From the NCBI GenBank assembly GCA_025363635.1, contig JANYDL010000091.1, forward strand, positions 1 through 52,036: a stretch of 52,036 nt of DNA. Direction: 5' to 3'. The notes beneath the pieces are model-generated. The model was not told the origin of the DNA and searched no databases. It saw only the letters and a list, made by a program, of their open reading frames with translations. The translations under genes were made by a program, and so were the position numbers. The stretch comes from Actinomycetes bacterium (lineage in GTDB: Bacteria > Actinomycetota > Actinomycetes > Nanopelagicales > Nanopelagicaceae). Each line of letters opens with the position of its first letter. The first letter of the stretch is position 1. Of the stretch, positions 1-52,036 are shown piece by piece.

Positions 1-5
1 TGTGA

Positions 6-51
6 TGTGTCGAGACATAGTGAACAGATGTCTCCAGACATAGTGGACACT
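6..51. repeat. Left terminal inverted repeat of the IS481 element
   Basis: This arm pairs with the reverse complement of 1276-1321 at 36 of 46 positions. Two GACATAG copies lie at 14-20 and 37-43. The inner edge is one base from the transposase stop codon. Confidence 0.8.
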
Positions 52-52
52 T

Positions 53-1258
53 TTATTTTCTTTTTCGTGACTTTTTCACTTCCTCATCCAGCAGCAGATT
101 TGTCCAGTAGCTTCGACTCGAATCGATCTCGTGCTGGGAGAGAACTTCACCAGTCTTCTTTTCAACGACGGTAACTTTGAAGTGATCAACGATCATGAGG
201 ACGACTTTGTGACCGTGGTGGATTCCAACGCCGAGATGGTGCATCTTGCCTGCCCTGCGCAATGAAAGTTTGCCGAATTGATCAACGCGGTCATTGCGCA
301 CTCGGTAATGCTCCTTTTCCTTAGCCTGCTTTGGGGTGGCCTTAATAGTTGCTTCATAAGCGCGCTGTCGGGTCTTCATCTCCAGGGCTCGATGTGGGCG
401 TTTGGTGTTATAGACGTTGCGAAATTCATCAAGTTGAACTTGGAGTTGCTCGATAGTTCTCGCGGGCTTTTGTTGACGCAACCATTTCTTTTGGGTCTGG
501 TGAAAGCGCTCGATCTTGCCTTGCGTTTGTGGATGGCCAGGGGATCCATTCTTTTGAACGATCTCTAACTCGGAGAGCAGATATTCAAATCCATTCTTGC
601 CCCTGGTGAACCTGGCGGTATAGACGTTGCCGTTATCGGTAAGAGTAGAAAACGGTGTCCCATACTCATTTCGACAGGTATTGAATGAATCAATCACTAT
701 CTTGCCGGTGATTGCTTTAAAGACTGCGCAATGCAAAAGCAAGCGAGAGTGATCATCGAGCCAATTGATGATCTCGACATCTGAGCCATTGCGAAGTCGC
801 CAATGGGTGAAATCTGATTGCCAGGTTTCATTGGGTTGCACTGCTTCAAAGCGGGTGATGTATGCCTTGGGTCGTTTCTTGGGCTCTGGTATCACTAGAG
901 CTTCTGCGCGCAAGATGCGCCAGATGGTGGATAGAGCCGGTGATTTAACACCGCCTTGTTCAATGTGCCAGGCGATTGAGGCAGCTCCGGCATCGAGGCC
1001 TTGAGCTAGTAAACCTTTTCGCAATGTGATGATCTGGGTGCGCATCTGGTTGCTAAGAGATCGTGAGTTGGAGTGGGGTCTTCGAGAGCGCGGCTGCAAA
1101 GCCTCAAGTCCGCCGGCGCTGTAGCGGGTGAGGAGTTGGTAGATCCAGGTGCGACCAACCCCGAAACGGGCCGCAGCCTGCGTCGGGGTGAGTCCATCAT
1201 GGAGAATGCTTAGAACAATGACCTGGGACTGACTATTTGAACGAGGGGTAGGAGACAT
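53..1258 (-). CDS. IS481-family transposase (DDE/rve integrase fold)
   Basis: This 401-residue protein should cut and join the ends of its own element. A helix-turn-helix region covers about residues 20-60 (TPTQAAARFGVGRTWIYQLL), followed by a second DNA-binding segment to about 125. The rve catalytic core follows, with candidate acidic residues D149 in WQSDFTHW, D208 in LTDNGNVY and E250 in QGKIERFH. The SPGHPQTQGKIER block is typical of IS481/IS3-type transposases. The ORF fills the space between the two terminal repeats and shows no frameshift, so the element may still be active. Its start lies 17 bp inside the right repeat, so the promoter must lie within that repeat. Confidence 0.93.
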   Translation of the reverse strand: MSPTPRSNSQSQVIVLSILHDGLTPTQAAARFGVGRTWIYQLLTRYSAGGLEALQPRSRRPHSNSRSLSNQMRTQIITLRKGLLAQGLDAGAASIAWHIEQGGVKSPALSTIWRILRAEALVIPEPKKRPKAYITRFEAVQPNETWQSDFTHWRLRNGSDVEIINWLDDHSRLLLHCAVFKAITGKIVIDSFNTCRNEYGTPFSTLTDNGNVYTARFTRGKNGFEYLLSELEIVQKNGSPGHPQTQGKIERFHQTQKKWLRQQKPARTIEQLQVQLDEFRNVYNTKRPHRALEMKTRQRAYEATIKATPKQAKEKEHYRVRNDRVDQFGKLSLRRAGKMHHLGVGIHHGHKVVLMIVDHFKVTVVEKKTGEVLSQHEIDSSRSYWTNLLLDEEVKKSRKRK

Positions 1259-1275
1259 CCCTTATTTAAACCAAG

Positions 1276-1321
1276 AGTGTCACCTATGTCTGGACACATC
1301 TGTAACCTATGTCGTGGAACA
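1276..1321. repeat. Right terminal inverted repeat of the IS481 element
   Basis: Read on the minus strand this arm begins TGTTCCACGACATAGG and contains two GACATAG copies 23 bp apart, mirroring the left end. It should hold the transposase promoter. The long open frame that runs from here into tig is accidental. Confidence 0.8.
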
Positions 1322-1330
1322 GGACACTCT

Positions 1331-1341
1331 CGCCCCGACCA
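1331..1341 (+). other. Possible tRNA 3'-end remnant (tRNA-Pro-like acceptor plus CCA)
   Basis: CGCCCCGACCA has the form of a 7-nt acceptor strand, an A discriminator base and an encoded CCA, as in the 3' end of a bacterial tRNA-Pro. It starts 10 bp beyond the insertion sequence. No T-arm can be recognised before it, so if it is a tRNA remnant the rest was lost. From memory, tRNA genes often sit upstream of tig in actinobacteria. The match is only 11 nt and could be chance. Confidence 0.25.
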
Positions 1342-1390
1342 GTACTTCCTTTACTTGTATCCCCATGTCGCAGCTAGCAAGGAGTTCTAC

Positions 1391-2683
1391 GTGAAAAGCA
1401 CGGTCGAGGCCCTAACCCCCACAAGAGTGAAGCTCACGATTGATGTGCCTTATGAGGAATTATCGGGCCATGTAGCTGAGGCATACAAAAAGATATCGGC
1501 AACAATTAATATTCCAGGATTTCGCAAAGGCAAGGTTCCGGCCAGCATGATTGATCAGCGCGTCGGACGCGGTAGCGTCTTGGATGAGGCGATCAATTTG
1601 GCCCTTCCTGATTTTTATTCGCAAGCCGCGCGGGAGCATGAAGTGCAAGTTCTTGGTCGCCCAGAAGTCGAAATTAAAGAGTATGTCGACAATGAAAAAT
1701 TGCTCTTCACTGTGGAAGTCACTGTTCGTCCGGCCGTACAGCTTCCTGATTTTTCATCTATCGAAATAAACGTTGATGATGTTGAGGTTTCAGAGGCAGA
1801 TATAGATGAGCAAGTTGAGGCGCTACGCATTCGTTTTGGGACGCTCAATACGGTGGAACGCGATGCAAAAGAAGGCGATTTTGTAACCATAGATTTAATC
1901 GCACGAATTGACGGGGAAGAAGTAGAAGGCGGAACTGCGACAGGAATGTCGTACGAGGTCGGTTCAAATCGAATGATTGATGGGCTGGACGCTGCATTAG
2001 TTGGAATGAAGGCTGGTGAGGGCAAAGTTTTCGAGACTCAACTCGTAGGTATGGAAGACGGCAAGACGGGGGCAGTGGAAGTCACTGTTGAAGCCGTCAA
2101 GGAGCGCGAACTTCCCCCACTGGATGATGCCTTTGCGGCACTTGCGAGCGAATTTGATTATCTGGCAGAACTTCGAGCAGATTTTGCGGAAAGACTCGCA
2201 CGAGTGAAGAAAATGGAGCAAGGTGCCCAGGCTCGCGACCGCCTAGTTGAAAAGTTGCTTGCAGATATTGAGATTCCAGTTCCTGACGATTTCGTTCTTG
2301 CAGAGGTAAATGATCACTTGCAAAACGAAGGAAGAATGGAAGACGAGGCTCATCGCTCGGAAGTGGAAGAGCAAGTACGTACCTCTTTGAAATCTGATTT
2401 CTTGCTAGATTCTGTCGTCAAGGCTGAGTCGGTAGAAGTTACCGAAATGGAATTAACGGATTACTTAGTGCGTACTGCTTCCAGATACGGAATGGCACCA
2501 GAGCAATTTGCAGATCAACTTGCAAAGGCTGGTCAGATCAGTCAATTGGTAGCAGAGGTAGCTCGAGCAAAAGCGCTCGCCGGAGTCTTAAGCCGCGTTA
2601 AGGTTGTAGAGGCTTCGGGTAAAATCGTTGATCTTGAGGCACTTCGCATCGCCCCAGAAGCGCCAGAGGCCTCCGAGGAATAA
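1391..2683 (+). CDS. tig: Trigger factor, ribosome-associated chaperone and peptidyl-prolyl isomerase
   Basis: Trigger factor binds near the ribosomal exit tunnel and shields emerging chains. The ribosome-docking motif GFRKGKVP lies at about residues 43-50. An FKBP-type isomerase domain follows at about 160-245 (EGDFVTIDLIARIDGEE onward), and then the helical chaperone domain. I chose the GTG at 1391 because AGGAG lies 6 nt before it and the family N-terminus (VKSTVEALTPTRVKLTIDVP) begins there. The frame stays open upstream to 1277, but that part falls in the insertion-sequence end. The product is 430 aa, normal for the family. It leads the clpP1-clpP2-clpX proteostasis block. Confidence 0.96.
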   Translation: MKSTVEALTPTRVKLTIDVPYEELSGHVAEAYKKISATINIPGFRKGKVPASMIDQRVGRGSVLDEAINLALPDFYSQAAREHEVQVLGRPEVEIKEYVDNEKLLFTVEVTVRPAVQLPDFSSIEINVDDVEVSEADIDEQVEALRIRFGTLNTVERDAKEGDFVTIDLIARIDGEEVEGGTATGMSYEVGSNRMIDGLDAALVGMKAGEGKVFETQLVGMEDGKTGAVEVTVEAVKERELPPLDDAFAALASEFDYLAELRADFAERLARVKKMEQGAQARDRLVEKLLADIEIPVPDDFVLAEVNDHLQNEGRMEDEAHRSEVEEQVRTSLKSDFLLDSVVKAESVEVTEMELTDYLVRTASRYGMAPEQFADQLAKAGQISQLVAEVARAKALAGVLSRVKVVEASGKIVDLEALRIAPEAPEASEE

Positions 2684-2791
2684 ACGCTCCGCTATAAGCG
2701 AACATCCACGCTTGGGGCTGTTATTTGGGAAGCATTTGGCTCTGCAGGTTGTTAGGGTCACTACAGGAAGTTTTACCAAGGAGGATCTGAC

Positions 2792-3430
2792 GTGGATTTT
2801 GTAAGCACCAATTTGCCGGTAGCCGAGATTTTGGCCCGAGCCCCGCAATCAGGATCTGGCGGTCTGGATGATCAGGTCTATAACCGGCTCCTTCGCGAGC
2901 GCATTATTTTTCTTGGCTCGGTTGTAGAAGACTCCATGGCTAACGCGATTTGCGCGCAGATTCTTCTTCTTGCGGCTGAAGATCCACAAAAAGATATTTT
3001 TCTATATATCAATTCACCAGGTGGCTCAGTCACCGCAGGTATGGCTATCTACGACACGATGCAATATGTCAATAATGATGTTGCGACAGTGGGTATGGGT
3101 CTAGCCGCATCGATGGGTCAGTTCCTGCTGTGTGCAGGTGCTGCTGGGAAACGCTACGCGACACCGCATGCGCGCATCATGATGCACCAACCTTCGAGCG
3201 GCATCGGTGGAACCGCGACTGATATCAAAATTCAAGCAGAGCAAATCGGCTTCACTAAAAAGAAGATGGCCGAGCTCATTGCATTTCATACTGGTCAAAC
3301 GCTCGAGACCATCACAATTGACTCTGATCGCGATCGATGGTTTACCGCTGATGAAGCCAAAGAATATGGTTTCGTTGATCACGTGGTGCGTTCTGCAGGT
3401 CAAGTTTCTGGGCGTGGAGGCACAGCATGA
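2792..3430 (+). CDS. clpP1: ATP-dependent Clp protease proteolytic subunit, first copy
   Basis: ClpP subunits form the barrel in which proteins unfolded by ClpX or ClpC are cut. The serine-protease triad is visible: S107 in GLAASMGQ, H132 in MMHQPSS and D181 in RDRWF. The GTG start has a strong AAGGAGG 6 nt upstream. The product is 212 aa with a short N-terminal propeptide-like stretch, normal for the family. A possible -10 (TAGGGT) lies at 2753-2758, with no convincing -35. The stop overlaps the clpP2 start as ATGA, so the two are co-translated. In actinobacteria ClpP1 and ClpP2 form a mixed complex. Confidence 0.96.
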
Positions 3431-4065
3431 GAATGGAAATCGATCGCGTGAACGAAATTACGAGTCGTTATGTTCTTCCCACAATCGAAGAGCGCACGAG
3501 TTACGGATACAAGCGACTTGACCCCTACACAAAGTTATTCGAAGAGCGCATTATCTTCATGGGTCAACCCATTGACGACACCGTTGCGAATGATGTTATG
3601 GCTCAACTACTGACTTTGGAATCAATGGATCCAGATCGCGACATCATGATTTACATCAATTCACCAGGTGGATCCTTCACCGCGCTCACTGCGATTTATG
3701 ACACCATGCAATTTGTTCGACCTGATGTCATGACTATTTGCCTTGGTCAGGCGGCTTCAGCAGCAGCTGTAATTCTTGCTGGTGGCGCGAAGGGCAAACG
3801 CTATGCGCTCGAACACTCACGTATTCTCATTCACCAGCCATCCAGCGAAGGCGGGGGACAGGCTTCGGATATCGAGATCCAGGCAAGAGAAGTTCTGCGT
3901 ATGCGTTCGCTTCTTGAAGAGTTGATTGCACGTCACTCAACTCGCACTCCTGAGGATATTTCTCGCGATATAGAGCGCGACAAGATTCTGACTTCAGCCG
4001 AAGCCGTGGAGTATGGCCTCATCGATCAAGTATTAGCCAGTCGAAAAGCCAAGCCAACGCACTAA
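3427..4065 (+). CDS. clpP2: ATP-dependent Clp protease proteolytic subunit, second copy
   Basis: This is the paralogue of the preceding gene. The triad is S111 in [10 protein letters not shown]136 in LIHQPSS and D185 in ERDKI. GGAGG lies 7 nt before the ATG, inside the end of clpP1. It is 212 aa, the same length as clpP1, but clearly diverged. Assignment as ClpP2 rests on gene order and the longer family-typical N-terminus ([20 protein letters not shown]). Confidence 0.96.
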
Positions 4066-4137
4066 TCTTGGATCAATCTCGCAATCTGATGAAACCACAT
4101 CACGTTGTGAGGAACTAATAAATGGAAAGATTAGTAG

Positions 4138-5397
4138 ATGAAAAAGATATTCGCCCCTGGAACTTTGCTGTCCTACAGCGGATTTCGGCGACTCTGGTTC
4201 TCTAGTCTCCTAGTAACAATCGGCGGCGCTGCATTTCCTATTGCACTTGCTGTGACAGTCCTTGATGGTGGCGGTGATGCAACAACTCTGGGCGTAATTC
4301 TCGCAGCGCGGGTTCTTTCATCAGTGTTGCTTGCCCTCGTTGGGGGAGTATGGGCAGATCGACTACCTAGAAAATACGTCATGATCGGCGCGGATGTTTA
4401 TCGCGGAGTGTTGATGCTTGGCCTTATCTTCACGGCGACTTCGAGTTTCCCCACATGGGCACTTGCCGCTCTCGTTTTTGCGATGGGCGCTGGCGATGCA
4501 TTTGGATTTCCGGCCTCTGGAGCAATTTTGCCTAGCGTGCTCCCTGTCGAAAAACTTCCAGCCGGAAATGTTCTTCGCAGCATCAGTTCAAAGATTGGGC
4601 AAGTAGTGGGACCAGGAGTAGGCGGAATTTCTGTTGCGGTAATCGGTGGTCGAATGACTTTTGCGGTGACCGCATTCTTTTTCTTTATAGGCACTGCACT
4701 CCTACTCGACATTAAAGAGAAACCTCGTGAATTAGTGGAAGAAGCCCCATCCTTTCTCTCCGATCTCGGGGAAGGGCTAATCACAGTTTGGCGCACACCA
4801 TGGCTCGCCGCATGCATCGCAATGTCATCGCTTCAACTTATGGTCGTTTTAGCAAGTGAAAATATTTTGCTTCCAGTAATCACAAGACGTGAATTTCACA
4901 CCAACTCCGTTTTTGCGACAGCAGCAGTCATGTTCACTATCGGTGGCACCGTTTCCGCACTTGTGTCTATGAGATTGAAACCAAAACATCCGGGTCAGGT
5001 CGCTGTGCTTATCTGGGGATTCTTCGCTCTAGCCCCACTGGTGCTTGCTTTCCCATCATCAAAAGTTCTGATCATCGTCGGTTATCTCATTGCAGGGATT
5101 TCGATTGGTCCATGGGAGGCCTATTGGAGTTCATCCATTCAACGTGAAATACCGCAAGAACTTCAAGGAAGGGTTTTTAGCGTGGATTACATGGGTTCGT
5201 TGGGCTTGATGCCTATAGGTATGGCCATGGTTGGCCCCCTGACGCACGTATTTGGTGAGCGTACCTTCCTGATCACTGCGGTCGTTTTCCATCTCATTGT
5301 TTGTGGGTTGGTGCTATTAGTCCCTGGCGTTAAGGATTTGCGAACCCCTAGACCTTTAAATGATTCATCTCAGGGCGAACAGATAAAGGACAAATAG
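4138..5397 (+). CDS. MFS transporter, EntS/MFS_3-like exporter
   Basis: This is a membrane protein of 419 aa with about 12 hydrophobic segments. The conserved loop between segments 2 and 3 reads GGVWADRLPRKYVM, the usual MFS signature. A large central loop (about residues 190-215) divides two six-helix halves, as in EntS-like exporters. The substrate cannot be told from sequence. GGAAAG lies 7 nt before the ATG. An upstream ATG at 4122 is out of frame. It sits between clpP2 and clpX on the same strand, an unusual position with no obvious link to proteolysis. Confidence 0.85.
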   Translation: MKKIFAPGTLLSYSGFRRLWFSSLLVTIGGAAFPIALAVTVLDGGGDATTLGVILAARVLSSVLLALVGGVWADRLPRKYVMIGADVYRGVLMLGLIFTATSSFPTWALAALVFAMGAGDAFGFPASGAILPSVLPVEKLPAGNVLRSISSKIGQVVGPGVGGISVAVIGGRMTFAVTAFFFFIGTALLLDIKEKPRELVEEAPSFLSDLGEGLITVWRTPWLAACIAMSSLQLMVVLASENILLPVITRREFHTNSVFATAAVMFTIGGTVSALVSMRLKPKHPGQVAVLIWGFFALAPLVLAFPSSKVLIIVGYLIAGISIGPWEAYWSSSIQREIPQELQGRVFSVDYMGSLGLMPIGMAMVGPLTHVFGERTFLITAVVFHLIVCGLVLLVPGVKDLRTPRPLNDSSQGEQIKDK

Positions 5398-5474
5398 CGC
5401 CCCATCCAGAGCTTACGGCGTTTTACCCTTAGACCGTTGCCCCACTTCCCTTATTTTGGGCGCGAAGGAGTGTC

Positions 5475-6770
5475 ATGACCCGCATCGGCGAGACGAGTGA
5501 ACTGCTGAAGTGTTCTTTCTGCGGAAAGACGCAAAAGCAAGTCAAGAAATTAATCGCAGGCCCTGGGGTCTATATCTGTGACGAGTGCATCGATCTTTGC
5601 AATGAAATAATCGTTGACGAACTCTCGGAGGCAAGTTCGCTCAGTTTGCAAGAACTTCCAAAACCTCTTGAGATTTTTGAATTCCTTGATCAATATGTCA
5701 TTGGTCAAGATCGAGCAAAGAAATCGCTATCAGTTGCCGTTTACAATCATTACAAGCGCGTGCAAAGCGGAGACACAAAGCGAGAAGATTCTGTTGAACT
5801 TTCCAAAAGCAATATTTTGCTGCTCGGACCGACTGGGTGCGGCAAGACTCTACTTGCGCAAACTTTGGCACGAATGCTCAACGTTCCCTTTGCAATCGCA
5901 GACGCTACGGCACTCACTGAGGCGGGATACGTGGGAGAAGATGTCGAAAACATTCTTCTCAAACTTATCCAAGCTGCCGATTACGATGTAAAAAAGGCAG
6001 AAACTGGAATTATTTATATTGATGAGATCGATAAGGTCGCCCGTAAATCCGAGAATCCATCCATCACGCGTGATGTATCGGGTGAAGGTGTCCAGCAAGC
6101 TCTGCTCAAGATTCTTGAAGGCACGGTAGCTTCTGTTCCGCCACAGGGCGGTCGTAAGCACCCACACCAGGAATTCATTCAGATCGATACAACAAATGTC
6201 CTCTTTATCGTTGGCGGCGCGTTTTCTGGCCTTGAAAAGATCATTGAGAGTCGAAGCGGCTCGGCAGGGGTTGGTTTTAACGCCACCTTACAAACTGAAG
6301 AAGATCGAGCAAAGAAAGATATTTTTGCGGAAGTAATGCCAGAAGATCTCTTAAAGTTTGGAATGATTCCAGAGTTCATCGGTCGGCTTCCTATCGTGAC
6401 TAGCGTCGAACACCTCGATAAAGAGGCGCTGATGCAAATTCTTACGGAACCAAAAAATGCCCTTGTGAAACAGTACATGCGCCTTTTTGAATTGGATGAT
6501 GTTGAACTCGAATTTAATCCGGATTCGCTAAATGCAATTGCGGAATTGGCCCTCAAGCGAGGGACCGGCGCCCGCGGCCTTCGTGCAATCATGGAATCTG
6601 TCCTCCTCTCCGTCATGTACGACGTGCCAAGCAAGGTGGAAATAGGAAAAGTGATTGTCACGCGAGAGAGCATCCAAGACGGCGCAGCCCCAACCTTTAT
6701 CAAGCGGACTGGAGATATTCCGAAGAAGATCATCCGAAGCCAAAAAGGTCCTGAGGAGAAGAGCGCGTAA
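5475..6770 (+). CDS. clpX: ClpX, AAA+ unfoldase of the ClpXP protease
   Basis: ClpX recognises substrates, unfolds them with ATP and feeds them to ClpP. The N-terminal zinc-binding domain has C13, C16, C35 and C38. Walker A (GPTGCGKT) lies at about 118-125, followed by the pore-loop segment AGYVGED, Walker B (YIDEIDK) and the C-terminal sensor region [13 protein letters not shown]. The length of 431 aa is normal. AAGGAG lies 5 nt before the ATG. TACCCT upstream (about 5424-5429) resembles the -10 of rplU, but no -35 is obvious. Confidence 0.97.
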
Positions 6771-6772
6771 TC

Positions 6773-6778
6773 TAGACT
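6773..6778 (+). promoter_or_regulatory. Candidate -10 element of valS (leaderless geometry)
   Basis: TAGACT ends exactly 7 nt before the valS ATG and matches TANNNT. No Shine-Dalgarno sequence is present. Transcription should start at or next to the A of the start codon. The -35 region is weak. Confidence 0.5.
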
Positions 6779-6785
6779 CCACTCC

Positions 6786-9371
6786 ATGAGTCAACGTGAA
6801 CTCCCCGCAGCATTTGTCCCTGCTGACGTCGAAGGACCCTTGTATGACAAATGGCTAGCCGCTGGTTACTTCGCGGCCGATTCTAATTCAGAAAAAGAAC
6901 CATTTACGATTGTCATTCCTCCTCCGAATGTAAATGGCAGCCTGCACATCGGTCACGCTCTGGATCACACTTTGCAAGACATCTTGATCCGCTGGAAGCG
7001 CATGAAAGGTTTTGAAGCCCTCTGGCTTCCAGGTATGGATCACGCTGGGATTGCGATGCAAAATGTAGTTGAGAAACAACTGGCTCTTCAAGGACTCACG
7101 AGACATGACATCGGTCGCGAAGCATTCGTGAAGAAAGTCTGGGAGTGGAAACAAGAATACGGCGGCCAAATACTCGGGCAGATGAAGCGTCTCGGTGACT
7201 CAGTTGATTGGAGCCGGGAGCGCTTCACGATGGATGAAGGTCTTTCTCGAGCAGTCCTAACAATCTTTAAACAACTCTACGATGCAGGTCTGATATATCG
7301 GGCTGAACGCATTATCAATTGGTGCCCGAGGTGTATGACCGCGATATCAGATATTGAGGTCGATCACAGCGATGACGAAGGCGAATTGATTTCCATTCGA
7401 TACGGCGATGGCGAAACAGAAATAGTAGTAGCAACCACGCGTGCCGAAACGATGCTCGGTGACACCGCGGTTGCCGTGCACCCTGGTGATCCGAGATATT
7501 CACATCTCATTGGCAAGACGATCACGTTGCCTCTAGTGAATCGAGAAATACCTATTGTCGCAGACGATCACGTTGACCCTGAATTTGGAACGGGGGCAGT
7601 TAAGGTGACTCCAGCTCACGATCCCAACGACTTTGAAATTGGTTTGCGACATACCCTTGCAAATGTCGTAGTTTTGAGCGCTGCGGCTGAAATTGAAAAT
7701 ACTGATACAGAATTTGACGGGATGGATCGATTCATCGCTCGGAAAGCCGTAGTGGAAAAACTTAGATTGCAGAACCGTATCATCGCGGAAAAGCGCCCAT
7801 ACATTCACTCCGTCGGACATTGTCAGCGCTGCGAGACGACTATTGAACCTCGACTTTCCAAGCAATGGTTTGTAAAGGTCGCACCATTGGCGAAAGCAGC
7901 CGGAGATGCCGTCCGCGATGGGCGGGTGCGAATAGAACCTGTGTCTCTCTCGCCGCGTTACTTTGAATGGATCGACAATATGCATGATTGGTGCATCTCG
8001 CGCCAGTTGTGGTGGGGTCATCGCATTCCCGTTTGGTACGGTCCACTTGGCGAGATTGTAGTCACGGGCCCAGGTGAGAGTGCGCCCGATGGCTATATTC
8101 AAGATAGTGATGTTCTTGACACATGGTTCTCATCTGCTCTTTGGCCTTTCTCAACGATGGGTTGGCCGGATGAAACGCAATCACTGAAAAAGTTCTATCC
8201 CACAAGTGTTTTGGTGACTGGATACGACATTCTCTTTTTCTGGGTCGCGAGAATGATGTTGTTTGGTCTTTTCGCCATGGACGGAGTTCCGCCTTTCCAC
8301 ATAATTGCGCTTCACGGAATGGTTCGGGACAAATTTGGTAAGAAGATGAGCAAGAGTCGTGGTAACGGAATTGACCCAATTGAATTTATGAATCGATATG
8401 GGGCTGATGCGGTTCGCTTCACTCTTGCCAGAGGTGCAAATCCTGGTGCTGACATCGCATTGGCGGAAGAATGGGTAGCAGGCGCGCGTAATTTTGCGAC
8501 CAAACTCTGGAATGCAACGCGTTTTGCAATCATGAACGGCGCACATGTAGAAGGGGAACTCCCGGCGCGCGAATCTCTCAACGCGATAGATCGTTGGATT
8601 CTTAGCAGACTAACAGAAACTGCCGTTGAAGTAGACTCACTTCTAGAGAAATTTGAATTTGCAAGAGCGAGTGAATTGGTTTATCACTTTGCGTGGGATG
8701 ACCTCTGTGACTGGTACCTCGAACTTTCTAAGGAAACTTTTGCTTCGACTAATTCTGCAAATTCACAACGAGTTTTGGGATATGTGCTAGATCAACTATT
8801 TCGCTTGCTTCATCCGACTATGCCATTTGTAACGGAAGAACTATGGACCGCTTTCACGGGTGGAGAATCCTTGGTAATTGCTGCCTGGCCCAAAGGACAT
8901 GCTTCGCACCTAGATCCTGATGCCGAAGATGTCGTCCTACAATTGCAGGAATTGGTTACAGAAGTTCGACGCTTCAGAAATGACCAAGGGATAAGAACAA
9001 GTCAGAAAATTCCTGGTCGTTTTTTTCTACCGACCGAATTTGCAGAGTACGAAAGTTCTCTTCGCTATGTGCTACGAATTGATCAGCCTTCGGAAAATTT
9101 CTTAACTAGTGGTGGAGTCGAAATAGGTCAAGTCAAAATTGAATTTGACCTCTCTGGAAGTGTCGACGTGGTGGCTGAACGCGCGAGGCTCACAAAAGAC
9201 TTAGCGACAGCACGCAAAGATCATGAAACCGCTTTAGTCAAGATAGACAACGAAAATTTTATGGCAAAGGCACCTGAGAAAGTCGTGTTAGAAATCCGAG
9301 AAAGACTCGCGACGACAAGCGTCGACATCGACAGGCTCACGATTCAGATCGCAGAGCTTCCGCCGGCATGA
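6786..9371 (+). CDS. valS: Valyl-tRNA synthetase
   Basis: This class I synthetase charges tRNA-Val with valine. The HIGH motif is at residues 54-57 (GSLHIGHAL) and KMSKS at about 520 (KKMSKSRGN). Two CxxC pairs occur (CPRCM near 180 and CQRCE near 345). Between the catalytic halves is the CP1 editing insertion, which removes mischarged threonine. The C-terminal 65 residues are a charged coiled coil, the usual ValRS tRNA-binding arm. The length of 861 aa is normal. The start lacks a Shine-Dalgarno site. The stop overlaps the folC start as ATGA. Confidence 0.97.
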   Translation: MSQRELPAAFVPADVEGPLYDKWLAAGYFAADSNSEKEPFTIVIPPPNVNGSLHIGHALDHTLQDILIRWKRMKGFEALWLPGMDHAGIAMQNVVEKQLALQGLTRHDIGREAFVKKVWEWKQEYGGQILGQMKRLGDSVDWSRERFTMDEGLSRAVLTIFKQLYDAGLIYRAERIINWCPRCMTAISDIEVDHSDDEGELISIRYGDGETEIVVATTRAETMLGDTAVAVHPGDPRYSHLIGKTITLPLVNREIPIVADDHVDPEFGTGAVKVTPAHDPNDFEIGLRHTLANVVVLSAAAEIENTDTEFDGMDRFIARKAVVEKLRLQNRIIAEKRPYIHSVGHCQRCETTIEPRLSKQWFVKVAPLAKAAGDAVRDGRVRIEPVSLSPRYFEWIDNMHDWCISRQLWWGHRIPVWYGPLGEIVVTGPGESAPDGYIQDSDVLDTWFSSALWPFSTMGWPDETQSLKKFYPTSVLVTGYDILFFWVARMMLFGLFAMDGVPPFHIIALHGMVRDKFGKKMSKSRGNGIDPIEFMNRYGADAVRFTLARGANPGADIALAEEWVAGARNFATKLWNATRFAIMNGAHVEGELPARESLNAIDRWILSRLTETAVEVDSLLEKFEFARASELVYHFAWDDLCDWYLELSKETFASTNSANSQRVLGYVLDQLFRLLHPTMPFVTEELWTAFTGGESLVIAAWPKGHASHLDPDAEDVVLQLQELVTEVRRFRNDQGIRTSQKIPGRFFLPTEFAEYESSLRYVLRIDQPSENFLTSGGVEIGQVKIEFDLSGSVDVVAERARLTKDLATARKDHETALVKIDNENFMAKAPEKVVLEIRERLATTSVDIDRLTIQIAELPPA

Positions 9372-10717
9372 GCGCCTCCGATGATCGCGCCCGCCTTCAG
9401 GCAATTGAGGCCTCGCTCGAGGCAAGGTGGCCTGAGACAAGAATTGCTCCATCGCTAGAACGAATCGCAGCGCTGACTGACGCTCTGGGATCTCCTCAGT
9501 TGGCATATCCAACAATTCACGTGGGCGGCACCAATGGAAAGACAACCACATCTCGCATGATTGATGCACTCATGGGTGCGACTGGCTTGCGGACAGGAAG
9601 ATTCACCAGCCCGCATCTTGAGAGTTTCCTCGAACGTATCGCTATAAATAACCACCCAATTGATGCGAAGGATTTTATTTTCGCCTATAACGATGTAGCC
9701 CTCTATTTAGATTTCATTGACAAAAAATTCGCAAATCCCATCTCATTTTTCGAGGCAATGACTGCGCTGGCGTTTGTTTCATTTGCAGAATTCCCAGTCG
9801 ATATTGGTGTTATCGAAGTCGGCATGGGTGGAGAGTGGGATGCTACAAATGTGGTCGAGGCCGCAGTCTCTGTTATTACGCCCATTGGTTTTGATCACAT
9901 GGCCTATTTAGGAAATACGCTGGTTGAAATCGCAAAGACAAAGAGTGGAATTATCAAACCAGGTTCGATGGTTATCATGGCTCGCCAGGAGCGTGATGTT
10001 GAAAATGAAGTATTGCGCCGCGTATCCGAAGTCGGTGCTGAAGTCGCACGAGAAGGCGTTGAGTACTCATTACTGAGACGAGACGTAGCTGTTGGGGGCC
10101 AAGTTCTCACCATTAAAGGGCTAGGTGACACATACGAAGATATCTTTTTGCCACTCCATGGCGAACACCAAGGAGGAAATGCAGCAACTGCATTAGCCGC
10201 AGTTGAGGCTTTCTTTGGTGGTCAACCGCTGGATCTTGAAGCAGTTAATGCAGGTTTTGCCGCAGTGACTTCTCCAGGTAGATGCGAAATTATGCTTCGC
10301 GAACCGACGGTTATTTTGGATGCCGCACACAATCCACATGGTGCAAAGGCGTTGGCTAAAACTCTGCAATCGGAATTCACTTTTGACACATTGATCGGCG
10401 TTTTTGGAGCATTTGCTGACAAAGATGTCATCGGAATCTTGAAGGAATTAGAGAAAGTTTTCGACACAATCATCGTGACACAAAGTAAATCTTCAAGGTC
10501 GATGCAGACATCTGAGGTCGAAGCGATCGCAACGAAAATATTTGGAGCAGATCGTGTTATGGCAATTGAAGACCTTGAGGAGGCCATCGATCGCGCGATC
10601 TTAGATGCACGTGATTCAGTAAATGAAGAGGCGGTCGGAGTTGTAGTCACAGGTTCTGTCATAACAGTTGGACAGGCACGTGCAATCCTAAAGCGGCTCG
10701 CGAATAATTCGGAGTAG
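9368..10717 (+). CDS. folC: Folylpolyglutamate synthase / dihydrofolate synthase
   Basis: This ATP-dependent ligase of the Mur-ligase fold makes dihydrofolate from dihydropteroate and glutamate, or lengthens the glutamate tail of folates. The P-loop GGTNGKTTTSRM lies at about residues 53-64. Family motifs GRFTSPHLESFLERI and DAAHNPHGAKAL are present, the latter in the C-terminal domain. The length of 449 aa is normal. It overlaps valS by 4 bp, a common actinobacterial arrangement. Whether it does one or both reactions cannot be settled from sequence. Confidence 0.95.
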   Translation: MSASDDRARLQAIEASLEARWPETRIAPSLERIAALTDALGSPQLAYPTIHVGGTNGKTTTSRMIDALMGATGLRTGRFTSPHLESFLERIAINNHPIDAKDFIFAYNDVALYLDFIDKKFANPISFFEAMTALAFVSFAEFPVDIGVIEVGMGGEWDATNVVEAAVSVITPIGFDHMAYLGNTLVEIAKTKSGIIKPGSMVIMARQERDVENEVLRRVSEVGAEVAREGVEYSLLRRDVAVGGQVLTIKGLGDTYEDIFLPLHGEHQGGNAATALAAVEAFFGGQPLDLEAVNAGFAAVTSPGRCEIMLREPTVILDAAHNPHGAKALAKTLQSEFTFDTLIGVFGAFADKDVIGILKELEKVFDTIIVTQSKSSRSMQTSEVEAIATKIFGADRVMAIEDLEEAIDRAILDARDSVNEEAVGVVVTGSVITVGQARAILKRLANNSE

Positions 10718-10719
10718 CG

Positions 10720-11052
10720 ATGAAAGTTCTTGGCTCCGCCGTCTTAACTATGGAAGCTTTTGTGATGGGCTTCGCAATCGTTTTTGCCTCAAAAAATCAT
10801 TCTGGCACCCCCCTTGTTGTGGGCGGAGTAATTGCGCTTTTGCTCTTTTTGACGATAGGGCTCTTAAAATCTCGTTTCGGTTGGATCATTGGCTCGATTC
10901 TTCAAGTGGCGCTGGTTGGCTACGGCCTCGTGGCCACGACTTTGTACTTTCTCGGAAGCCTATTTGCCGGGCTCTGGGTTGCCGCGATTGTGGTTGGTCG
11001 AAAGGGCGAGGCCGCGCGCGCTGTTTTTCTCTCTCAGGAGAAGCCCAAATAG
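10720..11052 (+). CDS. DUF4233 small membrane protein
   Basis: This 110-residue protein has four hydrophobic segments and a short basic C-terminal tail. It matches the actinobacterial DUF4233 family in size, topology and position right after folC. Its function is unknown. GGAG overlaps the folC stop and is suitably placed before the ATG, so it is probably translationally coupled. Confidence 0.8.
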   Translation: MKVLGSAVLTMEAFVMGFAIVFASKNHSGTPLVVGGVIALLLFLTIGLLKSRFGWIIGSILQVALVGYGLVATTLYFLGSLFAGLWVAAIVVGRKGEAARAVFLSQEKPK

Positions 11053-11081
11053 GCCTGAAGTCAGAAACCGCGCAGACCGAT

Positions 11082-11087
11082 TAGACT
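11082..11087 (+). promoter_or_regulatory. Candidate -10 element of ndk (leaderless geometry)
   Basis: TAGACT, the same hexamer as before valS, ends 6 nt before the ndk GTG. The intervening bases are cgcggg, which is not a usable Shine-Dalgarno site. Confidence 0.5.
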
Positions 11088-11093
11088 CGCGGG

Positions 11094-11546
11094 GTGAACG
11101 CACCAGCGACTATAGAGCGCACCCTCGTCCTCGTTAAGCCTGACGGCGTACGTCGTAACCTTATTGGGGAAGTTATTTCGCGCATTGAAGCAAAGGGATA
11201 TTCAGTTGTGGCAATGCAAATGATGGGCGCCGATCGCGCATTGCTCGAAACTCATTATGCCGAGCATCAAGGGAAACCTTTTTTTGAACCGCTTCTAGAA
11301 TTTATGCTCTCAGGTCCATTTGTTGCGATGATAGTAGAAGGCAATCGCGTAATTGAAGGATTCCGCTCCCTTGCAGGTGCCACTGATCCAACTGTGGCTG
11401 CACCAGGAACAATTCGAGGCGATCTAGCTCGTGATCAAGGCACGAAGGTTGTTCAAAATCTTGTGCATGGTTCTGATTCGCCCGAATCGGCAAAACGCGA
11501 AATCGAAATTTTCTTTGCAGGGTTAACAATCGAAAGGGAGTTATGA
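11094..11546 (+). CDS. ndk: Nucleoside diphosphate kinase
   Basis: The enzyme moves the terminal phosphate from ATP to other (d)NDPs through a phospho-histidine. The active-site His lies in NLVHGSDS at about residue 124. Family motifs [19 protein letters not shown] and GTIRGD are present. The product is 150 aa, slightly longer than usual because of a short N-terminal extension. The start is GTG without a Shine-Dalgarno sequence. The stop overlaps mreB as ATGA, coupling nucleotide supply to the cell-shape operon. Confidence 0.96.
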
Positions 11547-12574
11547 GTAACAGAATGTCTTTTATCGGCCGGGATATGGCCGTGGACCTTGGTACGGCAA
11601 ATACCTTGGTTTATGTGCGTGGGCGAGGCATTGTTCTCAATGAGCCAAGTGTCGTGGCAATTAATCAAGATACCGGTGGAATTCTTGCCGTTGGCCTAGA
11701 AGCTAAAAAAATGATTGGACGAACGCCGGGAAATATTGTGGCTATTCGACCACTTAAAGACGGTGTTATTGCTGACTTCGACACGACTGAACGAATGCTC
11801 CGATATTTTATTCAGAAAGTTCATCGCCGTCGCTATCTTGCAAAGCCTCGCATCGTGGTCTGCGTTCCATCTGGAATTACTGGTGTTGAACAGCGTGCTG
11901 TGAAAGATGCTGGCTACGCGGCTGGTGCTCGAAAGGTTTACATCATCGAAGAACCTATGGCTGCCGCAATTGGTGCAGGTCTTCCGATCCATGAACCAAC
12001 TGGCAACATGGTTGTCGATATCGGAGGAGGTACGACAGAAGTCGCTGTCATTTCTCTCGGTGGAATCGTAACTGCTCTTTCCATTCGTGTTGGTGGGGAT
12101 GAGTTAGATCAAGCCATTATCAATTGGGTTAAGCGTGAATTTTCACTCCTGTTGGGAGAGCGCACAGCAGAAGAAATTAAAATGGCGATTGGTTCTGCCT
12201 ATCCAATACAAGGAGAGCCAGATGCTGAAATTCGCGGACGCGATCTTGCAACAGGTCTTCCGAAGACAATCGTGGTGTCGGCGGCTGAAATTCGGAAAGC
12301 AATTGAAGAGCCAGTGAACGCAATTGTGAACGCAGTAAAAGCGACTTTGGATAAAACCCCCCCAGAATTAGCCAGCGATCTTATGGATCGTGGAATTGTG
12401 CTCACCGGCGGTGGAGCCTTGCTCAAAGGAATAGACGAGAGATTGCGTCGAGAGACGGGAATGCCAATCCACATTGCAGAGCGCCCATTGGACGCTGTTG
12501 TAGAAGGATCCGGAAAATGTATTGAAGAGTTTGAGGCTTTAGAGAAGGTCTTGATCTCCGAACCTCGTCGATAG
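11543..12574 (+). CDS. mreB: Rod shape-determining protein MreB
   Basis: MreB is a bacterial actin that assembles along the membrane and guides lateral wall synthesis. The first phosphate loop ([15 protein letters not shown]) and the second ([19 protein letters not shown]) are clear, as is the C-terminal adenosine motif [12 protein letters not shown]. The length of 343 aa is normal. AAGGGAG lies just before the ATG. It opens the mreB-mreC-mreD-mrdA-rodA set and suggests rod or curved cells with side-wall growth. Confidence 0.97.
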
Positions 12575-12577
12575 GTT
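12572..12577 (+). promoter_or_regulatory. Candidate -10 element of mreC, overlapping the mreB stop codon
   Basis: TAGGTT ends 7 nt before the mreC ATG. Its first three bases are the TAG stop codon of mreB. There is no proper Shine-Dalgarno site for mreC. A TTGATC at 12551 could act as a -35, but the spacing of 15 is short. Confidence 0.4.
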
Positions 12578-12584
12578 TCATTAG

Positions 12585-13538
12585 ATGCGATACGGCGGCG
12601 ATAATCGGAGTCGCCTGTTGGTCGTCACCCTTATTGTCACCTCGCTTTTTCTCATAACGCTCGATTTGCGAGGAGTATCGATAGTCACAGGGCTACGTCA
12701 CGGCGCTCAAAGTGCGATGGCTCCATTTCAACGAGCGGCGAGCACAGCCCTTAGCCCCGTTGGCAATTTCTTCTCCGATGTTACTCACCTAGGACGCACG
12801 AGAGCGCAATTAAAGAAACTTGAAGATCAAAACTCACTTCTTCGTAAATCAATCATTCGGAATAAAGATTTAGCGACTGAGGTAAAACAATTGAAATCAG
12901 TTTTGGATTTATCTGGCAAAGCTGAGTACAAGATTGTGAATGCACGAATTATTTCGCAAGGTACAAGTGCCTCATTTTCCCAATCGATAACAATTGATGT
13001 GGGAGCTAATTTGCATGTCACCCGAGATATGACGGTTATCTGTGGGGATGGACTAGTTGGAGTAGTCAAAGAAGTTTATTCATCTAGCGCCTTAGTCATG
13101 CTTGTTTCCGATCCCGAGTTCCACGTAGGCGCACGCATAGCGGGCAGTCAAGAGATAGGAATATTAAACGGAGAGGGTACCGATGTCGGAACATTGCAAC
13201 TACTGGCCTCGCAAAGTTCTATCAAAGTCGGAGATATTCTGTTGGCTCGAGGAAGTGTCAACGGCAAGCCATTTGTTCCAGGAGTCCCCATTGGCGTGGT
13301 GACATCGATCCCAAATTCGGCGGGCTCGGTTTCACAGATGGCAAAGGTACGTTACTTCGTCCACCTGCACGCTTTGGGGATTGTCGCGGTAGTTCTGAAA
13401 CCACCAGCAACTGATCCGCGCGATTCCCTTGTGCCGATCAAGCCGACCCCCATACCTACCCCGACAGTCACAATCTTTGTTACGCCTTCTTCAATTTCAT
13501 CGACCCCCTCACCTTCTGTAAGCCAAACTTCGAAGTAA
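12585..13538 (+). CDS. mreC: Rod shape-determining protein MreC
   Basis: MreC is a membrane-anchored periplasmic or extracytoplasmic scaffold of the elongasome that contacts PBP2. There is a basic N-terminus, one transmembrane segment (about residues 8-25), a coiled coil (about 65-105) and then the beta-rich MreC domain with the pattern GDGLVGVV near 150. The last 35 residues are a Pro/Ser/Thr-rich tail, probably flexible and outside the membrane. The length of 317 aa is normal. The gene follows mreB after 10 bp. Confidence 0.94.
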   Translation: MRYGGDNRSRLLVVTLIVTSLFLITLDLRGVSIVTGLRHGAQSAMAPFQRAASTALSPVGNFFSDVTHLGRTRAQLKKLEDQNSLLRKSIIRNKDLATEVKQLKSVLDLSGKAEYKIVNARIISQGTSASFSQSITIDVGANLHVTRDMTVICGDGLVGVVKEVYSSSALVMLVSDPEFHVGARIAGSQEIGILNGEGTDVGTLQLLASQSSIKVGDILLARGSVNGKPFVPGVPIGVVTSIPNSAGSVSQMAKVRYFVHLHALGIVAVVLKPPATDPRDSLVPIKPTPIPTPTVTIFVTPSSISSTPSPSVSQTSK

Positions 13539-13543
13539 GCCTC

Positions 13544-14065
13544 ATGCTGACTCGACATTCGGTACTTACGGGAGCCTTATTTCTAGCCGTATTTGGACTC
13601 CAATTAGCCACTGTTGACCAAATTCACCTACCTTTCGGTGGTTTCTCGATCTTCCTCATTTTCGTTCTCAGTTGGTCAGCGCTGAGCTCGCCGGAAGTTG
13701 GTGCTGTTGCTGGCTTTTTCGCAGGCTTTCTCCTTGACATCGCACCAACGGCTTCAGGTCCTATCGGAGAGTGGACGCTAATCTTGACGATAGTTGGATT
13801 TGGAATTGCCTTTCTCAGATATGGCGATGACAGTTTGAGAACCAATCCGTTAAGTCTTGTGGTCATGGTTGCTTTTTCGGTTGTGGTCTCAATGAGCGCG
13901 TTTCTTTTGCTCACTCTTCTTTTGGGTTCCGAGCTTGGGAATGCCAAGCAAGCCGCTAAAACTATTCTTGGAAACGGTTTATGGACTTTAGCAATTGCCC
14001 CGTTTGTTTTGCCCATAGCGTCTCGATTGCATAGAGCGGTTTTTGAAACCCGTGAGATCGCATGA
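13544..14065 (+). CDS. mreD: Rod shape-determining protein MreD
   Basis: This integral membrane protein of 173 aa has five or six hydrophobic helices and links MreC to the elongasome. MreD sequences diverge widely, so the call rests on topology, size and position between mreC and mrdA. It starts 5 bp after mreC and overlaps the next gene as ATGA. Confidence 0.88.
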   Translation: MLTRHSVLTGALFLAVFGLQLATVDQIHLPFGGFSIFLIFVLSWSALSSPEVGAVAGFFAGFLLDIAPTASGPIGEWTLILTIVGFGIAFLRYGDDSLRTNPLSLVVMVAFSVVVSMSAFLLLTLLLGSELGNAKQAAKTILGNGLWTLAIAPFVLPIASRLHRAVFETREIA

Positions 14066-16143
14066 ATCAACGTTCTCGACTTAGCCTTCTGGTAACACAA
14101 GTTCTCATCGTATCTTTGATGGTTGCACTGCTGGGACGGCTCTTTTACTTGCAGATTGGTGCCGGGTCTAAATACAAGAATGCCGCCTTAAGCATCCAGA
14201 GCCGAGATATCGTGACACCCGCAACGCGAGGATTGATAGTCGATTCCTCTGGAGTGCCATTAGCGCTCAATCGCGTGGGCCTGGCTGTTACTGCGGATAG
14301 AAGTGTCATTGATCGACAGGCAGACAAAGGCGTCGCGGTATTGAAAAAAACAGCAAAATTATTGGGGCTTAAATATGCCGATGTTTATTTGCTTACTCGA
14401 CTCTGTGGTGAACAGCCAACGGGAGTTCAAGCAGGATGTTGGACTGGTACTCGATATCAGCCAATACCAATCACAAAGGACGCAGATCCCAATCTTGCTT
14501 TGCAAATAGTCGAAAGAGCCGATCAATTTCCAGGCATCGATGCTGCACCAGTCGCCGTGCGAAATTACCCCGGAATAGATGGCGCAAATGCAGCGCATTT
14601 ATTGGGATACGTCGGACCATTAACGGAGGGTGATCTAAAAGGAGCTTCTGGGGCGAAGTATTACCGAAGTGAATCAATCGGAAAGGCTGGATTAGAATTT
14701 CAATACGATTCGTTCTTACGTGGAAAGCCGGGAATTAAAACTGTCATAGTCGATAGAAAAGAGTCGATAACAAGGGAAGCACAAGTAATCTTGCCCATTC
14801 CTGGAAATCATCTGGTCACGAGCCTTGATGCCCGGCTTCAGGCTTCCACTGAGCGGGCACTTGCTGATGCAATAATGAGAGCCCGTGCAAACGGTCAACG
14901 CGCGGATTCGGGGGCCGCCGTTGTTCTAGACGTGAAAACTGGGCGGGTTTTATCGATGGCTTCTTATCCCACCTACGATCCGAATATCTGGGAAAAAGGG
15001 TTAACGCTTCAGCAAGCAAAAGATCTCTTTAGCGAAAAAACTGGTGTCCCTGCACTTTCGCGAGCAATTCAAGGACTCTTCGCTCCAGCGTCAACTTTTA
15101 AAGTTGTCTCGCTAGTGGCAGCAGCTAACGCAGGCTATAACTTGAATGCAACATATTCATGTCCAGCGAGCGTCAAAGTTGGAAATATTGATTTTCAAAA
15201 TTTTGAAAGTCGACCACAAGGAACAATCAGCATGAAAGAATCAATCGCTGTTTCATGCGATACGATCTGGTATCGAATTGCATATGACGAGTGGCTTCGA
15301 GATGGTGGGCTTTTTCCAAAGAAGAACCTGAATGATTATTTCTTTTCGTCAGCTCGTGGCTTTCAAGTTGGAGAGAAGACTGGTGTTGACCTCCCGGCCG
15401 AATCAAGTGGTCGGCTTCCCGATCGCCAATGGCGTATCAATTGGTATAACCAGAACAAATCCTATTTTTGTAATTACGCCACTCGTGCCTCAAAAAGTCA
15501 GCAGTCAACCTTTCTGCTTGCACTTGCTAAAGAGAATTGTGCCGACGGCGACAAGATTCGGGGAGGTGACGCAGTGAACTTCTCGATCGGGCAAGGTGAC
15601 ACGGTGATTACCCCACTGAAATTGGCTCAGATGTATTCAGCCATTGCAAATGGCGGAACAATTTGGAAACCAACTGTAGGTAAAGCGGTAGTGACCACAG
15701 CGGGCAAGGTGCTCGAAAGAATTGCACCTTCGGTACTTGGCAAGCTTCCGGCGACGAAATCCACGCTTGCATTTTTGCAAAGCGCCCTTCGCCAAGTGGT
15801 TCTCACAGGTACCGCCGCGGGAGCGTTCGCGGGATTTCCGGTTGCGGTCAGTGGCAAAACGGGCACGGCTGAGGTGTTCGGGCTCAATACCGATGGCACG
15901 AAGAAGGCGAATACATCGTGGTTTGCTTCTTTCGCTCCAAGTGAGAGTCCGAGGTACGCGGTAGTGATGATGGTGAGCCAGGGCGGCTTTGGCGCAGATG
16001 TCAGCGCAGTGGGCGTGCGAAAAATTTATGAGACGATTTTTGGAGTGACTCGTAATTCTCTTGTCGGCGCTCAGCCCCTCTTCCCTCAAGGGCCACCTTC
16101 AATTCTCCCTAAAATTTCGCCAACGCTTAAGGTGTCTAAATGA
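14062..16143 (+). CDS. mrdA: Penicillin-binding protein 2, elongasome transpeptidase
   Basis: This class B PBP cross-links peptidoglycan during side-wall growth, working with RodA. It has an N-terminal membrane anchor (about residues 8-28), a dimerisation/pedestal domain and the transpeptidase domain. Active-site motifs are STFK (nucleophile Ser near 343), SCD near 395 in the SxN/SxD position, and KTG near 597 (SGKTGTAEV). The family motif RGLIVDSSG is near 52. The length of 693 aa is normal. It overlaps both mreD and rodA by 4 bp. Confidence 0.95.
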   Translation: MNQRSRLSLLVTQVLIVSLMVALLGRLFYLQIGAGSKYKNAALSIQSRDIVTPATRGLIVDSSGVPLALNRVGLAVTADRSVIDRQADKGVAVLKKTAKLLGLKYADVYLLTRLCGEQPTGVQAGCWTGTRYQPIPITKDADPNLALQIVERADQFPGIDAAPVAVRNYPGIDGANAAHLLGYVGPLTEGDLKGASGAKYYRSESIGKAGLEFQYDSFLRGKPGIKTVIVDRKESITREAQVILPIPGNHLVTSLDARLQASTERALADAIMRARANGQRADSGAAVVLDVKTGRVLSMASYPTYDPNIWEKGLTLQQAKDLFSEKTGVPALSRAIQGLFAPASTFKVVSLVAAANAGYNLNATYSCPASVKVGNIDFQNFESRPQGTISMKESIAVSCDTIWYRIAYDEWLRDGGLFPKKNLNDYFFSSARGFQVGEKTGVDLPAESSGRLPDRQWRINWYNQNKSYFCNYATRASKSQQSTFLLALAKENCADGDKIRGGDAVNFSIGQGDTVITPLKLAQMYSAIANGGTIWKPTVGKAVVTTAGKVLERIAPSVLGKLPATKSTLAFLQSALRQVVLTGTAAGAFAGFPVAVSGKTGTAEVFGLNTDGTKKANTSWFASFAPSESPRYAVVMMVSQGGFGADVSAVGVRKIYETIFGVTRNSLVGAQPLFPQGPPSILPKISPTLKVSK

Positions 16144-17294
16144 GTGCCATGATCGCGCTTCGGAAAAGGTCTCGCCGTCGAAGGGCGCTGAAAGGGTTTG
16201 ACCCTGTTCTGACAATTGCAGTGATCGGACTTCTCATTATCGGCACTCTCTTGGTTTATGCAGCGACTCGCTCTTGGTACGCAAGTCAAGGCTTGGATCC
16301 TCAGTATTACCTGAAACGCCACGTGATCAATATTGTCATTGGAATTGTGCTGGCATTTAGCGCAACGATCATTGATTATCGGCTTCTGCGCGCCTATACA
16401 CCGATTTTGTGGGGAGCGGGAGTTTTGGGACTCATTGCAGTTTTGATTCCAGGTATTGGAAGCACCGTGAACGGTGCACGTGCATGGATTTCGTTACCTG
16501 GTGGCTTTCAGATTCAACCAGCGGAATTAGCCAAGATTTCGATAATCATCGGCCTCTCAATGGTTCTATCTGAAAAAATAAAAGATCGCGATGCTCCAAC
16601 TCATCAGGATGTACTTCGCGCCCTTGCAATCGCGGCAGTGCCGATCGTTCTTATTTTGCTTCAACCAGATATGGGAACTGTTTTTATCATTTGTTCCTCG
16701 GTCGTAACAATTGTTGCTGTATCAGGGGCTCCTTCGCGTTGGGTTGTAGGTTTGCTTTTGCTCGCCGTACTGGGTGGGTTCTCCGCAGCAAAACTTGGGG
16801 TTCTCAGTGAGTACCAAGTAAAAAGATTGCAGACATTTGTCAACCCATCTGCAGATCCACAACAAAGTGGTTATCAATTGCGACAGTCGCGAATAACAGT
16901 GGGATCTGGTGGAGTAATTGGTAAAGGACTCTTTAAAGGTCCACAAACGAACGGTCGCTTCGTACCAGAGCAACAAACGGATTTTATTTTTACGGTCGCC
17001 GGTGAAGAGATCGGTTTCGTAGGGAGTGCATCTATTTTGATACTTTTCACCATCGTGTTGGTACGAGGTTTTCGAATAGCACGAAGATCGCAAGATCTTT
17101 TCGGCAGACTTGTGTGCACGGGAGTTATCGCGTGGTTTGCTTTTCAGGCGTTCGAAAATATTGGTATGACTATGGGCCTAATGCCGATGACGGGAGTGCC
17201 ATTGCCATTTATTTCCTACGGTGGGTCAAGTATGTTTGCGAACCTCATTGGAATTGGCCTTCTTCAGAACATCCACGCTCGCCAAAGGGGCTAA
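16140..17294 (+). CDS. rodA: RodA, SEDS-family peptidoglycan glycosyltransferase
   Basis: RodA polymerises lipid II into glycan strands for elongation, paired with the PBP2 encoded just before. The 384-residue protein has about ten transmembrane helices. SEDS signatures include GARAWISLPGGFQIQPAELAK, LLQPDMGT and the C-terminal PFISYGGSS. Its position after mrdA and the absence of division genes nearby favour RodA over FtsW. Confidence 0.95.
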   Translation: MSAMIALRKRSRRRRALKGFDPVLTIAVIGLLIIGTLLVYAATRSWYASQGLDPQYYLKRHVINIVIGIVLAFSATIIDYRLLRAYTPILWGAGVLGLIAVLIPGIGSTVNGARAWISLPGGFQIQPAELAKISIIIGLSMVLSEKIKDRDAPTHQDVLRALAIAAVPIVLILLQPDMGTVFIICSSVVTIVAVSGAPSRWVVGLLLLAVLGGFSAAKLGVLSEYQVKRLQTFVNPSADPQQSGYQLRQSRITVGSGGVIGKGLFKGPQTNGRFVPEQQTDFIFTVAGEEIGFVGSASILILFTIVLVRGFRIARRSQDLFGRLVCTGVIAWFAFQAFENIGMTMGLMPMTGVPLPFISYGGSSMFANLIGIGLLQNIHARQRG

Positions 17295-17486
17295 TCGGCG
17301 TTGCGTTGGGTTTTGACGCGCGCATCTGACATACTTAGCGCAACGTCCAGCGCGGCTCGCGAATCTTTCGCGGTCACCGCCAGCGCGGACACCACAGAAT
17401 TGCTCGATTTAAGGTTTGCTTCACGTAAATCCAAGACGAGCCAGAGCGCGTTTTTTACAGAACGCATAGAGGATTTGGTACTAAAT

Positions 17487-19703
17487 ATGGCTACTGAGCC
17501 AAAAGCCCCGCGTAAGCGCGTGGCAAAAAAAATAACATCCAGCGCAAAAGAGGCAGCACCAAGCGTTGAAGCGGCTGAACCTAAGAAATCTGCTCGAAAG
17601 AGCGCATCATCGATTCCCGTTCCGATCTTTCAAGCAGCTCCGGCCGAAGCAAAAGCGCCACGCGCTCCACGAAACCCAGCGCAATCCACATCACCAGGTT
17701 CAACGATTTCACCAGATGAGAAGGCAAGCCCACCAGTTAAAAAGGCGACAGGATCGCGCAAGAAAGTGCCAACTGTCATTCCCGAGGAGATTGCTGAATC
17801 CGCAACCGGAGATGACAGTCGCGGGCGTAGGCGCCGTCGCGGTGGACGTGGTCGACGTCGTAATGGCTCTGGTGCAGAAGATGGCCTAGATGTTTCGAAA
17901 GTGGACAGCGCTGAAGAGTCAGAAGATGAGACTTCAAAGTCTGCGACACATAGACGTCGACGACGCAGGTCAAGTGCTGAGGGAGTGACTCCAGGCGAGA
18001 CGATTGAAGAAGATGGCGTCATCACGGTTGTCAAAGTTCGTGAAGCGCGCGAGCAAAAGGAAGTTCGTGAACCGCGTGAACGTCCAGCACGTCGTGAATC
18101 CTCTCGAACTCCACGTCGCGGAAATCGCGAACCTCGAAACGAATATCGTGAGCCGTATCGCAAGCGCGGGACAATCATTACTGAGGGTGAATTTTTAGCT
18201 CGTCGTGAAAATGTTGATCGTGAAATGCTTGTTCGACAAATAGGTGATCGTACTCAAATTGCCGTCATCGAAGATAAAGTTATGGTTGAGCATTACGTCA
18301 ACCGACATAGCAACGTCTCTTATGTAGGAAATGTGTATTTAGGTCGCGTCCAGAATGTGCTTCCAAGCATGGAGGCCGCATTCGTGGATATTGGCAAAGG
18401 GCGCAATGCTGTTCTTTATGCAGCAGAAGTCAATTGGGATGCGGCGGGAATTTCTGATTCTCAACCGCGCAAGATTGAAATGGTTTTGAAAACGGGTCAA
18501 CCAGTTTTGGTTCAAGTGACAAAGGATCCAATTGGGCAAAAGGGAGCGCGTCTCACTAGCCAAATTAGCTTGCCAGGTCGCTATTTGGTCTACGTGCCAG
18601 GCGGAGGAATGAGCGGCATCAGCCGACGTCTTCCTGAACCAGAGCGCGCACGTCTAAAGTCAATTCTTAAGTCGTTAGTGCCGGAAGAGGCGGGCGTCAT
18701 TGTCCGCACCGCGGCTGAAGGTGCAAGTGATAATGAAATTGAAGGTGATGTAGCACGACTCAAAGCCCAATGGGATGACATCGTTGCGAAGTCGGAGAAT
18801 TCTAATTTTCACGCACCTGCACTTCTCTACTCCGAACCTGATCTAGCAGTGCGCGTCATTCGAGATATCTTCAATGAAGATTTCCGAAAACTTACGATTC
18901 AGGGAAATGATGCATGGGAAGAAATCAATAACTATCTTGGATTTATTGCCCCTGAGCTGACATCAAAGATTGAAAAGTGGACTGGTCCAGGAGATCTCTT
19001 CACCGATTTCCGTGTGGATGAGCAATTGTCAAAAGCTTTTGATCGCAAGGTGTTCCTTCCTTCTGGCGGATCACTTGTTATCGATCGCACCGAAGCAATG
19101 ATCGTTATTGACGTTAATACTGGAAAGTTCATCGGTAAAGGCGGAAATCTTGAAGAGACGGTTACGAAGAACAACCTAGAAGCTGCAGAGGAAATTGCGC
19201 GTCAACTTCGATTGCGCGACTTAGGTGGCATCATCGTGATCGACTTTATTGACATGATTCTTGAATCAAATAGAGAACAGGTTCTTCGTCGATTGGTAGA
19301 GTGCCTGGGTCGTGATCGCACGAAACATCAGGTGGCAGAGGTAACTTCCCTCGGTTTAGTTCAAATGACACGCAAACGTGTAGGACAAGGGCTAATTGAG
19401 GCTTTTTCCACTACTTGTGATAGTTGTGGTGGTCGAGGAATTCACATCCACACCGATCCTGTTAAGGCAAAAACTTCGATGCCATTCGAGGAGATTGCGA
19501 TTTCCTCACGCGCTCTCGTCGAGGACGACCTACCCGACCATGAAACAAATTCATCGATCTTAGAAGAACGTGATGTGCAGTCCGATTTTGCAGTGGAAAT
19601 TCCCTCCGCAAAGCTTGCCGTTGAGGTGAAGTCCGCACCCGCTGCAGCAGGCCGCCGCCGGCGCAGAGCAGTAAGTACGGGGGTTGTTACCCCAGGTTCT
19701 TGA
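17487..19703 (+). CDS. rne: Ribonuclease E/G with arginine-rich N-terminal extension
   Basis: The enzyme starts mRNA decay and matures structured RNAs by single-strand cuts. About 250 residues of low-complexity N-terminus come first, with RRRRGGRGRRR near 110 and many RE/PR repeats, probably disordered and RNA-binding. The S1 domain (NVYLGRVQNVLPSMEAAFVD) follows. The DNase I-like catalytic core has acidic residues in IVIDVNTGKF and IIVIDFIDM. A CxxC zinc-link (TTCDSCGGRG) precedes a short basic tail. The ATG at 17487 gives MATEPKAPRKRVAKK, a plausible N-terminus. Its nearest SD-like GAGGA is about 13 nt away, so the start is not certain. The frame is open to a TTG at 17301. The product is 738 aa from the ATG. 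Confidence 0.92.
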   Translation: MATEPKAPRKRVAKKITSSAKEAAPSVEAAEPKKSARKSASSIPVPIFQAAPAEAKAPRAPRNPAQSTSPGSTISPDEKASPPVKKATGSRKKVPTVIPEEIAESATGDDSRGRRRRRGGRGRRRNGSGAEDGLDVSKVDSAEESEDETSKSATHRRRRRRSSAEGVTPGETIEEDGVITVVKVREAREQKEVREPRERPARRESSRTPRRGNREPRNEYREPYRKRGTIITEGEFLARRENVDREMLVRQIGDRTQIAVIEDKVMVEHYVNRHSNVSYVGNVYLGRVQNVLPSMEAAFVDIGKGRNAVLYAAEVNWDAAGISDSQPRKIEMVLKTGQPVLVQVTKDPIGQKGARLTSQISLPGRYLVYVPGGGMSGISRRLPEPERARLKSILKSLVPEEAGVIVRTAAEGASDNEIEGDVARLKAQWDDIVAKSENSNFHAPALLYSEPDLAVRVIRDIFNEDFRKLTIQGNDAWEEINNYLGFIAPELTSKIEKWTGPGDLFTDFRVDEQLSKAFDRKVFLPSGGSLVIDRTEAMIVIDVNTGKFIGKGGNLEETVTKNNLEAAEEIARQLRLRDLGGIIVIDFIDMILESNREQVLRRLVECLGRDRTKHQVAEVTSLGLVQMTRKRVGQGLIEAFSTTCDSCGGRGIHIHTDPVKAKTSMPFEEIAISSRALVEDDLPDHETNSSILEERDVQSDFAVEIPSAKLAVEVKSAPAAAGRRRRRAVSTGVVTPGS

Positions 19704-19740
19704 TCAACGGGCGCCAATCTGGAGCCGAGATAGCGCCAGT

Positions 19741-19770
19741 TTGACCTTAGGGGGCACTTCTCCGTACCCT
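19741..19770 (+). promoter_or_regulatory. Promoter of rplU-rpmA
   Basis: The -35 TTGACC (19741-19746) and -10 TACCCT (19765-19770) are separated by 18 bp. This leaves a 5' leader of about 80 nt before the rplU GTG. Within the leader the sequence TTTTTTAAG occurs twice, at 19790 and 19820. Confidence 0.6.
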
Positions 19771-19856
19771 TAGCCCTTGCTTAATGGTCTTTTTTAAGGT
19801 CATCACGCTTATTACTGAGTTTTTTAAGAGATGGATCAACGAACTGGAGTCGAAAC

Positions 19857-20171
19857 GTGTACGCAATTGTGAAGGCTGGTGGCCGCCAAGAGAAGGTCGC
19901 CGTCGGAGATACGCTCACCGTCGATCGACTTAGCAGTACAGCAGGTTCCACCGTAACTTTCCCTGCGATTCTCCTTGTCGATGGAACCAAGGTCACCACT
20001 GACCCCAAGGTCCTTTCCGGCATCAAGGTCACCGCTGAAGTTATTGATGAAACCAAGGGTCCAAAGATCCACATTCTTCGGTACCACAACAAGACTGGTT
20101 ATCGTCGTCGTCAGGGTCATCGATCACAGAACACTCGCGTTTTAATCACCGCCATTAACGGCATTAACTAA
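19857..20171 (+). CDS. rplU: Ribosomal protein bL21
   Basis: This 50S subunit protein binds 23S rRNA. It shows the family pattern [19 protein letters not shown] at the start and a basic tail [17 protein letters not shown]. The length of 104 aa is normal. GGAG lies 7 nt before the GTG start. It is co-transcribed with rpmA, as in most bacteria. Confidence 0.97.
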
Positions 20172-20182
20172 GGAGTTGAGCG

Positions 20183-20437
20183 ATGGCTAGTAAAAAGGGA
20201 GTCTCGTCAACGCGCAATGGTCGCGATTCAAATGCGCAATATCTCGGAATTAAGCGCTTCGGCGGTCAGGTAGTGAAGAACGGTGAGATCCTCGTGCGCC
20301 AACGTGGCACCCATTTCCACCCAGGGGCAAATGTTGGACGTGGCAAGGATGACACTCTCTTCGCACTTGCAGCGGGGTCCGTTGAATTTGGTCGTGCTCG
20401 TGGTCGTCGTGTTGTGAATGTAGTTCCCGTCGCCTAG
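20183..20437 (+). CDS. rpmA: Ribosomal protein bL27
   Basis: The bL27 tail reaches the peptidyl-transferase centre. The N-terminus is [19 protein letters not shown] with no extra cleavable leader. The core holds [19 protein letters not shown] residues ([19 protein letters not shown]). The length of 84 aa is normal. AAGGAG lies 8 nt before the ATG. A strong terminator follows. Confidence 0.97.
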
Positions 20438-20455
20438 TTCTCGGTACTCATAATT

Positions 20456-20493
20456 GAGCGGGCCGTGAATTCGGACCCGCTCTTTTATTTTTC
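20456..20493 (+). terminator. Intrinsic terminator after rpmA
   Basis: GAGCGGG pairs with CCCGCTC, extended by CCG/CGG with one bulged A around a 6-nt loop. The stem runs into TTTTATTTTT. It separates rplU-rpmA from obgE. Confidence 0.9.
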
Positions 20494-20526
20494 TCAATCT
20501 TTTTTACTGAAACGAAGGAGAGGCAG

Positions 20527-22011
20527 ATGACAACTTTTGTTGATCGAGTGACTCTCTTTGCCGCAGCAGGTAAAGGGGGAGATGGTTGCGTCTCTGTCAA
20601 ACGTGAAAAATTTAAGCCGCTCGGTGGACCAGATGGAGGTAACGGCGGTCGTGGTGGAGATGTCACCCTCGTCGTCGATCCCAATGTCACGACACTCTTA
20701 GATTTTCACCATTCTCCGCATCGCAAAGCAAGTTCAGGTCGAGCAGGATACGGCGATCGTAAAGATGGACCTTCTGGGGATGACATTATTTTAAAAGTTC
20801 CCAATGGAACCGTTGTTATGGACGCTAATGGAACACAAATCGCAGATCTAGTTGGCAATGGAACTATTTTTGTTGCAGCGCAAGGTGGCCGAGGAGGGCT
20901 GGGTAACCTTGCCCTCTCTTCTGCAAAACGACGCGCACCAGGCTTTGCTCTACTGGGAGAACCTGGTGAAGAGCGCACGCTCATTCTTGAACTCAAGAGC
21001 GTCGCTGATATCGCACTCGTTGGATATCCAAGTGCTGGAAAATCTTCGCTTATTGCCGCAATTTCTGCAGCGCGTCCAAAGATTGCTGATTATCCATTCA
21101 CCACCCTTGTTCCAAATCTTGGCGTTGTGCAAGCAGGTGAGACTCGGTTTACCGTTGCCGATGTTCCCGGATTGATACCAGGAGCAAGTCAAGGAAAAGG
21201 TTTGGGACTTGAGTTTTTACGTCACGTAGAACGTTGCGTTGCGCTCGTACATGTTCTTGATTGCGGAACTCTCGAAACTGATCGTGATCCTATTCATGAC
21301 TTAGAAATTATCGAACATGAACTTTCTGAGTACGGCGGTCTCGATGATCGCCCTCGGATTATTGCATTAAATAAAATCGATCTTCCTGACGGTGAGGCCA
21401 TGGCAGAGATGGTCGCTCAGTCTTTACGTGATCGCGGTTATGAGGTTTATCCTGTATCCGCCGCGTCTCGTGCTGGACTTACCGACCTTACCTATGCGAT
21501 GGCTCGTTTGGTCATGAAATCGCGTTCAGAATTGGCAGTAGAAGAGCGCACGCGAATAGTTCTACGTCCTCCAGCTGTTGATGACTCTGGGTTTACGGTT
21601 GAGGCCAACGTTGACGGTTCATTTACTGTGCTTGGTCCAAAAATTGTCCGATGGGTTCTGCAGACTAACTTCAAGAATGCCGAAGCGATTGGTTATCTCG
21701 CAGACCGCATGGCACAACTCGGAGTAGAGCGTGAACTTTTCCGCAAAGGTGCAATTTCTGGAAGTGAAGTGAGAGTGGGTAAAGGCGATGACGCAGTGGT
21801 GTTCGATTGGGAACCAACAATTGAAGCCGGAGCCGAATTACTAGGAGCGCGTGGAGATGACACACGATTCGATTCACTTTGGCGCGGTTATGAAAGACCT
21901 CATGATGTATTGAGCGATGAGGAAGTTGCTCGTCAGTGGGAATACAAAGTCGCGGATCCTCATACCCCGGAAATTTCACCTGAGATCGAAACTGACCAAG
22001 CAGATGCGTAG
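20527..22011 (+). CDS. obgE: GTPase Obg/CgtA
   Basis: This ribosome-assembly GTPase also takes part in stress signalling. The glycine-rich Obg fold covers about residues 1-157 ([15 protein letters not shown] and others). The G domain follows with GYPSAGKSS (G1), DVPGLIPGA (G3) and NKID (G4). The C-terminal OCT domain covers about 340-425 ([20 protein letters not shown]). The length of 494 aa is normal for actinobacteria. AAGGAG lies 8 nt before the ATG. The end overlaps proB by 8 bp. Confidence 0.97.
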
Positions 22012-23122
22012 CCATATTGTTGATGCGAAGAAAATTGTCATAAAGATTGGATCTTCTTCATTAACAGGTAACGCCGGTGCCCAATTAGATTCTATTGCGG
22101 TTGATCGTTTAGTCGACGCAGTCTCATCAGCTCGCGCACGTGGGGCTGAAGTGACGGTCGTTTCTTCAGGTGCGATTGCGGCAGGACTTTCGCCCTTGGG
22201 TTTAAAGACTCGCCCCAAAGATCTTGCTACGCAGCAGGCCGCTGCTGCCGTCGGTCAAGGTTTGTTGATGCATCGATATACCGAAAGCTTTGCCCGCTAT
22301 GCAATTACAACTTCGCAAATCCTTCTTACTACACAAGATGTGATTCATCGTTCTCACTACCAAAATGCTCAGCGGACTTTATATCGATTGTTGGCTTTGG
22401 GTGTCGTTCCAATCATCAACGAAAATGACACCGTGGGAACCCAAGAAATTAGGTTTGGCGATAATGATCGCCTTGCGGCGCTCGTTTCACTTCTCATGGG
22501 TGCAGATCTGCTTGTTCTTATTTCAGATATTGATGCTCTCTATGACTCACCACCAAGAAATCCGCAAGCAAGACGAATCACTAGCGTTGCGTCGGTGAGT
22601 GATGTTGATGAATCCACTTTGGGCGGTGCGGGAAGCGCTGGGGTTGGCAGTGGAGGAATGCTCACCAAAATAGAGGCTGCACGTATTTCGACCGGTGCGG
22701 GGATTCCCATGCTATTGACAAGTTTAAAAGAAGTTGGCTCTGCACTTTTGGGTGAAGATTGTGGGACGTATTTCGAAGCGCAGCCTTCCAAGTCGAATTC
22801 GCGTCTCCTTTGGCTCGCCCACGCTTCCACACCCCATGGTCGATTGATCGTCGATAGCGGAGCTGTTAAAGCCTTGATCGAAAGAAGCGTTTCACTACTC
22901 CCTGCTGGCGTAACCCAGGTAGTGGGTGAATTTAGCGCGGGAGATGCAGTTGAAGTTTCAGGCGAAGATGGAAAAGTTTTTGCGCGCGGATTGGTTGCCT
23001 TTGATTCAGTGGAAATTCCACAGATGCTTGGTCGATCGACAAAAGAATTGGCAAGGGAACTCGGCCCGGAGTATGAGCGTGAACTTATCCATAGAGACGA
23101 TCTCGTCATTCTCAAAATTTGA
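22004..23122 (+). CDS. proB: Glutamate 5-kinase
   Basis: This is the first enzyme of proline synthesis, phosphorylating glutamate with ATP. The amino-acid-kinase domain opens with [14 protein letters not shown] and contains NENDTV and GTGGMLTK-type ([14 protein letters not shown]) motifs. A C-terminal PUA domain covers about residues 275-365. I chose the ATG at 22004, whose ATGCGTAG overlaps the obgE stop, because the family N-terminus begins there. The frame stays open upstream inside obgE. The length of 372 aa is normal. Its partner proA lies about 2.1 kb downstream rather than adjacent. Confidence 0.95.
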
Positions 23123-23212
23123 ATTCGTGCTAGCACTCGCATTTTCCCTACTTCCAGAAACTTGCACTCCTTAAAATGGTAAACGCTTGAGAGTTTGCTT
23201 TTAGGAGAGGCC

Positions 23213-24052
23213 ATGGCGAAGTTTCTGAGAAGGTTCGAGATTTTCTTCTGCGCATTCATTTTGATTGGCATGAGCGGAATTACGATTTCTGGTGCAGCAA
23301 CTTCAAAATATTCGAAACCGTCAGCCCCCACCAATCTGACGGGCGTTGGAGGGTTGGAAAGCGCAACATTGAGTTGGAAAGCACCAATCAGCAACGGTGG
23401 ACAAAAAATCACGGCCTACCGAGTTCGTCTGATCTATGACAATTCGTATTACGTTTGTCAAGGTTCGGGCACCACATGCAAAGTTCCTGTTAAAAACCCA
23501 AATAAACCGAGGGCTAAGCCCATACCCGTTTGGACTGCTTTCGTCATCGCGGCGACTAATTCAGTCGGTACTGGAGCGTATTCAGATGTTGCTGCGCGCG
23601 TGCAAGTACGTTTCAGCGAAACCGCGTTCATCGCACCAAAATTCGCCCCTCCTAGTCCCTCCCCAACTGCAACCGATTCTCAGATCGCCTCCGCTTTGAA
23701 TGTCTTTGATGGAACTTATTCTGGTCGTACCGACCTCGCTATTTTCCACGCGGGAACTCAAACTCCTGCCTCGGTCACTCCCATTCCTACTGCTTTTGTT
23801 GTGACAAATGGCTCGGGTAAAGGATCGGCAGATACTTGGAATGTGGCTGGACGAGTGGTGGATGCGGCGGGAATTGCGACGGTGACAGCAAGTAATTCCC
23901 TTTATGGTGCAATCACTTTCACTGTTAATTTCGCTCTGGACCCGGTGAGTAAATTGATGGTCGGAACGGGCAAAGGTGTCCAGACGGTGGTCATGCCATT
24001 GTTGGGCGAGTTACGAATTGAATTCTCATTCAGTGTAACGCGACAAACCTAG
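23213..24052 (+). CDS. Secreted fibronectin type III domain protein
   Basis: A signal peptide is evident: basic MAKFLRRF, a hydrophobic core and an AA-containing cleavage region near residue 29. One fibronectin-III domain covers about residues 35-125 (PSAPTNLTGVGGLESATLSW onward). It has a likely disulphide pair (C in YYVCQGSGTTCK). A Pro/Ser/Thr linker near 150 precedes a beta-rich C-terminal domain that I do not recognise. GGAGAG lies just before the chosen ATG. It is probably an exported surface or adhesion protein. Its stop overlaps the convergent neighbour's stop. No specific function can be assigned. Confidence 0.7.
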   Translation: MAKFLRRFEIFFCAFILIGMSGITISGAATSKYSKPSAPTNLTGVGGLESATLSWKAPISNGGQKITAYRVRLIYDNSYYVCQGSGTTCKVPVKNPNKPRAKPIPVWTAFVIAATNSVGTGAYSDVAARVQVRFSETAFIAPKFAPPSPSPTATDSQIASALNVFDGTYSGRTDLAIFHAGTQTPASVTPIPTAFVVTNGSGKGSADTWNVAGRVVDAAGIATVTASNSLYGAITFTVNFALDPVSKLMVGTGKGVQTVVMPLLGELRIEFSFSVTRQT

Positions 24053-25200
24053 AGTTTGGTGGAAATCAAACTTTGTAAAACTCTGACGGTTAGCGCTTCA
24101 TCATTTCCACTGTCCGTCGGTTCATCGCTAAGTTTTACAATTACCGTTTTAGTTTGCGGATGTACATAAACATATTGACCGTGTAAGCCAAGAAGCATCG
24201 TGACTCCTTCAAAGGGATGCCAAACTTGTGCCCCGTAGCCCCAGTTATGATCCAAAGTTGTTACGGCGGTCGTTAGGCGCTTGCGCCATTCGGTGCTGAT
24301 GATGTTGCTCGAGTCATTGAGAACCAATTCACCGATCCGCGCATAATCTCTGGCTGTGGCGTTGAAACAACAGAAAGTTTTTTCCAGACCACCGACGTGG
24401 TCAACATTCCAGAATGCGGTATCCGCAGCCCCGATCGGTTGCCACACTTTCTTGCTGAAGTAATCTACGACGCTCATGCCGCTGACTTTCTTAATGATGA
24501 AGCCCAGCATCTGAGTATCCACGCTTCTGTACTCCGATTTAGTCCCTGGATCCCAACTCATCTTTCGATTATGTGTCATAAAGAAATTGAGATCTGTTGT
24601 CGCATACATTTGTGCGATTCCGACGCCCCAACCTGAAGGGCCAGAAGGATAATTGTCTGATACTGCGACACCCGCTTGCATATCAAGCAAACTTTGAATC
24701 GTTACCTTGTCGAAATTTCCGCCAGTCTCATATTCTGGAAAATATTTGACGAAAGTATCGGATTCTTTGATTTTGCCAGCCGAAATCAGCTGGCCGATCA
24801 TGATCGAAGTCAGCGTTTTCGCGACTGAGTAAGAAGGTAATTTCGTTTTCGATGTTGTCGATTTGCTGTACCACTCGTAGGTGATCACGCCATCACGAAT
24901 TACCAGAAAGGCGTTGGTCGAAGTCTTGGAGAGAAATGTCGCCCAATCGATGTTCGAGCCATTCCAATCAACTTTTTCGGGCATTGGCTCGGCCTTTACG
25001 TCCCATTGCGCTGGCGTGGAAGATGCGTTGACAACATGGAACGGCATCAAAGTTGGAGTTTTGGAGGCTGGCGCAATACCGAGTCGAATGGCGGCAATTG
25101 GCTCTGGATAATGAATGACGCGCGTAACTCCAAAAAGTACGAGGTAAATAGCAAGAAGTGAGACGAAAAGTCGTCGCGTAAATCGAAATATTGTCCGCAC
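24049..25200 (-). CDS. Serine hydrolase, class C beta-lactamase / DD-peptidase family
   Basis: The protein has an N-terminal membrane anchor or signal segment (about residues 9-28) and a serine beta-lactamase-like domain facing outside. Motifs are SVAK at 125-128 (nucleophile Ser), YRS at 224-226 in the YxN position and LHGQ near 340 in the KTG/HxG position. Such enzymes include esterases, D-aminopeptidases and penicillin-recognising peptidases, so a true beta-lactamase role is not shown. It starts with GTG. TATGAT ends 6 nt before that codon, again a leaderless arrangement. It is divergent from proA with only 33 bp between starts. Confidence 0.85.
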   Translation of the reverse strand: MRTIFRFTRRLFVSLLAIYLVLFGVTRVIHYPEPIAAIRLGIAPASKTPTLMPFHVVNASSTPAQWDVKAEPMPEKVDWNGSNIDWATFLSKTSTNAFLVIRDGVITYEWYSKSTTSKTKLPSYSVAKTLTSIMIGQLISAGKIKESDTFVKYFPEYETGGNFDKVTIQSLLDMQAGVAVSDNYPSGPSGWGVGIAQMYATTDLNFFMTHNRKMSWDPGTKSEYRSVDTQMLGFIIKKVSGMSVVDYFSKKVWQPIGAADTAFWNVDHVGGLEKTFCCFNATARDYARIGELVLNDSSNIISTEWRKRLTTAVTTLDHNWGYGAQVWHPFEGVTMLLGLHGQYVYVHPQTKTVIVKLSDEPTDSGNDEALTVRVLQSLISTKL

Positions 25201-25233
25201 ATACCCATCATAAGCCCCGCTAGGCTTGAGTAT
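25201..25233. promoter_or_regulatory. Compact divergent promoter region, serine hydrolase and proA
   Basis: TAGGCT (25221-25226) ends 7 nt before the proA ATG. On the minus strand TATGAT (25207-25212 on plus) ends 6 nt before the hydrolase GTG. Neither gene has a good Shine-Dalgarno site. Each -35 region would have to lie in or next to the opposite gene's promoter. Confidence 0.5.
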
Positions 25234-26502
25234 ATGGATGCTGATTCCGTCGTTGCCACGCTCGCAACCACTGCGAGAGTAGCAGCGCGAACTTTGTCAT
25301 CTTCATTGGGTTCGGACCGAAAGATGGCCTTATTTTCCATTGCAGACGAAATGGAAAAGCAAAGTTCGCTGATTCTGATAGCCAACTCTAAAGATATGGA
25401 GCGGGGCAGAGCCGTTGGGCTAAGCCCTCAACTTTTGGATCGACTTCTCCTCACGCCCGAGAGAATTTCCGGAATGGCAGTCGGTGCGCGGAACGTAGCA
25501 AATCTTCCCGATCCTTTGCGCGTCATTGTGCGGGAATCAGTTCTTCCTAATGGATTGCATCTTCGACAGATGACCGTCCCTTTTGGTGTCGTCGGAATGG
25601 TCTACGAAGCTCGACCAAATGTAACCGTCGATGCCGCTGTAATTTTATTGATGTCAGGAAACGCGGCTCTATTGCGCGGCTCATCAAGTGCTGCTTCAAC
25701 TAACGCGGTATTAGTCGCAGTCATGCGCGAAGCATTGGAACGTACTGTGATTTCCCCTGAAGTAATACAACTCGTCCCCTCCGATAATCGAGAAACAGTT
25801 AACGCGCTGCTGCATGCGCGAGGAAAAGTTGATCTTGTGATTCCGAGGGGAAGTGCTGAGTTGATACAAATGGTCGTGGACGAGGCGACAGTACCTACGA
25901 TCGAAACGGGTGCTGGAGTTTGTCACGTCTACGTGGATGAATTTGCCGATTTCGCAAAGGCGATTTCAATTTTGATTAATTCAAAAGTACAACGCCCGAG
26001 TGTGTGTAATGCTGCCGAAACTCTACTTGTGAACTCTGCCATAGCCGAAAAGTTTTTACCTATGGCGCTGAACGCCTTAAAAGAAGAGGGGGTCGTTCTC
26101 CACTGTGATGAAAAAGTGCAATCAGTTGCTCATGAATTAGGTATCTCTTCATCGCCAATTGGTGAGGCAAATTGGTCTACTGAATATGGAACATTGGAGA
26201 TGAATGTAGGTATTGTCGATTCAGTAGAAAAGGCCATTGATCACATTGCTAAATACGGCACTGGTCACACCGAAGCAATAGTTACTGAGTCTCAAGCCGC
26301 CGCTGAGCGCTTTATTACTCTCTCTGATTGCGCCGCCGTGATGGTAAATGCATCGACCCGATTTACCGATGGTGAACAGATGGGTTTTGGCGCGGAAATC
26401 GGCATTTCTAATCAGAAATTACACGCTAGGGGTCCGATGGGTCTTGAAGCCATGACAACGACAACCTGGATAGTGACAGGGACTGGGCAAATTCGCAGTT
26501 AG
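25234..26502 (+). CDS. proA: Glutamate-5-semialdehyde dehydrogenase (gamma-glutamyl phosphate reductase)
   Basis: This is the second step of proline synthesis, reducing glutamyl phosphate with NADPH. It is an aldehyde-dehydrogenase-fold protein of 422 aa. The catalytic Cys lies in RPSVCNAAETLLV (near residue 256). Other family motifs are GVVGMVYEARPNVTVDAA and TEAIVTESQAAAERF. The start ATG lacks a clear Shine-Dalgarno site and fits a leaderless message. The nadD and rsfS genes that often follow proA in actinobacteria are absent here. Confidence 0.96.
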   Translation: MDADSVVATLATTARVAARTLSSSLGSDRKMALFSIADEMEKQSSLILIANSKDMERGRAVGLSPQLLDRLLLTPERISGMAVGARNVANLPDPLRVIVRESVLPNGLHLRQMTVPFGVVGMVYEARPNVTVDAAVILLMSGNAALLRGSSSAASTNAVLVAVMREALERTVISPEVIQLVPSDNRETVNALLHARGKVDLVIPRGSAELIQMVVDEATVPTIETGAGVCHVYVDEFADFAKAISILINSKVQRPSVCNAAETLLVNSAIAEKFLPMALNALKEEGVVLHCDEKVQSVAHELGISSSPIGEANWSTEYGTLEMNVGIVDSVEKAIDHIAKYGTGHTEAIVTESQAAAERFITLSDCAAVMVNASTRFTDGEQMGFGAEIGISNQKLHARGPMGLEAMTTTTWIVTGTGQIRS

Positions 26503-26515
26503 GTCTCTGCCTAAT

Positions 26516-26521
26516 TAGGAT
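26516..26521 (+). promoter_or_regulatory. Candidate -10 element of gatCAB
   Basis: TAGGAT ends 7 nt before the gatC ATG. TTCGCA 18 bp upstream (26492-26497) could be the -35. The AGGA inside the same hexamer could alternatively act as a Shine-Dalgarno site, so the leaderless reading is less certain here. Confidence 0.45.
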
Positions 26522-26528
26522 TCACACC

Positions 26529-26828
26529 ATGAGCACTCTTTCACGCGCAGATGTCGCCAACTTGGCCCGATTGGCTCGAATCGAGATGACTGATCAGGAA
26601 TTGGATGATCTCTCCTCTGAGATGGATGTGATTCTTTCAGCTGTTGCTCGAGTGCAGGAAGTGGCAACAAGTGATGTAAAACCGACCTCTCATCCATTGC
26701 CTCTTAGAAATGTTGTGAGAGGCGATGTCGTGACACCAAGTCTTTCCCCAGAAGCGGCCCTCTCTGGTGCTCCTGCAAGTGAAGAGCAACGCTTTCGGGT
26801 CCCTCAGATTTTGGGAGAAGAAGCATGA
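26529..26828 (+). CDS. gatC: Asp/Glu-tRNA amidotransferase subunit C
   Basis: This small subunit (99 aa) holds GatA and GatB together in the complex that converts Glu-tRNA(Gln) or Asp-tRNA(Asn) to the amidated forms. The family opening [22 protein letters not shown] and the end pattern FRVPQIL are present. It overlaps gatA as ATGA. Confidence 0.95.
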
Positions 26829-28321
26829 TCACTCGTTCTGCCCATGAAATGGCAACTGCGCTTGAAGCCGGTGACACAACTTCTGAGAAATTGACGCAAG
26901 AACATCTAGATCGAATTGCGGCAGTCGATGGGGATGTTCATGCCTTTCTATATGTAGATACTGAGGGCGCACTTTCACAAGCGCGTGGGGTTGATGCTCG
27001 TCGTCAAAGTGGAGAGAAGGTCGGACCTCTGGCAGGAGTTCCACTTGCTTTAAAAGATGTGATGGTTCAACACGGCGTGCCGACTACTGCCGGTTCAAAG
27101 ATTCTCGAAGGTTGGCGCCCACCGTATGACGCAACAGTTGTTGCGAAATTAAAACAAGCGGGGATTGTTATCTTAGGTAAAACCAACATGGATGAATTTG
27201 CGATGGGTTCTTCGACCGAAAATTCAGCCTACGGTCCAACGCACAATCCATGGGACTTATCTCGAATTCCCGGAGGTTCTGGTGGTGGATCATCTGCCTC
27301 CCTCGCTGCTTTTGAGGCCCCTCTTGCAATTGGGACTGATACGGGCGGATCCATTCGCCAACCTGCTGCCGTCACAGGAACTGTTGGAGTAAAGCCGACA
27401 TACGGTGGCGTCTCTCGTTATGGGTTGATTGCTTTCTCATCAAGCCTTGATCAAGCAGGTCCGTGCGCTCGCACCGTTCTTGATGCAGCTCTATTGCATG
27501 AGGTAATTGCGGGTCATGATGCACGTGATGCCACGAGTATTGATGCGCCAGTACCGCAAGTTGTGAAAGCGGCACGCGAAGGAAACGTCAAGGGCATGAA
27601 GATTGGTGTCGTAAAAGAACTCAACGGCGACGGGTATCAAGCCGGAGTGCGCTCTCGTTTTGAAGAATCATTAGAGCTGCTGGCAAATGAAGGTGCGGAG
27701 ATTGTTGAAGTTTCATGCCCGAATTTTGAATATGCACTTGCCGCTTACTATCTCATTGCGCCCAGCGAATGCTCGTCGAACCTCGCGCGATTTGATGCAA
27801 TGCGTTACGGACTTCGAGTGGGCGATGCAGATGGAGCATCAGCCGAATCAGTCATGAACTTCACGCGCGAAGTTGGATTTGGTCGTGAAGTAAAGCGACG
27901 AATTATTCTTGGCACGTACGCTCTTTCTTCCGGTTATTACGATGCTTATTACGGAAGTGCCCAAAAAGTTCGCACCCTTATTATGGATGATTTCAAACGC
28001 GCCTTTAATTCCGCTGACGTTCTCGTCTCACCAACATGTCCAACTACGGCCTTCAAGATCGGTGAAAAGGCAAATGATCCACTTGCTATGTATCTCAACG
28101 ACATTGCGACTATTCCGGTAAATATGGCGGGAATCGGCGGCATGAGTTTGCCGTGTGGCCTGGCCCCGGAAGATGGTCTCCCAGTTGGATTCCAGATTAT
28201 GGCTCCGGCAATGCAGGACCAACGCATGTATTCGGCCGCGGCAGCTCTTGAAGCTTCACTTCTCACGAAATGGGGCGCGCCATTGCTTTCGCAAATTCCG
28301 GCTTTAGGAGGTTCAAAGTGA
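26825..28321 (+). CDS. gatA: Asp/Glu-tRNA amidotransferase subunit A
   Basis: This amidase subunit releases ammonia from glutamine for the transamidation. The Ser-cisSer-Lys triad is visible: Lys in GVPLALKDV (near residue 77), cis-Ser in the [10 protein letters not shown] loop (near 155) and the nucleophile Ser in [11 protein letters not shown] (near 178). The length of 498 aa is normal. It is coupled to gatC and gatB by 4-bp overlaps. Confidence 0.97.
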
Positions 28322-29817
28322 GCCTTACATACGAAGAAGTAATTTTAAAGTATGAGCCGGTTCTCGGTCTTGAAGTGCACGTTGAACTCAACACGAAATC
28401 AAAAATGTTCTGCGGTTGCGCGACCGAATTTGGTGCAGAACCAAATACTCAGACATGCCCCGTTTGTCTCGGAATGCCAGGGGCACTGCCAGTCGTCAAT
28501 CAAAAGGCGATCGAGTCTTCGATTCTGATCGGACTTGCGTTGCATTGCTCTGTGACGCCCTTTAGCCGTTTCTCTCGTAAAAATTATTTCTATCCTGATA
28601 TGCCAAAAAATTTCCAGATCTCGCAATATGACGAGCCGATCTGCGTAAATGGATATGTGGATGTTGAAATCGAAACCGAGGAAGGACCGAAGCAATTTCG
28701 TGTTGAGATCGAACGCGTTCACATGGAAGAGGACACCGGAAAGTCGTTGCATGTAGGTGGAGCAACTGGACGCATTCACGGAGCCGATTATTCACTTCTC
28801 GATTTCAATCGCGCGGGAATTCCTTTAGTGGAGATTGTTACGAAGATTGTTCCGGGCACCGGAAAATATGCACCGGAAGTTGCGAAGGCCTATGTCGCTG
28901 AGTTGCGAGATATTTTGCGTTCTCTTGGCGTGAGTGATGTGCGAATGGAGCAAGGGTCCCTTCGGTGTGATGCAAATGTTTCTCTACGACTGATAGGTGC
29001 TGAAACACTAGGTACGCGAAGTGAGACGAAAAACGTCAATTCACTTCGATCGGTGGAGCGAGCAGTACGAGGCGAAATGATTCGCCACGCTGAACTTCTC
29101 AATAGAGGTGAGCGAGTCGTGCAAGAGACTCGCCATTTCCAAGAAGATACAGGGCTTACGCGATCTGGGCGCTCGAAAGAGCAAGCCGAGGATTATCGCT
29201 ATTTCCCAGAGCCAGATCTTGTTCCCGTAGAGCCAGATGCCGCTTGGGTTGAAATACTTCGTGTATCCCTTCCAGAACAACCGACTTTACGTAGAAAGCG
29301 TCTTCAAGAAGAGTGGTCGGTGCCAGATAAAGAGATGGCCGCCATGATCAATGCAGACGCGCTCGATATCGTGGAAGCGACTGTGGAATTTGGCGCGGAT
29401 CCGACCCGCGCGCGCGGTTGGTGGTTGGGTGAGATTTCAAGAATTGCTAACGAGAAAGATGTATCGATTGCAGAATTGGCAATTACTCCTGTTGATGTTG
29501 CAGAAATTGTCGCGCTTGTGGCAAGGGGAGAGTTGACAGATAAATTGGCTCGTCAAGTCGTTGAAGGAGTCATCGCAGGGGAGGGAAAGCCATCCCACGT
29601 CATGGAAACCCGTGGCCTGAAAGTTGTTTCTGATGAGTCCGCTCTCATGGCAGCGATTGAAAATGCGATAGCGGCCCAACCAGAGACCGCGGAGAAAGTT
29701 CGCAGCGGGCACATCCCGGCGGCTGGCGCACTTATCGGTGCCGTCATGAAAGAGACGAAAGGCCAAGCAGATGCTGCAAGAGTTCGCGAGCTTTTGCTTG
29801 CACATTTAGGTCAATAG
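28318..29817 (+). CDS. gatB: Asp/Glu-tRNA amidotransferase subunit B
   Basis: GatB binds and phosphorylates the misacylated tRNA. The N-terminal signature reads [20 protein letters not shown], and the PET112-type domain has zinc-binding cysteines (C near 36, 38, 52 and 55). The motif [14 protein letters not shown] is present, with the YqeY-like helical tail at the C-terminus. I chose the GTG at 28318, which has GGAGG upstream and forms GTGA with the gatA stop. The frame is open further upstream. The product is 499 aa. Confidence 0.96.
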
Positions 29818-29820
29818 TTT

Positions 29821-31221
29821 TTGGATACCTACTCATCTGCTAAGGATCAGATTTCCTCTCTGCGAAAGGGTGCTACGACCGCGCAGGAAATTGTTGATGA
29901 ATCTTTGGATCGAATTGCAAAGGTGGATTCAAATGGTTACACCCTCAACTCTGTCCTTGCGTTATCACCTGAAGTTCAATTGAGAACTGTAAACAATCCT
30001 CGTCTCTCTCTTGCAGGTCTGCCTGTCTTAATTAAAGACAATGTTGAGTGTGTTGGTTTACCCGGCTCGGCCGGCTCGCTTGCATTGTTGGACTACCCCG
30101 TTACAACAGATTCAACAATCGTCAAGAGGTTGCGTTCGGCGGGCGCTCACATTATTGGGGCAACAAATCTTTCCGAATGGGCAAATATTCGTTCCACAAA
30201 ATCAACGAGCGGTTGGTCTGGCATAGGTGGCTTAACTGCGAACCCATGGATCCACGAGAGAAGTGCGGGCGGTTCTTCATCAGGATCTGGCGCTGCTATC
30301 GCGGCCGGATTGGTATCAGTTGCGGTTGGGACAGAAACCGATGGTTCAATAATTTGTCCAGCATCTCTCAATGGATGTGTCGGGATAAAACCAACTGCTG
30401 GTTCGGTACCACGTGACGGAGTATTACCAATCAGTGCCAGTCAAGATTCACCTGGATCAATGGCACGAACAGTAGAAGATGCAGCACTTTTATTAGAAAT
30501 CATGATGGCCTCAGTCGGCCTGGTCGATGCCGCGTCATCGGATCGATCATTAAAAATAGGTGTGGTGAGGTCTTGGATTACGGGTCACGCCGGAACAGAT
30601 GCACTGCTTGAGGGCGTCACGAGTTTGTTAGCAAAATCTAGTGTGTCTCTTCTTGATATTGACTTAACGCCCCCAGATGAGGAGACCGGAAAAGACGAGT
30701 ACGCGGTGATGTTGCACGAGTTATTTGACGATCTCGCATCGCACCTGCGCATAAGGACTCATGGCAAACTTACAAGCCTTGCCGAGGTCATTCGCTTCAA
30801 TAAAGATCACGCGGCAAATGAACTCCAGTTCTTTGGTCAGGAACTTTTTGAGGAAGCTCTCACTTTGGGTGGCCGCGTTGGCGAATATGCAAATAAGCGC
30901 TCACGTAACTTGTCGTGGGCTGCTTCTACTTTAGAAAAGGGTTTTGAAAACGTGGACGTCCTTATCGGCGCTACCTATTCTCCAGCTTGGAAGAGCACAT
31001 TAGGTGAAGGTGATAATTACGCCCATTCCAGTTGGATCACCATGGCACCTGCAATAACGGGCGCTCCGATTGGATCTATCCCAATGGGAATTACCGAAGG
31101 CATGCCCGTTGGACTGGGGGTGGTCGCTCGAAGAGGGGATGAGGTGACTCTCATAACTGCCATGAAGCAAATTGAAACCATTTTATCTTTGGGCATCCTG
31201 AAGCCGACATTTAAGAAATAA
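29821..31221 (+). CDS. Amidase-signature family hydrolase
   Basis: This 466-residue enzyme has the amidase fold of GatA but stands alone. Catalytic residues are K72 (LIKDN), cis-Ser at about 152 (AGGSSSGSG) and nucleophile S176 (TETDGSIICPA). The ETDGSIxCPA form is common in general and peptide amidases rather than in GatA. The substrate is unknown. The start is a TTG three bases after the gatB stop and in the same frame, so translation probably depends on reinitiation after gatB. A bidirectional terminator follows. Confidence 0.88.
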   Translation: MDTYSSAKDQISSLRKGATTAQEIVDESLDRIAKVDSNGYTLNSVLALSPEVQLRTVNNPRLSLAGLPVLIKDNVECVGLPGSAGSLALLDYPVTTDSTIVKRLRSAGAHIIGATNLSEWANIRSTKSTSGWSGIGGLTANPWIHERSAGGSSSGSGAAIAAGLVSVAVGTETDGSIICPASLNGCVGIKPTAGSVPRDGVLPISASQDSPGSMARTVEDAALLLEIMMASVGLVDAASSDRSLKIGVVRSWITGHAGTDALLEGVTSLLAKSSVSLLDIDLTPPDEETGKDEYAVMLHELFDDLASHLRIRTHGKLTSLAEVIRFNKDHAANELQFFGQELFEEALTLGGRVGEYANKRSRNLSWAASTLEKGFENVDVLIGATYSPAWKSTLGEGDNYAHSSWITMAPAITGAPIGSIPMGITEGMPVGLGVVARRGDEVTLITAMKQIETILSLGILKPTFKK

Positions 31222-31224
31222 AAA

Positions 31225-31258
31225 GAACCCGCTCCGGCAAGGAAGCGGGCTCTCTTTA
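31225..31258. terminator. Bidirectional intrinsic terminator
   Basis: GAACCCGCT(CC) pairs with (GG)AAGCGGGCTC around a short loop. On the minus strand the stem runs into TTCTTTTTATTT, serving the MFS gene. On plus it runs into TCTTTAT, serving the amidase. It lies between the two convergent genes. Confidence 0.85.
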
Positions 31259-31271
31259 TAGAGCGGACTTA

Positions 31272-32738
31272 TTAGTGAACGAGGGCGGGCTCTTCGCTTT
31301 CGACAAGTGATTCTTTGCCGATGTTGATTGTCACAGCGACAACGAGAGCACCAATGATGAGGAAGACCGCCCCAACTCTGAATGAAGTCGTATAGCCGTG
31401 TGTAAGGGCTGCGTATTGCGCCGCCTTAGTAGCGCCACCGTGGGCAACAAGATAACCAGCGGTTGCAGTTGCGGCAATTGTGTTCAAAAGGGCAGTGCCA
31501 AGTGAGCCACCAATTTGCTGACTTGTATTGAGCATCGCACTTCCAACTCCCGAATCATGACTTCCAATTCCATGTAGCGCTGTTGAGGCCATTGGAATAA
31601 AGACCAGTGCCATACCCGTACTCATGATGATCAATGTTGGTAGCACATGAAGCATGTAAGAGCTGTCATTCTTAATAAAGGAAAGAATGGCCAAGCCAAT
31701 AGTTGCTTGTACAAGTCCCCAAATCATTAATGGACGAGGTCCAGTGATCGGAAGTAATTTTGCTGCAACTCCAGCAAAAAGGATTATGCCCAGCGAGAAT
31801 GGCAAGAAGGCGAAGCCAGTACGTAGAGGTGAATATCCAAGAATGACCTGAAGGTACAGACCGAGGAAAAGGAACATTGAGAACAATCCTGATGCAACGA
31901 AGAGCGAACTCAAGTAAGAACCAGCACGGTTACGCTCTGCCAAAATTCTCATTGGTAGAAGTGGGTTACCAACTCTTTGTTCGATGAACATGAAGATTGT
32001 CAAGAAAATACCGGCAAGTGCAAAGAACAGAAGAGTGCGCCCATCTGCCCAGCCATCTTTTGCTGCCAAAGTGAATGCATAAACAAGTGAAAAGAGACCA
32101 GCGGTTGCGGTCAGCACGCCCGGGATGTCGTAGCTCTTGTCGCCTGCGGCTTTAGATTCGTGAACAAAGGGAACCGCAAGTAACGCTGCAATAATTGCAA
32201 TTGGAACGTTAACTCCTAGGCACCAACGCCAGTTTGCATATTGAGTTAGTACGCCACCTAGGATCAGACCTATTGCGGCGCCTCCACCAGAAATCGCACC
32301 GTACACGCCGAATGCTTTTGCGCGCTCTTTGGGAACAGTGAAGGTCACGTTGATCAATGAAAGAGCCGCTGGCGTGAGGAGCGCACCGAAGGCACCTTGG
32401 AGTCCACGTGCAGCGAAAAGCAGACCTTGAGTAGAGGCAATTCCCCCAAGGGCTGAAGCTCCTGCGAAACCTAGAAGGCCGATGATGAAGATCTTCTTTC
32501 GACCTACGTAGTCGGCGATACGACCACCGAGTAGGAGAAGTGAACCAAATGAGAGCGTGTAGGCCGTCACAATCCATTGTTGATTTTGAGCGCTGATATT
32601 GAGTGAAATTTTGGCGCTAGGAATTGCGATATTTACGATTGAAGAATCGAGAATAACCATCAGTTGTGCGATGGCAATAACAAGAAGGGCTCTCCAACGC
32701 GTTGGATCTAACCCATCTTCGATTTTTGCTTTGGACAT
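31272..32738 (-). CDS. DHA2-type MFS drug efflux transporter
   Basis: This 488-residue integral membrane protein has about 14 transmembrane helices, the DHA2 (EmrB/QacA) layout. The signature LDSSIVNIAIPSAKISL lies in helix 1 and GGRIADYVGRKK in the helix 2-3 loop. A motif C-like GAISGGGAAIGLILGG is in helix 5. It probably exports toxic organic compounds by proton antiport. AAGGAG lies 7 nt before the ATG. It lies 38 bp downstream of a tetR gene on the same strand, so the pair looks like a repressor-pump operon. Confidence 0.92.
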   Translation of the reverse strand: MSKAKIEDGLDPTRWRALLVIAIAQLMVILDSSIVNIAIPSAKISLNISAQNQQWIVTAYTLSFGSLLLLGGRIADYVGRKKIFIIGLLGFAGASALGGIASTQGLLFAARGLQGAFGALLTPAALSLINVTFTVPKERAKAFGVYGAISGGGAAIGLILGGVLTQYANWRWCLGVNVPIAIIAALLAVPFVHESKAAGDKSYDIPGVLTATAGLFSLVYAFTLAAKDGWADGRTLLFFALAGIFLTIFMFIEQRVGNPLLPMRILAERNRAGSYLSSLFVASGLFSMFLFLGLYLQVILGYSPLRTGFAFLPFSLGIILFAGVAAKLLPITGPRPLMIWGLVQATIGLAILSFIKNDSSYMLHVLPTLIIMSTGMALVFIPMASTALHGIGSHDSGVGSAMLNTSQQIGGSLGTALLNTIAATATAGYLVAHGGATKAAQYAALTHGYTTSFRVGAVFLIIGALVVAVTINIGKESLVESEEPALVH

Positions 32739-32776
32739 GCATATCTCCTTGTGATGTGTACGACGTAGGTAGTGGG

Positions 32777-33370
32777 TTATTTATTTTGATGGTGAAGAAT
32801 GGGGAGTAAGACGTTATCGACTAAATGTTCAATGAACTTTTGGTCAACGTTCTGACGTGACATGAATAGCCGAAAAGTGATGACTGCAGGTGTGATCTCT
32901 AGGATCGTTTCGACATTCGCGATCGAAGAGATTTCGCCGCGCACTTTTGCGCGATTGAAAATTGCTTGGTGCACCGAACTCACCCCATCAGACATGGAAG
33001 AGAGCAACAGATCGGCAAGATCGCTATCTGTCTTTGTAGCCGCCATGAGACCTGCGAAGAGTTGGCCATCTTCACTTTGCATTGTGCGAACTTTTTCCTT
33101 TATGACTTCAATGAGATCTCCACGAAGAGAACCCGTGTCAATACTTGGCATTTTGCAGACGGCGTAATGGTGAACCGCATCGGCAATCAGTTCCGCTTTG
33201 TTCCTCCAGCGGCGATAAATGGTGCTCTTGCTGACATGAGCCCGCTGAGCGACCGCCTCGATGGAAAGTCGCTCGTAACCCACCTCGCGGAGGAGTTCTA
33301 TCGCGGCACTTTCGATTGCGACATTTCGGGAAGGGCTTCGTGGGCGTCCTATAAGAGTTGCGATACTCAT
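32777..33370 (-). CDS. TetR-family transcriptional repressor
   Basis: This 197-residue regulator has the N-terminal TetR helix-turn-helix at about residues 38-57 ([19 protein letters not shown]) and a variable ligand-binding C-terminal domain. GGGAGG lies just before the ATG. An imperfect 20-bp palindrome lies 25 bp upstream over its own promoter. It most likely represses itself and the efflux gene, and releases when a drug binds. Confidence 0.92.
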
Positions 33371-33394
33371 GCTGCCTCCCTACGGATTAACGAA

Positions 33395-33414
33395 ACGATA
33401 CCGTACCGTATCGT
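33395..33414. promoter_or_regulatory. TetR operator palindrome
   Basis: ACGATAC and GTATCGT flank a CGTACC core, giving a dyad with 18 of 20 self-complementary positions. In the tetR direction TTGCAT and TACGGT with 18 bp between form a likely promoter, and the dyad covers its -10. Repressor binding would therefore block tetR-MFS transcription. The dyad ends 34 bp before the ilvD -10, so an effect on ilvD is possible but not shown. Confidence 0.75.
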
Positions 33415-33448
33415 AAGAGTCAGCACTTATGCAAATTCCAAATGCGCC

Positions 33449-33454
33449 TACGAT
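33449..33454 (+). promoter_or_regulatory. Candidate -10 element of ilvD (leaderless geometry)
   Basis: TACGAT ends 6 nt before the ilvD ATG at 33461. The intervening tgcctc has no Shine-Dalgarno character. The -35 is weak. Confidence 0.5.
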
Positions 33455-33460
33455 TGCCTC

Positions 33461-35134
33461 ATGAGCACAATGAAACCTCGTTCTGGCCTCGTAACCGATG
33501 GAATGGAGCGTGCGCCTGCTCGCGGAATGTTGCGAGCTGTCGGGATGGGTGATGAAGATTGGGTCAAACCGCAGATCGGCATTGTCTCGTCTTGGAACGA
33601 AATCACCCCGTGCAACCTCTCCCTCGACCGGCTCGCCAAAGCTTCACGTCAAGGGGTTATTGATGCAGGTGGATTCCCGATGCAATTTGGAACAATCTCT
33701 GTCTCGGATGGAATTTCCATGGGACACGAAGGAATGCACTTTTCATTGGTCTCCCGTGAAGTCATTGCTGACTCGGTGGAAACAGTGATGCAGGCAGAGC
33801 GCCTCGATGGAATGGTGACATTTGCCGGTTGCGATAAGTCGCTTCCGGGAATGATGATGGCAGCGGCTCGGATAGACGTTGCCAGTGTTTTTGTTTACGC
33901 AGGCTCAACTTTGCCGGGTCAAGTTGATGGCAAAGATGTCACGATCATTGATGCTTTTGAAGCAGTTGGCGCGTGTGCACGAGGAATTATTTCTCAAGAG
34001 CAATTGGACAAAATTGAACGAGCCATCTGCCCGGGCGAAGGTGCATGTGGCGGCATGTATACAGCGAACACAATGGCTACCGTCGGAGAAGCGATCGGGT
34101 TATCACTTCCTGGCTCTGCTGCGCCACCTGCCATCGATCGTCGCCGTGACGCGTATTCGGTGCAATCGGGTGCCGCTGTAGTTGAATTAATTAGGCAGGG
34201 AATCACGACGAGACAAATTTTGACGAAGCCAGCATTTGAAAATGCGATTACTGCAGTCATGGCCTTAGGCGGATCTACCAACGCTGTTTTGCACCTATTA
34301 GCTATTGCCCATGAAGCACAAGTTGACTTAACACTTGACGATTTTCATCGCATCGGATCAAAAGTTCCATTGCTTGGAGATTTGAAACCATTCGGTCGCT
34401 TTGTGATGAGCGATATGGATAAGGTTGGCGGGGTTCCTGTCGTTCTCAAAGCCCTTCTTGATGCAGGTTTGCTCCACGGCGATGTTTTAACAGTAACTGG
34501 AAAAACAATGGCCGAGAATTTGAAGGATATTGCTCCGCCAGATCCAGATGGTGAAATTTTGCGAGCAACAAGTAACCCACTTTCTTTGGGCGGCGGAATT
34601 ACGATTCTTGGAGGATCGCTTGCACCCGATGGTGCTGTGACAAAGACCGCGGGTGTCGGCGTGGATTTATTTGAAGGACCAGCACGTGTTTTTGAAAGAG
34701 AACAACAAGCCATGGATGCTTTGGAAAACGGAACCATACAAGCGGGAGATGTCGTTGTCATTCGCTATGAAGGCCCTAAGGGCGGCCCAGGTATGCGAGA
34801 AATGTTAATGATTACGGGGGCAATCAAAGGTGCGGGGTTGGGTAAATCTGTTTTATTGCTCACGGATGGAAGATTTTCCGGTGGAACTACTGGTTTGTGC
34901 GTTGGACATGTTGCGCCGGAGGCATCCTTGGGCGGACCTATTGCGTTCGTAAGAGATGGAGACAGAATTCGAATCAACACAATTGATCGAACTTTGGATC
35001 TACTAGTAAGCCAAGCTGAATTGGCCCAGCGCCGTCGCAATTTTTCTCCGATCCCGCATAAGTACACCCGCGGCGTTCTCTCAAAGTACGCAAAGCTTGT
35101 CGGTTCGGCTAGTAAAGGTGCGGTCTGCGATTAA
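33461..35134 (+). CDS. ilvD: Dihydroxy-acid dehydratase
   Basis: This iron-sulphur enzyme dehydrates dihydroxy-acids to the 2-oxo acids of valine and isoleucine. Cysteines of the cluster lie in [22 protein letters not shown] and [14 protein letters not shown]. The C-terminal motif [16 protein letters not shown] is present. The product is 557 aa. The ATG at 33461 is favoured. A second in-frame ATG lies at 33470. The open frame continues upstream through the divergent tetR gene and should not be counted. It lies just before the attenuator that precedes ilvB. Confidence 0.95.
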
Positions 35135-35168
35135 TCAGTCCCAAATCGTGAGATGTGCATCTCATGGG

Positions 35169-35197
35169 TTGACGCACCGCGAGAAGCGTTGGACAAT
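35169..35197 (+). promoter_or_regulatory. Promoter of the ilvBNC leader
   Basis: TTGACG (35169-35174) and GACAAT (35192-35197) are separated by 17 bp. The -10 ends 6 nt before the leader-peptide ATG, so the leader mRNA is probably leaderless. This is the best-formed promoter in the amino-acid block. Confidence 0.75.
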
Positions 35198-35203
35198 AGA
35201 GCC

Positions 35204-35242
35204 ATGATTTCATCAGTGGTGATTGAAGAGCGCGCGATCTAG
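35204..35242 (+). CDS. ilvB leader peptide (attenuation)
   Basis: The short frame encodes MISSVVIEERAI. Five of 12 residues are Ile or Val, including a Val-Val-Ile run, the composition expected of a branched-chain attenuation peptide. It starts 6 nt after a good -10 and is followed by a hairpin and an intrinsic terminator before ilvB. Attenuation of ilvBNC is known in Corynebacterium. The sensing mechanism here is inferred. Confidence 0.75.
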   Translation: MISSVVIEERAI

Positions 35243-35288
35243 CATCATCCAGATCACGCGCTACCCTCAGTTCACACTGGGGGTTTTT
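35229..35288 (+). terminator. Attenuator: hairpin plus intrinsic terminator before ilvB
   Basis: The first hairpin (35229-35262) pairs AGCGCG with CGCGCT and GATCT with AGATC, with one C-A mismatch and a 10-nt loop. It overlaps the end of the leader peptide. Next, CCCTCAGT (35264-35271) pairs with ACTGGGGG (35276-35283) around TCAC and runs into five T, a Rho-independent terminator. A competing pairing is possible: CAGTGGTGA over the Val codons (35214-35222) can pair with TCACACTG (35272-35279) with one bulge. Which fold forms at which Val/Ile charging state is not resolved. Confidence 0.8.
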
Positions 35289-35301
35289 GCATTATTAGAG
35301 G

Positions 35302-35320
35302 GAATTTCTGCAAGAAATTC
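35302..35320 (+). other. Stem-loop in the ilvB 5' untranslated region
   Basis: GAATTTC and GAAATTC form a perfect 7-bp stem around TGCAA. It lies after the attenuator terminator and about 29 nt before the ilvB ATG. It could affect ilvB translation or mRNA stability. No role is established. Confidence 0.5.
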
Positions 35321-35348
35321 GAAGTGAGTAAGCGGGAGGGAGAAGGAA

Positions 35349-37100
35349 ATGAGTCGAGAGCTTGGGCCCGCAATGTCAGGTGCATCTAGCCTGGTGAAAT
35401 CCCTCGAAGCCGCAGGAGTTGAAGTGATGTTTGGCATTCCTGGCGGGGCAATACTTCCTGCTTACGATCCGATTTTCGATTCATCCATTCGCCACATACT
35501 TGTTCGCCACGAGCAAGGAGCAGGGCATGCTGCGACCGGATATGCCCAAGCTACAGGTCGTACTGGTGTCTGCATTGCCACGTCAGGACCAGGCGCTACG
35601 AACTTAGTCACTCCACTTGCGGACGCGGCGATGGATTCAGTTCCGCTCGTTGCAATCACGGGCCAAGTGCCTTCCGCCGCAATCGGGACAGATGCATTTC
35701 AAGAAGCGGATATTCGTGGTGTAACCATGCCGATTACAAAACACAATTACCTCATCACCGATCCTGCGGATATTCCACGTGCAATTGCCGAGGCTTTTCA
35801 CATTGCTAGTACAGGTCGGCCGGGACCGGTTCTCGTAGACATTGCCAAAGACGCTTTGCAGGCCATGACTAACTTTACGTATCCATCCAAGATTTCACTT
35901 GCTGGTTACAAACCACAGGTTGAACCCGAAGATCAAGCGATACGAGATGCTGCGGCATTGATAGCCCAATCAACTAAGCCAGTTCTCTTCGTTGGCGGTG
36001 GCGTCATTAAGGCGGAAGCGCATAAAGAGTTAATGCGTTTAGCAGAACTCACTGGCGCTCCGGTAGTCACCACACTTATGGCGCGTGGCGCTTTTCCTGA
36101 TAGCCACCGTCTTCATTTAGGTATGCCAGGAATGCACGGAACAGTTGCGGCAGTTACCGCCCTTCAGAAAAGTGATTTGCTCATCACCCTCGGCGCTCGC
36201 TTTGACGATCGCGTTACCGGCAAGCTCTCGTCTTTTGCCGTAAATGCAAAAGTGATCCATGCGGATATCGATCCGGCCGAAATTGGCAAGAATCGTTATG
36301 CAGATGTCGCTGTGATAGGCGATCTCAAGCACATTATGAAAGCGTTGATTCCAGCGATACAAAATGAATTTAAGAAATCACATCCTGATTTAGTCCCATG
36401 GTGGAAACAAATGGGTTCACTTCGTGCAACGTATCCAGTGGGTTACACCGCGCCAGAAAATGGTGAGATCGCGCCGCAGTACGTCATTGAACGAATCAGT
36501 GACATTTCAGGACCTGATTCAATCTATGTCGCAGGGGTGGGCCAACATCAAATGTGGGCATCGCAATTTGTTAAGTTTGAAAAACCGCGTACATGGCTCA
36601 ACTCTGGCGGCCTTGGCACGATGGGTTATGCAGTACCTGCGGCGATGGGGGCAAAAGTTGGTAAGCCCGACAAAACTGTTTGGGCCATCGACGGAGATGG
36701 TTGCTTCCAGATGACTAATCAAGAATTAGTGACGTGTGCTCTCAATAACATTCCCATCAAGATAGCGATCATCAACAATGAAAGCCTGGGAATGGTTCGT
36801 CAATGGCAGACGATGTTTTATGAAGGTCGCTATTCAAATACATCGTTGGAATCAAAGCGCGTACCAGATTTTGTGAAATTGGCCGATGCTATGGGTTGTG
36901 CTGGGCTTCGTTGCGAGCGCACGGAAGATGTTGATGCCGTCATCAAGGAAGCGATGTCGATCAATGATCAACCTGTTGTGGTTGATTTCAGAGTGTTTAA
37001 AGACGCGATGGTTTGGCCCATGGTCGCGGCAGGGACATCGAATGATGAAATTATGATCGCTCGAGGTTTGGCCCCCGACTGGGATTCACAGGAGTTGTAA
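35349..37100 (+). CDS. ilvB: Acetolactate (acetohydroxyacid) synthase large subunit
   Basis: This thiamine-diphosphate enzyme condenses pyruvate with pyruvate or 2-oxobutanoate, the first shared step of Val/Leu and Ile synthesis. The catalytic Glu is E55 in [12 protein letters not shown]. The ThDP motif GDGCF to NN lies at about residues 446-473. The FAD-binding and central domains are intact. The length of 583 aa is normal. The ATG follows a purine-rich GGGAGGGAGAAGG site. It is controlled by the upstream attenuator and coupled to ilvN through a TAATG overlap. Confidence 0.97.
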
Positions 37101-37660
37101 TGAGTAAACATACCCTCGCCGTTCTTGTCGAAAATAGCCCTGGCGTTTTGGCGCGTGTGGCATCGCTCTTTTCTAGGCGCGCCTACAACATTGATTCTCT
37201 CGCGGTCGGACCAACAGAAAATCCTGACATATCGCGGATGACGATTGTCCTGAATTTAGAAGGACACGTCCTCGATCAGGTAATGGCGCAGTTATATAAA
37301 TTGGTCAACGTCATCGCCATTTGCGAGATGCCTTTAGAGACCACGATCCAACGCGAACTGCTCTTGGTGAAAGTTGCACCTGGGGCCAAACGAAGTGAAG
37401 TTTTAACGTTGGTGAGACAATTTCAGGCGAAAATCGTTGACGAGGATGACGACGTTCTCACGATCGAATCTACCGCGGATAGTGAAATCATTGAGGGACT
37501 TCTGAGCGCTTTAACACCTTTTGGAATTAAGGAATTGGTTCAATCAGGACTCGTGGCTCTTGAGCGTGGAACGGCCGCGCTATCAGACCGTACGCTTAGC
37601 GCGCAAGGAATTTCTACCGAGCATGACATCAGCAGGACTCAAGCAGATTACCAAAACTAA
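37100..37660 (+). CDS. ilvN: Acetolactate synthase regulatory subunit
   Basis: This small subunit binds valine and adjusts the large subunit. The N-terminal ACT domain covers about residues 4-75 (LAVLVENSPGVLARVASLFSRR), and the C-terminal domain carries ELLLVKV and FGIKELVQSGLVAL. The product is 186 aa, longer than usual by a tail of about 20 residues. It overlaps ilvB by one base. Confidence 0.96.
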   Translation: MSKHTLAVLVENSPGVLARVASLFSRRAYNIDSLAVGPTENPDISRMTIVLNLEGHVLDQVMAQLYKLVNVIAICEMPLETTIQRELLLVKVAPGAKRSEVLTLVRQFQAKIVDEDDDVLTIESTADSEIIEGLLSALTPFGIKELVQSGLVALERGTAALSDRTLSAQGISTEHDISRTQADYQN

Positions 37661-37685
37661 AACGGCCGACTAAGAAGAAAAGTAG

Positions 37686-40317
<2,632 letters not shown>

Positions 40318-40319
40318 AT

Positions 40320-41366
40320 ATGAATAAGACTTCTTTTAATCTGGCCGTCATCGGGGGCGATGGTATTGGACCAGAGGTAGTTGCAGAGGGTTTAAAAGTT
40401 TTGGATGCGGTGAGCTCAAAGTATGGCTACACATTTGAAAAGTCTTTCTATGATCTCGGAGCTGGCTACTGGCACCGAACTGGTGAAGTTTTGCCTCAAT
40501 CTGTGATGGAAGAGTTGGGTAAAAGTGATGTGATTTTGCTCGGGGCCGTTGGCGATCCGACAGTACCTAGTGGCGTTCTGGAAAGAGGACTTCTGCTTAA
40601 ATTAAGATTTGCTTTTGATCATTATGTAAATCTTCGCCCTGCTCGTCTATTTCCAGGAGTTACTTCCCCTTTGGCAACTCAAAAATCCATTGATTTTATT
40701 GTTGTGCGCGAAGGAACCGAAGGGCCATACGTTGGTGCTGGCGGCGTTTTAGCAGAGGGAACAGATTCTGAAATCGCCACTGAGGAGAGTTTGAACACTC
40801 GACGGGGTGCTGAACGGGTTATTCGAGATGCTTTTGCACGCGCGATGGAGCGCCCACGAAAGAAATTGACTCTCGTGCATAAGAACAATGTTTTGACTCG
40901 TGCAGGGGGATTGTGGACGCGTACTTTTAATGAAGTTGCAAAGGAATTTCCTGAGGTTACGACGGATTATCTCCATGTTGACGCTGCGTCGATGTTCTTT
41001 GTGACAAACCCAGAAAGATTTGATGTTGTGGTTACAGACAATCTATTCGGAGACATTTTGACTGATATTGCTGCCGCGATTTGCGGGGGAATAGGACTTG
41101 CAGCATCGGGAAACATTAATCCAACAGGGAAATATCCATCGATGTTTGAGCCAGTGCATGGTTCGGCGCCGGACATTGCTGGCCGAGGGATTGCAGATCC
41201 AACAGCAACGATCATGTCGGTTGCCATGATGTTGAGTCATCTAGGTCTTTCAGCCGCTGCAAATGAGGTAGAGACAATCGTTGCGGCAGATTTGCTGGTA
41301 CGTGGTGATAAGAAAAGAAGCACAAGTGAAATAGGAAGTGCGCTCGCTGCTGCGCTGAAAGGATAG
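40320..41366 (+). CDS. leuB: 3-isopropylmalate dehydrogenase
   Basis: This enzyme oxidatively decarboxylates 3-isopropylmalate in leucine synthesis. Motifs are [10 protein letters not shown] at the start, [11 protein letters not shown], the substrate-binding [10 protein letters not shown], and [10 protein letters not shown], which holds metal-binding aspartates. The length of 348 aa is normal. GGGAG precedes the ATG. With CimA in the same block it probably also acts on methylmalate in the citramalate route. Confidence 0.95.
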
Positions 41367-41368
41367 GG

Positions 41369-42454
41369 ATGACGATAAAGATCACTAAGTCCAAGCGGGC
41401 AGTTCCAGAGGCGGACCGTGCAAAGATGGTCGCGAAACCTGGATTTGGAAAGTATTACACAGACCACATGGTGGTCGCAGAGTGGACCGAAGAAAAGGGT
41501 TGGGGTCAGGCTGAATTGAAGCCGTATGGACCCATCGCACTCGACCCTGCTGCAATGGTTTTTCATTATGGTCAAGAAATTTTTGAAGGAATGAAGGCAT
41601 ATCGCCAACCCGACGGGAGCATCGCGCTCTTTCGACCAGAGGCCAATGCAAAACGCTTTGCAAATAGTGCACGCAGGTTAGCGTTGCCGGAGCTCCCGGA
41701 AGAGATTTTTCTCGAGACTATTGAAGCTCTCGTAAAACAAGATGCGGCTTGGGTTCCAGGAAAGGTGGGCGAATCTCTTTATATTCGCCCGTTCATGTTT
41801 GCAACTGAAGTTGGTTTAGGAGTGCGTCCGACAAATCGTGCGCTGTACATGCTAATAGCGACCCCAGCTGGCGCGTATTTCAAACCTGAAGATGCTGTCA
41901 CAGTGTGGATTTCTACCGAGTATGTGCGGGCCGCTATCGGCGGCACGGGTGAGGCAAAATGCGGCGGAAATTACGCGGCCTCCTTGGTGGCTCAAAAGGA
42001 GGCGGCTCTTAAGGGTTGCGATCAAGTCGTGTGGATTGACGCGAAGGAAAGAAGATGGATCGAAGAGATGGGCGGCATGAATCTTTATTTCGTCAAAGGA
42101 AACGGAGCGGATGCAACAGTTTTCACTCCTAAACTCACGGGGACTTTGCTTCCCGGAATTACGAGAGATTCAATTTTGTCAGTCGCAGCCGATCTCGGAT
42201 ACAAAGTTGAAGAGACGATGGTGAGCGTTGATGATTGGCGAGATGGCGTTGAGAGTGGTTTGATCACCGAGATTTTTGCTTGCGGCACAGCGGCCGTTGT
42301 GTCCCCAGTTGGTTGCGCTAAGAGCGCTATGGGCACCTGGATAACTGGTGATGGAACTCCCGGACCGATTACCATGCAAATTCGAAACACATTATTGGGT
42401 ATCCAACATGGAACCATTTCAGATTCTCACAACTGGATGAGAAAAGTTCTTTAA
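41369..42454 (+). CDS. ilvE: Branched-chain amino acid aminotransferase
   Basis: This fold-type IV PLP enzyme carries out the last step of Val, Leu and Ile synthesis. The PLP lysine is expected in AASLVAQKEA near residue 209. Other motifs are FHYGQEIFEGMKAY, SLYIRPFMFATE and EEMGGMNLYFV. The length of 361 aa is normal for the actinobacterial group. It overlaps cimA as TAATG. Confidence 0.96.
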   Translation: MTIKITKSKRAVPEADRAKMVAKPGFGKYYTDHMVVAEWTEEKGWGQAELKPYGPIALDPAAMVFHYGQEIFEGMKAYRQPDGSIALFRPEANAKRFANSARRLALPELPEEIFLETIEALVKQDAAWVPGKVGESLYIRPFMFATEVGLGVRPTNRALYMLIATPAGAYFKPEDAVTVWISTEYVRAAIGGTGEAKCGGNYAASLVAQKEAALKGCDQVVWIDAKERRWIEEMGGMNLYFVKGNGADATVFTPKLTGTLLPGITRDSILSVAADLGYKVEETMVSVDDWRDGVESGLITEIFACGTAAVVSPVGCAKSAMGTWITGDGTPGPITMQIRNTLLGIQHGTISDSHNWMRKVL

Positions 42455-44043
42455 TGTCCTTAACAGATGCCTTTCATATTTATGACACGACTCTTCGCGA
42501 TGGCGCGCAACAAGAGGGGTTAAATCTTTCAGTCCACGACAAATTGGCCATTGCTCGTCATCTAGATGATTTAGGTGTTGGTTTCATCGAAGGTGGATGG
42601 CCAGGAGCAAATCCAAAGGACACAGAGTTTTTCGCGCGCGCAAAGAAAGAGTTGGTGCTTAAAAACTCGACATTCGCCGCTTTCGGCGCCACTCGACGCC
42701 CCAATGTAAAAGCAGCCGATGATGCATTGTTTGGAGCTCTCCGAGATTCAGGCGCCGCCGTGGTTACATTGGTCGCGAAAGCATATGACCGCCATGTCGA
42801 CCTCGCATTGAGAACCACCCTGGATGAGAACTTGGCAATGATCATCGATTCCATTAGACATCTTCGATCAGAGGGGCAGCGAGTATTTCTGGACGCTGAA
42901 CATTTTTTTGATGGCTTTCGCTCCAATCGTGCATACGCACTTGAAGTTGTTCGTGTCGCTGCCGAAGCAGGCGCGGACGTAATTGCACTCTGTGACACCA
43001 ATGGAGGAATGCTGCCGGAGGAACTCGCAGATATTGTCCACGATGTGTTAGGTGCGAGTTCGGCACGCTTAGGAATCCATTGTCACAACGACACTGGTTG
43101 TGCTGTAGCAAATTCGCTTGCTGCGGTGAGCGCGGGCGCAACTCACGTCCAGGGAACTTTGAATGGTTATGGTGAACGCACTGGTAACGCCGATCTAGTT
43201 ACCATCGTTGCAAATTTGCAACTCAAGAAGGGGCTCCAAGTTCTACCTGAAGGCCTGCTTCCAGAAGCATTTCGCATATCTCATGCAATTGCAGAGGTAA
43301 CTAACGTTTCTCCGAGCGCTCGGCAGCCTTACGTTGGGTTCTCAGCTTTTGCGCACAAGGCTGGACTACATGCGAGTGCCATAAAAGTTGATCCCACTTT
43401 GTACCAACATGAAGACCCATCTTCTGTGGGAAACGATATGAGGATGCTTGTTTCGGATATGGCTGGGCGTGCATCGATTGAATTGAAATCACAGGAACTC
43501 GGAATTGATTTAGGTGGAGATCGCGAACTCATTGGTCGAGTTGTTGCTCGGGTTAAAGAAATGGAATCTCGCGGATTTACTTTTGAGGCAGCCGATGCTT
43601 CTTTTGAATTGCTTCTCCGAGAAGAAGCGACAGGAGTCAGGCCCCATTTCTTCACCATCGAGCATTGGCTTACCACTGTTGAACGGTCGGCGGATCAAGG
43701 CATTATTACTAAAGCAGAGATAGTTATTACTGCGATAGGGGAGAGGATCTCTTGCACGGGTGAAGGAAATGGTCCAGTTAACGCTTTCGATAATGCCCTG
43801 CGTTCAGGGTTAAAGAAGTTATATCCTGAGTTGGCCACACTTGAATTGACAGACTATAAAGTGCGAATTTTGGAAGGTCGACTTGGTACTGGAGCAATCA
43901 CCCGCGTCCTTGTTGAAACTAGCGATGGAAAGGGCGAATGGAGCACAGTTGGTGTTCACGAAAACGTTATTGCGGCTTCAGCGATGGCTCTAGAAGATGC
44001 CGTGACCTATGGCTTACTGAGGCAGGGCCGAGTTCCGGAGTAG
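42454..44043 (+). CDS. cimA: (R)-citramalate synthase
   Basis: CimA condenses pyruvate and acetyl-CoA to citramalate, giving 2-oxobutanoate for isoleucine without threonine deaminase. The DRE-TIM barrel opens with YDTTLRDGAQQEGLNLSV and has FLDAEHFFDGF, HCHNDTG and NGYGERTGNADL. A C-terminal regulatory (LeuA-dimer) domain covers about residues 395-520. At 529 aa, the DGAQQEG and AEHFFDG signatures favour CimA over isopropylmalate synthase. It lies in the ilv/leu block, one base overlapping ilvE. Confidence 0.93.
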   Translation: MSLTDAFHIYDTTLRDGAQQEGLNLSVHDKLAIARHLDDLGVGFIEGGWPGANPKDTEFFARAKKELVLKNSTFAAFGATRRPNVKAADDALFGALRDSGAAVVTLVAKAYDRHVDLALRTTLDENLAMIIDSIRHLRSEGQRVFLDAEHFFDGFRSNRAYALEVVRVAAEAGADVIALCDTNGGMLPEELADIVHDVLGASSARLGIHCHNDTGCAVANSLAAVSAGATHVQGTLNGYGERTGNADLVTIVANLQLKKGLQVLPEGLLPEAFRISHAIAEVTNVSPSARQPYVGFSAFAHKAGLHASAIKVDPTLYQHEDPSSVGNDMRMLVSDMAGRASIELKSQELGIDLGGDRELIGRVVARVKEMESRGFTFEAADASFELLLREEATGVRPHFFTIEHWLTTVERSADQGIITKAEIVITAIGERISCTGEGNGPVNAFDNALRSGLKKLYPELATLELTDYKVRILEGRLGTGAITRVLVETSDGKGEWSTVGVHENVIAASAMALEDAVTYGLLRQGRVPE

Positions 44044-44046
44044 CCT
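44041..44046 (+). promoter_or_regulatory. Candidate -10 element of xerC, overlapping the cimA stop codon
   Basis: TAGCCT ends 6 nt before the xerC GTG and begins with the TAG stop of cimA. There is no separate Shine-Dalgarno site. This is weaker than the other cases because the stop codon supplies TA by default. Confidence 0.3.
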
Positions 44047-44052
44047 TACAAG

Positions 44053-44970
44053 GTGGGCGAAGAGAATTTTTTGGCAGTGGTGCGGGACTTTAAAACGCAT
44101 CTTTTACTCGAAAGGAAACTCTCATCTCATACAGTTCGCGCATATTTAGGTGATATCCAAAGTCTGATCGACCATTTAACACTCTTGCAGATATCAACAA
44201 TTACAGAGCTTAAACTTTCACACATTCGATCTTGGTTAGCCACCATGCAGGTCAAAGGTGCAGCGAGAACAACAATGTCACGCAGGGCAGTCACGATTCG
44301 CATTTTCACAAAATGGGCCAACAAGAAGGGGTATATCTCGACAGATGTCGGTTCTGCTTTGGCAACTCCAAAAGCTCACAAAACTTTGCCGGACGTTCTC
44401 AATGTTGCCAATGTCAACTTGGCAATGGATGCGCTTGCGCTTCGCGTTGGGGAGGAGGAAGGTCCGATTGCGCTTCGCGATTGTGCAATGGTGGAAGTGC
44501 TCTATGCCAGCGGCGCTCGGGTATCAGAATTATGTGGACTGGATTTTAAAGATATCGATTATGAACGCCAGACCATTCGCGTTTTGGGTAAAGGGAATAA
44601 AGAGCGAACTATTCCTATCGGAAATCCTGCGATGCGCGCTCTTAAGTCCTGGTTGGCTGAGGGCAGAGCCAGCCTTGCAAATTCCACCTCTGAAAACGCG
44701 CTTTTTTTGGGTTCAAGAGGAAAACGGATCGATCCCCGCGCCGTTAGAACTGTTGTTTACAGCGCCTTAACGGCCCTTGAGGGTGCAGTGCGGATGGGTC
44801 CGCACACGCTTCGACATACCGCCGCCACACATCTGTTAGAGGGTGGAGCCGATTTGCGAACCGTTCAAGAGATTTTGGGGCATGCTTCTTTGGCCACAAC
44901 GCAGATTTACACGCATGTTTCAACAGATCGGCTCCAAAAGGCTTTCAAGCAAGCTCATCCACGAGCCTAA
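44053..44970 (+). CDS. xerC: Tyrosine recombinase, XerC-type
   Basis: With XerD this enzyme resolves chromosome dimers at dif. An N-terminal SAM-like core-binding domain (about residues 1-95) precedes the catalytic domain. Catalytic residues are Arg in YASGARVSELCG (near 155), Lys in LGKGNKERTIP, the HTLRH block near 252, His in GHASLATTQ and Tyr in QIYTHV (near 287). The length of 305 aa is normal. Position before rpsB is typical of actinobacterial XerC. No phage or integron context is present, so a mobile-element integrase is unlikely. Confidence 0.9.
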   Translation: MGEENFLAVVRDFKTHLLLERKLSSHTVRAYLGDIQSLIDHLTLLQISTITELKLSHIRSWLATMQVKGAARTTMSRRAVTIRIFTKWANKKGYISTDVGSALATPKAHKTLPDVLNVANVNLAMDALALRVGEEEGPIALRDCAMVEVLYASGARVSELCGLDFKDIDYERQTIRVLGKGNKERTIPIGNPAMRALKSWLAEGRASLANSTSENALFLGSRGKRIDPRAVRTVVYSALTALEGAVRMGPHTLRHTAATHLLEGGADLRTVQEILGHASLATTQIYTHVSTDRLQKAFKQAHPRA

Positions 44971-45025
44971 TTCCGGCTCAAGCGACGTGATTTTCTCCAG
45001 CCTGCGTCAGGTAAGATTGAGCACG

Positions 45026-45045
45026 CACCACAAGCAATTGTGGTG
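45026..45045 (+). other. Stem-loop with GCAA tetraloop upstream of rpsB
   Basis: CACCACAA and TTGTGGTG form a perfect 8-bp stem closed by a GCAA (GNRA-type) tetraloop. No T-tract follows, so it is not an ordinary terminator for xerC. It may be part of an rpsB leader or a 3' stabiliser of the xerC message. Confidence 0.5.
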
Positions 45046-45143
45046 ACTTCACGCATCCAATTCGTACCACCTCGGTCCAGTTCGCTGGTCGGTGATTTTA
45101 AGGATGCTAGAGGGCTGACAAATAGTTAGCCCAATAACCGAGA

Positions 45144-45166
45144 GCGAATTCTCTGTGAGAATTCGC
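45144..45166 (+). promoter_or_regulatory. Stem-loop next to the rpsB Shine-Dalgarno site
   Basis: GCGAATTCTC and GAGAATTCGC form a perfect 10-bp stem around TGT. It ends directly before the AAGAAGGAG that serves rpsB. A structure this close to the ribosome-binding site is a good candidate for translational autoregulation, as known for the unrelated rpsB leaders of other bacteria. The rpsB promoter itself was not resolved. Confidence 0.6.
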
Positions 45167-45184
45167 AAGAAGGAGTGTGCCGCG

Positions 45185-46033
45185 ATGGCGGTTGTAACAA
45201 TGCGAGAACTTCTCGACAGCGGTGTCCACTTCGGACATCAGACTCGTCGATGGAATCCAAAAATGAAGCGCTTCATATTTACCGAGCGCAACGGAATTTA
45301 CATCATCGATATTCAACAATCCCTAGGACTTATCGATAGCGCCTATGAGTTTGTTAAGGATGTCGTTGCAAAGGGTGGCCATGTACTTTTCGTAGGCACC
45401 AAGAAGCAGGCACAAGAACCAATCATTCAGCAATCTGCACGCGTTGGAATGCCATATGTAACTGAGCGCTGGCTTGGTGGGATGCTCACCAACTTCCCAA
45501 CCGTGTACAAGCGAATCCAACGTCTGAAGGAACTCGAAGCGTTGGAAAGCGCCAACGATCAGGTTCTAACAAAGAAAGAACTCCTTATTCTTCGACGTGA
45601 GCGCGAGAAATTGCACAAGAACCTCAACGGAATTCGCAACATGACCAAATTACCAAGTGCAATTTGGGTAGTCGATACCAAGAAAGAGCACCTTGCGGTT
45701 GCTGAAGCCAAGAAACTAGGAATCCCTGTCATCGCAATTTTGGATACAAACTGTGATCCAGATGAAGTTGATTTTAAGATTCCAGGCAATGATGATGCGA
45801 TTCGCTCCATCGGTCTTCTTACCCGAGTTATTACAGATGCTATTGCGGCCGGACTGCAAGCCCGCGTATCTAGCGTAAAAGAAGAGGCAAAGCCTGATGC
45901 AGAAACTGTTGCTGCGGGAGAGCCTTTAGCTGACTGGGAGAAAGAGATTCTCACGGGCACGCCGACATCTGAGGATGCAGCACCAACAACGGTTGTCGAA
46001 ACACCAGTCGTAACAGAAACGCCGGAGGCATAA
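45185..46033 (+). CDS. rpsB: Ribosomal protein uS2
   Basis: This is a 30S subunit protein. The family start [20 protein letters not shown], the motif [10 protein letters not shown] and the block [21 protein letters not shown] are clear. A C-terminal acidic, threonine-rich tail of about 45 residues extends beyond the core, as in many actinobacteria. I chose the ATG at 45185 with AAGGAG 9 nt upstream. The frame extends to 45155 through the hairpin and is not coding there. The product is 282 aa. Confidence 0.97.
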
Positions 46034-46034
46034 A

Positions 46035-46874
46035 TTGAATTACTCAGCAGCAGACGTCAAACGACTTCGCGAAGCAACCGCAGCAGGAATGTTGGATTGC
46101 AAGAAGGCGCTCGATGAAGCAGAAGGTGATTTCGATAAGGCCATGGACATCATTCGAGTCAGGGGTCTTAAGGGAATTACAAAGCGTGAAGGACGTACGA
46201 CTACTAATGGTCTCGTCATAGCAAAAGTTGTTGGAAATCTCGGAGTAATGCTTGAACTTGCTTGCGAGACAGACTTTGTTTCCAAAGGTGAGAGATTTCA
46301 AGCATTGGGCGAAGAACTCGTTCAGCATTTAATCTCTTCGAAGATTGCCGATGTTGATACATTCTTGGCTTCGGAAATTACTCCTGGTCGTACCGTTCAA
46401 TCGGCAGTTGAAAATGCAAATGCAACGCTCGGAGAGAAGATTGAGGTTCGCCGAGTTGCAGTCCTTGATGGATCTCCAGTAGGTGTTTACCTTCACCGCA
46501 CCAGTCCAGACCTTCCACCACAGGTCGGCGTCCTTGTTCAGTTAACAAAGGATGCAGTCGCTGAGGCTCAAGAAGTTGGAAAAGAAATTGCTCAGCACAT
46601 TGCCGCTTTCTCTCCTTCCTATGTGAGGAGAGAAGATGTCCCTGCCGACCTCATCGAAAACGAACGTCGTCTCGCAGAGGAGACCGCACGTAACGAGGGC
46701 AAGCCAGAGGCTTCCTTATCTAAAATCATTGAGGGTCGTGTGACCGGCTTTGTGAAAGAAGTAAGTTTGATTGAACAGGCATTCGCAAAAGATGCGAAAA
46801 AGACTGTGAAGCAGATTCTCGATGAAGCAGGGACCGCCGTTAAGGCATTCCATCGCTTCCGCGTGGGTCAATAA
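46035..46874 (+). CDS. tsf: Elongation factor Ts
   Basis: EF-Ts exchanges GDP on EF-Tu. The UBA domain starts the protein (VKRLREATAAGMLDCKKAL), followed by the core with TDFVSKGERF. Signature 2-like sequence ELACETDFVSK is present. The start is TTG, one base after the rpsB stop, with GGAGG inside the rpsB end. The length of 279 aa is normal. Confidence 0.97.
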   Translation: MNYSAADVKRLREATAAGMLDCKKALDEAEGDFDKAMDIIRVRGLKGITKREGRTTTNGLVIAKVVGNLGVMLELACETDFVSKGERFQALGEELVQHLISSKIADVDTFLASEITPGRTVQSAVENANATLGEKIEVRRVAVLDGSPVGVYLHRTSPDLPPQVGVLVQLTKDAVAEAQEVGKEIAQHIAAFSPSYVRREDVPADLIENERRLAEETARNEGKPEASLSKIIEGRVTGFVKEVSLIEQAFAKDAKKTVKQILDEAGTAVKAFHRFRVGQ

Positions 46875-46943
46875 GATCAGTTGGGCCAGTCGTAGACTTA
46901 GGCAAGTTTGACGAGATCTTCATAAGTTGTGAAAGGAGCACTC

Positions 46944-47666
46944 ATGCCCGGCACTAGAGGTAGTTACGGGCGAGTGCTCCTTAAACTTTCTGGCGAAGTA
47001 TTCGGGGGAGCAAAAGGCATCGGAGTCGATCCTGATGTGGTGCAGGACGTTGCAAAACAAATCGCAGATGTGGTGAATACGGGCGTACAAGTCGCAATTG
47101 TTGTTGGTGGCGGAAATTATTTCCGCGGAGCTGAATTACAACATCGAGGCATGGATCGGGCGCGAGCGGACTATATGGGCATGCTCGGAACCGTAATGAA
47201 CTGCTTGGCCCTCCAGGACTTTCTAGAAAAGCAGGGTATAGATACGAGAGTTCAAACAGCGATCACGATGGGACAAGTTGCGGAGCCCTATGTTCCTCGT
47301 CGAGCAATTCGACACCTTGAAAAGGGTCGGGTCGTGATTTTCGGTGCAGGTGCGGGTATGCCTTTCTTTACTACCGATACCGTTGCAGCCCAAAGGGCCT
47401 TGGAAATCGAGTGCGAAGCGCTGCTTTTAGCCAAGAGTGGAGTCGACGGCGTTTACTCCGCTGACCCTCGCAAAGATGCTGAGGCGGTCAAGTACGACAC
47501 AATTTCTTACGACGAGGTGCTTGCTAAATCTTTAGCGGTGGCCGATGCAGCCGCATTTAGCCTTTGTCGCGAAAATAATCTTCCTATTGTGATTTTTGAT
47601 TTATTGGCAAATGGAAATATTGGTAGAGCAGTTCGCGGTGAAATCATTGGAACCCTAGTTGCCTGA
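46944..47666 (+). CDS. pyrH: Uridylate kinase
   Basis: This enzyme phosphorylates UMP to UDP. It has the amino-acid-kinase fold with [12 protein letters not shown] at the start, [10 protein letters not shown] and [16 protein letters not shown] chose the ATG at 46944 because AAAGGAG lies 5 nt before it. The GTG at 46929 would place that site inside the gene. The product is 240 aa, normal. Its place in rpsB-tsf-pyrH-frr is widely conserved. Confidence 0.96.
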
Positions 47667-47705
47667 TGATTCGTTCATGAGTAGATATTTATCGGAGGAG
47701 CAATA

Positions 47706-48269
47706 ATGAGTGATGTCGCAACCACATTAAAAGATGCCGAAACAAAGATGGATAAGGCGATTGAGGTTGCAAAAGAGGATTTTGCAACCATCAGAACTGG
47801 TCGGGCACACCCATCTTTCTTCAACAAGATCATGGTCGAGTACTACGGTACCTACACCCCTTTATCGCAGCTGGCTTCTTTCCAAGTTCCTGAAGCGCGA
47901 ATGGCAATTATTTCTCCCTTTGATAAAGGGGCAATGGCCGCTATCGAAAAGGCGATTCGTGAATCCGATCTCGGAGTTAATCCAGGAAATGATGGAGTTG
48001 TGATTCGCGTAAATTTTCCTCAATTAACTGAAGAGCGACGTAAAGAGTACATAAAAGTGGTTCGTACAAAGGGTGAGGATTCAAAAGTCTCATTGCGCAA
48101 TATCCGTCGAAGCGCAAAGGAAATTCTAGAGAAATTGGAAAAAGACAGTTTGATCGGGAAAGATGATTTGACTCGAGGTGAAAAAGAATTGGAAAAGTTG
48201 ACTTCGGATCATGTCGCAAAGATTGACGATTTAGTCAAGCACAAGGAGATTGAACTTCTCGAAGTCTGA
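47706..48269 (+). CDS. frr: Ribosome recycling factor
   Basis: With EF-G, this factor splits post-termination ribosomes. The protein is 187 aa with the long helical domain (ATIRTGRAHPSFFNKI, LTEERRKEYIKVVR) and the small insert domain (about residues 30-105). GGAGGAG lies 6 nt before the ATG. Confidence 0.97.
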   Translation: MSDVATTLKDAETKMDKAIEVAKEDFATIRTGRAHPSFFNKIMVEYYGTYTPLSQLASFQVPEARMAIISPFDKGAMAAIEKAIRESDLGVNPGNDGVVIRVNFPQLTEERRKEYIKVVRTKGEDSKVSLRNIRRSAKEILEKLEKDSLIGKDDLTRGEKELEKLTSDHVAKIDDLVKHKEIELLEV

Positions 48270-48286
48270 GAGTTCTCATTACAGGC

Positions 48287-49132
48287 ATGGATGATCTGCA
48301 TAGACTTAACGGCCGAATTAATGACCGCGCCGGGCGAAAGCTGCTTCCCTCAATTCTCGTAAGTGGGACCTTGCTTCTCATAATTTGGTTTGCACTGGCT
48401 TTTCATCGCGAACTTTTCGCAATTTTTATCGGGGTGGCTGTCATTCTTGGAATCAGAGAAATCGTGCGAGCATTCGAGAGATCTGACACGAATATTTCTT
48501 TCCCCGCTCTAGCCTTTGCGACAGTTGTACTCACTCTTTCCACTTGGCGTGGGAGTCTGGCGGGACTCGCGATTGCAACGGCTTTTTGTCTTCCGAATCT
48601 CTTGATTCTCCTTTTGCGAAAAGGTCCAGAGGGTTTTGTAAAGAAAGCAACGGCGACAACTCTTGTTTTGATTTATTTGCCATTTCTGGCTGGTTTTCTG
48701 ATTCTTTTGGCGCGCCCCTTCGACGGGCTATATCGTGTTATGACCTTTGTTGTGTTGATCAGTTGCAATGACACATTCGGCTATTTAGTGGGCGTACTTT
48801 TTGGAAAGCATCCATTGGTCCCAAAAATAAGTCCGAAAAAGTCTTGGGAAGGTTTGGCTGGTTCTGTAGTTTTTACGGTCCTCGGAGGCGCTCTGAGTTT
48901 TCACTATTTGATGCACGAACATTGGTGGATTGGTGCCCTCGTGGGGTTCGTGGTCGTCTTCACCGCCACAGGGGGTGATCTCATCGAAAGTGGATTGAAG
49001 AGAGATCTGGCAATTAAGGATATGGGATCGATCCTTCCGGGTCATGGTGGAATTCTCGATCGCTTGGATTCAGCGTTGCTCTCAGCCCCGGCCGTGTGGC
49101 TCGCGTTTGAAATCGTAAAGAGATATTTGTGA
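48287..49132 (+). CDS. cdsA: Phosphatidate cytidylyltransferase (CDP-diacylglycerol synthase)
   Basis: This integral membrane enzyme makes CDP-diacylglycerol from phosphatidic acid and CTP. It has about eight hydrophobic helices. The C-terminal CDS signature [20 protein letters not shown], followed by GILDRLDS, is complete. The length of 281 aa is normal. No Shine-Dalgarno site is visible before the ATG. The end overlaps rlmN as GTGA. Confidence 0.94.
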
Positions 49133-50268
49133 CTCGTCCTGATAAGCCAAGCGAGATCAACCTAGTTTTCGACGAGCCGGTACAACGCAGAAAAGCGCCT
49201 AAACACTTAGCGGATTTTTCCCCCGAGGATCGACGCGCGTTTGCGGAAGCACAGGGTCTGCCTGCATTTCGGGCAAACCAAATTTCCAACCATTACTTCA
49301 CTCACTTTGCATCTGATGCCGAAAGTTGGACCGATATTCCCATTGGAGATCGGGCGAGGATAGCTGATTTGCTTACTCCAACTTTGATAAATCTCGTTAG
49401 ATCGGTGACGTGTGACAATGGAATGACGCGGAAAGATTTGTGGCGACTTCACGATGGTGTTCTCATCGAAACTGTATTGATGCGCTACTCAGATCGCACG
49501 ACTGTTTGCATTTCTTCGCAAGCTGGTTGCGGTATGGATTGCCCTTTTTGTGCAACCGGACAAGCCGGTCTAACTCGAAATCTAACTGCGGGAGAAATCA
49601 CCGCTCAAATTGTTGCTGCCGCGCGCGCGTGCGCACTTGGGGAATTGCCGGGTGGCCCAACGAGACTATCAAATATTGTTTTTATGGGAATGGGCGAACC
49701 GATGGCTAACTACAATTCGATGATACGCGCATTGCGCAATATCACGGAAGCAAATCCGAATGGACTGGGAATCAGCGCTCGCTCTGTGACAGTTTCAACT
49801 GTCGGATTAGTCAATGGAATTGAAAAGTTGATGGATGAAAGCCTGCCGGTCACGTTAGCCGTTTCGCTGCACACACCTGATGATCAATTGCGGGACAGCT
49901 TGGTACCAATTAATTCCCGTTGGAAAGTGAAGGAAGTTCTTGCCGCGGCTGATGCCTATGCTGCGAAGACTGGCCGCAGATACTCCATTGAGTACGCCCT
50001 GATTCGCGATATCAATGATCAGTCCTGGAGAGCTGATCTTTTGGGTCGACTTCTTAAGAACCGAAACGCACATGTCAACCTAATCCCACTCAACCCGACT
50101 CCTGGATCTAAGTGGACCGCGTCACGACAGGAGGATGAGGCGGAGTTTGTGCGAATTCTTGAAAGTTACGGTGTCCCAACAACGGTAAGAGATACACGAG
50201 GGCGAGAAATAGATGGTGCGTGCGGACAATTGGCCGCTGCAGAAAATAATGAAGCAGCAACGAATTAA
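49129..50268 (+). CDS. rlmN: Dual-specificity RNA methyltransferase RlmN
   Basis: This radical-SAM enzyme adds the C2 methyl to A2503 of 23S rRNA and A37 of certain tRNAs. The cluster motif CGMDCPFC lies at about residues 134-141. The second catalytic Cys is in DGACGQLA near 363. The block [10 protein letters not shown] is typical. The length of 379 aa is normal. The GTG start overlaps the cdsA stop. It ends the block. A weak terminator follows. Confidence 0.96.
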
Positions 50269-50286
50269 ATAGGAATGTATTTTTTG

Positions 50287-50304
50287 CGAAATGTTTTTCG
50301 TTTT
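50287..50304 (+). terminator. Weak intrinsic terminator after rlmN
   Basis: CGAAA and TTTCG pair around TGTT and are followed by TTTT. The 5-bp AT-rich stem is marginal. The surrounding 50269-50400 is strongly AT-rich compared with the coding regions and holds no gene. Confidence 0.4.
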
Positions 50305-50351
50305 CAAAGTTAAATTTTTGAAATCTAGATCTTACAAATATTCGAAAAAAA

Positions 50352-50370
50352 ACTTTACAGATTGTAAAGT
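50352..50370. promoter_or_regulatory. 19-bp palindrome upstream of the collagen-like gene
   Basis: ACTTTACA and TGTAAAGT are perfect inverted arms around GAT. Eight A precede it, so read on the minus strand it is a stem followed by a long U-tract, a good intrinsic terminator. No minus-strand gene needs one here. Alternatively it is a regulator-binding dyad 36 bp upstream of the -35 at 50407. Confidence 0.55.
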
Positions 50371-50406
50371 CCTTGGTAATCACTGACTTTTGGCGCGTCT
50401 TCCACT

Positions 50407-50434
50407 TTGACAACCGTTAGACTACTGGTATGTT
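50407..50434 (+). promoter_or_regulatory. Promoter of the collagen-like gene
   Basis: A consensus -35 TTGACA (50407-50412) and TATGTT (50429-50434) are separated by 16 bp. This is one of the strongest housekeeping-type promoters in the window and gives a 5' leader of about 50 nt. Confidence 0.7.
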
Positions 50435-50488
50435 GAGCATCACATTTGATCCAACTGCGTCTATTACCAACGTACGAAACGGGAGATT

Positions 50489-52036
50489 TTGAAAAAACAT
50501 TCTCTAATCAAAATGACTAATCGCAGGAGTAACTTTTTAATCTTGCCTTTAGTTTTCTTTGTCGTTTCGTCATTTCTCACAACGCCTGCATCAGGGGCAG
50601 CACTCATTTCAAGTAATACAGTTTTATCCAAAGGTATTGGCGCAAAAATTTCTTCTGCTGGTCTTCGAAAAGCTTCGGCCTTCGGACCAATAGTTGTCAA
50701 CACATCCGGAAGTTCATCTTCTTCAAGTTCTTCAAGTTCTACTTCTTCTTCAAACTCTTCTAATTCTTCTAATTCTTCAAAAACTAGTTTCACCAATACC
50801 ACTACAACAACGGTTGTGAAAGTAAACACACAATTGCAAGGTCCTTTAAATGTGGTGCAAAATAATACTAATTCGCAAACGACAAAGGTCGTCAGTGGTG
50901 GAGTACAACCACTTGGACCGTTGCAAGCTAACATTCAAACAAAAGTTGAAGGAACCACAGTTCAACCTCTTGGGCCTTTGCAAGCCAGTGTTTCAACGCA
51001 AAACAACTCAACGGTTGTAAATAACAACTCAAGTGATACAACTGTAAAAGTAATTGCAACACCGCAAGCAACAGAAACTCCAGCTGCGCGACCGTTAGGT
51101 CCACTTGCCGTAAGTGATAACGGTACGGTGCAACCGACTGGCGTTACTCTCACCGGTGCAAAAGGCGACACCGGTGCATCAGGACCTAAAGGTGATACGG
51201 GTGCAACAGGTGCTGTCGGCCCAAAAGGTGACACAGGTGCCACTGGTGCCGCAGGATTTACTGGTTTAAAAGGTGACACCGGAGCAACCGGTGCAGCCGG
51301 CACAAAAGGTGACACTGGAGCAACCGGCGCTCAGGGCTTAACGGGAACTCAAGGCATTCAAGGACTTAAAGGCGACACTGGTGCGACGGGCGCTCAAGGA
51401 GTTGCAGGAATTCAAGGGGTCAAAGGCGACACGGGAGCTCAAGGTGTCCAAGGTGTCCAAGGTGCAAAAGGTGAAACCGGTGCTCAAGGTCCTCAGGGAT
51501 TTACAGGAGTTCAAGGCGCTAAGGGCGAAACTGGCGCGGCGGGCGCTAAGGGTGATACCGGATCAGCGGGCTCCGCTGGCGTTAGCGGTTCTCAAGGAAT
51601 TCAGGGTCTTCAAGGTCTTCGAGGTGAAACTGGTGCCACTGGTGCATCAGGAGCCAAGGGCGATACAGGGGCTGCAGGCGCAGCAGGAGTAAATGGTCTA
51701 AATGGGAGTAACGGGGCAACGGGTGCTACCGGTGCTCAAGGTCCACAAGGATTTACTGGAGCGATTGGCGCAAAGGGTGACACCGGTGCTGCCGGTGCCC
51801 AAGGAATTCAAGGAATTCAAGGTTCAAAGGGTGACACCGGTGCTGCTGGAGCTAACGGCGCAACCGGTGCCAAAGGTGACACCGGTGCTGCTGGAGTTAA
51901 TGGAACTAACGGCGCAACAGGTGCCACCGGAGCCACTGGTTCAACGGGAGCCAAGGGTGATACCGGAGCTCAAGGTCAACAAGGATTTACTGGAGCCAAA
52001 GGTGACACCGGAGCAACTGGTGCTACCGGTGACCAA
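50489..52036 (+). CDS. Secreted collagen-like (Gly-X-Y repeat) surface protein, partial
   Basis: The frame is open from a TTG at 50489 to the window edge, 516 codons, with no stop seen. An ATG at 50513 is an alternative start. Residues 1-37 form a signal peptide (basic start, [15 protein letters not shown] core, cleavage near ASGA). A Ser/Asn-rich linker (about 72-98) follows, then a Thr/Asn-rich region with PLGPL motifs. From residue 223 there are 98 unbroken Gly-X-Y triplets. Proline is rare (four triplets), while Lys-Gly-Asp/Glu occurs 16 times, a known stabiliser of bacterial collagen helices. It is probably a cell-surface stalk or fibre. The C-terminal anchor or head lies outside the window. 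Confidence 0.85.

Follow-up and report, generated by a model that had tools for sequence, protein, structure and literature searches.

Predicted leaderless leader-peptide attenuator upstream of ilvBNC in freshwater Nanopelagicaceae

The DNA analysed here (the window, 52,036 nucleotides of a 1.85 Mb assembly in 104 contigs) carries ilvB, ilvN and ilvC downstream of an ORF assigned to ilvD (NCBIfam), with a gap of 214 bp (35135-35348) between the end of the ilvD ORF (35134) and the start of ilvB (35349). By IlvB, the nearest named relatives are MAGs of freshwater actinobacteria, among them Candidatus Nanopelagicales and Nanopelagicaceae, and the window most likely belongs to that lineage; the host is a free-living freshwater actinobacterium, and the ilv genes make valine, isoleucine and leucine. 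The features of the gap and operon are the following.

35149..35164, no strand assigned: palindrome TGAGAT-N4-ATCTCA, candidate operator, 4 nt 5' of the -35 hexamer
35169..35174, + strand: -35 hexamer TTGACG (TTGAC in nearly all relatives)
35192..35197, + strand: -10 hexamer GACAAT, with a 17 nt spacer to the -35 hexamer
35204..35242, + strand: leader ORF MISSVVIEERAI and stop codon, 12 residues, predicted leaderless; frame conserved in relatives
35216..35224, + strand: sensing codons GTG GTG ATT (Val5 Val6 Ile7), conserved in family leaders
35229..35262, + strand: hairpin P, arms 35229-35240 and 35251-35262; covariation in 85 distinct sequences
35263..35284, + strand: terminator hairpin T, beginning directly after P; from fold, covariation and terminator search
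35284..35288, + strand: terminator T-run, five T
just 5' of ilvB, + strand: purine-rich predicted ribosome-binding region GGGAGGGAGAAGG
35349..37100, + strand: ilvB, acetolactate synthase large subunit (NCBIfam NF005860, TIGR00118)
37100..37660, + strand: ilvN, acetolactate synthase small subunit (NCBIfam TIGR00119)
37701..38732, + strand: ilvC, ketol-acid reductoisomerase (NCBIfam TIGR00465)

The original prediction, a leader-peptide attenuator in front of ilvBNC, had described a TTGACG-17-GACAAT promoter, a 12-residue frame with five Ile/Val codons 6 nt after the -10 hexamer, a strong hairpin over the end of the peptide and a terminator with five T, and each was found at its place. The promoter is the only promoter-like site in 35000-35500 (0.2 in shuffled sequences), just as T with its T-run is the only terminator-like site. 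The distance from the -10 hexamer to the leader start, 6 nt in the window, is 6 nt in 81 and 7 nt in 9 of 90 leaders, 86 of which are from the family; the promoter search spanned 4-9 nt, so this narrow result is informative, though the best-scoring start was chosen for each leader. TTGAC is found 17 or 18 nt from the -10 hexamer in nearly all of the 90 leaders, a motif resembling a Shine-Dalgarno site precedes the leader start in only four, and the length of the peptide 5' of the codon run varies widely whereas the distance from the -10 hexamer to the start does not. A leaderless transcript with its 5' end at or next to 35204 is predicted from this spacing, together with two ilvB leaders that mapping has shown to be leaderless, those of C. 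diphtheriae (PMC5784534) and S. lividans (PMC8079986, where several leaderless leader peptides are listed) and with data from C. glutamicum, in which the leader start codon lies one nucleotide from the transcript start and lacks a ribosome binding site (PMC11857589; also Morbach 2000, as cited in PMC4046766). The conserved spacing and these published leaders support the claim that the start codon lies near enough to the -10 hexamer for the message to be predicted leaderless; as a novelty, the contrast drawn with E. coli was overstated, as the same three organisms show. A genome-wide pattern for the strict promoter-ATG layout matched in two places only, and is too strict to estimate how widely leaderless initiation is used.

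The leader has Ile or Val at Ile2, Val5, Val6, Ile7 and Ile12. Five such residues in 11 are not significant alone (binomial P about 0.1); their significance comes from conservation across relatives, for in 86 of 86 family leaders the run before P closes with three codons for Val, Ile or Leu, mostly GTG GTG ATT, while the remainder of the peptide drifts and Ile2 is not conserved. A conserved run within a drifting peptide is the pattern of a ribosome-stalling device and not of a functional peptide. A Val/Ile/Leu run directly 5' of P also occurs in Streptomyces, Amycolatopsis and Cellulomonas. In one genus (g16, leaders L063-L082) the stop codon comes right after V-V-I, as in MSTTFVVVI, and P lies outside the ORF yet is kept.

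The RNA from 35204 to 35290 is predicted to fold with -33.1 kcal/mol (z = -4.3; 0 of 200 shuffles as good). P, which has one C.A mismatch between its arms (35235 x 35256), overlaps leader codons 9-13, stop codon included. A covariance model of P and T (R1), built from 23 relatives, matches 181 of 201 Nanopelagicaceae-type family genomes and 95 of the 99 good ones, nearly always once per genome. Across 85 distinct sequences both hairpins covary, with 90% of cells paired, double changes in 14 of 21 pairs, and 94 double-change cells against 35.9+-4.6 in shuffles (0 of 500), in an alignment that was fitted to the structure and hence leans towards it; all slid registers fare much worse. P carries U-A in place of a G-C pair in three species, at the cost of an Arg to Leu change in the peptide, and in 28 leaders with the stop codon at or before the base of P, where the 5' arm is non-coding, P still has 8-12 pairs; P is thus kept as RNA. 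From these alignments the P and T element is judged not to be a product of chance. Conserved Val/Ile codons and compensatory stem changes, which the original prediction proposed to look for, are both present, and its suggested search for Rfam models of ilvB leaders came back empty: Rfam 15 gave no match to a curated covariance model in the window, at gathering or E-value thresholds, nor in five ilvB-leader loci tested with E up to 1. Conservation continues past the terminator into the bases that follow the T-run (35284-35294), which read GCATTA here and GTTG or CATT in other actinobacteria. The interval between terminator and ilvB contains a perfect 7-bp inverted repeat, GAATTTC-tgcaa-GAAATTC (35302-35320), that is not evident in most relatives.

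What the leaders share, as aligned, is a geometry: the codon run, 0-6 nt, P, and then T with almost no gap. Between the end of the branched-chain amino acid (BCAA) run and P lie 2-6 nt in 85 of 86 family leaders and 0-5 nt in 33 other actinobacterial leaders, and the gap between P and T is 0 in 97 of these 119 leaders and at most 3 nt in all of them, where 0 is to be read as 0-2 because the gap comes from predicted folds that may extend T by a weak pair; the length of P varies from 23 to 57 nt. Loci 5' of ilvB in Streptomyces, Kitasatospora, Amycolatopsis, Cellulomonas, Blastococcus and Nocardia (L162-L222) have the same layout, with a leaderless-type promoter, a BCAA run rich in GTA/CTT/CTC, a GCGC-based hairpin and an abutting terminator, in a selective survey whose filter, a promoter hexamer adjoining the start, left no leader in 20 of 54 scanned loci. 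When the A site of the ribosome holds the first of the three run codons, the ribosome edge, some 13 nt further on, would reach the foot of P; at the stop codon, which lies inside P or just before it, the ribosome would cover part or most of the 5' arm of P. By these footprint positions P would report a stalled or absent ribosome.

The window has the features of the leaderless ilvB leaders of actinobacteria, namely a short ORF with an Ile/Val/Leu run directly 5' of ilvBNC and a hairpin over or next to that ORF followed by an intrinsic terminator, and the element is probably the Nanopelagicaceae version of that leader. Attenuators of this type were predicted in 2005 for Corynebacterium, Mycobacterium and Streptomyces (PMC1262725) and have been tested since. 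The prediction was right that ilvBNC attenuation is known in Corynebacterium: in C. glutamicum expression depends on Val, a leader-lacZ fusion is active, and replacement of the three Val residues by Ala abolishes the Val dependence (PMC11857589). The Corynebacterium leader (ilvB-II motif, P1 and P2) resembles that of the window in being leaderless, in its V run, in the hairpin over the leader ORF, in the terminator before ilvB and in the operon that it precedes (PMC11857589, PMC10272879), and differs in its peptide and in a proposed antiterminator that overlaps the terminator, whereas none was found here and P and T abut. M. tuberculosis ilvB1NC, likened here by its published description, has an experimentally tested 166-nt leader with a BCAA run (LVVI), a terminator before ilvB and a short terminated transcript; conversion of LVVI to AAAA abolishes induction, and in the published model a ribosome at the stop codon prevents an antiterminator (PMC13236596). 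S. lividans IlvL (MRTRILVLGKRVG) is likewise leaderless, with 13 aa, hairpins and a U-rich stretch before ilvBHC (PMC8079986), but reads ILVL with GTA/CTT codons and has a longer, branched P and another terminator sequence; a peptide identical to it occurs in two Streptomyces loci (L202, L221) with the same order of run, P and T. The E. coli trp leader is alike in that its codons sense the end product and an intrinsic terminator precedes the operon; it is not leaderless, and its overlapping antiterminator was recovered by the following test, which found none here.

In a textbook three-segment attenuator the codon segment or an extension of P would pair with an arm of T as antiterminator. The ribosome was masked codon by codon, and it was asked whether other RNA holds the 5' arm of T before the 3' arm exists. 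With E. coli trpL (sequence verified) as control, sequestration of this arm is 0.62 when the ribosome stalls at Trp, 0.01 once it has reached the stop codon and 0.06 if no ribosome is present, so that the textbook antiterminator is recovered. In the window the value is 0.21 at the stop codon, but the arm is held with 0.62-0.64 at Ile2 and 0.61 without a ribosome, through an extended P stem that draws on the V-I-E codons and that most same-genus leaders with ATTGA also show; this much speaks for a three-segment device. Against it, the arm is free with the ribosome at Val5 or Val6 (0.01-0.16), whereas stalled trpL gives 0.62, and likewise on average in the 86 family leaders (0.11) and the 33 others (0.13) when the edge of the ribosome reaches P's base; Ile2 is not conserved, and the GATTCACGAG clade and most other genera lack the extended stem. 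Wherever the ribosome is placed, the mean equilibrium probability of T exceeds 0.95. As a universal antiterminator the extended stem was rejected, since it is confined to some members of the genus and would be masked when the ribosome stalls at Val. Folding with and without masking, as proposed in the original prediction, shows the extended stem without a ribosome and the T arm free at the Val codons. Its further proposal, that the Val-Val codons pair with the terminator, is possible as part of the extended stem only when the codons are free of the ribosome, which would cover them on stalling; pairing of the codon segment with the 3' arm of T is no stronger in cognate (-4.66 kcal/mol) than in non-cognate (-4.69) or, within this family, synonymous-random (-4.59) combinations, permutation of cognate versus non-cognate gave 0.64 and 0.80, and the pairing is not conserved. 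This candidate was rejected on the cognate, permutation and synonymous-codon controls. With ribosome masking, and with the trpL control behaving as expected, an antiterminator overlapping the terminator on stalling at the sensing codons was not found; a classical overlapping antiterminator is not supported, and since it defines the trp-type three-segment attenuator, the element is not to be filed as one. We consider a three-segment mechanism unlikely.

It is less likely still that the leader senses no amino acids, T setting a fixed level of read-through while a regulator bound to the palindrome next to the -35 hexamer controls the operon. The palindrome occurs exactly once in its own genome and exactly once in each of 18 of 21 same-genus genomes, every time at the ilvB leader (reversed-pattern control, 0), and 65 of 90 leaders contain GAGA-N6-TCTC, mostly 54-56 nt before the start codon and with a few of these matches spurious; alongside the attenuator, this suggests a putative operator of an apparently dedicated, single-target regulator. 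With two mismatches allowed the list of sites was broad (92 against 42 in the control) and a regulon could not be named. Such a reading would fit the replacement of ilvB leader codons without effect in S. coelicolor, as cited in PMC1262725, but it leaves the strict V-V-I just before P, in a peptide whose other residues drift, to be explained also in other families of the class, and it runs against the sensing demonstrated in M. tuberculosis (PMC13236596) and C. glutamicum (PMC11857589). The least probable alternative is a transcript that starts further upstream, or a leader ORF that is untranslated: in nearly all of the 90 leaders TTGAC and the -10 hexamer are placed for transcription to begin on the start codon, 86 have no motif resembling a Shine-Dalgarno site, and leaderless ilvB leaders have been mapped in C. 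diphtheriae and S. lividans (PMC5784534, PMC8079986).

The reading preferred here, with a probability of about 0.75, is a ribosome-mediated transcription attenuator of ilvBNC with a leaderless, BCAA-sensing leader that responds to charged tRNA-Val and tRNA-Ile. Conservation across the family extends to its frame and codons, to the promoter spacing, and to P, T and the distance between them, and the layout matches the published actinobacterial leaders, as the original prediction of an attenuator would have it. Transcription would start at or next to the leader ATG, where a 70S ribosome would initiate without a Shine-Dalgarno site. With Val and Ile plentiful, the ribosome would reach the stop codon and cover the 5' arm of P, leaving P open, and T would form and terminate transcription at about 35288; with Val or Ile short, it would stall with the first V-V-I codon in the A site and its leading edge at the foot of P, P would form, and RNA polymerase would read through into ilvB. 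By analogy with relatives, stalling would mean expression, as in M. tuberculosis (PMC13236596) and C. glutamicum (PMC11857589), and P should then oppose T. P and T share no bases, which suggests a steric block, in which P, abutting T and not drawn into the exit channel of RNA polymerase, might keep T from closing by its position and not by pairing. This step, taken alone, is tentative and may well be wrong: the same lack of overlap and the high equilibrium probability of T at all ribosome positions count against it, and adjacent double hairpins are, according to PMC8355165, also used to locate termination sites. P is moreover predicted to fold without any ribosome, so that the model predicts expression from an untranslated leader, but in C. 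glutamicum expression fell by 80% when the leader start codon was removed (PMC11857589). That actinobacterial ilvB leaders are, class-wide, attenuators without an overlapping antiterminator, in which a hairpin that stands one ribosome edge 3' of the sensing codons and abuts the terminator blocks termination by position alone (steric antitermination), is similarly a speculative proposal, with the odds against it.

The leaderless ilvB leader as such is already known from Corynebacterium and Streptomyces; reports of such regulation in streamlined freshwater actinobacteria were not found in the literature searched. The attenuator proposed here would extend leaderless leader-peptide attenuation to these small-genome organisms, and the class-wide alignment calls into question the pairing model commonly assumed for ilv attenuators of actinobacteria. 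Such attenuators are of importance in strains that produce amino acids and in M. tuberculosis. The abutting layout of P and T, common to the other actinobacterial loci examined, is the part worth testing.
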